Below are positions 1-54,024 of a stretch of DNA of 54,024 nucleotides, piece after piece. Position numbers and translations under genes: made by a program. Each line of letters opens with the position of its first letter. The first letter of the stretch is position 1. A model generated the notes under the pieces. It was given only the letters and a program-made list of their open reading frames with translations, was not told where the DNA came from and ran no database searches. This DNA comes from Glutinoglossum americanum (taxonomy: Eukaryota; Ascomycota; Geoglossomycetes; Geoglossales; Geoglossaceae), in assembly GCA_020080175.1 (NCBI GenBank), contig JAGHQL010000182.1, positions 1-54,024 on the forward strand. Reading direction: 5' to 3'.

Positions 1-561
1 GGCGAGGTGGTGTGTTGAGTGAGCGAGTGGCTTTTTCGCGAGGAAGGGGGGTGGGGGGGAGGGGGAGGAAGTTCGCTCTAGTAAGGGGGAGGGCTCATAC
101 GCTTTTTGTGGCTTTTCCAAAGAACTAGACCTTGCGGAGCAGGAGAGACAATTCTCGTACATGCATGCGATAGATTCATTTCATCTTCAGACTACCTACA
201 TCTAGGATTTCTCACCCCTCTTGCCTCCATCCCCTCCGGTAAAGCAACAATGTGGAAAGGTAAAACGAGAAAAAAAAATGGTACTCACTTCGAAGCCCCT
301 TCCCTACCCTTCCCCTCCATTCCGAGCCCTCACGGGCCATGTAGTCGCTTCTTTTACGAATCGAGTGAAACGGGAGAAAGCACCACAACCCGCATCCACC
401 TCTTTTAGTCACCGCCATCACTGAAATTTTGCAGGCGGGATATCGAGCTGAGCCACGGTAGGGGCGCGGCTGGATATGAAGACCAAACAGAGATGAAAGA
501 AATAAGTGGGCGAATAATGTAAATGCTCTTTCCGCTAGCTTAGAGAGAAAATAAATCCACT
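1..561. other. 3' flank of the myosin gene, no gene seen
   Basis: No supported coding region. The first 70 bases hold a run of G tracts (about 46-68) that could fold as a quadruplex. The short open frames here overlap on both strands, show no domain and look like chance. The stretch probably holds the 3' UTR and terminator of the minus-strand myosin gene. Confidence 0.5.
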
Positions 562-3500
562 CTACCATGCACCGTCATCGTCCTTCGGTCCGCGTATAGA
601 TGATTGACGTTGCCGAAGCTATGGGGGAGCGTGGTGTTAGTGACGACACAAAAGAGGAGAGAAAAGTGTGGGTAGGTTACAGCCTCGGCAAGTCCACCGG
701 CAAGTGAGACATTTCCTGTTCGCCCCGTTGCACTGCCTCCGGAGCTCGTGCTGAAGTGCGAAGCGCCACTATCTCGGAGGGAGTCCGGCTGGATAGGTTT
801 CTTCCCAATCGGGCGTTTAGCAGGCGGTGGCGGAGGTGTGGGTTTAGCCTTTATGCCGTTAGTTGCTGGTGGAGCAGGCATAGACCGCGCGATGACAGGA
901 GGGAGTGGGGGAAAGTACCGGCCTCTGGACCTCTTCCAAGTATGCAGAAGGGGTCCATCCCTGCGATCCGGAGTCAATCTTCTTAGCAAGCCACCATCCT
1001 AAAACCTTCGTTAGTCTGTGTAGTAGATGCTGCAAGGCAAGGGGGACGAACCGTTACCCTCTTTCCGAATGACCAAGATGACTTCGTTCTGCTTGATGGA
1101 TAGCTCGCCATCGCTCTGTCCTGTAAAGTCGTACATAGCGCGGTATGTAGGGTCATTCGATGGTGCTGGTGGGGGCGGGGGCGGGGGCGGGGGTGGAGCC
1201 CTGATGGAGCTAGATGATTGTGTCCGTGAGTGAGCTGTACTATTGATTGCTGCCGTTACGGCTTGGTGTTGGGGGATAGCTGTAGGTTGTATCCTAGACT
1301 GCTGAGATGTAGGCTGGGGGATAGGCCTGGATTCAGCAGCAGCTGCCCGAGTAGTCTGGGGTTGGACACGTTTGCGCGCAGCTTGTGACAGCTTAGACGA
1401 CCCTCCTGGTGGACCCCCAGGTCGTATAAGTTTACCCTGGGTGATAGGCTTGCCCGGAACCACCCTTCCTTTCGGGGTTGGCTTTGAAACTGACCGGGGG
1501 TTCTCTCCAGGGCCGGTATGGATGGTACCACTCTTATAGATGTCATCTCGGGGAATTGCCGGGTCTTTAATAACCTTGACCACGGTAGGCTTGCCAGGCT
1601 TCTTATTGAACTCGATCCTATCATGCGTTAGCTCAGGGATGTTGAAAGGATTATTTTCACTCACGAGTCGGCTATCTTGAGATTCAAGCCGCCGGGTATC
1701 GCATTCTTGAGGTGGGTGAATAGCTCGGTTTTGAATACACAATTGATGAGCGGATCGGCTTCTTGTTGCGAGCCTATCCCGAGAGACAACCAGTCGTCTT
1801 TCAACGTTGATGTACCTACAAATCGGATGGCACCAAGAGGCACGCTTCGCTCTGCTTGGATTATGAACTCCCGGTTCACCACGCTCTGAGCAACAATGTG
1901 GAAATACTTGCTTGTCTGCCCATAGCATTAACGATGGCTGGTCTTGTGGGATGGCAGGCCAGGGACATACCAATACGAGTATCCGAGGACTCGGCTTGCT
2001 AGATCTTCCCAACTTCGACACGAGCAGGTCTCCTTTGCAAGAGAAGAATATCTTTTCGTGACTGCCGAGCCTAACCGCTTCTTGGATCATTTCGCCTGTT
2101 GGGCCGCTGCCTGCAACAGCCAAATAGTCACCGAGGAATCTCCTAGATCCCAGTAGACTGAATCGTCTTCTCTCTTTCCGCCCATCGAGTACCCTGTGGC
2201 CCTGGTCTCGCAAGTGTAAAAACTCCCGACCGCCTTGCAGCTTTCTCCAACACCTCTGAATCCGGGTGGCACACTCAATCCGGTATCTCAGGTAGTTTCT
2301 CCAAGCTCGCTGGATACGAATGGTCATGTTCTCCCAGTAGCGGTCTCGCATGCGCTGTAGTGCGAAGAGGGTCTCTGGTGTCTTTATGAATACCTTGGTT
2401 ACCCCCATCTGGAATTCACCTGCTAGGATGCCGGCATCCTTCAAGATTTGCTTTGAGCCGGATAAGGCATCTCCGGTCCATGTACACTCGCCCGCGTAAG
2501 ACATCGCTGGCGATAACAGGAAGTACCGCTCCACGAACTGCTCGAAGGTTTGACGGTGTGCAAACCCCGCTCGACGAATTCGAACGTTCTCCTGTAGACC
2601 TAGGTACTTGATCTGGTGCAGAACGTTCGCCGACTCGTATTTTTTTTTCCTTTTGGTCTCATTAGGCTTTATCGTTCTGATATATGATGGTGAGGACTTC
2701 ATGAGCGTAGCGACAAGTTCGTTGGCAGATTGCTTGATCTTGTCGCTTGCCGTGGATGGGCGTTTCTTCGAATCTTGGTCTACCTGGTGCGGAAATAACA
2801 TATGGAGAAACTCGTTTTTGCTCTGCCCGACCAGGTTGAGTAGATCCTTTAGAAGTTGATCTTTGTTCTTGTCCGTCATCCCCTCAATTACATAGCTCAC
2901 GTCACCGGCGTAGTGTTTAATGACGAAATTTTTTTGCCGGAGTTGGAAGAGCGGGTTTGACGATAATATATTTAGCCTTTGGACAAACGTCTGGTCGGCG
3001 GCTTTAGGGTCTGCATGAGCTGTGGCGCACGCATCGTTCAAGGCCGCAAAGACGCCGGGCGGTCTCTTCTCCTCGATCAGATCACACACAACCTTATTAT
3101 CAAAGTAATTGATTGGTGTCCACTTGATCTGCTCTCGAGCATAGTCCTCCTGTTCTGTCCTCAGTGTCAGCTGGATGAATATCTGTTGCAACTTCTCGTT
3201 GACGTAGTTGATGCAAATTTGCTCGAAGCTATTATTGTCAAAGATCTCAAAGCCGTAAATGTCTAGAATGCCGATGGTATTGGCAGCGGCACCCCTAGCT
3301 CGCAAAGAGACATTCACTCTCTGGACAATCCAGTCGAATAAATTGAAGTATATAGCCTTCGCTAGAGCATCTCGAACGGCAGTGGCTTGAACCTCGTTCA
3401 GGGGAACGTTGTAAAGGGATCCTCTTCGCCCTCCTCGGCTAGTCTCCATTCTCCGAAAGGTCAGAGCCTTGTCGGCGTGCACTGGATCTACACCTAGTAG

Positions 3501-4840
3501 CATGGACACTTGTTTGGTGACGGACGCGTCTGTGATGACAGCCTCATCCTCATCCTGGTGAAATGAGATATTTCCAATCCAAAGGATGGCAGCCAGCATC
3601 TTGAAAATGTTGCCCTGCTCGGCTTGCGAAAGGCCAATGGTTTCCATTGCCTTCAAGGTTTCTTTAAAGTCTGCAGAGTCGTCCATACCTTCAACATCGA
3701 AGCACTTGGAACGGCTCGTGTACGTATACGACTGGGGGGGTCGTACGTTGAAATTATCTGAAACCAGCGTTAACAATCTCCTCGGTAAGATATCGCAGGA
3801 GGATTTACCCCTGTAGTATTTAGAAGCAGCCTTGGTGAACTGGTAAAAGATATGAAAATTTCTTTCGTCTGTGATTTGGCCAACAACTCGGCTCTTCTCT
3901 AACAAGTAATTTGTCACATTTGCCCCAACAGGTTCCCCATCTGAGTTGAACTTGAGCTCTAGATACTTCCCAAATCGCGATGAGTTGTTATTTCGTAGTG
4001 TCTTCGCATTCCCAAAGGATTCAAGCAATGGGTTAGTAGCCAAAACCATGTCCTTAATCTCCTGAACCGACGCGCTGATCTTGGTATCACTAGGGGTGTG
4101 TGCGATGTACTGCATAATCCGTTTGGCAGCCTCTGTCTTCCCGGCTCCTGACTCTCCAGAGATAATGACGCATTGGTTCTCATTGTAGGCTTTCATGTCG
4201 TGGTAGGCAGTCTCCGCAATTGCGAAGACATGTGGAGGCACCTGTCCATAAATCAGTGTACCTCGCCCAACGTGCATGGCAAAACCGATGGATAGCTACC
4301 TCTAGCCGATTCTTCCCTTTATATTTTTCGAGTGTTTCCTCTCCGTAGATCCCCACTAAGCGTCGTCAGTAATAGAGGTATGGGAGTGTGGGGCTTTGAG
4401 CTTAGAAACTCACGATCTTCGAAGGGGTTAACGGAGACTAGTACATGGCCAATGTATGTCTTTGAGCATAAGTTAGTAAAACGCCCTCCCCTTTGCTGCG
4501 TTCCCTAGTGGGGCTATGAATTAAAATAGAGATGGACGGCGTACGTAGATCAGGCCTGCAAGGAACCGCTTCTCCAGGTTGTCATTGATTGCCTCATTAG
4601 AGATCTTGCTGATGAGTGTGAGATCCGAAACCCCGACCTCCTTCTGCTTGGTGGTCTCGAACACAGCTTTCTTCACTTGCAACTTGCCCCCACCATCTCG
4701 AGACGATTCCTTATCGCTGGGCCCTTTCTTACGATGGGCGCGTTTTGTCACCGCCTATATGGAAAGCATATCAATTAACTACTATGCTTTCTGTATTCAG
4801 AGGGAAGGCTTGAGACACTAGTTTGTAGATCACATACCAT
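562..4840 (-). CDS. myoA: Class I myosin (myosin-1/MyoA), actin-based motor of endocytic patches
   Basis: Long-tailed fungal class I myosin that drives actin patch and endocytosis functions at hyphal tips. Seen in order: motor domain with P-loop GESGAGKT (near 4160), the Ser of RRGSLY at the TEDS-rule site (near 3415), IQ-type helices after RDRYWENM, a TH1 membrane-binding tail, a proline-rich segment, an SH3 domain (YRAMYDF, then WWLAKK) and a C-terminal acidic tail ending KDDDGAW, which recruits Arp2/3 in this family. The start is the ATG at 4838-4840. It forms an exon of its own; intron 4755-4837 follows directly, then [11 protein letters not shown]. Other introns include 1618-1664, 999-1051 and 619-680. 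Between the SH3 and the Pro-rich part (about 900-925) the frame slips by one base in a run of five Cs; removing one C restores the family sequence, so this is a single-base insertion or an assembly error. Family assignment is secure; exact splice sites are inferred. Confidence 0.95.
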
Positions 4841-5528
4841 AGTTGCCGCTCTGATACTCCCTCAATACGCAGCCTATCTAGACCCCTGGACCTAGTAACT
4901 ATCGCCCAAGCTAGATCTGCAGTCCTTGGTGAGGTTTTCTGCACAGTGAAGATGGATTATTAGGGATGGTGAGAGCAGCTATAGCTCAGGCCGCGGGTAG
5001 GTTGTTGGCACATCACCGCGATGTTGGATTCCAGATTTAAGTTGTCGATCGCTAAGTTGCTGGAGCCACACTTGAACGTCTGCGCACGACCTACGGTTTC
5101 TCAAACAGCAAGTTTGATGCTTACGGCTACTATGCACATAGGAAGATCCTGCCAAATAATAGAAATCTGGGTGTCTTGCTAATTTAACATGATGACTGGA
5201 ACGCAAATATACAACGTTAATGAAAATTTCGGAGATTCTGATGGCCAAGCCGTGCGGACGGTGCTCCAATACTCAATAATTTGGCCATTATATCCGGGAC
5301 AAGAGAGAAATTTGGCTACAGGTGTCTGGCGAAAGGAGAATCTGTAGAGGCCACCGATCAAGAGAAAAACGAGCATGTGAGACGAGTGAACTTATATTGT
5401 GTAGTGTAGCAGAATACACGAAATGACCAGACTAAATAGACCTGGTGCTAATGCTAGATAAACACCGAAGCGTTAACGCCTATGGTATTATTAATACTGG
5501 AGAGATCTCCGGCTTGCTTCTAGCAAAA
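4841..5528. other. Intergenic: myosin promoter and MLH2 3' flank
   Basis: About 690 bp between two minus-strand genes. It should contain the myosin promoter and 5' UTR (next to 4840) and the MLH2 terminator (next to 5529). I see no conserved open frame, tRNA or repeat. Confidence 0.5.
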
Positions 5529-8402
5529 TTAGATTTCCAGGTCATCTCTCGTCGATATTTTCAGATCGATATCCACGATTCCACCCATCTTATCCTGGTA
5601 TATCCCGTAGATAGATTCCCTCAAAGCAGCTTCAACATCGGGTACTTCCTCCGTATCAGGAGGGAATGCATATACTACCTTCCCAAATACTACATATGCA
5701 TCTGAGAAAGCGACGGCCTTCTCTATCCGCTCTACTGATGTACTAGTAGTTCTGATTATGGTGCTCAAGCTATGCACTCGGTATGCGATAGGGACCGTCT
5801 CTAGCGGTAACATCATAGTCCTCGCTCTTCGGGGCTGAGGCATGGCTGTGCCGTTCGGGTTAGATTGCGCAAGGCAGGTCAGGTACCCGCGGGGATCCCC
5901 GCTTTCGAAGTGCGACGGAGTACCCGCAAGAACCGCCTTCGCAGCCTGATATCGGTTGTTGTAGGGCGAAGGCGTTAGGGAAGTAGTGTCGTTGCTATTG
6001 GGTCCTCCTCCACCGGCTTCTGCTTCATGCATGGCCTGCTTTTGTCTTGTAGCTTGGAGCTTCCGGCGCCTGCAATCCAAAAGTTTACCTATTTCTGGAT
6101 GAACGGGAGCAACCCTACCAGGGCTCGGTTCCTCAATAAGGTCGTCACTATTGGTACCAAAGGCAAGCGATACACTCGGTTCGATGGAATCACTGACCGC
6201 TTGAGGTCTGAGCTGTTTACCACCCCGCGATGGACCGAATTGGGTCCAATTATGGCTGTCATTTGGGGTTAGAGATACACAAGGTGTATTTAAAACCCCT
6301 TGTTTCCTCTGTTTTGATATCCCTGGAATCGCCGGTGGTGTCTGGCGGAACCCGTTAGTAGGTGGGCCGATCGGCGCCGGCGTACGGGTTAGGTCAAACC
6401 CTTTGGGTTGGCAATAGGGATGTGGTTGAGCTTGGATACTGGTAGTTTCTTCACTACCAGTAGTGCCCGCAGCCACCGCTGTCCCCGAAGGGTCTTCCGG
6501 TATGGAGGGACCTAATTGTGTGCGAGACCTCTGGTCCTGTGTATCTATCCCCGTGGCTCCTGATAGCCCGCCCCCTTCGTTTAAGGCGGCAAAGTTGCTG
6601 TTTTGCTCACTTCTCTCATGCTCCAGTCTCGAAGAGGAAGACAGCGAGCTAAGCGTAGGTGTTCCCTTACTCAAGCTCCCCCGTACCCCGGGCTGGCAAA
6701 AGTCGGGAGCTCGTGCTGGGGTTCGGGTTTGAGTATTCGGCTTACTCTGCTTGTCCGAAAAGCCAACAGGAGGACCTCTATGTACCGTGTGGGCTGGAGA
6801 ATTCATCTTGGCGATAGTCCATGGATTGGAAGCGACGGCGCTTGAGTTTTCTTCCATATCCTGGGCCTGGGCTTCTGCGAGCACGGCCTCATCATGAATA
6901 TTTTGCCCGGGTGGTATATCTTCGTCATCACTATCAGCATCCCTATACATGTTGAATTTCCATGGACTTTGTATTTTCGACGAAAAGCTCGAACAATCAT
7001 CTCTAGAGGAGCTGCCGGGCCCAGTACCTGGACGGTCGGTAGCATTTATGCTGGCATTGTTCATGTGGGGAGTGCCTAATGGGGGAAATAAGTTATTCGC
7101 AGTAATGATAGTTCGCCTAACACTGGCTTCTTTGTTGTGAATGTTCTGGACTATTGCGTCTCTGTTTTGTTCGATTTGATAGCTTTTCCTCGCTGGTAGA
7201 ATCTCAAATCCATTTCTTTGTCTGTCTTTCGACTTTAAGCTTCGAGAGTCCAATGCCCGTTGTGTTAAATCTCCGTAGACACTCTGGAGAAAATCCTCAA
7301 CAACAGACAAGACGGCTCCAGGATCCCCAAACAATACATCATCTTTGGCTGGCTCAATGTTCACGTCATAGCTGCCGGGTGGACAGACGATATTCATGCA
7401 TATAAACGGATCGACAAGCTTGTCGACGGCACCCTCCGGGTTCGCGGATCGGAGATAGTTTCTGTATTGGAAGGAAATTTGTTTAAGTGTACCACGAGCA
7501 CATGAGACTGGACGTGAATCAATTGAGACGAACTGTCCTTTACCACTAATCTTCGAAAGATCTTATCGCATCCGCAATTAGCATCAGATGCGAATTGGGG
7601 ATACATTTGTTCTCTTACCAGCGCCCGGTTTGGGAGCGAATGCCTCAATCGAGTAGGCACTGCGGCGTACGCCTCCTCCGTCATCCCGGGTTGGTGGTAG
7701 TGGATAACTAAGCCATATGCATTGCCCTGCAGCCTCTTTCCCAATAACTAGGCTAAGGTCTAACTGTGGCGTGGTCTTCCTTGGAACATACGACCAATTC
7801 CCTTTGCCACTCTTGAGAATTTTCAACGAGAAGCGGATGTCTGCTCGCGCCAAGGCGTATGCTTGCATCAACCGCCTAATCTTCGTCAAGGTCTTCCCTG
7901 AGTTCTTGAGAGCGTTCTCGCGGCGGACGGGGGAGGCTCTCAGGAAATCTAAAATGCGGACCGTAGTCCCAATAGGATGGCTAGCTCGCTCCCTGGTCTC
8001 GATACTCCCATTCCTATCGATCCAACATGCCTCTGCAACACATTCACCTTCCACCCTGGTTGTAATGACCATTTTCTCGGCCATTTGGCGCGCGGCTGAC
8101 AGTGCCTCGCCCCTAAAGCCCAAACTCTGTCCTCCGAGGTTCTTCAGCTCCTGCAAATCCCTGATCTTGCTTGTGGAATATCGCACAGCCATGGCGTCTC
8201 TGCCTTCGGGCTCAATTCCATGTCCATTATCCTTGACTTGTACTACGTCAAGTGAGTTGGCTGATATTTCGACAGCAATGGAGGTCGCATCGGCATCGAG
8301 GGCATTGTCCATGAGCTCTTTCACTAGAGAGGAGGACTCTGTGAGGGTTTGACAGGATCTTATTGCTCGAATAGCAGACTCAGAGAGCCGTTGAATTGCC
8401 AT
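5529..8402 (-). CDS. MLH2: MutL homolog MLH2 (PMS1-like mismatch repair accessory protein)
   Basis: GHKL-type MutL protein of about 938 residues. The start chosen is the ATG at 8400-8402 (MAIQRLSESAIRAI), because the N-terminus then aligns with MutL proteins; an in-frame upstream ATG would add about 42 unconserved residues. ATPase motifs are visible: KELMDNALDA (motif I), DNGHGI (motif II) and GFRGEALS (motif III). Intron 7562-7618 joins KPGA to DLSKISGKGQFVSIDSRPVS, followed by PGSYDVNIEPAKDDVLF, the end of the N-terminal MutL fold. The middle is a long disordered linker. The C-terminal part shows no DQHAxxERxxYE endonuclease motif, so it fits Mlh2/human PMS1 and not the nicking Pms1/Mlh3 types. 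In yeast the partner is Mlh1. The splice keeps frame (784 + 2033 nt). Confidence 0.85.
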
Positions 8403-8869
8403 CGTCACGCTCCGAGGGATGCTAAACCTTCGACTAGAGGCACGAAATGTGAGAAACCGCGTGGTCACGTGCAAGCCAAAATATGTGCGAGGGTTCAGGA
8501 GGTTCCAGATAACTATTTCAGGATCCAACCAAGAGCTACTTTAGTATCTATCTACGTGCCACACCTTTCGCAAAGTGCAAGGTAAGTAGCTCTTAAGTAT
8601 ATTGGAACGTTATTCTCTTAAAAAACAAAGAGTAGCCAGCAGTTGCGACCAGAGAAAGCAAGTCCGGGAGAGTAGGGTTGGGAAGGGTCCATTGTATGTA
8701 CATAGTGGAGGTGAACAGCTAAACAACCAGCTTCAATTTGCCCCTCCCGAGAGTCCCTGGAAAGGCGATAAGCCACTAGCCTACCCTTATAATTACCATT
8801 CGTTCCACACGTATATAAAAATGTCATTAATCGAAAAAAAATTGTGGATGGGATTCCAGTCTAGAGTGT
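8403..8869. other. Intergenic: MLH2 promoter and SIN3 3' flank
   Basis: 467 bp between SIN3 and MLH2, both on the minus strand. Expected to hold the SIN3 terminator and the MLH2 promoter. No other feature seen. Confidence 0.5.
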
Positions 8870-11800
8870 TTAAATGGCATCTGCCATCACGTCATCTTCA
8901 CCGGCTTGCTTCCTATGCGCCACGGTCAGCATGCCATCGTTGACCCATCTCCTAAACTCCTCGTTCTTCCTCTCCACCTCATCCTTGCTCATGCCTTTCA
9001 TCCAAAGGTTGTTCATGACGAACTTTTCTTCGAACGTTCGATTGCGTTTCTCCTTTACTCGCTGAGCATCTGCCTCAGTAACATTAGCAAGAGCCTGCTG
9101 CTGCGCAGAACGACACCAAAAGTCCATGGTTCCAGCCACGAAAAACGCTTTATAACAACCGACTGCAATCCTCATTTCAAGTTTGTCAAAGCCAATGTCA
9201 TACTCGCCGAGCGCTTGATCTATCAGGCGATGCAAGAAAGAATTCCTAACGCGACCCCAGACTATTCCTTCTGTAGGTTCAGCTCTGTGGTATGAGGCAA
9301 CATAGTACGACCATTTTGTCTGGGCATCCAGATCGACGTCGTTATAAGTCGCATCGTTCGGATCTAGAATCTGTATCGTCGCAACCTTGGATTCGATGTT
9401 CTGCAAGGCTTAGCAAGACTGCATTGCTGCGTCCCGGAAACTCATGACTTACGAAGGTAATGCGGTAGAGGGGGTCATCTTTGACAAACTTCTCGATAGT
9501 CCTGCGATATGTGATTTCTTCGGAATGTGTTGTCGATTCCTTTTCTCGATTCTTTAGAAACTGGATGATTATATCATGGCTCTTATCCTTAGAGTCGCTC
9601 AAAACTATCGTGTGGGCCTGCTTCACGATGCTACCGAGAAGCTTGTCGATGCTGTAGAGTTCCCAACCTCTAGCGATGTAGAAATGTCGTAGGGCATCCT
9701 CGAAGAGGGCGGGATCTAGTTTTCCCTCGACAACCTGTTCGCACATCTCAAGAACTTGGTTATAGTAGTTTGCCGTGGGACTGCTATCAGAGAAGAAATC
9801 ATCGGGGCCTTTGTCCATCATCTTGAGGTCAATAGCGGGTTTTGGCATCTTGCGGCGGCGAATATCTTCAGCAACCTCGCTCTCATGCTGCTTGCAGTGG
9901 GAGAGGCGCTCGTAGAGGATCTGGAAGAGCCTAAAAAAGCCGTAGATAGTGTTGTTGCAATATAGGTGGAATTGGCTGCGCGAATACGGCTGATTCTTCT
10001 GAAGGTCAACAACAACGTTGCCTCGTCTCCCATCGACGGCTGATGGGTGCGATATCCATGCTTGGCTCGCATAGTCGTCCTCCTTTGGAGAAATACAGCC
10101 AACGGAGCCTTCAGCGCCACCGTTGACGTCCTCATCCATAGCTGAGCCGACGTCAAGCATAGACTCTTCACTCCCGGAGGCTGCGCTGCCCTCCTTGTCC
10201 TTGCGGGATGGTTTTCCATTGCGACCACGCTCGAGAACCCCACGAAGGAGATCTGTCTTCTTCCCATTTCCACCTCGGCGGCTTCTGGTAGATGGAGGAT
10301 CCCAGGTTGTAGGTGTCTCCTCGACATCTTCATCCGGACTGCGACGAGAGATAGCACCTATGCACTGGTCGAGGTCCTTTCGTGGAAATCCGAAAAACGC
10401 AGGAATGAAATCCCTGAGAAATTCTTCGATCTTCTGGCAGTCTCCTGCGTTGTAGGTCGCTGTATGCTCAACAAACAGGAGTACCAGACGGGTAGCATCA
10501 ATGATGACGCCATTATCCTTAAAGTCGTAGTCAAATTGATAATTTGGAGTGGAAGACGCGTAAATCTGGCGCTGGCGAAGATATTCTTGGTGCTTAGTCT
10601 GTATCTCAGTCGTAAATGTCTTGAGCTGGAAATTCCTCTTATCCGCTGTCTTTGCATTGATTCCCATATGGTCTAAGCTCTTCCAGAATGCCTTGTGTGT
10701 TTGCTCACGCCAGAGTTTCTCCCACTCGCGCTGCGAAAGAACACTTAGCCCTAGTTCCACCCTGGCAGATTGGAAGACAATGCATAATGTACTTACCTGG
10801 GCAGCTCTCCATTCTTCATTCTTTTGTTTCAGCCTCATCAGCAGTTGGGGCACGACTGCACATGGTCTTGCATGAAGGTCGTCGATGACGCGCTGGCCGC
10901 GCTCCCTATCATAAATCTTCTTGATTACGCGCTGGTAGATCGCTTGGCTCTGACCGTGGAGACCAGGCGGAAGGGTGAACGTTGACCGCTCTTCTGGAGA
11001 CATGCCAGCAATTTTCTGTGCAATGGGCTCAAGAAGCTGTATGGTCCTGAGGTTCGCCTCGATGTTGTGGTCGTAGTCATGGCGTTCCTCCTCGATCTTG
11101 TGAAGCGCCTCTTCGTATACGTTCTTCCGATGCGCTACGAATCCAGAGTCTTCGGAAGCCCAGGTCGGATGAGATGCCCACTCGTCATTGAGGACTTCAT
11201 AGCACATCTCATCCCGGCCGCTACATTGCTTTAGACGTTCCTTTCGTTTGACATAAACGTTAGTACTTTCCCTCCCTGCCATTCCTTCATAATGAAAACA
11301 TAGGCCTAGGGATTGAGAGAAGGGAAAAACAAGATAGGACGGTAGCAGCCCGCGCGCATTAACTAGCTAATGGAGAAGGAGGCGGGGAAAGCGAAAATAA
11401 ACGGGCTAGGTCGTACTCACCCTCTTTGGCAGGAGCCGATAGCTTGGACCTAGTCCACGACAATTGCTGAGAATAACCTTTCCGTTGCTGGCCTTTGGCT
11501 TATTCTGTATAATCTCATCTCTTCCGTCATAGCCAACCCACCGCTTGAACCAATTATATAAATCGGCATTGCCGCTGATGAAGCTGGATGCCTTATTTAC
11601 GAGTATATTCTTGTCGATCAAATCTTGAGAGAAGAGGTTGCACAGCTTAAGAAATTCGTTCATTGTTTGCTTGTTGCCGATAAACTTCTTGACACGATCA
11701 AAGAACGCAATCTCCTCAACAGGTGGGTTCCCGTTGCTAGTTGGAGGTAGAGGCTCGGGAAGGGCTGGAGTAAGAGTCGGCGATACGGCAGATACATCTG

Positions 11801-14800
11801 GTTGTGGGGGCTTGTTGTGGTGGAGCTTAGGACGCTATAGTAGGACAAAGGAGGTCAGCATCCGCACACCAAAAGTAGGCCCCATATAAAGAGATTCAGT
11901 TCGGGAAGCATGCGGCGAGACTAGAAATAGGAACAAATCAAACGCCGAGATCCTTCGGATGTCGGTGAAAACAACCTGATGCGCCCAAGCTACAAGAGGC
12001 TAACGACAAACATGCTACACTACCGAGAAATTGCCACAAGGCAGTGGAAAGAATTATCGGGTTAGATCATATGCACAGGACCGGCAATGCCACAGCAATA
12101 AATGCCTTAAAATTACCAAGAACTCACCTTTGCAGTGTTATTCCCTGGGTTTGATATTACCCTCGACCCGCCCACTTGAGGGCCACCCATATCCGCGGTT
12201 GACGTCATTGACTGAGTTGATGATGTCACTGTAGTCTGCGCGCCCGCTCGTCTCTTTTTGTTCTCTTTTCCAACGCTTGGTGGTGGCGCAAAGTTCCCGA
12301 CTGGCGGTAGGCGAGGCGGTATACCAGCTCCTCCCTGCGACTGCTGGATACCCTGTGGTGGTTGGGCTCCGGCTAAGTATCCCGCATCACCTCGAACATT
12401 ACTTAGAATGGCAGCGTCTTCGGCTGCCTGTTTTGCTGCTGCCTGTGCCTTGGCCTGAGCAGCAGACTCCGGAAGGAATTGCTTAAAGTCCTCAAGGAGG
12501 TCTGGGGCTGAATTAAAAAGTTGGGTAACCTGAGCATAAACATCTTGAATCGGCTTGGATTCTCGTTGATACGTTTGCAGGATCTCAAGGAACTGCTTAT
12601 AGATTTCAGGCTGAGCGGCAAAGCGGTTCTAATTGACCCCATGCATGTTAGCAATAGCTGGATGGGCGCGAACCCAAACCTTGCCGTTAAGGAAATAAGT
12701 GCATACCTTGATTTTATTCACGTAGCTTATAGCATGGTTAAACTCAACAGGGCCCCTCTTCTCCATACCTCCCTGTACAGCTTGCTGCGGCCCCGGGCCT
12801 GGCACTACACCATTGACTGCTACTGCCTGTGGGTTCATCGCTGAGCCTTGGCCGACTTGGGGCGTGCTCTGCATCATCACCTGTCTCACGACTTGTGGTC
12901 CGTTAGCTGCGACACTAACTGCGTTCTGTAACTGTGAGACACCTCTCTGCTCTTGCTGGTGTTGGTGCTGCGCAACAGCGACCGCGTTCGCTGCAACGTT
13001 CTGTTGCTCTCTCTGTACCTGGCCATCAAGAATTTGGCCTTGAGAGGATTGATGACTGAACATTTGTGGGGCAACAGTTGGACCACGAGGGCTAAACAAG
13101 CCGTCCGAGGCACCGTGTTGCGACTGCTGCTGCCAATTGCCATTAGAGTTCCTAGAAATCTGGTCATAGAAAGAGCCCTGCCTTGCCATTGTAGGCCCCA
13201 CGCTATTCGCGGCAGGTGTTGTAACGTTTGGCGGATCGGACGGAGGACGAATACCCGAAGACATTGACTGGACAGTGGTACCCATGGGGGTCGTCACTCT
13301 GATAGCATTGGGGTCATCACCTGTGCCACACTCAATTCTATAACCGGGAGGCAGGAAGGTATTGAAGCCTTGAATCAGATTAGGATGGCCGGCGAAAAGA
13401 TTTGAAACCCGATCGATGACGCCAGGTGTGTCGATGCTGATATTTCTTTGATTAGTATAGTACGCAGCCAAGGCCCAGAATAAGGGGAGACTTACGCCTG
13501 GCTCTTGAAGTCTTTCATGATCTCCAGAAAGAGATTGTAGACGTCCGGTTGGTCAACAAATTGTACTTTGACTTGATCTAGGTAGCTCAACGCATCCTAA
13601 GGAATCTATTTAGCACGACCGCGCTATCATCAAGTCAAGGGCCATAGGAGCGGTTGGGAGCGATAATGAATTAGGCGGAACTGTGGGCAGAGTCCTAGCG
13701 GCTTGCGCGTATGGGGACGCAGAACTAAAGGTATGTATATGAAGGTGGAGGATCGGGAAACAGCTTACATTCAGAATGGGCTGTTGGCCTTGGCCTTGCG
13801 GCAAGCCTGCAACTCCGCCAGGCATCTGGTGAGTATTAGGTGCTGATGCACCTCCAAACCCCATGGCTTGGTGCTGTTGTGGAATCGGTGCACCTGCCAG
13901 TCCCTGTACAGCCAGTTGCCCCAATGGTAAAGGCCCTCCAAACATGGTTCCCGGTCCGTTGGGGACACCTAGCGGACCAGGTGGTGCGCTAACACCAGTT
14001 GAAGGTCCGATATTGGAAAGAAGGCCACCAGGACCATGAATAGCGGTAGTTACCTTTGAGGCTACAGGTTGGTGAATGGGGATGGAACCCGCGTGATTTT
14101 GGTGGGGTTGGGAGGATTGCTGGTGCTCCCTTTGTTGTCGTTCTCTATGTTCACGCTCTCGAAGCTCGCGTTCCCGTTGAGCTGTGTCTTCATGTTGGCG
14201 GCGGTCACGCGCTTCTCTCTCTCTAATATCGCGCTCTCGATCTAAGCTAGATGGGCCTTGAGAAGCCTGCTGTTGAACACTTTGTCCTAAAGATGGCAGC
14301 GAATAGTTTGCACTTTGTGTTTGTCCTAGCTGTTGCGCTGGTGAGCTAGTAGGCGGTTGTTGTGGTGGCGCTGGTGCCTGTGAGTGCTGTTGAGCTTGGG
14401 TAGACTGGGTCAATTCCCCAAGAGTCGGCAAGCTATGGCTACTGGGTTGAGAGGAAGAGTAGAATGGCGCTGTAGAGGTCTTAGCAAATGCTTGAAGGGG
14501 GTCTTCACCATGAAGAACTCACCACTTGGAGGTAGAGGTAAGACGGGGCCACCTAGGCCTGTCGGGCCTTGCTGAATAGAGTTATTTGACCTATGTTGGA
14601 GAACACACGTAAACGTTAGCTTTTAGGTCCGATAGACGACGCAAAATTTCTTTGCGCTCAATTCGCAACAGGTTCTGCGTATAGATGTATGGTAGTCACT
14701 CACCCAAACCCTCCAAGGGGTCTTGCTTGAGGAGCTTGGCCCTGTTCAGCGTTATGGGGCGACGGGGCAACGCCAGGGCCAGACGGTGGTAGCGACCAGC

Positions 14801-14822
14801 TGTCCTTGTTAGAGGAACTCAT
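8870..14822 (-). CDS. SIN3: SIN3 histone deacetylase corepressor scaffold
   Basis: Sin3 scaffold of the Rpd3-type HDAC complex, about 1,640 residues in about ten exons. Start ATG at 14820-14822 ([13 protein letters not shown]). Three paired amphipathic helix domains follow a Gln/Pro-rich N-terminus: PAH1 spans an intron at about 13450-13495 ([13 protein letters not shown], then [13 protein letters not shown]), PAH2 spans one at about 12631-12705 ([10 protein letters not shown], then [13 protein letters not shown]) and PAH3 lies at about 11590-11740 ([12 protein letters not shown]). Downstream is the histone deacetylase interaction region ([20 protein letters not shown], near 11160-11230). The long intron at about 11239-11424 carries a TACTAAC branch point. 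A roughly 65-nt intron near 10732-10798 contains no stop, so a naive reading would run through it. The last intron is 9401-9452. The protein ends [10 protein letters not shown]. Family assignment is firm; a few internal splice sites are estimates. Confidence 0.95.
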
Positions 14823-15648
14823 GGTAGCGCAAAGGTATTGCAAGATCTATGAATGAGGTTAGGGCCTTGAAACTATATGTTTGCGAGTTTATGACTCCAT
14901 TACCTATCGAGCAGATGGCGTTGGAATCGATAAGAAGTCTAGTTTAAACTTATAGTATGATTTTGACGCCGGAGCGACAAGTGGGGATTAGAGTGAGATC
15001 TGCCGCAAAACGAGACAGAGACGAAACGCAAGATGAGAGCGATTCCGTAGCTGCCGGTCAGCGCTTGAGGAAAAGAGCACTAAGAGACATTACCAGAAGA
15101 GATAAAGCAGTTCTGCCTCGCGAAGCGCAAGTGTGAAGGTTAGTAGATGCCGGAAGTGATTTGGACGGAAGAAGTTGTGCTTTGCAGTGACGGAGCAGGA
15201 GGGAGGAACTTAGGCCAAACAAGGAGCCGCTAGCGTCTTGGCACCACATCAGGTTAGCGCGGCTCAACACAACGTGACCTCCATTTATGGCGATAAGGAG
15301 AATGGATAAGTATCTAGACGCGTATTATTAGGCGGCGAATATACCCTCAAATACATGATATTAGTGTTGCTTAAGATACATTCATACTTTGTTATCATCA
15401 AGTTAGCCACTAACACCGGGAGTAAAGTACATAAAATTTGAAAATCGCACCCCCTACTTCCACTGGCGTGCACCCCTATCTCGAAGGCCAGACAGCTGCT
15501 TGTGCGCTCACTCAAACAGCTCACACATAAAACAACCAGAACTGGAAAATGTAAAGGCGTGGAGGTCGTTGGCAGACTCAAGTTACGCCTACTCCAGCCC
15601 CCGCTAATTCACCAGGATCTCCTCAAAAAGACCCCCAGTGTCTGAGGC
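14823..15648. other. Intergenic: SIN3 promoter and FAS1-gene 3' flank
   Basis: About 830 bp between two minus-strand genes, holding the SIN3 5' region and the terminator of the FAS1 gene. The open frames here have no recognisable domain. Nothing else seen. Confidence 0.5.
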
Positions 15649-16377
15649 TTAAGCGTAGTTGATGACCCCTTTAATAATCCACAACTCGCCATTCGCAACC
15701 CTGTTGGCCACAACGGAAACTTCAATATCGCCAGGTTGAATCTAGGGAAGATCCCCAAAGGTTAGTCCCTTGAGTTTAACACATACATCTAAAATACTGA
15801 CAGTCCTCTTCCCATTCTTAGTTTCCCACCATACACTACCCCCCACTAATGATTCTATCTTCTCTCTCTCTTTCCAAGGCGAAGTTGGAATGATATGTGC
15901 CTGAACGAAACGCCTCAAATTTCTATGCGCACGATCCTCCCCACCAGGCCCAGTATATGCGTCCAAACCTAGCGCGGCATAGTCCCTAGGATCTTCCCAT
16001 GGCTTTCTTGGGAGAGCCTTAACAGCTGAATTCAATGGTGCCAGGACAGTTGTGTTTCGGGAGCCATCCTCAAGCCGTTTTGCCACAGGCTCGATATCGC
16101 GGGTGAAGCCAGCAAAGATGTTGATCGAATGGTCAAGTTGAATGACATCAGATATAATTATAGGGCCTTCCGAGCCAGATGGTAGATCTTCTTGATCAGC
16201 CGGGGGGGGAACGATGGGGATATTCATGATGGGATCTTGAAGTGTACCCGAACGCAAGTCGTTAGCTTTTGCCGGAACTGGTCGGTCTCGTATGGCAACT
16301 GGTACGAGAAGTTGGGAATATGATATCTGCAAGAGCAGAGAGCCCGCAAATGCGTAGAGTAGTTTTATAAAATTCAT
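15649..16377 (-). CDS. Secreted fasciclin (FAS1) domain protein
   Basis: Small secreted protein of about 227 residues with one FAS1 (fasciclin) domain, a fold tied to adhesion and cell-wall or matrix contact. The N-terminus MNFIKLLYAFAGSLLLQISYS is a clear signal peptide. The FAS1 region starts near LDHSINIFAGFTRDIEPVAK, with NTTVLAPLNSAVKAL (FAS1 box H1-like) and a C-terminal GELWIIKGVINY (box H2-like). The last exon is recovered by intron 15742-15786 (GTATGT donor, ACTAAC branch point, CCCTAG acceptor), which turns an apparent early stop into IQPGDIEVSVVANR and the final box. Without this splice the domain would lack its end. No GPI site or other domain is visible. It resembles the Mug57-like single-FAS1 proteins of ascomycetes; its role here is unknown. 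Confidence 0.85.
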
Positions 16378-18229
16378 GTTGGCCTGTTTTCATTTACCTT
16401 TGGGAGAACTGATGTGCGACGGTGAAGCGGAATGACGTATGGCTGTTTACTAAGCGAAGGGGTTAAAAATCGGGATCCAATTAAAATTTGTTTGCTCGAA
16501 CTGCGCCATCTTATTTTTCCAATCCTCTATATCCTTGATCTTCGGCCACTAAAAATCATCAAAGACCAGTAGGCTCCACCAAACACTCGCGTCTCTGCCC
16601 CTCAACAATGATTCACCTGTTCGATAGTAACTAAGCATGCAGAGAAGTGTCCAGCGGGAGATGGCTGAACCGGTTACGGTCAAGCCTTCGGAAAGCCCCG
16701 ATCCGCAAAATTTACGATTAAGGCAAAAGAGAACATTCATATAGTCAATATAGCTATGCTATTTGCGAGATCCTTCTGGCTGTCTAATGATTGTGCTCTA
16801 AGTGGAAACTCCGCGCATTAACGTTCATAAATGCAGTCATGCAAAGGCTGTAATTTCAATAATCGCCCTATATGGTAAAGAGATATAGGGTTTACCCATG
16901 TAGTTAGATAAATGAGATATACTAGGAGGGAACCTGGTGGGGGTAGAGATCTTTTCAAGTCATTTCCACAGCATTTTCGAGTCATTCCATCTGCCATAGA
17001 CTTCCACCACTCCGACAGCAACGAGATTGTAGCACAGCTTTCTCAGCGGATTCTTGCCGGGCGGTAATGACTACTCAAAAGCGCCGTGCGCGAGGATATG
17101 CTAACTGTCCCTGGAACTTCCCTATGCTCAGGTGAACCAGCCTTTCCAATTCTGTGTTCACCATGACCCGGGGGTGTTTAACGTTCTTGGCGGGTTCGTT
17201 CTGAGATGGAATAGAATTCTATTGTTTAGGCAAACGCAGACTTTGCCCCTTACACGACTTTTGCCATCGGGGGATTTCTAGCTGGAGCCGGTCTGAATCA
17301 TTGTGGGCTAGCATTCCTGATATTTAAAGTAGTTTCTACTAACAATAATCTAGAAGTAGATAGTAAGTGGCTTCCATTACCCAGTCGTTCCCGTGATCGC
17401 AAGAGACAGGAGCTGTGGGCGCGGAATGAAACTATGTAAATCCAACCTTTGATCGAGTAATACTTTACCAGTGTGATAACATGGGCCAATTTTCAGCAGG
17501 GGCGCTGTGATTGGCGTAACGGTAGCCATTAGTAATACACATAGTTTTTACCCATATTTGCTCCTCAAATTAGCGACTCTAGAACACAGCAGAATCGGAG
17601 GAAGCCTTCGGAAGCGACGGTGTACCGAGGATGGTTCGTTCCAACGAAACCGAGGGATTGTCGGTAAGGACAATAGGGATGCCGTGAATGCATACATGAG
17701 AGTTTTCGGAGAAGAGGTGCATAGATGGTGAATATGTTGACAGGAAAATGAATGGGCCTTTTTTAGGGGTTTTCATCGTCACATGCTAGATAGACTATAT
17801 CGGGTAGTGGTTGGCTTTAACGTCATGCGCCATCACATGCAGGAGAGCTCGTTTCTGCCCGCCGAAGAATGGAAGATGGGTATTGAACAGGTAGTACAAG
17901 TACAGCTTCACATGCAGCTTTAGGATTGCTGGTGGGGTGAGGACCTGTCAGGGCCAATATGTAAGCTGGACCTGATTTGTTCGTGGCAGGAGTTTTATTT
18001 CGTCGTGGTTGGGCCTCGGCTTAAGTGGTACCCCACGGTGACGGCAAACGCCATTGAACCGAGACGTGCGTACAAAACATCCGACCTTCCTGAAAAACAT
18101 ACGATTTTCCTTTCTACTCCCCTTCGACGAGGTTGAAATACATACGTCTTGAATCCATTACTCACTTCTTCATCGCTGATTATTGTTCGTTGGCCATCAT
18201 TCTTAACCAAGGCATTCGTCGTTTTCGCT
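16378..18229. promoter_or_regulatory. Divergent intergenic region between the FAS1 gene and fumarate reductase
   Basis: About 1.85 kb lies between two genes read away from each other, so both promoters must be here. It is unusually long for this window. I found no tRNA-like B box, no repeat and no convincing protein frame; short frames such as 17507-17731 have no recognisable content. Confidence 0.5.
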
Positions 18230-20432
18230 ATGAGTCCAAGAGTTATTGTCGTTGGTGGAGGATGTATGTTGTTTTCCCTCTTTTACGAGATTTTTTCGAG
18301 GACTCGACGCTGACGCCTATACGCGATCAAGTGTCCGGTTTGAGCGCCGCACACACTCTCTACCTCTCAGGAGCCAATGTGCTTGTACTCGACAAGCAAG
18401 GTCAGTTCCCTTTTAATAACTAGCAGCTTGCTTTATGCAATGCGAACTCCCTCACTTTCAGAGATGGATGGATAATGACGGCTAGGCGCAGGCTTCTTTG
18501 GAGGAAACTCCACCAAGGCGACATCCGGTATCAACGGTGCGCTCACACGGACGCAGGTCGACCAAAACATTCGAGATAGCGTCAAGCAGTTCTACGATGA
18601 CACGATGAAGTCAGCAAGGGACAAAGCTCGACCGGATTTGATCAAAGTCTTGACCTACAAGTCCGCTGCCGCCGTTGAGTGGCTGCAGGACGTATTCAAC
18701 CTAGACTTGACGTTGGTTTCGCGGCTAGGGTTGGTATTTCTGCGTCGTTGCAAGTCGTTCGGGGGTTTCCAGGTGCTAATAAGCGCAAACAGAGGTCACT
18801 CCCAGCCCCGTACGCACCGTGGCCACGACGCTAAATTTCCTGGCATGGCCATCACATATGCGTTGATGCAGCGGCTCGAAGATCTTGCTGAGACTGAGCC
18901 TGACCGTGTGCAAATCATCAAGAAGGCTCGCGTTACCAGCATCAACAAGGAGGGTAATGTTATTACAGGTGTGACATACGAAGTCAACGGCCAGAATGCT
19001 GTGGCCGATGGCCCAGTCGTCTTAGCCACTGGCGGCTATGCTGCAGACTTCACGGAGACGTCTCTTTTGAAGAAACACAGGCCAGATACTTATGACCTGG
19101 CCACCACCAACGGCACCCACGCGACTGGAGACGGACAGAAGATGGTCATGGCGATCGGAGGCAATGGTGTCGACATGGACAAAGTGCAGGTGCATCCTAC
19201 GGGATTAGTAGATCCCAAAGATCCCGACTCAAAGTGGAAGTTTTTAGCTGCTGAGGGTATGAATTTTATTGGACCTCTGAAATGCATTGGAGCGAGCACT
19301 GACAGACAAAATAGCTCTTCGTGGCGAGGGCGGTCTACTACTAAATGCCTACGGTGAACGATTTTGCGACGAGCTCGGTCACCGCGACTACGTCTCTGGC
19401 GAGATGTTCAAGAATAAATTCCCTATTCGCCTCGTCCTCAACTCCAAGGCCTCTAATGTCCTTGACTTCCACACTCGCCACTACTCCGGCCGTGGTCTGA
19501 TGAAGAAGATGACCGGCAAAGAGCTTGCCAAGGAGATTGGCATTAGCCCAGAGAAGCTCCAGAAGACATTCTCCGAGTACAATGATATTTCTGCTGGCAA
19601 GAAGAAGGATCCATATGGCAAGAGATTCTTCCATAACTGCCCTGTCAATGTTGATGACGATTTCCACGTTGCCCTAATGCAGCCAGTACTGCATTTCACC
19701 ATGGGAGGTGTTGAGATCAATGACAAAGCTGAGGTTCTCAACTCTGAGGGCAAGCCCTTTGAGGGTCTCTATGCTTGTGGTGAGCTCGCTGGCGGCGTTC
19801 ATGGCGCCAACAGACTTGGTGGTTCATCACTGCTCGGCTGCGTCGTGTACGGGCGTGTTGCGGGTGATACCGCTAGCCAGTATATGTTCCAGAAGACTCT
19901 GAAGGGTGGCGTGTCGACCGCTGCTCAGCGTCTCGGCATGATCTCACTGCACATTGACCCATCGCAGCCTGGCCGCGTCACTGTTGACTGGTCTGGCGGT
20001 TCCTCTTCCGGCTCTGGTGTACAAACCCAACCCGACTTGTCGTCCTCAGCGGCACCCGCCGCCGGCGGCGAGCCTACGAAGGTCTCAAAGTCCCCCGACC
20101 CAAAAGATTTTGTGATTCCAGAAACAGAGTTCGCGATGGAAGAAGTGGCTAAACACAACACGAAGGAGAGTATCTGGATCGTCGTAAAGGGCATCGTCTT
20201 GGACGTTACCAACTGGCTTGACGATCATCCCGGTGGCCCTGGGGCACTGTTGAATTTCATGGGGAGAGATGCTACAGAGGGTGAGTGTCTTCTTGGAATG
20301 AGAATGAATATTGGCTGATCTATAACTTCGCTAGAATTCGCAATGCTGCATGACGATGAAGTTATTCCTAAGTACGCAGCCAATATCGTCATTGGCCGCG
20401 TTAAGGGCCAAACTCCCAGTTTAGAGCTATGA
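18230..20432 (+). CDS. osm1: Soluble NADH-dependent fumarate reductase fused to cytochrome b5
   Basis: FAD-dependent fumarate reductase of the Osm1/Frd1 type with a C-terminal cytochrome b5-like heme domain, about 622 residues. The N-terminal FAD-binding motif VIVVGGGLSGLSAA is split by intron 18264-18331. Other introns: 18401-18491, 18730-18792, 19257-19314 and 20281-20334. The six exons total 1,869 nt, in frame. Family landmarks: FFGGNSTKATSGING, GHSQPRTHRG, VVLATGGYAAD, HPTGLVDPKDP, GLYACGELAGGVHGANRLGG. The b5 part has the heme-ligand motif DDHPGGPGALL; the second heme histidine is expected in MLHDDEV of the last exon. Enzymes of this type reoxidise FADH2 or NADH under low oxygen using fumarate. 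There is no obvious signal peptide or mitochondrial presequence on this start. Confidence 0.93.
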
Positions 20433-21666
20433 CGAGGATACTTAGGTGTGGGAGTGTCTGCCTGTAGTAGAGCAGTGACAAGTATACGCGCTGGTTGGGC
20501 TTAAGGCTTGGGTTGTAAATATAGACAGCGAATTCTCCTCCTACACATGTCTCATCAAATAAATCTAACATCATTGTACTCATAGAAATCTCATTCACCC
20601 CCTTCCTTGTTTCCCTGCCATTAGAACAGACACCTTTGCTCCGGCCTAGGTTTTTTTTTTATCTTTCTAGCTATGTTGGAAGAGGGCTTGAAATGAATTA
20701 TCAAGGAAAATTAGAAGCTGTTCATTCTCTAGCTCAAGACGATGTGTAGGGAATTAAGTGTGTCTAGTAAGGAAAAGGGGCCCCTGCACGCATTCGCTAC
20801 CTCCGACGGGCTTATATCCTTTGAGGGCAATGCTCTGGCACACATTGACCTTCTCCTGAGGCGATGCTGGCGCTGCACATCTGACTTCTTTCTATCAATG
20901 TCGGTATCCTAGGGCATTGTTAATTAAACGATCTAGAAGGAGTGCAAAGTTGCATGTTCGAGAGCAGCCTCTAACTAGACCTTTGAGATCTGTGAGGCTA
21001 ACAGATCCATTTTATTTTCTGCCGGAATAGGGGCTATTCCGATGAGGGGCTACTGTGGGCCTAGTGCTGGATGGCGCGAGACAGGGGATGAAGTCCTCGG
21101 ACAAATATCTCCCCCATCCTAGCTACCCGTGGGGGGAGGTCTCTGGTTACCAATATAGTGGGCGGGGATTGCGCGGAAACTGAGCGTGCCGGAAGGGGTG
21201 TGGGGGTTGTATGGTGAGCTAAGGAATGAAGTAGGGGAATGTTTCCATTGTCTTTCATTATTCTAAGTTTCCCCTTTCGTTCTTTGGGTGGGGATTATAA
21301 AGAGTGTGTTGCCGATTGTTCGTTGTTTAAGGGGATTATTTTCATTATCCTGTTGTTCCATTATTTGAAAGACAAAGTTCCCAAGGTCTTTTTTGTAGGT
21401 TGTTTGGAAATGGCAGGGGCCCCTTTGTCCATCATCCATCTCTATTATCTCACTCTAGGACACCACTACTATCTGACTAACACCTAGTGTTAAGACCCTT
21501 TACGGGGGTTGTGTGAAATGCACATATATACCCTCACCGACACCGGGCGTTACCCTCAGATCCACCACAATGAGCTTTTAGTGACCTCTCTTTGTATGTG
21601 CCCTAGCCCTCCTATCTGCATTCGCCTACACTTTGGATCTACCGGAGAAATAGGTAACGAATCGCG

Positions 21667-21824
21667 GCGCACCTAACCCCGTTGATGGGATGGTCGAGTG
21701 TCTTCCGAGCCTCTCTCCGGAGGACTCCGACATCGAAATGCTAGATGCCCCACCGATGGATCCTTCTAGAGATGTTGAGATGGCGGAAGCCCCTCGGCTC
21801 CCGGATAAGGGTTGGGAGGGTTAA
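21667..21824 (+). pseudogene. Coding-like fragment of unknown origin
   Basis: A frame of about 50 codons with strongly protein-like, acidic composition (DGMVECLPSLSPEDSDIEML, then DAPPMDPSRDVEMAEAPRLP) ends at TAA in 21822-21824. Upstream the same frame is closed by a TAG near 21653, and there is no start codon or flanking exon I can support. It could be the remains of a gene or of a mobile-element protein. I do not recognise the family. Confidence 0.3.
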
Positions 21825-22159
21825 AAGCAGGAGCGAGATGTTAGGGTATTTGAGCCCCTTAAAGGGAGGAGGGATTGGAGAGCTGGTATCCGTATGTCTG
21901 AGGATGGTTCAACTTGCGAGTATAACCCTAGCTATTTAATAAGTATAGCTACTAAATCGAATTAATTCTGGCTGTCCGTTAGTGAACACTCCTTGCGCGG
22001 GCCGCAGGGTCTGGTGGCGGCTCAACTCCCACGCCCTGCTTGAGGGTGGGGGGTTCTAGGTTCTTCCTTCCCACCCCCTCCTGTTACCGTAGAAGACTCT
22101 GGCGATGCGAGTGGGCATACTAGCCCTCTTTCTATGGGCTTTAGTTTGTGGGCCTAACG

Positions 22160-22500
22160 GGCCTTTTTTGTTCCCTCCGTCCTCAAGTGGCGGCCCTGGG
22201 TTTACTGGCGGACAGACAGGATACGATTCTGTCGAGAGCCCAGCGAATTTCCCACTGGTGACTCGTAGTTCTCTGGTGGTCGGACTTTAGGTGAGCGATA
22301 ACCTGCTGGCACCGGCTTTACTGGAGGGTGTACAGAATATGCCTCACCGATAAGCCGGTAAATCTCCCATCGAGGATTTATATTCCTTTGGGTTTCGGTC
22401 TGTGGAGGGTGAACAGGCCACCCTTTTCTTTTGTTTCCCCCTGGATGAGCGCCGGCCCTCTGGCACCGGCTTTGCTAACAGGCGTACAAGGACTACCTTT
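22160..22500. repeat. Three diverged direct repeats in noncoding DNA
   Basis: A segment recurs at about 22195, 22305 and 22460. The last two share CTGGCACCGGCTTT followed by a GGYGTACA-type end; the first has GGCCCTGGGTTTACTGGCGG at the same place. On the minus strand the last two read CTPxSKAGA. The copies differ in spacing (about 110 and 155 bp), so this is an old, decayed array. It may be a remnant of a repeat-containing gene. Confidence 0.35.
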
Positions 22501-23066
22501 CTGCCGACTGCCCATTCCAGCCCATAGATTCGCCCCCTTCGCGATCTCCCCTTCTGTCGACCCATGCTCCACAGTGAGGTAGTGGCTCCCCTTTTTGCCG
22601 AGACCCTACGTCCCATATCGGATTGTGACCCCACTTAGGGTTCCCGGGCTGAGGGCGGGTTTGGTGGGCGCCCTTTACTGATGAACGGACCGTGAGGAAT
22701 TTGAACTCATTATAACTACTAATTTCGCTGGTAGAGGCACCCCTGCTTGCTCGTGGGGAGGGAGGGTCAGCCCCTATTTTTGGTTTTTTTGTCTTTGTCT
22801 CCCCTCTTTCGCGGATAAGTAGCCAGTTGCAAAAACTTGGGAGATAGAGCACAGCGGCGCGGAGTCGGCACGTAGGTCTTCCTAGCTGGGTGGTTTCGCG
22901 GGGGTTGTGATTGGGGGCTGAGTGTTTTTTTTTTGGTTGGGTAGGGTGTGAAGTGGTTTGTAAATCCTGATTATCCACCGCAGTCAATATATGGTAGTGA
23001 AGAAATAGTAACTCGGTTCTCTTTTTATTGGAAGGACGATCGTTATACGGAATCTTTCGAACAATT

Positions 23067-26000
23067 CTACTCTAGCTTCAACTTTTCGAAACGCTTGATG
23101 CTCTCTACGTAATTGTGTGCCTCCGCCTCGAAGTCCGCGAGTTTCTTCCGCTCAACCTCCTGCAACTCCTTGCTGACTTTCTGTTGGTATGCGGGATCAC
23201 TAAGGATCTTCTTTTGACGTTGTGCACCATCGGTGGCTTTCAGCAGCTTTGTCTGAGCCTTGGCGATTTCGGCGTCAATGTCCACGCGGCCCTTAGTGTG
23301 TTGTTAGTGTTTTGTTTTAGCCGTTTATATTTGCACGACTGTGGTTGGGTGCATACCTTGATGTGTAGAAATACAGCTGCACTACTTGAGATAGCAAAAA
23401 AGGCACAGCCCATTGGTTTCTCTTGGTCTCCTGCTATGACCTCTATGGATGCTACTCCCTTTCCGGATAGAGACTTTATGCTTTTAATTTGTTCCCTTAC
23501 AGTCTTGGAACTTGTGTCATCGTAGGTCTGGACATAGACTGTTCCTACAATTTAGCTGGGGATGCTTATCTATTGGCTTGGTGTATAGGCTCACCTTTTC
23601 CTTCATCTTTGAGGGAATACTCTGCCATTAAAGAACGCACCCCTTTTGATATCCCCACGATGAGCTCATAAGCGGCTTCGGATGCGGGATCATCCATATT
23701 TGTGTTGTATTCTGGGTATGCAGCTTTGACGATTGATGGTGTTGAGTCATTTGGCCGACGGGGAAGGCGCTGCCACAACTCCTCGGTAAGGAAAGGCATA
23801 AATGGATGGATCATCGTCAATGCGCCTTCGAGAGCGGTATACAGTGTATCTTTTGCAGACCGCTTCTCCTCTTCAGTTCCGTCTTGAATGATCGCCTTGG
23901 AGTTTTCCTGTTGCACGCGTAAGTATACGAGGGCGGAGCCGGGTGTTGGGATACCGGAACTTACGATGTAGACATCGCACAGCTGATTGTACCAGTACTG
24001 GTAGACAATTAAAGTGGCCTGCTGGAACTCTCGGTCCTCCAGGGCTTGATTTATTTCTTTCGCAGCGATCGTGTACTTGTGCAAAATCCACCGTTCTGTC
24101 AGCGACTCCTTGCCAGTCTTCTGGTCCGATGCCTGCGGCACAAAATCTTTCCCCAGTTTCCCAAGGACAAACTTGGTTGCCTGGTAGATTTTGTTGCAGA
24201 ACTTCCGATAGCCATGGAGCACTTTAATATCAAAGTTGATGTCTCCCCCTATTATATTAGTTAGTTCCGCAGTCGTATCAAGTAAGAGAAGAAGTGGGGT
24301 TTTTTTTTTACCTCCCCCAGTAGTGTATGCAACGAGCGCGAAACGCAAGGCATCCGTGCCGCATTGCGGAATGCCGTCGGGGAAAGCTAACTTCTGAAAA
24401 TTCTCCGCTTTCGCAATCTCGTTTTTGGGCAAGTTCCCTGATCTTAGCTTGGAATGCAATTCCTCCAAAGAAATTCCTTGGATTACATCCATGGGGTCGA
24501 TAACGTTTCCCAATGACTTCGACATCTTCCGGCCATCCGAATCACGGATGAGAGGGTGACAGTACACCTCCTTGAATGGTACCTGTCCCGTAAGCTTGAT
24601 GCCCAACATTACCATGCGAGCCACCCAGAAGAACAGAATATCCCACCCGGTCTCGAGGAGAGATGTTGGATACAGACGAGCCATATCCGGAGTTTCTTTT
24701 GGCCAGCCGAGAGTCGAGAAAGGCCAGAGTCCGGATGAGAACCACGTATCTAAAACATCAGGATCTTGGTGTAGGGTAAACTTTTTATTAGGAAAGTTGA
24801 CTTTTGCTTTCTCTTCCGCAGCTTCAGGCGTCCTTCCTGTCACCCAGAATTTATCCTCGCCCCTGTTTCCAGGCTCCTCTCCTTCGAGTTGAACAAAATA
24901 CGCTGGAGCTTGGTGGCCCCACCAGAGCTGCCGAGAGAGACACCAATCGTTTATTCCCTCAAGCCAATGGAAGTAATTTTTCTCAGCGGATTCGGGACGA
25001 ATCTTGATGCGCCCATCCTTCACTGCCTTGATCGCATCGTCCGCCATATCCCTCATTTTCATCCACCATTGAGGCTTCATGAGTGGCTCAATGATATCCC
25101 CCGACTTGCCGCATAGAGGTACCACCATTTTATTTTCTTCTGTTTTGACATACAGCCCCTTTGCCTTCAGATCCTCTATCACCATCCTTCTCACGTCAAA
25201 TCTCTTCTGCCCATTATAGGGGCCCGCGTTCGCGTTCATTGTGCCATCGTCATTGAGGATGTTTATACGTTTTAGGTTCTTGTAACGCAAGCCAATAGCA
25301 AAGTCATTCGGGTCATGCGCTGGCGTAATCTTGACCGCACCGGTCCCAAAGTTCATGTTGACATATTCGTCCATAATAATGGGCATCAGGCGATCAGTGA
25401 TGAAAGGATGCTTAGCGAACTTACCCTTGAGGTGCGTGTACCGTGGATCTTTGGGATTTACTGCAATTGCAACGTCCCCAAGCATTGTCTCAGGCCGGGT
25501 AGTGGCCACCTCGATTTTCTCGTCGGATCCATCGATTTCGTAGAAGAAATGTACAATGATTCCAAACTCTACCTTCTCGTCATACCCTGGCACGGCTAGA
25601 AGCGTAGGCTCCTTCAGCTCCACGTTCACCACCTCGAGGTTTGAGATGGCCGTATTAAGCTTCACAGACCAATTGACAAGACGGTTGTCGCGGTAGATAA
25701 TTCCTTCTTCATGTAAACGAACAAATGTTTCCGTTACGGCAGCCGAGAGGTTCGGGTCCATAGTGAACGCTTCGCGCTTCCAGTCGAAGGAGCCTCCCAT
25801 CCGCCGTAACACGCTGTTGATCTCTGCGTGGTAGCTACATAGTCTGAGCATTCTAAACCTTCGTCCAGCTTGGTTCCAACTTACTCGTTCTTCCAGTCCC
25901 AGATCAACTCCGTAAATTTCTCTCTTCCGAGGTCATACTTGGTCTCCCTTCTATCTTTCCATAGTTTATTCTCGACAACACTCTGGGTTGAAATACCGGC

Positions 26001-26913
26001 ATGGTCGCAGCCGGGGAGCCACAGAACTGTCTTCCCTTTCATGCGATTCCTAAACCAATTGTTAGAGATGCTTAGGAATGGCGTATGAAGAGTCCGTACC
26101 ATCTTATCAGACAATCTTGTAAGGCGTTAGGCAGGGCATGCCCCATATGTAAGCGCCCGGTGACGTTTGGCGGAGGTTCGGGGATCACAAAGTATCCCTC
26201 CTCCTTAACTTTCTCGTCGGGCCCAGCAAACTCGGGCTCGAAGAACCCCTCTTTCTCCCACCAATCATACCATGCTGACTCTACGATGGTGGGGTTGTAT
26301 GCCTTGTATAGTGGATCATCGAACGGCTTGAGGACTAAAGATATTGGTTAGAGCACTAATCCAGACTCACAGTTGCTCAAAGGAGGAGATACTTTTCTTG
26401 TGACCTTTAATTGTCTCTTCGACAAATTTAGGTAGAGGTTCCTCCTTCGTCCCTAGTTTACTCTTCTTCTCTTTAGACTTCGAGATAGTTGGAGCGGCCG
26501 CAGTATTTGCACTTTTAGCTTGTTTCTCCGCAAACTTCTTCGCTTTTTCGGCTTTCTTCCGCTCTTTCTCCACTATCTGAATGTTAATCCGGCAATCCCA
26601 TTTTATTCCTCGATTGGATATAGTGGATAATCTGACATTCTTTTTCTGTCTTTGCTTTCTTCCCACTAGCGCCAGGTTCGTTTCTCTGTTCGGGAGCTAC
26701 AGCAATAGTACGGTGTTGCCCAGTTGAATCAGCGTTCGGAGTATCGGTAATTGCGGCTTTGGTCTCATCGGACTTAGAGATTGGTAGTCCAGAGATAGGA
26801 CCAGCTCTCTCTCCAACTGTTGGCAGTAGTGCCTATTAGTCGGACGCATTTAACCGTCAGAGAAGCAACTATTGGGCCATACTTGGATTGCTAGATGTAG
26901 AATTGGTGGCCAT
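23067..26913 (-). CDS. VAS1: Valyl-tRNA synthetase (cytosolic form; mitochondrial form probably from an upstream non-AUG start)
   Basis: Class I aminoacyl-tRNA synthetase that charges tRNA-Val. The first AUG is at 26911-26913 ([10 protein letters not shown]), followed by an intron with acceptor near 26817 and a charged N-terminal appendix ([20 protein letters not shown] after a second intron). The HIGH motif appears as GRLHMGHAL (near 26130), the KMSKS loop as [10 protein letters not shown] (near 24510). The CP1 editing domain lies between them ([23 protein letters not shown]). The anticodon-binding domain and C-terminal coiled coil end [13 protein letters not shown]. Late introns: one at about 23538-23595 (joins SLKDEGK to TVYVQTYDD) and one at about 23288-23355 (joins VFLHIK to [11 protein letters not shown]). 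The gene follows CKA1 on the same strand. Filamentous fungi usually serve cytosol and mitochondria from one VAS1 gene. Confidence 0.95.
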
Positions 26914-27069
26914 AATCGCGGATCTTTGGGATCCTTTGATCGTGGGGGTAGGAGAACGAGTAGGGATGAAGGGGTGAAACAGATTGGGTCTAGAGCAAGC
27001 TGCTCTTGTCAAATAGAGCGAAGCGCGCAAATGCAGCGCCCTAGAAAGTATTTTGGTGGTATGCCCCAG
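26914..27069 (-). other. VAS1: Putative non-AUG-initiated mitochondrial presequence of valyl-tRNA synthetase
   Basis: The frame of the VAS1 start stays open upstream of its AUG for 65 codons, to a TGA at 27109-27111, and contains no ATG. A CTG at 27067-27069 has A at -3 and G at +4, a strong context. From it, 52 codons lead into the AUG with 6 Arg, 2 Lys, 6 Ser and no Asp or Glu, for example ILSRALHLRASLYLTRAA. That is the composition of a mitochondrial targeting peptide. Established parallel: yeast VAS1 makes both isoforms from two AUGs, and yeast ALA1 and GRS1 start their mitochondrial forms at ACG and UUG. That CTG is used here is inference. Confidence 0.6.
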
Positions 27070-27711
27070 GCTACGGTCGTTGTGCGGATGGTGTTTCGGT
27101 GCTGGAAGTCAAGTCTGAGTCACTTAGCGAGGCTGAAAAAAATCACACGCTCGTCTTCTGGCTCGCAGTATCATGGATTGGGAAGCTGGAGAGCCAAAAC
27201 AACATGGTCAATTATGTACTAAGAGGTAAATGAATTCCCAATAGTAACAATTTTCGGCACGGTCACTGAAATAGAACAAATGTATTGATGCATTGCTCAA
27301 TTTTGTACTGGTAACTTTAGGCGGCTATGCACCCCTTTAAAGGTGCCGCTGATCTTTCTTCTGAGGTGCAATTCTACAGCCACCACCTCTGCGTGCCGCA
27401 GCTGTTGCTATTTCTTGGCTTAAGCGCACAAAGTCGCTCTATAAGAGACACAAGCTATGGTAATATGGTACGTCCGTGCTGGCAAAGGAGTATTTGTGGA
27501 TGGTTAAGATTAGAGATTCGAGCAGAGCGTTGTACGGGGATGTGTGAACGGTGTGAAAGGCTGACAGCGGGCATTGGTATCGAGAGGTTGTCTCCTAGAA
27601 TGGGACTACCGTTGATATTTGTGATCACAGTTCAACGGGGTTCAGCCACGAGTCCACAAACACTTCATGTGATGTGCCGGAAATGCTAGAAAATAGTCTA
27701 GGTCAAATGAG
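27070..27711. other. Intergenic: VAS1 promoter and CKA1 3' flank
   Basis: About 640 bp between CKA1 and VAS1, both minus strand. It should contain the CKA1 terminator and VAS1 transcription start. The plus-strand frames here have no recognisable domain. Confidence 0.5.
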
Positions 27712-29114
27712 CTAAGACATAGATGGGTTGTGATTCTGTGCCATAGCAGCATCGCGGATTGGCGCGAAGTAGGGATGAGCCATTGCTTCTTTCGCTGTTA
27801 AACGTTCCTAGAATGGAGGAATTAACAAGACCTACTCTACGAGAAAAACACTTTTATGGTAGCTGGTGCTCACCTGATGATCATATCTTAATAGCTTGTC
27901 CAAGAAGTCGATCGCCTCGTTGCTCACAAATCGTTGATTCTCTGAGTTGACAAATCCGTGCCAATTCTTTTTGGGAAATCTACCTAGTATATCGTCGTAT
28001 TGTACGTCGAGTTCGATATCGTACTTGTCTAGGTAGTCAAATAGGTCCTCCGTCCCCAAGACCTTTGCAATCTTCACCAGCTGGTCAGAGTTGCTGTTGC
28101 CGTGGAAAAAGGGCTCCTTGCGGAAGATCATTGATGCGAACATTGCGCCTAGAGACCACATATCCAGGGAGTAATCATATTCTTGGAAGTCCACCAGAAG
28201 CTCTGGGCCTTTGAAGTACCGAGATGCAACCCGGACATTGTATTCGGTCCCTTGGTGATAGAACTCCGCAAGGCCCCAGTCGATCAACCGTAGCTACAAA
28301 TCTGCAATCAGCTTCAGCCTCGTAGATTTGTATTGACTGTGTGACTCACCTTTCTCTTCTCATGGTCGATCATGACATTGTGAGGCTTAACATCCCTGTG
28401 CATTATGCCCTTGCTGTGGCAGAAATCCAAGGCCTAATAATCCACAGTTGCGTCAGTAGCTTCTCAATAGGCCTTAGACACTGGAAACATGCCTTGAGTA
28501 GTTCAAATATATAGTATCGGACGTCGCGGTCACCGAACTTTGGGTATAGGCTCCGGAAATCCGTGTTGTTCACATACTCAAATATTAGGGACGGCGTTTT
28601 ACTCTGTGTGGCGGGCAATTCCAAACTGTCAGCAGTCGAATCTCACAATTCCCGATAGCGTTCCGTCCCCAGACATAATCCGGTAAACCCATTCTATCTA
28701 GTGATGACCTGTCTGTGAGATGGGTAGACGAAAGAGCGGAACTGACTTGACTGTCTCTGACGACATCTAAAAGCGCAACAATGTTTGGCCCTCCAGACAG
28801 ATTCTGTAATATTTTGATCTCTCGCTTTATCTTCTTTTTCTTGACCGGCTTGAGAACTTTGATAACACATTTCTGATAGTTGGTGACGTTTATGCCCTCG
28901 AACACCTCGGAGTACTTCCCTCTGCCTAGAAATCTCGAAGAAATCACTTCGTCAGTAAAGAGCGATCTCAGCGAGAATAGACTAAGAGAAATTACCTACC
29001 TATCTTCCTAACGACCTCGTAGTTCTCTAATACACCCCATGAAATATTCACGCCATCGTAGTCCCAGTACGACCTTGGCATTTGCTGGTTCACATCTGCA
29101 TATACGCGCGCCAT
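27712..29114 (-). CDS. cka1: Casein kinase 2 catalytic subunit alpha
   Basis: CK2 alpha Ser/Thr kinase, 334 residues, the usual length. Start ATG at 29112-29114 ([20 protein letters not shown]). Six exons total 1,005 nt in frame; introns 28926-28999, 28604-28746, 28434-28492, 28294-28349 and 27808-27873. Motifs: Gly-rich loop [11 protein letters not shown], basic substrate cluster [12 protein letters not shown], catalytic loop [17 protein letters not shown] (the CK2-specific DWG in place of DFG), basic [15 protein letters not shown]. The C-terminus is [11 protein letters not shown]. Intron 28434-28492 has a GC donor (AAG then GCATGT), the only junction that yields [15 protein letters not shown]2 acts constitutively as a tetramer with beta subunits. 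The gene is divergent from RPP1 across 356 bp. Confidence 0.97.
28434..28492 (-). other. cka1: GC-AG intron in CKA1
   Basis: The exon ends CTCAAG, the intron begins GCATGT and ends TTATTAG (59 nt). No GT donor nearby keeps the invariant CK2 sequence ELLKALDFCHS in frame. GC-AG introns are about one percent of fungal introns. Confidence 0.8.
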
Positions 29115-29470
29115 CCTTCGCCGAGTTGCCTTAGTCAAGACCGGGGAAGATGATACCGAGGAAGGAGTAAACTCTCCGGCGGCGATATTTGCGCAGGATT
29201 CGAAGTTTAGTGTGAAATTCTCTCAATAAAATTTAGCCTGTGCGGACAGCTCGTGGTCGTTCAGACTTGTCTATCCGACAAGGTTGTGTTGTTGTAAGGA
29301 ACTCGATGATTCGAGGCTGGGGTGGAACATTCGTGTGCGCCTGCTGGTTGCGGACGAAGGAGACTTGCACGTGACGCGTAGAAACGAATGATCAACATGG
29401 AATATGGAGTATGAGTACAAACACTACATGTACCGTTCAAACATCACCCGGCAACCGAAGCATTTACCCA
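29115..29470. promoter_or_regulatory. Bidirectional promoter region of CKA1 and RPP1
   Basis: 356 bp separate the divergent starts of CKA1 (-) and RPP1 (+). Both promoters must lie here. I see no TATA box or duplicated site I would stand behind. Confidence 0.6.
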
Positions 29471-30454
29471 ATGTTCCACGATTTACATGTGCCGTGGACC
29501 GCGGAAAATGATGAATTACGGAGAACGGTAGCTTTCTTAGAAGAGTGTGAGAACCTATCGCTGGAAATCACCGATGTACATTCTGACGCTTCCCAGTGGG
29601 ATATGATGTTGTTGCTTTCACGCACACACTATCTGGGAAGCTCCCAGCAGATCTGGTACGGAGCTATATCACACCTGTGTCAGTCACTATAACTAACATC
29701 GACACAGACATGCCCGATCCCTCGAGACCCGTTCCCGACAACCAAAAAAATCCGCTTCCTCCGTCGCGCAAATCTCATCCTCGATGACCCTTCTCAGAAC
29801 CACCGCCTGGCCTCCCTCTCGGCAGCCTATGATCTCCTGTCTGTGCGACCAACAACCGAAAAAGCTCTGCTCCAAGCATGCACGACTCTTGACATTGACA
29901 TCATCTCCCTCGACCTCTCCGTCCGCCATCCGTACCACTTTAAGCACAAAACCCTCGCTGCTGCGATCGCACGTGGCGTGCGACTTGAAATCTGCTATGC
30001 GCCCGGTATTATACATTCAGACGCTGTAGCAAGGCGGAATCTTATTAGTAATGCCACCCAGCTGATACGCGCCACAAGAGGTCGAGGTATTGTGATTAGT
30101 TCGGAGGCGAAGAACGCTCTTGGCTTGAGAGCGCCATTTGACGTGATTAATCTGGGCACAGTATGGGGGCTGGCGCAGGATAAAGGACGTGAAGCGGTAG
30201 ACCGAGAGGCAAGGGCAGTGGCGGTGATGGCGGAGATGAAGAGAACAAGTTTCCGAGGGGTAATTGCTATCATCGATGGGGGTGAGTCGCGTGTTAAGAG
30301 GTTAGATGATTCTAAAATACCCGCAAAGAGGAAGGCTGGGGCTATTAGTACAGAGCCCAACAGCGGTACTGCGGAGACGCCGCCGCTGTCCAAGCGTCGG
30401 CAGAAGAAGGCGAGGCAGGACGCAGCAAAGACACCAATTGCGGCCAAGCCTTAG
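29471..30454 (+). CDS. RPP1: RNase P/MRP protein subunit RPP1 (Rpp30 family)
   Basis: Protein subunit of nuclear RNase P and RNase MRP (tRNA 5' processing, rRNA processing), Rpp30 family, TIM-barrel fold, 293 residues. Start ATG at 29471-29473 (MFHDLHVPWTAENDELRRT). Introns 29547-29596 and 29656-29707 restore the conserved N-terminal stretch LGYDVVAFTHTLSGKLPADL then TCPIPRDPFP; the three exons total 882 nt in frame. Other landmarks: DDPSQNHRLASLSAAYD, RPTTEKALLQACTTLDIDII, SLDLSVRHPYHFKHKT, GVRLEICYAPGI, RRNLISNATQLIRATRGRGI, SSEAKNALGLRAPFDVINL. The basic C-terminal tail (KRRQKKARQDAAK) is typical of fungal members and may contact RNA or act in nuclear import. Confidence 0.93.
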
Positions 30455-30742
30455 ACAACATAATGAGGTTGGAGCTTCACTATGCTCATGTTAATATGGT
30501 CTTCCATTGCGGACAATGAGTTATGTACAGCCTCACATCCAGTACGCATAGCAAAGTGAGAATTACGTCACGGTCACTATGCCATTATGCCAACCACAGA
30601 TCTAGATATGCCATCGCTAAACTCCGCCAAGTACTGTCACTAACACCCAAGCGCCCGCCGAGAATCCCGATATATCTCATTTCCACCAGGGAAGCCAACC
30701 CCCTTTAGGGTATAAATACGCACCCACACTGTCCGAGAGTTA

Positions 30743-32041
30743 TTAAGCTCCGACATTGATCGTCGCTGTTGGTGGTGGTTGGTCGATCCTGAAGGTTACA
30801 GCACTCATCAGACTGAGCGTATTGATGTTGAAAGGGGAAGGGAAGGGGATCTCTGAAGTGGAAGGAACCTCTGTGTTTTGTGTTGTGGGTTCCCCAGTGG
30901 GGGCCTCGGAGGCTGTGCTCGACGATGACTTGTAATTAGGGAAAGGGGTTGAGGGAGATAGTTGCGTTGCGAGGTTGGGCGAGGTAGGCAGTCCCGCTGA
31001 AAAGTAAGAGAGTATCGTACTGGCTGAGAGATCTGACGGGGTTGATGTTGACCCAGTAGTCGGGAGTGGCAGTAGGAGATTTGTGGATGAGGATCTTGAT
31101 GAGCCGGAGGGTAGGGGAGGTGTCAGATTCGTGGGCGGCGGAGGAGGCGGCCGGACCATGGAGGCCATGGATGGCGAAAGACCTCCCGGAGGAATAACCT
31201 TAAAGGCTGCTGCATCGCACAGACAGGCGCAGTTGCAGCCCTCGAGCGATATCACGGGATTGCCCGGGGGAGCAGCGGACATAGTGATGGGAACAAGTAT
31301 AGCCTCAGATATGGTAGCGGAGAGAGGAGTGGGAGCAAGGGTAAATTGGGGCACGGCGGATTTTATACTCGACTCAGGTGGCGAGGCGGGGTTATTAGGA
31401 GAGGTGGTAGGTAGAGCAAGAGCAAGTTGAGATAAGATAGAGCTTGTAGTTGACTCTAACGATAAGGCATGGTCATTGGAGGTAGTGGATAGCGGCTCAG
31501 GAGAAGTAAAGGTAGACGAGGAGTTCTCCATTGATAGTGGCATCAGCGGTGGGGTAGGCTTTGAGAATATTAACATCTCCCGTTTAAACTCCCGTTTAAA
31601 CATCTAAGTGCTTAGGAAATCCTTACCTGATTGCCGTCGTGACTGTAATCATTGCCGCCATCCCCACCATCCCCACTACGGTTGCCGCTGCAATCGGCAG
31701 TCGTAGCAGGGACTGCTGTCTGTAGGGGTTCGGGTAGTCCAAGAGTGAGTTTTACCTAGATCGATCAATACTGGTTGTGTGAAAATCCCATCTTCAAGGC
31801 ATACAGTTACAGTCTGAACCTTAGGGAATTTCTGATCCTTGTGTATGTGTGTGTAAGGTGGCGGCCTAGGGCCATCGCCATAATCCCTATGGTCACCTTG
31901 TGGCAGCCTGTATGCCTGGGCAAGAAGGTTAGCCTTCGAGTTCGGCCTTTGGCGACGGCAGGGACTAGTAGATACCTCAGCCAGCTGAAGTAGCAATACA
32001 GCAAGGAATATGCTGAATGTCCAATTCGTGAGGGCCTTCAT
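30743..32041 (-). CDS. Secreted Ser/Thr/Pro-rich protein of unknown function
   Basis: Not recognised. The start ATG (32039-32041) gives a clear signal peptide (MKALTNWTFSIFLAVLLLQL, then AEVSTS). My splice model is exon 1 32041-31756, exon 2 31715-31627 and exon 3 31558-30743: 1,191 nt, 396 residues, in frame throughout. Exon 2 is Gly/Asp-rich (GDGGDGGNDYSHDGNQ). Exon 3 is a Ser/Thr/Pro-rich, probably O-glycosylated stretch interrupted by a Cys cluster, ISLEGCNCACLCDAAAF, the only Cys-dense spot, followed by a proline run. No GPI signal or transmembrane helix at the C-terminus (TATINVGA). The 40-nt first intron is short and its acceptor uncertain; unspliced reading stops after IDLG plus about 28 codons. 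Likely a cell-wall or secreted protein. 288 bp of convergent spacer separate it from RPP1. Confidence 0.6.
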
Positions 32042-33646
32042 ATGTGATGTAATACAGTGAGAGATGGAGTGACGAGTAACGAGTAACAAGAGGCCAGCCC
32101 GCGGCCACGAAGATAATATGTATGAAACCTAAGAAACAACACACTCGTAGAGGGATGGGCGGAATTTGCGCGTCTTGGTGGATGTAGAGATCCAGTTCCT
32201 GCGCTGAGAGAAGATTTCACCACTCCTGGTGGCGGGCAGCCAGCTTTGATTCTTCAGACGTTGACACTTATGCCTTTGGCGAATCCAGAGCCAGCATGCC
32301 GGAGCCCGGTGCTCGAGTGCATGATGTACGTGCCATGTGTATGCCCCTGTTGCATCTGGCGGGCTGCCAAACCTCCATTGTTTCATATTTTTCAATTGCC
32401 GAATTATCTCCACGCAGCAAGGGTTTAGCGCTGGGCTAGCCTCCTCTTCGATGGGGAGCATGGAATTCTGTTGTCAATGAGGACTGCTTGGATTAGATCA
32501 GGGATGGGGAGAGATGCAGCCCAAAACCCGATTCGCCGATCATCGTCGCTTCGATCCGCAGAAGGGCATTTATCAGATCTTATCTCTGACGATAATCCCC
32601 ATGCCACGGGTTTTGGTGGGAAATAGGAAGGGTTTATCGCTGCCGCACGCACGGCATCCCAAGTGTTTTTTTCCGAAAATTTCCTGCCGCCTGATGGATT
32701 GCAAACTCTTGTGTTTGTTGTTGAACTGCTAGGGGTAGGCTGCTCACCCGCCTAGCAGTCTCATCAGCTGCCCAGTGCTTGTTCATGGCGGAGCTTAAAG
32801 GACATCTATTAACCGTTCTGGGGCGGTTCTGTCCATCCATCCTTCTGAGGATTGTATCCTGGGTCGTTCTCCAAGACTGTTCAAGTGGCGAAGAGGTCTA
32901 ATAAAGTCGTAACTTGGGCGCTTGCCCGAGAATATTGAATATACCAACATTGTTACCCCATTTCTTCCACAGATCCGTGAAACTCCTAGTTCTAATTGGA
33001 TAACCGCTACTTCTTGATTCCCCTATCTAAGTCTATGATCCACGGATGCACCCACGACACACGAAACTTCTTCGGGCTTGTGTTGAAGACTGTTCGTGTA
33101 TTTTGGAAATGGGCGGACAGCCCCGTGCTCCTCGATAATCTATTCCTGCAATAAGATCTTCCTGATATCCAGGTGGTATAGAATTATCAGGGTGACGCTT
33201 TTTAAAAGAAGAGAAATTGTACAGTGTACTTGTGTTGGTTTGAACCTTGTGGGATTGACATGAAGCTTTGACCCGTGTTTGCGTGTCACTACCCTTTAGC
33301 CTAGGTGTTCTTGTTTTTGTGTTGTTTGGGTTTGCCTGGTTCTTGTCAAGTGAATTTTCCCAAGTTCTCCGATAAGAACTAAGTATTTTGTGTCGGAGAA
33401 TTTACTGTCATTCTTCTTAAAAGTTGAAGCTTGGATTGAATGTGGTTAGCGCCTTCGGCTAGCTTGCCCGGTGGTTTTGCGGCTCCGCAATTCTTTAATC
33501 CTCCGTTGTTCAACCGGCATTCTCACTTTGACGTCTTTCTTCCTGGCTCTCTACTCTGGACCTTCTCTTCTACCTCGTTCTTGTCACATTTACTCTTCTC
33601 CTACTTCCACAGCTTCGCCTAGAACTGTCGTTTCCTTGCAATAACC
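32042..33646. other. Divergent intergenic region upstream of TFIIS
   Basis: 1.6 kb between the secreted-protein gene (-) and TFIIS (+), so it contains both promoters. The last 200 bases are pyrimidine-rich with TCTTCT and CTTCC runs, as in highly expressed fungal promoters and 5' leaders. A 60-codon frame beginning with ATG at 33440 and ending at 33622, just 24 bases before the TFIIS start, could be an upstream ORF in the leader. Nothing else recognised. Confidence 0.5.
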
Positions 33647-34713
33647 ATGGATGCTAGAGCTGTTAAAGAAATCAGTCTGCGCGTTAGATCCTTGACGAAG
33701 GCTGTTGATGAAAAACAACCGATTTCAAATATCATCGCGATCTTGGAATCCCTGCAGAAGGACGTCGTTCCAACCGAGGAGCTTCTTCGCGTATGTTTCT
33801 TTTTGAACCCGTTTATCACAGTCTAATTGTCATGACAGCGATCTGTTCTCATGATGACGCTGACTTTGTGGTGGTCTAGTCTACTAGAGTCGGTGTTGCC
33901 GTCAATAAGCAGAAATCTCACCCGGACAAGGCGGTCGCTCTACTTGCGAGCCGCATTGTATCGAAGTGGAAGTCTGACATGAATGTCAAGGGATCCGCAA
34001 AGGCTAAGAAGGCCGCAAGCCGTTCACCTCCTAAGGAAGAGGCTGGTGCAAAGTCTTCTGTTCCGCCACTGGAGCGCAATAAGGATAAGGATGGAGTAGA
34101 TTGCAAGCGCACGGGTGATACTATCCGTGACAGCTGTATCGGCCTCATGTACAATGGACTCTGTTACGGCTCCGAAGAGTGTAAGTGCTCCATGACCTAT
34201 ATGTAATATGAAACTAACGTCTTCCATATCTACTAGCTCCAACTCTTGTCCTTAAGCGCTCTATTGACATAGAGCGTGCTGCCTTCGTTAAGCATGGTGC
34301 GACTACTCCGGAATATAAGAACAAGCTTCGTTCACTGTATCAAAACTTGAAGCACAAGTCAAACCCGCAGCTCCGTATCCGCGTTCTCTCTGCTGAAATA
34401 TCTGCTGAACGTCTTGTTGTCATGACGCACAAGGAGCTCGCCTCTCCCGAGCGGCGTGCTGAAGACGAAAAGATGCAGCAGGAAAATATGAACAAGGCCA
34501 TGGTTGCGCAGGGCGAAAAGAGTGTCTCAACCGCGTTGAAGTGTCCCAAGTGTGGACAGAAGAAAGTCAGCTACAGCCAGGCACAGACCCGTAGCGCTGA
34601 TGAGCCGATGACCACGTTCTGCGAATGCACGATCTGCGGCAATCGCTGGAAGGCAAGTGGTTAGCCAGTCTACTACCTTGCTTATATGCTAACCCACTCA
34701 CTAGTTCTCTTAA
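33647..34713 (+). CDS. DST1: Transcription elongation factor TFIIS
   Basis: TFIIS rescues backtracked RNA polymerase II by stimulating transcript cleavage. 289 residues. Start ATG at 33647-33649 in ACCATGG context (MDARAVKEISLRV). Domain I (LW/TFIIS N helical bundle) covers about residues 1-80 across intron 33791-33879. Domain II (central, polymerase-binding) runs from DTIRDSCIGLMYNGL across intron 34181-34236 to RVLSAEISAERLVVMTHKEL. Domain III is the zinc ribbon CPKCGQKKVSYSQAQTRSAD with the catalytic acidic loop given here as RSADEPMTTF (DE present) and CTICGNRW. The last intron, 34653-34704, has a GC donor (AAG then GCAAGT) and leaves a terminal exon coding only Phe-Ser-stop, giving the family end NRWKFS. 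Reading through gives NRWKASG. Exons total 870 nt. Confidence 0.95.
34653..34704 (+). other. DST1: GC-AG intron isolating the last two codons of TFIIS
   Basis: Donor AAG then GCAAGT, branch GCTAAC at about 34688, acceptor ACTAG. The downstream coding exon is TTC TCT TAA. The spliced product ends in the WKF-type C-terminus common to TFIIS zinc ribbons; the unspliced one ends WKASG. Confidence 0.75.
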
Positions 34714-35415
34714 AGCTCTTCATCGTTATTTTCAAGAGTTATCTCTCTGGCGTCGTGGCGGGTGGTTTACTTTTCGTACAACTAAAATTTTTTAAATGTG
34801 AATGGCCACTGGCGCGGGTCGACGGCAACCAGGCAGGTTGATATCTTCGTTTTCTTTCGGTACATTTCTCTTGCGTTTGCAAGACCCCAACCATACTTAG
34901 GCGTTAGTCGATGCTCAGTTTTCACACTCACTAATCGTGAGCCTTCGGGTGTTTGCGGAGCGGCTGCTCCGGCATCCTGACTTCTCTTATGTCGTTCATG
35001 ATGGTGGCTCTCTCGATCGGGATTGTTTTGTTTTCGTTTTTCTCAAAGAGGATATTCTGGGAAGCATGATGCAATTTCGGAGGGACGCTAGCATACCCAG
35101 AGGGTTTAGCAGGGGGTAAAGCCCCGCAATAAAGAAGTATCTTCGCGGTATGTTTAGTCCGTGTCAGTGTCCTGGATGTGATGTTCTGGGAAACGACCTA
35201 AGACACGCCTAAGGGTTTGATAATCGTTCGTATTTACGTACTGAGTGAGAGAGCTTGAATCTAGAGTTATATACTGGCGTTTTATGTACGTATATCACAT
35301 ATGTAGATGGTTTGATGGCCATATGTTCTAGAACGGGATGCGGAAAGGTCCGCCCGCTCGAGCTTGCAATCGCTGTAGATAGTATTTTACCCTCTGCCTT
35401 TCCTGAATCCCTATC
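34714..35415. other. Convergent intergenic spacer
   Basis: About 700 bp between the 3' ends of TFIIS (+) and the methyltransferase gene (-), so it should hold both terminators and 3' UTRs. No repeat, RNA gene or conserved frame seen. Confidence 0.5.
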
Positions 35416-37030
35416 TCACACTGTCGTCATAACACTCGCATTCTTATACCAGCTCAATAATGGACTCTCCCCGCTTTTTGTCTGCGTATCCTCCACATAA
35501 GCCCACCGTTTCAGAAACTCCTCATGCGGGAGAATCCTCGTCAACTTGCCAGTCGTGGCGCGGTAGATATCCTCCATTACGCTGAAGTCTGTGGGGAAGA
35601 GGATGTCGAAGTATCCTTGGAGGACCTGCCGTGAGAGTTAAAGAGGTGTGGTGAGAAGACTTTTTTGGGTTCTGGCTTACATAGGGGGTGCGGACCGGGA
35701 CGGTCCGCCGTCGGTATCGAGTTTGTACGACCGGGGCATTGACGCCCTTGATGGTGTCTGGAAGACTATGGAAATCACTGGTCACGAGTTTATGCTCTGG
35801 GAAATAAACATGTAGGATATCGAAGAACTGTAGCAGCCGCGTGGGGATAAACTCCGGATCCGTGAGATTCGGCGCAAAGGGCATCTGTGAGCGGAGGGTC
35901 CGCAGAAACCGCGGGCCCCGGAGAGGGTGATTGTATGGCGTGTTGCGGCAGGCGGCGTCGCGGACACGAAGGAACCTCGCAGCGAGGGGGTCAAGAGTGG
36001 GTTGGTAGAATTCGAAGAAGTCGCCGTTTGTATCGATGAGAACGGTGCCTTGGAGTGGGTCCTCGGTGGAGGGGTCATAGCGGATGGAATCATGGGCGAA
36101 GTTGTCAAAGACTTCGAGGGCGAGGAAGAAGCAGGGGGATGGGATATAGGTCGTCCAGTCGAAGATGGATTGGTTGATTATTTCGATTTTGTTGGTGTGG
36201 GAGCGGTTGGAGGCCGTCGTTTGGATGTGTCGGTGTTGGGTTGCAGCGAGGGCGCTGCTGATCTCAATTACTCTGAACTTCGTGCGGGCGTAGACCTCTG
36301 GATCTGTTGCTCGGATATAGTCGAGAATATTGAGCATTAGTGTTCCGTTTCCAGCGCCCATCTCGTAAATTATGAGATCGTGGTAAGGGTACAGTGTGAG
36401 TTTGTAATTGGTCACGAGATAACGGGCGATAGCTTCACCGTAGTAAGGACGAAAGAGCTCTGTGGGTGTGTGCCAGAGCTGCCGTGTGTCATTGAGATCG
36501 TTGGCATCGAGCTTGTCTTCGAATTCCGAGTAGCGTCGGCCCAGGAGGCGGTAGAATTCGGGTTCGTCTTTGATATTGTTGAAGTCGAAAGGTTCACCGG
36601 GGGAGAAGATTACAACTTGTTTGGAGAAGTAACCGTAGTTTGGGTTATATAGACTGTCTAAAAGGGGTTGTGTTACTTTCTGTTTCCCTTTTGTATATGG
36701 TGTAAAGGGGGTAATGATATAACCTTCTATGAAATCCCGAGTTAACATTTTTACCCTCTTCGGTCTTTCCTTCCGGCTCCGTAGTCCATCAGCCGTCACT
36801 ATCGGGTACCTTTTGAACTCTTCAGACATATCCTGCACGAAAACTTCCGTCCGTTGCTGCCAATTGCTCTCCTTCCGGCTGTTGTCTTGACTCTGGCCAC
36901 CTCTGCTGTTAATACCCCGCCGGTGGATGCTCGGTATTCGGAAGGGTAGTGTTGAGTGAGAGCGCAATAAGTGACATGCTCGGTGCCGAATTAGCCGCTG
37001 GAAAATGTGGGTAATAATGGGGGAATCCAT
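35416..37030 (-). CDS. Mitochondrial DUF185/MidA-family SAM-dependent methyltransferase
   Basis: Member of the MidA/NDUFAF7 superfamily (DUF185, Methyltransf_28), closest in my recollection to the fungal YKL162C-type proteins. The start preferred is the ATG at 37028-37030 (MDSPIITHIFQRLIRHRACH), since it yields a typical Arg-rich mitochondrial presequence; an in-frame ATG at 37195 would add 55 residues and leave almost no promoter. SAM-binding motif I is IYEMGAGNGTL. Other conserved stretches: DSLYNPNYGYFSKQVVIF, LFRPYYGEAIARYLVTNYKL, FFLALEVFDNFAHD, APVVQTRYRRRTVPV. Intron 35626-35680 restores the C-terminus VLQGYFDILFPTDFSVMEDI and ends WYKNASVMTTV. 519 residues, exons 1350 + 210 nt. NDUFAF7 methylates a complex I arginine; the substrate of this fungal type is not known to me. 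Confidence 0.8.
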
Positions 37031-37245
37031 CGATAGAGAAGTGAGGTTGAGGTACGTGAGCGATGGAAATATCGTCCAAAATTTATGTGTTGTAAGCGAC
37101 ATCCACGAACAAACCAGCCAAACTACATCACGGTTGACATAACGCTCTAACAGATGAATCCCAATCGATGCAGGTCTTTTACTTGCAGTCGCCACGTTAA
37201 CTATAGTGATGAAAAACTATAGTTATCCTCTTTTCAAACCCATGA
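37031..37245. promoter_or_regulatory. Compact bidirectional promoter of the methyltransferase and SCM3
   Basis: Only 215 bp separate the chosen divergent start codons. Both promoters must fit here or overlap the 5' ends of the genes. A perfect 11-base palindrome-like pair, AACTATAGT, occurs twice near 37199-37222 (ACTATAG, then ACTATAGTTA), just upstream of the SCM3 start. Confidence 0.5.
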
Positions 37246-39891
37246 ATGACATCCCCACCGGACCCCGCGTCTCTCGACGCTGACGCGTCTGACGACTTGT
37301 CTGAACTTGAATTCCGACGCCTACGAGCGCAAAATGATCTACGGCTCAAATCCAAATTTGAGGCAATATTTGAAAAGTATGGGAAGGATTTCACTGGTAT
37401 TGGCGATGAGATTGATCTTGAGACCGGGGAGATAGTGGTTAACAATGGGCATCTCACTGAAATGCGCGATGAGCAAGACGTCGGGCAGGATGCGGAACAG
37501 GATATGGGGCGACTCCTACGAGCTTTAACGGAACCACCCGAACAAGGTCATGGCAGTGGTGGTCCCATAGACGCCGAGGATCAGGAAGGTGAGGAAATGG
37601 GGGACGTTGACGGTTGGGGCGAAGACGATGGTCTTAAAGACGATGATGGTGTTGGTCTGCACTACATCAAAACTCAGGGGACGAGAAAGAGAAAGGCATT
37701 GGCACTTGGACATGCTGGGAGGGAGCTTGATTGGCAGTATGCAATTCTGCCGAGGGTTACCGATGATTCTCAGGTTGAGACAATGTGGCGGGCACCGGGA
37801 CTCTTACCGCCTAGGCCCGGCACGAGGCCTATATTGCATTCGGCGTTGGGCTCTGAGCGGATGATCTCCACCTCACCTACTCAACAAGGTTCTCTTTGGG
37901 CCCCACCGAAACGCAGAGGCCGTCCGAGGGCGATCCCGTTGGACTTTTTTCGCGACGTGTTAGAGCTCCCTGAGGTGATAAAAAGGAAGAGGCCGCGTCG
38001 GCTCGCATCGCCGGTCATAATCTCCGATGGTGAGAGCGGCCACGGGGATCCGGTTGCAACTGTCGCGGGAAGTGATGGGCAGTCTTTGTCAGGCCATCAG
38101 ATAGAGAGAGATAAAGCACAGCTAACCCCCGGGAATGTGGATGGGGATAGCAACAGCCGTGGTCCACTCAGACCTATCAACTCAGAGGTGATTTGCTTGG
38201 TAAGCCCAATGAAGGGCGGGGAAGCTCGGCCTTACGAAACTCCAAATAGTCCCCGCTCTAATATTGGAATAAGCGTGGACGCCAGTACGGAACTGGAGGC
38301 GGCACTTGAAAGTTTCCGACACCAGCTTGCGGCTCGGAGACGGGACGGGAGATATCATTCTCTCAAAGAACAACCCAGAGGCTTGACATCAAACGACGCA
38401 ACAGGAACCCTTACTCTCGATGGCGAGGGGCGCTGCCTCGTGATGCCACCGCAAGAGGGTGGTCATCCATCACTCAAACAACTCGCTAGAGATTTATTCT
38501 TCATGGATTTAGAAGTATTTACACTTGATGAGCCCCCCCAGTCTTTATGTAAAGACCGCGAAGCCGCCGAAAACAACTACTGTGTGGATGAGCACCATGT
38601 GGGTGATCACTACATGGATGGTTCCGGACCGGGATCCCTTTGGGAGTCAGAGAGCGAGTCGGGGAGCGAGTGGGAGAGTAAGGCGGAACCGGGGCGTTCC
38701 CAAACTATCAAACACCGGAACATGGCTAGGGCTGGTGGTTCTGGCCCTGGCAAGGGGCTGCAGGGGGGTAAATTGGGTTCTAGTAAGGAGCTGAGGGAAG
38801 GTCGACCCGACGAAGCGTCGAAGAAGTCCCTCTCCGTAACTTCTTGTCAGGGCGGGTCACCGAATCAACCTGGGGTACTCTCCGATCCGCCAAGTCTCAC
38901 TTCTGGAAAAAATTTTATTGTCAGTCTCGAGGATGACGGAAACAGACCCCCTTACCCCTACTATCTGCTGTGCGGCACAGCTATACTCTCCTCTCCTGGT
39001 CAGAAACTCACTAGCCTGCAAGTCAGGCGCTGGATTCTGGAGCATTTTTCATATTATCGGAATACCAAAGGCTGGGAGAGGGCAGCCGCGGCATGCATGA
39101 AACAGAAATATGGCTTTGCGTTTTCAGATAAGTATCTACCGCCGCGTCGCAACAGTGGTACAAGGAAAGCATATTACTTCACCATTCTGCCAGAGTTTGT
39201 GCACTTGTACCTTGAAGGCAGCAAGTTCTTTACCCGGCCTTGGAAAAAGGCCCGTATGCAGGTCGAGCCCTTATTAACGGCCGAAACCCCTAGTCCTTTG
39301 CGGCCTCTAGAACTAGGTCATTCGCCCGGCCCACCACGCACTCCTAATCACCAGGCCAATCAACGGCCGGTTCCCGGCTCCACGCCAATCTCGAATCTCC
39401 TTAAAGACCCCGCTACCGAAAGACGTCTAGCCATACAAGAGCGGGATGCGGCCGTTCGCGGCATTGGCGGTTCGGAGTCTGTTACTGGAGGAGCTCAAAC
39501 CAGCGGTGCCATACAATCCAACCAAGACATACAGGATGTGAAAGTGGATATCCTTGGGTTTAGTGATACCGAGTCCATTGCCCAGGGGCTAGAATCCAAC
39601 CAAGTCGTACAGGGGCGGAATTTGGGGACCGCTGTTGTAGGATCTCGCTCCAGCCAATCCATGCAGGGACAGGAAACGGAGTCGCAATCCAGCAATTCTA
39701 TACATAGACTGAATGCGGAGGCCATTACTGAAGGACTTCAACCCACCGAATTCAAACAAATGCAGAATGGAGATATCCTTGAATTCAGCGATACTGAGTC
39801 AGTTGCCGAAAAACCCAACAAGTTCATACGAGGAGGATCTCCGGAGGCCGCCACTAAAGGACCCCACCTTTTCCAAACTACAGGGGAGTAA
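37246..39891 (+). CDS. SCM3: Centromere protein Scm3 (CENP-A chaperone) with AT-hook and forkhead-like domain
   Basis: Single-exon protein of 881 residues. Residues about 20-75 carry the Scm3/HJURP core: LRAQNDLRLKSKFEAIFEKY, then GKDFTGIGDEIDLETGEIVV and NNGHL. This segment binds CENP-A/H4 and delivers it to centromeres. Residues about 220-230 (KRRGRPRA) are an AT-hook, followed by a basic KRKRPRR patch. Residues about 560-660 look like a divergent forkhead winged helix: RPPYPYYLLCGTAILSSPGQ, RRWILEHFSYYRNTKGWE, YYFTILPE; the recognition-helix signature of classical forkheads is not preserved. After it come degenerate repeats with the core DILxFSDTES. Fungal Scm3 proteins are known to carry varied DNA-binding modules. 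The array continues in frame past the TAA at 39889-39891. Scm3 identity is strong, the forkhead call moderate. Confidence 0.85.
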   Translation: MTSPPDPASLDADASDDLSELEFRRLRAQNDLRLKSKFEAIFEKYGKDFTGIGDEIDLETGEIVVNNGHLTEMRDEQDVGQDAEQDMGRLLRALTEPPEQGHGSGGPIDAEDQEGEEMGDVDGWGEDDGLKDDDGVGLHYIKTQGTRKRKALALGHAGRELDWQYAILPRVTDDSQVETMWRAPGLLPPRPGTRPILHSALGSERMISTSPTQQGSLWAPPKRRGRPRAIPLDFFRDVLELPEVIKRKRPRRLASPVIISDGESGHGDPVATVAGSDGQSLSGHQIERDKAQLTPGNVDGDSNSRGPLRPINSEVICLVSPMKGGEARPYETPNSPRSNIGISVDASTELEAALESFRHQLAARRRDGRYHSLKEQPRGLTSNDATGTLTLDGEGRCLVMPPQEGGHPSLKQLARDLFFMDLEVFTLDEPPQSLCKDREAAENNYCVDEHHVGDHYMDGSGPGSLWESESESGSEWESKAEPGRSQTIKHRNMARAGGSGPGKGLQGGKLGSSKELREGRPDEASKKSLSVTSCQGGSPNQPGVLSDPPSLTSGKNFIVSLEDDGNRPPYPYYLLCGTAILSSPGQKLTSLQVRRWILEHFSYYRNTKGWERAAAACMKQKYGFAFSDKYLPPRRNSGTRKAYYFTILPEFVHLYLEGSKFFTRPWKKARMQVEPLLTAETPSPLRPLELGHSPGPPRTPNHQANQRPVPGSTPISNLLKDPATERRLAIQERDAAVRGIGGSESVTGGAQTSGAIQSNQDIQDVKVDILGFSDTESIAQGLESNQVVQGRNLGTAVVGSRSSQSMQGQETESQSSNSIHRLNAEAITEGLQPTEFKQMQNGDILEFSDTESVAEKPNKFIRGGSPEAATKGPHLFQTTGE

Positions 39892-40065
39892 AAGGCGGAT
39901 ATCCTCGGGTTTATTATCACCGGGACCATCCCGAAGGGCCCTCAATCTAGCAAAATTATGCGAAGACCGAATGTTGAGATCGTGACCGAAGGACTCCGCC
40001 CACTCAAGTCGAGTCACATAGAATCGGACCGTGAATACACTTGAGTTTAGCGATGTCGACTAAAG
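39520..40065 (+). repeat. SCM3: Degenerate tandem repeats at the SCM3 3' end, crossing the stop codon
   Basis: Two alternating motifs recur with a period of about 130 nt: DILGFSDTES (about 39547), DILEFSDTES (about 39772), then DILGF again at about 39901 after the stop; and EAITEGLQP (about 39715), EAATKGP (about 39844), EIVTEGLRP (about 39982). The frame after the TAA stays open for about 50 codons to the TGA at 40042-40044. LEFSDVD then appears in a shifted frame at about 40040-40060. So the array is longer than the current coding region. Confidence 0.7.
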
Positions 40066-40630
40066 ACGTCCTGCTCCTCCAATCTCAATTGTCTTATATT
40101 GGCGCAACCGGAACATTTTCTGGAGTAATTAAGACGGGAACTTTTGGGTTCTCTCTCTGGGCTTGAGACTTTGCAACTGCAATTGTTATTAGCATCCACC
40201 GGATTCGGCTTCAGGGTTTTCAGGCTCGTCGGTGCGGGAACACGCACTCGGTTCGCCTCACCCCAATTTTTATCGACACGTCGTAATAACGGAGGGGATA
40301 GGCGCTATCCATAATCTCTGTATATAATCATGCTTCCAAGGAGAATATTGTTGAAATGACTTGTTAGGACACTGTCGTGTGTGACTTATAAAAGTAGTTA
40401 CCGGGCAAGGGAGCAAGCTTACTACAAATGCCCTACTCGAACTTCTGGGTTCCAGCTTCCTCTATATTTTGTCCAGTATTAGTTAACTTGCGACTCCAAT
40501 TGATCGGGACTCTCGGAGGAGTATATTGATCTGGGATTAGCGAAGCTCCTAACATCTCTTATGTAACGATATTTGTTGGTCTGTGCTTTCTTTTGATGGC
40601 CGAAGATCCCGCTCTGCTCTAGTATCGAAA
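40066..40630. other. Intergenic: SCM3 3' flank and promoter of the cysteine synthase-like gene
   Basis: About 565 bp between two plus-strand genes. It should contain the SCM3 terminator and the MCY1-like promoter. Nothing else seen. Confidence 0.5.
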
Positions 40631-42197
40631 ATGGACAACCACCATCGCCAAAATCTGTATCTATATCTCGCCGCGTCTTTTGCGGCGGGTATATTAGCCA
40701 CCGTGGGATTCAAGGAACTCCGTACATTCTGGTGCCCTGGCCGTTCAGATGCTCAATCCGAAATCTCGCGCGTGCACCCTGCCACTGATGGAATCGACCT
40801 GAAAGATGGCAACGGACTATTGGAGAAGGAATCTTCTCCCGCCCCTAGCATAGCGGAGGGTATCGAGGGATGCATCGGAAACACGCCGTTATTCAGGATC
40901 AAGTCATTGTCAGATGCCACAGGATGTGAAATTTTAGCAAAAGCTGAGGTACTTCTGCTGTTGCTCCTCTGGCCTTCTATAGTGCGAACAGTTCTGATCT
41001 CGAGCAGTTTCTGAACGGCGCGGGGGGCAGTCCGAAGGACAGAGTGGCGCTAAGTATTATCAAGATGGTGAGTTGGTTTCACCAGCAGCAGTTTGGCTGC
41101 GGTAGCAGGAATCCCATCGCGCTGATACAAGTCAGGCTGAAGAGCGGGGTCTTTTGACCCCTCATTCCGGGGACACGATATATGAAGGAACTGTTGGCTC
41201 AACTGGCATATCTCTGGCAACGCTATGCCGGGCTCGAGGCTACTTAGCGCACATGTATGTACCTGCAACCTAAAAGCCCATCCACTGGATATCTAACGGT
41301 TCTGTCGCATAGCTGTATGCCCTCCGACCAGTCTACCGAAAAGTCCGACCTTCTCCTAAAGCTTGGTGCTGAAGTTGAACGTGTCCTGCCTGCTCCTATC
41401 GTCGACCAAAACCAATTCGTTAATCTCGCCCGCCTCCGAGCTTCAGAGCACGCCTTTGACCCCTCACATCCAGGTACAGGCTTCTTCGCCGACCAATTCG
41501 AGACCACCGCGAACTGGCTGGCGCACTACAATGGCACGGGACCTGAGATCTACCGGCAGACGGGCGGGCGGCTTGACGCGTTCATCGCCGGCGCTGGAAC
41601 CGGCGGGACAATCTCCGGGGTCGCGCGGTTCCTGAAACCCCGGCTGCCCGGGCTACGCATCTTGCTCGCGGATCCGGAGGGGAGTGGGCTTTATAACCGA
41701 GTTAAGTTTGGGGTGATGTTTGATATGAGAGAGAGAGAGGGAACGAGAAGGAGACATCAAGTCGATACGATTGTGGAGGGCATAGGGATTAACCGCGTGA
41801 CCGCGAATTTTGAAGCAGGACGGGAATTGATAGATGATGCGGTAAGGGTGACTGATGAGCAGGCAGCGGCAATGGCGAGGTGGTTAGTTGAGAGAGATGG
41901 GATCTTTGTTGGGAGTAGTAGTGCTGTTAATTGTGAGTTCTCTTGCCCTAGCCCTCCTCATCCTTCTGTTTTTCCACGGAGCTTGCTGTCTAAGCTCCCT
42001 TACCTCCACTAGGCGTTGCAGCCGCCAAGGCTGCTCTAGAACTAGGCCCGGGACATAGAGTCGTGACTATCTTATGCGATTCGGGGACGCGACATCTATC
42101 TAAATTCTGGGCGAAGGTGGGGAATATTGGTGGGGTATCGGGGGGCATGGAGTTGGAGGATGTGATTCATGCTGGGTGTGATGGCGGTGGGAATTAA
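40631..42197 (+). CDS. MCY1: Mitochondrial outer-membrane cysteine synthase-like protein (Mcy1/CSase 2 type)
   Basis: PLP-dependent CysK-fold protein of 433 residues with an N-terminal membrane anchor. The start at 40631 (MDNHHRQNLYLYLAASFAAG) puts a hydrophobic helix at residues 8-28, as in the yeast outer-membrane protein Mcy1; an in-frame ATG at 40583 is less likely. Introns 40949-41007, 41068-41135, 41255-41312 and 41933-42012 give 1,302 nt in frame. Motifs: IGNTPLFRI, NGAGGSPKDRVAL with the PLP lysine, EGTVGSTGISLA (substrate loop), GAGTGGTISGVARF (phosphate-binding loop), VGSSSAVNCVAAAKAALELG and TILCDSGTRHLSKFW. All catalytic elements look intact. The intron at 41068-41135 is supported by rejoining IIKM to AEERGLLTPHSGDT. 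True sulfur-assimilation activity is not assured: the yeast homolog is not the main cysteine synthase. Confidence 0.9.
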
Positions 42198-42534
42198 GGC
42201 ATTCTACTGCGAGAATGTATGTACATGCACAAGAGATGTATAGATGGTTAGTGCGAAATTAGAAAGGACTAACCGATAATCCATGAATTATTGGAATAAG
42301 AATTCTGAGATATTTCATTCTACCTTGGATACAGAAATTTAACTGAAATAACATAACTCTGGGAAATTTTTATGTAAAACCGGGGGGTGGTTATTCGTTT
42401 TCAACCTTTGATAAATTCTCATCGCCTGCTTACATAAGCGGCATAAATCATAACTACTTCCGATCAATGAATTCAGAGCAACGATAAAACAACAGCAACA
42501 ATAGCAACAGCAGCAACAACACGAGTTCTCTAAA
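42198..42534. other. Intergenic: ATG6 promoter
   Basis: About 340 bp, with an imperfect CAACAGCAACA repeat just before the ATG6 start, likely in its 5' leader. Confidence 0.5.
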
Positions 42535-44129
42535 ATGCACTGCCAGAAATGCCGATCGCCTCTGCGGGTTGATAGCTCTCTCGAAGACCTTAACCCGGCT
42601 GCTTTCGATCTTCTGATAGGTTAGATTAGATTCCCGAATGGCCTTCGCTCTTGCTGAAGCTCAAGAATCCCTGGTTAGGTGCCACAGGGGCATCTCCTCA
42701 GGAACTCCCGAAGGGCCTAATACACCAACGGCCTAGCTATTCCCATGCGCGTAGAGATTTGTATGACCAGGCCGCACGACATGCCCAACCACCCGTCTTC
42801 AAACGGACAATTGCCGCCCCGCGGTTTCCATCCGCCGCTCCTCAGGCACACCCACAGGCTAGCCCATCGAAGGTCGCGGGTCGAGATAATCCAGCGATGT
42901 CGTTTGTCATGCTGACGGACTCGCAAGTTGTCCCTCAGCCCCATAGCAAGATTCCGGAGGGACTACGACAACACTCCATGAGCCGACCAAAGGAGACAGC
43001 GGAAGTTAGTACGGATGACAGCGACCAGAACAGAGTCTCACTCTCATATCAGATGGATACAACCACCCGCCTTTTCGAAGTTCTTTCCTCACGATCAGAT
43101 ATCGATCACCCGATTTGCGCGGAGTGTACAGAACTATTAGCCGAAGGACTACAGAAGCGATTAGGGAATGCTGCTAAAGAGCGCGACGCCTATGTGGAGT
43201 TCCTTAAAAGGCTGAATGCGGAAGTGCCTACTGAAGAGGAGAGGCAAAGGGCTTCGCAGGATCTCCAATCCACCAAGAGACAAGAAGAGATTTCTTTCGC
43301 CGCGCTCCAAGCCCTAGAGCAGGAGAAGGCCGCTGTTGACGAGGAAATATCTGCGCTCGAAGACGAGGCCCGCCGACTAGATATCTCGGAGGAGGAGTTC
43401 TGGCGAGAAAGAAATTCCTTCACTCTAACCCTCTCTTCATTTCAAAACTCCCGCGACGGCATCAACCTGCAATACGACCACGACTCCCGCCAGCTCGAAC
43501 GCCTCCAGCGAACAAATGTCTACAACGACACCTTTTGCATCGGCCACGACGGGTACTTTGGCACGATCAACGGTTTACGGCTTGGTAGGCTCGCAAACCA
43601 GCCCGTCGGGTGGAGCGAGATCAATGCTGCATGGGGCCAAACGCTCCTTCTGCTCTCTACGGTGGCCGACAAACTCGGTTTCACGTTCGAAGGTTACAGG
43701 CTTAGGCCTATGGGCTCTACCTCACGCCTCGAAAAACTTGAATATCTCCCCTCCTCCACCACCAGTACCGCACACCATGCCCTCCAACCAAAAATTACGC
43801 CCCTCGAGCTCTTCTCCTCCGGCAACCTCCCACTCGGTTTCCTTCATCGCCGTTTCGACGCCGCCATGGTCGCGTTCCTGGAATGTCTGCGCCAACTTGG
43901 TGATTTCGTTGAGCATGACCCCGCGGGCGGGAGTAGGGCGGGTCACCAACCCGGGCTCAAACTGCCGTATGAGATCCGCAAGGACAGGATTGGCGATGCT
44001 AGTATTAAGCTGGGGTTTAACCAGGACGAAGGGTGGACGAGGGCGTGTAAGTATACGCTTACCTGCTGCAAGTTTCTCTTGGCGCATGCGAGCAATGTTG
44101 GGGGGTCTGGGAGGAGGAGTACGAGTTGA
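42535..44129 (+). CDS. ATG6: Autophagy protein Atg6/Vps30 (Beclin-1)
   Basis: Beclin-1 homolog, a subunit of both PI3-kinase (Vps34) complexes in autophagy and vacuolar sorting, 511 residues. Start ATG at 42535-42537 with the N-terminal zinc-binding-like motif CQKC (MHCQKCRSPLRVDSSLEDLN). Intron 42620-42678 joins AAFDLLI to GATGASPQELPKG, 85 + 1451 nt in frame. Residues about 180-300 begin with PICAECTELL (second CxxC) and form the coiled coil (KRLGNAAKERDAYVEFLKRL to DISEEEFWRERNSF). The C-terminal BARA domain is seen as NVYNDTFCIGHDGYFGTING, RLGRLANQPVGWSEINAAWG, GFTFEGYRLRPMGS and CKYTLTCCKFLLAHASN. No disruption seen. Confidence 0.95.
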
Positions 44130-44509
44130 GGACATTTTGCCTTCGGGGGCACTGGACTCTTGGGCTATTTATGGGCGGTTCTTCTTTAGAGGGTTAGGGG
44201 TCAAGCGGCTATAAACATAGCAATATCTTTGATAAACTAGCTTGATTATTTGGGGCTCATGGGTTCTGTTAAGCTCGTGCGATTTCGTGTTGTCCACGCG
44301 CCACCCTAGATATAGTAACCTTCTAAAACTCTCCTATCCAGATCTCAGGCCTCTCTACAAAGCCGCAAGAGATTTCGCACATAGAATGAATACAATATAC
44401 CTAACAACCGCAAATACAAGTCTTTGTTTCCCCCTACACTCTACCCTGGCCGGTCGGGGACCCCCAACGTCATATCACTGTATCGAGTATTTGGTATTAG
44501 GAGTTCCAT
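44130..44509. other. ATG6 3' flank; boundary to the subtelomeric part
   Basis: About 380 bp without a supported gene. It marks the switch from conserved single-copy genes to broken gene families. Confidence 0.5.
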
Positions 44510-45255
44510 GATGACCTCGTACTTTTCAACCGCGGCCCACGATAGTGCCACCTTACTACTCCTATCCTTGGAATACGGGTTAGCACCCTTCTCGAGTAGC
44601 ACAACTGAGGGGGTGGTATGTGATCGGTGTTATCCCTGGAGTCTGGGTCGGCTCCCTTCTCGAGTAGAAGCTAACCCATGGCCTCGCGCCTACGCCGCGC
44701 GGCATACAATAACGGAGTTGTACCGCTAAGAACCCTAGAGTTCACGTTGGCCTTCTCGAGCAATAACACCTTCACCACCACCCCGTGCCCTTTAATCGAG
44801 GTCGAAAATAGGGGCGTCCAACCAACGTACTCTCGGAATCCAGGATGGCTCTCTTGAGTGGTGATTTTACCATCTACCGATTCATGCCCATTCATCGCGG
44901 CCCGCGACAGTGGCGTCTGGTGATCTTTGTCCCTGGGTTTCAAGATAGCTCCCTTCGTAAGTCCTTGCACATGGTATTGTGTCCATTTGCTGCGGCATTT
45001 GGTACCTGAGTCTGGCCGTAGTTGTTAGTGAACTCTAAGTTAAACCTCTCCTCCTCTAGTAGCTTCGCTACCCAAATGCCCTCCAGATGCGGCGAGTGAT
45101 AATGCCGTCTGGCCGTTGCAGTCTTTGGCATCCAAATCCATCATGGCCAACTCACTCCTGTCCCCCGGCTATTGGTTGACCGTAATATCCAACAGCTCAG
45201 GTGAAAATGGCGCCCCTATCTGCCAGCGGTGCCAGGTGCAGAGGCCCATTATTTC
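44510..45255 (-). pseudogene. Broken ankyrin-repeat gene
   Basis: At least five ankyrin repeats can be read on the minus strand in different frames: PLHLAPLADRGAIF (about 45210-45255), DCNGQTALSLAASGGHLG (about 45070-45130), NYGQTQVPNAAANGHNTMCK (about 44970-45035), GWTPLFSTSIKGHGVVVKVL (about 44770-44830) with LLLEKANVNSRVLSGTTPLL, then LLEKGADPDSRDN (about 44610-44660) and LLEKGANPYSKDRSSKVALS (about 44520-44590). Stops and frame changes separate them, so no single product is possible. I see no start codon exon or partner domain such as NACHT or F-box. Ankyrin genes of this kind multiply in fungal subtelomeres. Confidence 0.8.
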
Positions 45256-45568
45256 TGCACATGTAATAGTGCTACCCCGTCTCTACCCTGGACCCCTGCC
45301 TCCGCGACCCCCTGCACCGGCTGGAGGACCGAGTGCCGGCCGTGTAAGGAAGAATAATAGAATGGAGTTCGTCCGGCAAGGTCTTACATTTGCATATATA
45401 CGAGCCGATAGTGGACTTGAAGATAGCGTGTTCCTCCATCCCGTTCACCGTACCGTAAATAGTGTATTCTGTTGAAGAGCACATGCTGCACTTGCGTGGA
45501 GCACGCTGAAATCGTTCAGCTGCTGCTTCTACTGCTTCTAATTAGAGGAAGCCATCGAGGGACCTGGA
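45256..45568. other. Spacer between two broken genes
   Basis: About 310 bp; no feature recognised. It may include the lost ends of both neighbours. Confidence 0.4.
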
Positions 45569-47004
45569 TTGGAAGCACTGCGCCGAACCCACCTCTGGCT
45601 TCTCGCGGGGAACGGACTTGGGTTGCTCAACAACAAGCCCACTCCCGATATCCTTCGGCGCCTCCAGCATGCCTATGGGTTTCGCCTCGAACTGAATAGG
45701 CTTCGCAAGGGGAGACCCCGCTGGTTTCGCCAATCCTACCGGCCTGCATTACCTGAAAACTCACTGAGAACCTGCCGATTCGCCCAGATGACAACAAGGG
45801 ACTTCGACTTTAACCCAGTACAGATCTTCGAGAGGTTCGCGGGAGAGGGCAGCTGGGTTGCGTGGGTCACAGATGGCACCGCCATCGCTCCGGAAGTCTT
45901 CTGCTATCTGAAGGAAACAGGTTTACGAGGGCTAGTGGACCAGGAATTCGCCCTCTACCGGCACCACCACCACACCCCCTCTAGGAACTTCCCGGCTTGG
46001 ATGACTGCGGAATATGTACTATAGTCTTATTCAACAGCTTGCCCACCAAGACCCCGTTTGGTATGCCCTCACGGCTGCAGCAAGGCCGGGCCGGGAATGG
46101 CGCCTAGTCAGCTATCCATACATTACCAAGGACACAGGCTCGGGAGGCGAGGCTACGGGGCTCTTATATATGGATCTCAACCTGAATACTTACCTTGCCT
46201 ATGGATCGGGCGGGAACCGCCTCACGAGCAGCCTATCCATCGATGACGAGGACCCAGATGGCTGCACCGTAGTGGTCAAGAGGCTGCATCGGCATCTCGG
46301 CGATTGGCACAAGCGGCCGCTCCAGCGAGGCTGGAATTCTTCGAGGGCGACCACTAATTGGAATCACATTTACAGCGCAGAGGACCGGGAGACCTGGGTT
46401 GGGCCAGTGCCAGTGCCATGCCCGGCTTGGAGGATTCGACTGACCCTACCACAGCTGATACACGGCTCGACGGCTAAATCCATTCGGCGTCGGCGTACCA
46501 TACTCCCATGGTATACGCATGTTGACGCCAGCCATGAGAAACTAGAGGTTGACGGCTGCCCTTCATGGAATGAAATCCGGCAATGCCATATGGATCTCGT
46601 GGTGCCAGCGAGAGACCCCAGCGGCTATAGCCCATAGCTCAGGGCACCAGAAGAGAGGTTCGGAGGCAGTATGGTGCACTTCGCCGCTCCTAGGCACTTC
46701 GCCGCTGGGGGGAGCCTTGGTAGGACGCCGGAAATGGACTGACCTGGAGACCATGCGAGAGAGGGACATTCTGTTGGGTCCCGACACTAAAGCAGCCCTA
46801 GCCTACATCACGGAACTAGAGCTCGTCTTGTCGAGCAATACCGGGCAGCCTTCCGTTCAATTTCTACTATCGCTACAACATGTAGAGAAGGGATGGGCTG
46901 GCCTATCCATGCTAGAGAATAGTCCTGAAAGCAATTGTGTTGCGGTTGTGCTGCCCTGTTGGCAGATATACAAAAAAAGTGGCCAAGAACCCGGTGATGG
47001 CTAA
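45569..47004 (+). pseudogene. Broken gene of a fungal multigene family of unknown function
   Basis: Three consecutive plus-strand frames (45569-46024, 46014-46637, about 46630-47004) read as one protein-like whole with at least two frame breaks. Recognisable composition: an N-terminal LRRLQHAYGFRLELNRL region, a His run (YRHHHHTPSRNFPAWMTAEY), LIQQLAHQDPVWYALTAAAR, SLSIDDEDPDGCTVVVKRLH, RLTLPQLIHGSTAKSIRRRR, TILPWYTHVDASHEKLEV and DALVGRRKW-like GALVGRRKWTDLETMRERDI. I recall related hypothetical proteins scattered through Sordariomycete and Eurotiomycete genomes but know no function. The His-rich and HGST motifs could suggest a metal-dependent oxygenase fold; that is a guess. The frame opens at 45569 without an ATG. 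Confidence 0.6.
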
Positions 47005-47209
47005 GATCCTGATGATGCTTTCTGCCTCGATCGTCCCCAGCCGACCGACTTTATCAAAAAAGACAGCTCGGAAAGTACCTTTAAACCTCCGTGCACTGAC
47101 CAATTTAAAAGATATCAAAATTTTGATTTGGCCAAGCTGTTTAGTGTTTCTGCTAAACTAACGCTCATGTAAACAATTCACAATCCACGGAAGTAGTTGG
47201 GTGGGGGTG

Positions 47210-49567
47210 TCAATCCGTCCGACCCGGTATAGTATATCCCATAAGCTCGTTCGCTCTATCCCAAAGCTCGAGCTCCTCATCACCAGTAGTCTTCTGCCCA
47301 CTTAGTAAAGTAAACGGTGCCAAATATTTGTGGTGGCTTACACTGTATTTCTCTTTAGGGGCCTCAAGAGGTTTCTTATAAGCAGCGGCGGTAGCTTCAT
47401 ATTGAGTGTACTGCTTTGGGTCCAATGCCTTCCATTTTGCTTGAAGAACCTCGTCAACTTGCTCTACATGATTAAGCCGACGTTAGTAAACTCGGGGAAT
47501 ATGTAACAGGGTAAGCGCCTCTGGCGTCGCACCAAAGGGGATACCGGGGTCCTCATCTCTAACTTTTCCATGCTGCTCCATTGCGAAGATTGTGTAGGCG
47601 GAGAGACCGTGCTCGGGTGTAGTGGACGTGTTACTGACAGAACTTTTTACCAAAGAGATGTCAGGCCATCGTTCTATGATCTTTGATCCAGCTGTTGTAG
47701 ACGGATCCTCTGCGGGTATTCGGCAGCAGTCACCAATCCAGGGAAAAGCGTCCCTTGAGCTTTCGATTATGCCTTGTCGAGCGTCCACAGCACGGATCAA
47801 TTGAAGTAGTCGTGATGCATTTATCCGGTTGTCAGGCACCGGCTGCATCATCGCAACACACCATTCCAAAGCAAAACAAATCTGCCGCTTGGCACTGGAA
47901 ATATCATGCATATAGTTTGTCCAGATCCCAACAGGGGTTATGGTGCTGCTGGAACTGTGGTGTTTGATACAAGCAACCAAGCTCAGGATCCACTCTAAGG
48001 ATTTTCCGATATTTGCAGAATATGTTCGTTTACCGTTGGTCTCCTTAAAGTCATGCAGTTTCTCAAGCGATACTTCGTAGTCCCACATCAAGACCGTAAC
48101 CATTTCAAGGAAGACACATCCCAGTGAAAATAGGTCTGATAATCTTCCTCGGCGAGCTTCGGCGGCAACTTCGGGAGCACAATACATAGGCGTCTTGCCA
48201 TCAACGAACCCCGTGGTCGAAGTGGTTACTTCGTCCAAAACATCTCGGGCTATGCCGAAATCAGTATAAAGAATCCCTCTACCGTCGATAAGAATGTTTG
48301 CGGGCTTAATATCTCGGTGCTTAACCCGTTCAGTGTGCAAGTAGTTTAACCCAGCAGCGAGGCAACCGAACCAGGAATACATCCTGTCGTCTAGTTTAGG
48401 CTGGGGGTTTTCGTCGAAGTATCCCTCCAGGTTCATTTCTGCGACAGGAGCCATAATGATTCCGAACTGCCTCCCTTCCGAATATGTCGCGAGGACTTGA
48501 ATAATATGGTGGTGATTTAATCGTTTGACGATGTCGACCTCGTTCTTGATGCGTTCTCGCACACGTACCGGCATTGAGGGTGGCATCCTTATTGTCTTCC
48601 TTGCAATGCGACCATGCATCGGGACTTTGCCAGCGAGGGGTTTGACTTCTTCGACTAACCCGTATGCCCCATGGCCAAGGACGCGAAGGGGTTCGTAGGG
48701 GACATCCTTTCCTTGCTGGTAATGCTGGTGGAAGACGGCGTCAGGGGTTTGGGGTTGAACACTCTGTGAATCGATAGCATTTGAAGCTTGCTTGAATGTA
48801 CTCACTGGGGACGGCCGGGAGCTCGATGGTCCGCCTGCGTATGGCGTTTGAGGGCTTGGACCGTAGTTAGACTCCACCTGTGGGGTCCGCTTACCCTCAG
48901 ACAGACGGGAGGCTTCAGCTTCTTCAGCTCCACGCTTCTTCTGCCTCCCTTCCGCCTTAGTTTTCTCTTCTGCCTGTCTCCTAGCCTGCTCCTCTTTTGC
49001 GATTTTTCTAGCCTGTTCCTCTTTTCTCGTTTCTTCAGCCTGGCGTCTTTTCCGTTCCTGTTCTGCCTTAGCCTTCCCCTCTGCCTCCTCTCTAGCTTGC
49101 TCCTCTTTCCTAGCTTCCTCAGTTCGATGCCTCTTCCGCTCCTCTTCTACTTCAGCCTTCTCCTGTACCTCTTTGCAAACTTGCTTCCCTTCCCCCATTT
49201 GAACTGGTGCTGGACCACCTGCACCGCAGTCCTCGGGGATGGGTTGTGTACCCCGCACGTTACCTTTGCGGTGTGTTGTGTTTCGTACGGGTCGGCCAGG
49301 CGCATAATACATAGGATCGGGGTTAACTTTCTTATGGATAGTAGAGTGGGATGACGATGGGCGGGATGGTGGGCGGGATGATAGTGGGCGGGATGATAGT
49401 GGGCGGGATAGTGGGCGGGATAGTGAGCGGGTTGGATGTAAGCGTCGCAGGGACTCTGACGGATTTTCGGCCGATGGTGCATATCGTTGTCCCTGGGGGA
49501 TTTCATAGTCCGATCCAGTTGCCCCGGTTCTCCAAGTTCGAAACCGGGTAAGTCCAGATCGAATCAT
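47210..49567 (-). CDS. Ser/Thr protein kinase with repeat-rich, coiled-coil N-terminus
   Basis: Start ATG at 49565-49567. Residues about 40-75 are a Ser/Arg/Pro repeat (RPLSRPLSSRPLSSRPPSRP) encoded by a short tandem repeat. Residues about 125-235 are a highly charged coiled coil built on KEEQAR and KAKAEQERKRRQAEE units. The kinase domain begins near residue 290: LGHGAYGLVEEV (Gly loop), RKTIRMP (Lys), HRDIKPANILIDGRG (catalytic loop), YTDFGIARD (DFG), MYCAPEVAAEARRGRLSDLF (APE). All catalytic residues are present. The unspliced frame ends at 47483 (694 residues). An 81-nt intron (47464-47544) with a perfect TACTAAC branch point would replace the last 19 residues with about 83 others ending GYTIPGRTD (758 residues, in frame); I prefer this model. 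The kinase subfamily is not recognised. This is the last intact gene before the telomere. Confidence 0.8.
49350..49440 (+). repeat. Coding minisatellite in the kinase N-terminus
   Basis: GGGCGGGAT-type units of about 11-16 bp (GTGGGCGGGATGATA, GTGGGCGGGATA) repeat five or more times on the plus strand, encoding the RPLSS/RPPS repeat of the kinase on the minus strand. The motif is G-rich and not a multiple of one fixed length, but the reading frame is kept. Confidence 0.75.
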
Positions 49568-50460
49568 GTCTGTCGATCATATTAACCCTCTTGCTTTTGG
49601 TCAGCCTATGGAATATTCACCCATTTTGCCGGCCAGGTCCATCTCTCAACCTTAGTCGGATAACTACTAAGGCTCTACTAAGGCTCTATTGAAGGTCGAT
49701 CCGACCCTAAGTTTCTCCATATTCGCAACTGGCCTGCTAAGTTGACGTTTAGTTGGCAAACGATGTGGAGGGTTTTCTTTCGCTCGTCTAACTACCAGAT
49801 TATGGGGAGGAAACAAGTGACAGCCGTAGACCCCGCTGTATAGTGAGCAAGTTGACAATTTGGCAAGTTGCGGCAACGGAGTCTCAAACATAAACCCACC
49901 ATAAAAATATCGCACAAGGTAGAACCAGAGATAGCGAAAAGATGCAGGGATCAGAACGGCAATATCTTGAGAATTGATGAGTGCATGAAGGTTGATTTCC
50001 GGACGGTTCTTTTTGAAGGGGTCGGTCGGCCATAAGGGCAAGCGAGGCTACAAACCAACGAGAGGGCAGAAATGCAAGAGTAAAAAAAAATTAGCGAGAG
50101 GTTACGAAGGCAGCGGCCATAAGTCTTGACCCATCGCGCCTAGGCGGCTACCCTACTAAACTGCTGCCTCAACTAAATTTTTTGCGACTGTTAGCTTTTT
50201 ACAGTCAAGACTTTACTTGATAGTAATAGGTGATTGAATTTTTTAATTAAATAAATAAAGTAAAATGTAGAAGAAAAGTGAAAATAATAATAATAAGAAG
50301 AAATTTACTACATTAAATACTTTGTCTTTTTTGTACTTATGTTATAGGTTTATTTCATAATATTATTATTATTATATGTTGATATTATTTATATATTTAC
50401 TTAATAAGTCTATTAGCTTATTTTTTAATACTTTATATATAACATTCTGAACTGGGTAGT
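49568..50460. other. Kinase promoter followed by AT-rich block
   Basis: The first 500 bp should hold the kinase promoter. From about 50170 to 50450 the sequence becomes very AT-rich (runs of A, T, TAATAATAATAAG, TATTATTATTATTATATG), with no coding potential. This marks the inner border of the telomere-proximal repeat zone. Confidence 0.6.
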
Positions 50461-51295
50461 GAGACAGGACCAAGTAATGAGACACTTGGTTGGTTACCTC
50501 TATTGAGATGTCGCAACTACAATAAAAATACTGTAGTGGCTTTCTGAGCTTTTGCTAATGCTACTATAGTTCTTTTCTTCCTCTTCTAATAATATTGGGA
50601 TGTATGTTTGTTGGTATCACGGCACATAAAGACAGGGCTTGTAAGCTTAGATCAGTATAGGGTCTGTACTTAAGTCAAGCTCTCAAGCTCCTTTTCTGAC
50701 CGACAGAGTTGATTCTTCAATCTCTATCGGTCAACACACCTCTTGTATATAGTTCATCTAATAGAAGCCACCCGGTGGCCCTAGCTAGTAGTCCGGTTCA
50801 GACTACAGGGCGTAGTCTGATCTTTTTGGTGGCAACGGTTGGTTACCCGGGTGGCTAAGCGAGGGAGGTCGAGGTGTAGTCTAAACCCGTAGTCTGAATT
50901 AACCTAATTAGGAATGGTGGCCACACCCACCCAAATTTCAAAGTGATCGCACAGCGACGTGAGCGACGCGGATTAGGTCCATTTTTTGAGGCGAATCAAA
51001 CGCCGGTCTCAGAATTGCGATTGGACACATGGTCGCGAAGTTATAAGGTGTGTAAGTTGGGTGCTTAGGGTTATGGAACCCCGACCGGGCCAGTGGGTTA
51101 CCCGGTGGGTTACTCGGTGCCAATTGGAGTAGGCAACCCGGCGCATGCAATTGAGCAACAGCACAGCGATCAATTGGAAAATCGTAAGAAGTCATTTTGT
51201 AGCGCTTGGCGAGGCGATGAAGAATATCAAAAAAATCTCAGGAATCCATCAAGGTTTGGTGAAGTTACGACACTTTTAAGATAATTGAGACTTCC
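50461..51295. repeat. Subtelomeric block with short direct and inverted repeats, possible DNA-transposon relics
   Basis: Seen: GTGAGACA and ATGAGACA direct repeats at about 50459-50495, reminiscent of subterminal repeats of pogo-like elements; CAGACTAC and GTAGTCTG as a perfect 8-bp inverted pair at about 50802-50822; further GTAGTCT copies at about 50876 and 50890; GGTTACCCGG-like repeats at about 50842 and 51097. The GC-richer part around 50935-51050 has the look of a conserved dispersed element. I find no transposase frame and no target-site duplication I can prove. Confidence 0.4.
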
Positions 51296-51335
51296 GCTTA
51301 GTCAGAAGCCATTCATGAATGGCTCCTAACTAAGC
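51296..51335. repeat. 40-bp near-perfect palindrome
   Basis: Two 20-bp arms (first arm GCTTAGTCAGAAGCCATTCA) match in 18 of 20 positions with no loop. The two mismatches are transitions. It sits immediately before the triplet tract and could extrude as a cruciform or be the end of a small inverted-repeat element. Confidence 0.8.
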
Positions 51336-51355
51336 AACTCACAACTCGCCTCCAC

Positions 51356-52165
51356 TACAATAATGATAGTACAGCGGTAGCAGCAATGGAGGTGGTAGCA
51401 GCAACAGCAGAAGTATAAGTACCAATAATAGTAGTGGTAGTAGCGGTAGAGGTTGCAGCAGTGGCAGAAGTATTAGTAGCAGTAGTAGTAATGTCAGCAG
51501 CAGCGATAGCAGTAATAGTAGTGATGATAATAGCAGCAATGGTAGCGGTATTGGTAACAGTAATAGTAGTAGTGTTAAAGGCAGCAACGCCAGAGGTAGT
51601 AACAATGGCAGCAGTATTGAAGGCAGTAATAGTAAAGGTAGTAGAAGTAACGAAGGTGGTAGCAGTAGCAGAGGTATTGGTAGTAGTAGCAATAACAGTG
51701 ATGTTAGCAATATTAATAGCAGTAATGGTAGTAATAGCAGTAGTGTCAATATCAGCAATGGTAGCAGCAGCAATGGTAGCAATGGCAGTGGAGTTAATAG
51801 CAGTGACAGTAGCAGTAACAATGGTAGCGGTGGTAGCGATAGTAGTAGTGTCGAAGGCAGTAACGATAGAGGTGGCAGTAGCGGTGAAGGTAACAGTAGC
51901 GGTGGAGGTGATAACAGTATTGGAGATAGTAGCAGCAGCAGTAGTAGAGGTGATAGTAGTAATAGAGGTAACAGTAGTAGTAGTAGCAACGGAGATGATA
52001 GCAACAGCGGAGGTAGCAGCAGTAGTAGTAATAATAGCAATTGTAGTAGTATTAATAGTAGCAATAGTAGCAATGTTAATAGCAGCAATAGTATCAGTAT
52101 CAATAGTAGCTATAGCAATAGTGTCAAAGGCAGTAATGGCGAAGGTAGGGATTCACAGCATAGCT
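51356..52165 (+). repeat. About 800-bp purine-purine-pyrimidine (RRY) triplet tract
   Basis: Nearly every triplet in one phase is AGT, AGC, AAT, AAC, GGT, GGC or a one-step variant, for about 265 triplets, with essentially no phase slip that I can find. Read in that phase it encodes a Ser/Asn/Gly-rich chain on the plus strand and is open to the TAG at 52165-52167. A shifted plus frame (Val/Ala/Ile) and a minus frame (Leu/Pro) are also open only because of the pattern. No start codon, domain or homologous neighbour supports a gene. It may be a grown imperfect microsatellite or the low-complexity part of an old gene. Confidence 0.85.
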
Positions 52166-52167
52166 AG

Positions 52168-53568
52168 TATTGCTGACAGCAACTTTACCACAGAGTAAGG
52201 AGGCAGAGCTGTTTAGTATAATTAGTATTGAAGGACCATTAATTTTTAAAGACAAGACTTTATGGTATAATATTACTTATGCTGTTAAGATATGTAAAAG
52301 TAAGGAGAATATAGATAGCAAAGTTATTAAGATTGTAAAGAGCAGGTTATAAAAGTATAAGAGTAAGAGAGTTGATAGAGGTAATAGTGGTAGCAATGGT
52401 AATGATGATAGTAAAATTATTGTATATAAAGAACAGTTTGAACATTGTAAAAGACTTGAAGTTGAACTTGGGTATAAGATATACTTTGTAGATGCAGCAA
52501 ACAAGAAACAAGTATTGTAAGACTGGCTAGATAAGAAGACTTAGATATTAGTAATGATGAATGCATTAGAACTTAGAATTGATATACTAGATATGTAACT
52601 TGTATTATATGCAGAATTAGCATTTGACTTACTAAATTATATATAAGAGTCTGGATGGGCAGAATGAGACAAGTTACGATATGAAGCAATTGTATTATTA
52701 GTAGAGAATAAAATTATAAGCAAGTATAAAGATACAAACTAGAGATTACTATAAGAATATCCGTTATAAGATAGGTGACAATGAGTTAAGCTAAATCAGT
52801 ATCTTGATAGAAATCTAGAGATAATACAGTATATGGAAAATCAAGAGAAGTGTAACAAGTATATAAAAGATAAACATGAGATTAAAAAAAGTCTAATAAG
52901 TAAGTTATATATGACAGATGTGAGTAATATATATAAAACATCGAACTTATATAAAGTAAATATAAAAAAGAAAGAATTATTAGAATATAAAAGAAACAAT
53001 AGCAGAGACAATAAAAAAAGTATTATGCAGAATGAAAAATAATAGCAGCTAAGATATATAGTTTGAAAGAGTTATTGAAGAAGCTATGAGGATGATTTAT
53101 ATATTGTTATTACAATGATAAAGAGTATGAGTATGAGTTTAAAGTATGTATATAGGGGCAGAAGAATTATGAGGTATATAAAAGAGTTAAGAGAGGTATT
53201 AAGTATATACAATATACAATGTGATGTGCTGTGGATGTGAATGTCTGCAGTAGGTATATATAGAGTACTTGATAGGAGGATCATAAAAGTGTTTATATAT
53301 GAATATAGTATTAGCTAAGGTAGTAGTATGACTGTTAGATAAGGTAAGAGATAAGGAAAAAGAATTAATACAAGTAGAACAAGGATATAAAGAAGTATGT
53401 AAGATAATGAATAGAAAGTTTGAAGGGATTAAAGAGGTGGTATCATAGGTTAAGGAGATAGGAGGGATTTTAAGCAAGTAAGTAAGTAATACAGCAATAG
53501 TTTTTAGTAAATTATTCAAGTAAGTTATATAGAATAATGAGGTTATAAAAAGTAAAAGTATGAATAAG
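52168..53568 (+). other. AT-rich, C-poor relic with coding-like stretches
   Basis: The plus strand is rich in A and G but visibly poor in C. Protein-like, Lys-rich stretches are readable in a common orientation (about 52170-52352, 52355-52520, 52833-53042) and are broken several times, often by TAA or TAG. A further RRY patch lies at about 52380-52412. This fits a decayed coding element altered by C-to-T change. The family is not recognised and it is not functional as it stands. Confidence 0.45.
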
Positions 53569-53601
53569 TTCTATGTGATCAAGATTTTTGATCACATAGA
53601 A
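53569..53601. repeat. Perfect 14-bp hairpin
   Basis: Arms TTCTATGTGATCAA (53569-53582) and TTGATCACATAGAA (53588-53601) are perfectly complementary around a 5-nt loop. No T-run suggesting a bacterial-type terminator is expected or seen here. First of three hairpins before the telomere. Confidence 0.85.
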
Positions 53602-53649
53602 GATTATATCATCATAAAGTAAGAATTTTTATTGGGTAATGATATAATC
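53602..53649. repeat. Second inverted repeat, 11-bp arms
   Basis: GATTATATCAT (53602-53612) pairs perfectly with ATGATATAATC (53639-53649) across a 26-nt loop. It directly abuts the 53569-53601 hairpin. Confidence 0.7.
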
Positions 53650-53829
53650 ATATATAAAGTTATTAATTGAAGTATGAAAGAATAATGAAATAAAAAAACT
53701 TTGTATAATGAAGTTATAAAGTATATTATTTGAAGTATATTAAATTAAAAATCTTATCAATTAGTTAAGATTCAAGTGAGTAGAGTTCAACTTCTACGGT
53801 ATTCTCGCCACGATAGGTTAACTTTAACT

Positions 53830-53850
53830 CAACACCACGAAGTGGTGTTG
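53830..53850. repeat. Third hairpin, 9-bp arms with 3-nt loop
   Basis: CAACACCAC, loop GAA, GTGGTGTTG: a perfect short hairpin 120 bp inside the telomere repeat. Confidence 0.8.
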
Positions 53851-53970
53851 ATATAAGAATTGCATATATAACTAAACCAAGGCTAGCGATTTTATCGCCG
53901 GTCTTAGAATTGAATTAACTCTTCAATTGCTATTGTTATGGTGATATAAAGTTGCGACCGGAGGTAATTT

Positions 53971-54024
53971 TTAGGGTTAGGGTTAGGGTTAGGGTTAGGG
54001 TTAGGGTTAGGGTTAGGGTTAGGG
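53971..54024 (+). repeat. Telomere: nine TTAGGG repeats
   Basis: 54 nt of uninterrupted TTAGGG reach the right end of the window, with the G-rich strand 5' to 3' toward the end, as at a true right chromosome end. TTAGGG is the standard repeat of Pezizomycotina. The junction is abrupt, with no degenerate repeats inside it. Confidence 0.97.

Follow-up and report, generated by a model that had tools for sequence, protein, structure and literature searches.

A candidate CUG start for the mitochondrial form of valyl-tRNA synthetase apparently encoded by a single gene in Glutinoglossum americanum

In Saccharomyces cerevisiae, the mitochondrial and the cytosolic valyl-tRNA synthetase (ValRS) are reportedly encoded by one gene, VAS1, a result ascribed to Chatton and co-workers in 1988. 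The two isoforms of the yeast enzyme are started from separate AUG codons.

Dual-localised fungal synthetases that possess a near-cognate codon upstream are termed DualNCC in the main account of PMC7049704. According to that account, LeuRS of Cryptococcus uses ACG and ArgRS uses AUU, near-cognate codons are found in different synthetases in different fungi, and the substitution between a weak AUG and a near-cognate codon seems to have occurred several times among fungi. The same source describes a poor start followed by a strong one in Cryptococcus synthetases, with the unfavourable U at -3 being noted, and both leaky scanning and alternative mRNA starts are described for these genes (PMC7049704). 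In S. cerevisiae, near-cognate starts are given for ALA1 (ACG) and GRS1 (TTG) (PMC2909995). Near-cognate starts are also conserved in the N-terminal extensions of cpc-1 in Neurospora and other Pezizomycotina; these include CUG and AUU codons in near-optimal contexts as well as an ACG that has A at -3 and G at +4, and conservation, ribosome profiling and in vitro translation all speak for them (PMC5487733). Dual-localised synthetases with a non-AUG start are thus already established. Since the general principle has been published, as the main account of PMC7049704 indicates, the VAS1 gene discussed below would be an added example and not a new idea. No description of a CUG-started ValRS was recognised among the literature matches listed, a set that consists mostly of titles and the openings of abstracts.

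The window, which denotes the whole stretch of 54,024 nucleotides of G. americanum DNA that was analysed, contains on its minus strand a gene that is, as identified by its family match and translation, a full-length valyl-tRNA synthetase (VAS1). The coding region (23067..26913, minus strand) consists of 10 exons in a gene model that was built by hand and combined with the match to the valS family. Introns 1-5 were placed by hand at 26882-26817, 26636-26573, 26392-26335, 26099-26050 and 25884-25835, and introns 6-9, likewise placed by hand, at 24311-24249, 23964-23908, 23594-23545 and 23356-23292, all on the minus strand. The translation of the model, free of internal stops, is 1107 residues long and shows 57.7% identity over an alignment of 994 columns to a yeast VAS1 sequence entered by hand. 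The match to TIGR00422 (valS) amounts to 762.6 bits, with a curated cut-off of 612.1. The AUG assigned to the cytosolic isoform (26911..26913, minus strand) opens the 1107-residue model and is situated in the context GCGATT/ATGG, with A at -3 and G at +4. No tRNA genes were found in the window.

A profile search of the organism's own assembly with PF00133 matched seven contigs, all 16 of the first-look candidates having been scored. Their best NCBIfam models assign three loci as isoleucyl, two as leucyl and one as methionyl, with a single valyl locus, that of the window; the pieces scanned were parts of genes, and the curated cut-off of the best model was passed only by the valyl, the C76 isoleucyl and the C35 leucyl loci. 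By best NCBIfam model, the isoleucyl loci reside on contigs C76, C251 and C195 (a broken copy), the leucyl locus on C35 is of archaeal type as expected of a cytosolic enzyme, that on C268 is of bacterial type, and the methionyl locus is on C288. The search with TIGR00422, in which 4 of 17 candidates were scored, agrees on one valyl locus. A separate mitochondrial ValRS gene, which the initial annotation had named as a finding that would speak against dual isoforms from VAS1, was searched for and was not found in the 317-contig assembly by the PF00133, NCBIfam and TIGR00422 searches. With VAS1 as the sole ValRS gene found, a mitochondrial isoform derived from VAS1 is expected. The C268 leucyl and C288 methionyl loci presumably encode mitochondrial enzymes, and on this interpretation translation in the organelle seems to be active. 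We also note that the second isoleucyl-like copy, present besides the C76 gene at C195:4701-8287 (L006, L007) on a contig of 20.6 kb, is broken by in-frame stops.

Upstream of AUG 26913, the VAS1 frame stays open over 65 codons (27108-26914, minus strand) and holds no ATG; the coordinates and counts given for this stretch in the initial annotation were confirmed. Frame inspection places its upstream bound at an in-frame TGA (27109..27111, minus strand), and a contiguous in-frame upstream AUG, the trait of the DualAUG class, is absent between stop 27111 and AUG 26913. The open stretch contains 11 near-cognate codons, the first of which is the CTG at 27067..27069 (minus strand; context CGTAGC/CTGG), the candidate near-cognate start of the mitochondrial isoform. 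This codon alone among the 11 combines A at -3 with G at +4; the combination, which had been claimed for it earlier, was found to be correct and is the same at the downstream AUG. The 52 codons from the CTG to the VAS1 AUG (26914..27069, minus strand) form a putative mitochondrial presequence, open and ATG-free, that would read LGHTTKILSRALHLRASLYLTRAACSRPNLFHPFIPTRSPTPTIKGSQRSAI. The earlier charge count held on recounting, with eight Arg/Lys and no Asp/Glu. The first-ATG contexts of the genome (n = 53) comprise 14 A, 17 G, 13 T and 9 C at -3 and 10 G at +4. No clear Kozak consensus emerges from these 53 contexts, perhaps due to many misassigned starts in the set, and the “good context” of CTG 27069 was therefore judged by the rule of other fungi.

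For the leader started at CUG, the hydrophobic moment amounts to 0.24, or 0.26 when Leu is placed first, which is near the 0.28 of the yeast VAS1 leader. The RNA structure predicted near the CUG is not unusual (z about -1). No Pfam family was detected in the extended N-terminal part of VAS1 at E 0.1, and a search for a second copy of the VAS1 5' region for comparison returned the region itself as the sole match.

Four sister synthetases of the same genome, AlaRS (L047, contig C303), GlyRS (L048, contig C101), HisRS (L049, contig C90) and CysRS (L050, contig C271), were compared with VAS1. All four of those examined possess an in-frame upstream AUG, followed by a leader and then by the AUG of the main body, and in all four the -3 position is U at the upstream AUG and a purine at the downstream AUG. 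The leaders of the Ala, Gly, His and Cys enzymes span 50, 51, 38 and 27 codons and contain 9, 12, 5 and 3 Arg/Lys, respectively. Codon usage favours the true frame in three of the four leaders (Gly, His and Cys), and the hydrophobic moments of the Ala, Gly and His leaders are 0.46-0.58. The Ala and Gly synthetases are each represented by a single locus in the genome. The exon matches of the His and Cys genes are below the whole-family cut-offs; the His search gave two weaker matches, on C5 and C115, and the assignment of the first HisRS exon is based on its sequence, while the leucyl locus on C35 also matched weakly in the Cys search. ArgRS was located in the genome as well, its 5' end lying outside the four-gene comparison. 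The succession of a weak AUG, a leader and a stronger AUG corresponds to the one described for Cryptococcus synthetases (PMC7049704), and the dual-localised synthetases of this genome perhaps follow it as a common rule. The sister leaders all directly precede their purine-context AUG, and VAS1 thus fits the pattern, with CUG in the place of the weak AUG.

Comparison with S. cerevisiae VAS1 reveals the same enzyme by family model and, as it appears, the same use of a single gene for two compartments. This is in contrast to the arrangement of the starts, where the yeast gene has an AUG for each form and the gene described here lacks a contiguous in-frame upstream AUG.

The features that the locus shares with the DualNCC class, as set out in the main account of PMC7049704, are one gene, an in-frame, presequence-like extension upstream of the cytosolic AUG, the lack of a contiguous AUG and a well-placed near-cognate codon. 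It differs in that the enzyme is ValRS and the candidate codon is CUG. The DualAUG class, which includes ValRS and other synthetases of Cryptococcus (PMC7049704, main account) as well as the Ala, Gly, His and Cys enzymes of this genome, resembles VAS1, with its presumed leaky upstream start, in having such a start, a leader and a strong AUG. Unlike these genes, VAS1 is without a contiguous upstream AUG, and a spliced one is possible. The cpc-1 genes of filamentous fungi (PMC5487733) similarly carry near-cognate codons in frame with extensions; in contrast to VAS1, they code for a transcription factor and the extension does not serve targeting.

The mitochondrial ValRS most likely starts at CUG 27069, which would have taken the place of a weak AUG in an exchange of equivalent leaky starts, and we assign a probability of about one half to this reading of the sequence. 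VAS1, the sole ValRS gene, would yield two isoforms, in which the cytosolic enzyme would be started at AUG 26913 and the mitochondrial enzyme at the in-frame CUG 27069, with the addition of a basic, acid-free presequence of 52 residues. The cytosolic form would be produced by ribosomes that pass the CUG, or from shorter mRNAs with a 5' end downstream of the CUG, for which the pyrimidine-rich stretch directly 5' of the AUG could act as a promoter element. If the mRNA began between 27171 and 27069, an interval of some 100 nt, initiation at the CUG would avoid the upstream AUGs 27205 and 27174. For a VAS1 that lacks an upstream AUG, a start at CUG is the simplest interpretation, and the repeated substitution between weak AUG and near-cognate codons among fungi, as described in PMC7049704, makes it a natural one. 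The initial annotation had proposed that dual isoforms arise by leaky scanning past a CUG. Its dual-isoform part is strengthened by the single gene, the presequence-like extension and the context of the CTG; mitochondrial targeting by the extension, use of the CUG and the manner in which the isoforms would be divided, by leaky scanning or by two mRNA start sites, are inferred. There is also evidence against a CUG-started leader. Its moment of 0.24 is below those of the Ala, Gly and His leaders and below the value of 0.55 obtained for the spliced leader described below, and an acid-free leader is not a rule among the sisters, of which only Cys has 0 acids (Ala 1, Gly 1, His 2). Moreover, the leaders of all four sisters start at AUG, and the CUG in VAS1 would therefore be an exception.

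If the CUG start is true, the mitochondrial isoform of an essential enzyme of this fungus would escape any automatic annotation that requires an AUG. The genome would in that case also offer an internal contrast between four weak-AUG leaders and one CUG leader, in which the isoform ratio could be related to the strength of the start codon.

The extension may instead have stayed open by chance within a promoter or leader rich in C, with the mitochondrial ValRS derived from elsewhere, i.e., from a gene missing from the assembly, by import without this presequence, or from a start whose AUG was lost to sequence error; we consider this improbable. The chance that 65 codons stay open, previously estimated at about 4 percent, is 4.2% by the mononucleotide composition of the window. 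The local stretch is rich in C (36%) and poor in G (17%), and of 20,000 dinucleotide shuffles of this stretch 15% are open and 8.5% are both open and ATG-free. The 52-codon part stays open in 3,549 of 20,000 shuffles; among these, Asp/Glu is lacking in 4.8%, and lacking together with at least eight Arg/Lys in 1.3%. The hydrophobic moment of the extension is reached by 37% of the same 3,549 open shuffles, and the helix measure of the extension is therefore not special. At least 65 open codons precede the first ATG in 11 of 49 long ORFs, a control that is confounded since many of these ORFs are internal exons, and a control with all 7495 ATGs on both strands of 244 kb was preferred as background. 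In the latter, 379 ATGs (5.1%) are preceded by 65 open, ATG-free codons, and nine (0.12%), VAS1 included, show the open ATG-free frame together with the charge pattern. One of the eight other pattern-bearing ATGs was inspected; its own frame ends 16 codons later and another frame is open for 402 codons, so that this one looks accidental. The pattern is uncommon (about 1 in 800 ATGs) but not extraordinary, and it also arises by chance. Codon usage adds no coding signal in the extension, with per-codon values of -0.146 in its own frame, which is no better than the other two (-0.122 and -0.113), and the assembly, which is in 317 contigs, may be incomplete. These observations favour a chance frame. 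They are opposed by the finding of no second valyl gene, yet of a bacterial-type leucyl gene, by the leaders in the same position in all four sister genes examined, and by the rarity of the joint pattern among ATGs. The main support for a presequence comes from the identity of the gene.

No non-AUG start would be needed if the presequence began in an upstream exon at the weak AUG 27174, which has U at -3; such a spliced exon, which the initial annotation had named as a finding that would speak against its proposal, is a less probable alternative to the CUG. As it stands in the genome, AUG 27174 opens a frame that reads MILRARRRACDFFQPR (27124..27174, minus strand), in the VAS1 frame and closed by TAA 27126-27124. 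A candidate intron of 78 nt (27071..27148, minus strand; GTGTGA...CCGTAG) would link this exon to the extension immediately ahead of the CTG, and its removal would eliminate two in-frame stops to give MILRARRRA-LGHTTKILSRALHLRAS.... The splice search considered every ATG from 27700 down to that of VAS1, each combined with one intron of about 40-400 nt. Automatic training of intron signals on 244 kb by motif counts and codon bias gave no usable signal, and the scoring was therefore trained, with leave-one-out, on 14 hand-placed introns, nine from VAS1 and five from the upstream neighbour. Of the 21 in-frame models with a spliced AUG, to which slightly different limits add one that scores 10.8, the three best (13.1, 12.8 and 11.7) use AUG 27174, and the intron 27148/27071, with 12.8, falls in the low part of the range of the 14 real introns (11.1-21.7). 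An equally good model is nevertheless present in 55% of 3000 shuffles of 27400-27109, and the splice signals are therefore no evidence for this start. The donor at 27148 is weak (3.0, with real donors at 1.0-10.1 in leave-one-out), four other AGs occur inside the intron before the acceptor at 27071, and AUG 27205, which has A at -3, is situated 31 nt upstream of 27174, so that either the mRNA start would be confined to some 30 nt next to 27174 or AUG 27205 would have to be passed by ribosomes. The features of the start and the leader argue for it. The U at -3 is found in all four sisters as against 13 of the 53 first ATGs, and the spliced leader, with 12 Arg/Lys, no Asp/Glu and the higher moment mentioned above, resembles the Ala, Gly and His leaders. 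By criteria chosen post hoc, an equal splice score with a comparably basic start occurs in just 8% of the shuffles, and in 2.4% when U at -3 is added. It is also conceivable, though quite unlikely, that the extension is real and is started at another in-frame near-cognate codon, with CUG 27069 as mere leader. Ten further such codons are available in the open frame, for instance CTG 27036 with G at -3 and ATA 27051 with A at -3; all of them are preceded by CTG 27069, which alone has the favourable bases at both positions.

An out-of-frame upstream AUG ORF of 20 codons is located at 27143..27205 (minus strand), with A at -3 and with its AUG upstream of both candidate starts. With an mRNA that begins further upstream, this ORF could repress both candidate presequence starts. 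The upstream neighbour of VAS1, which we take to be casein kinase II alpha-like, contains an apparent GC-AG intron at 28434-28492 on the minus strand (GCATGT...TTATTAG), and the other 13 hand-placed introns are of the GT-AG type.
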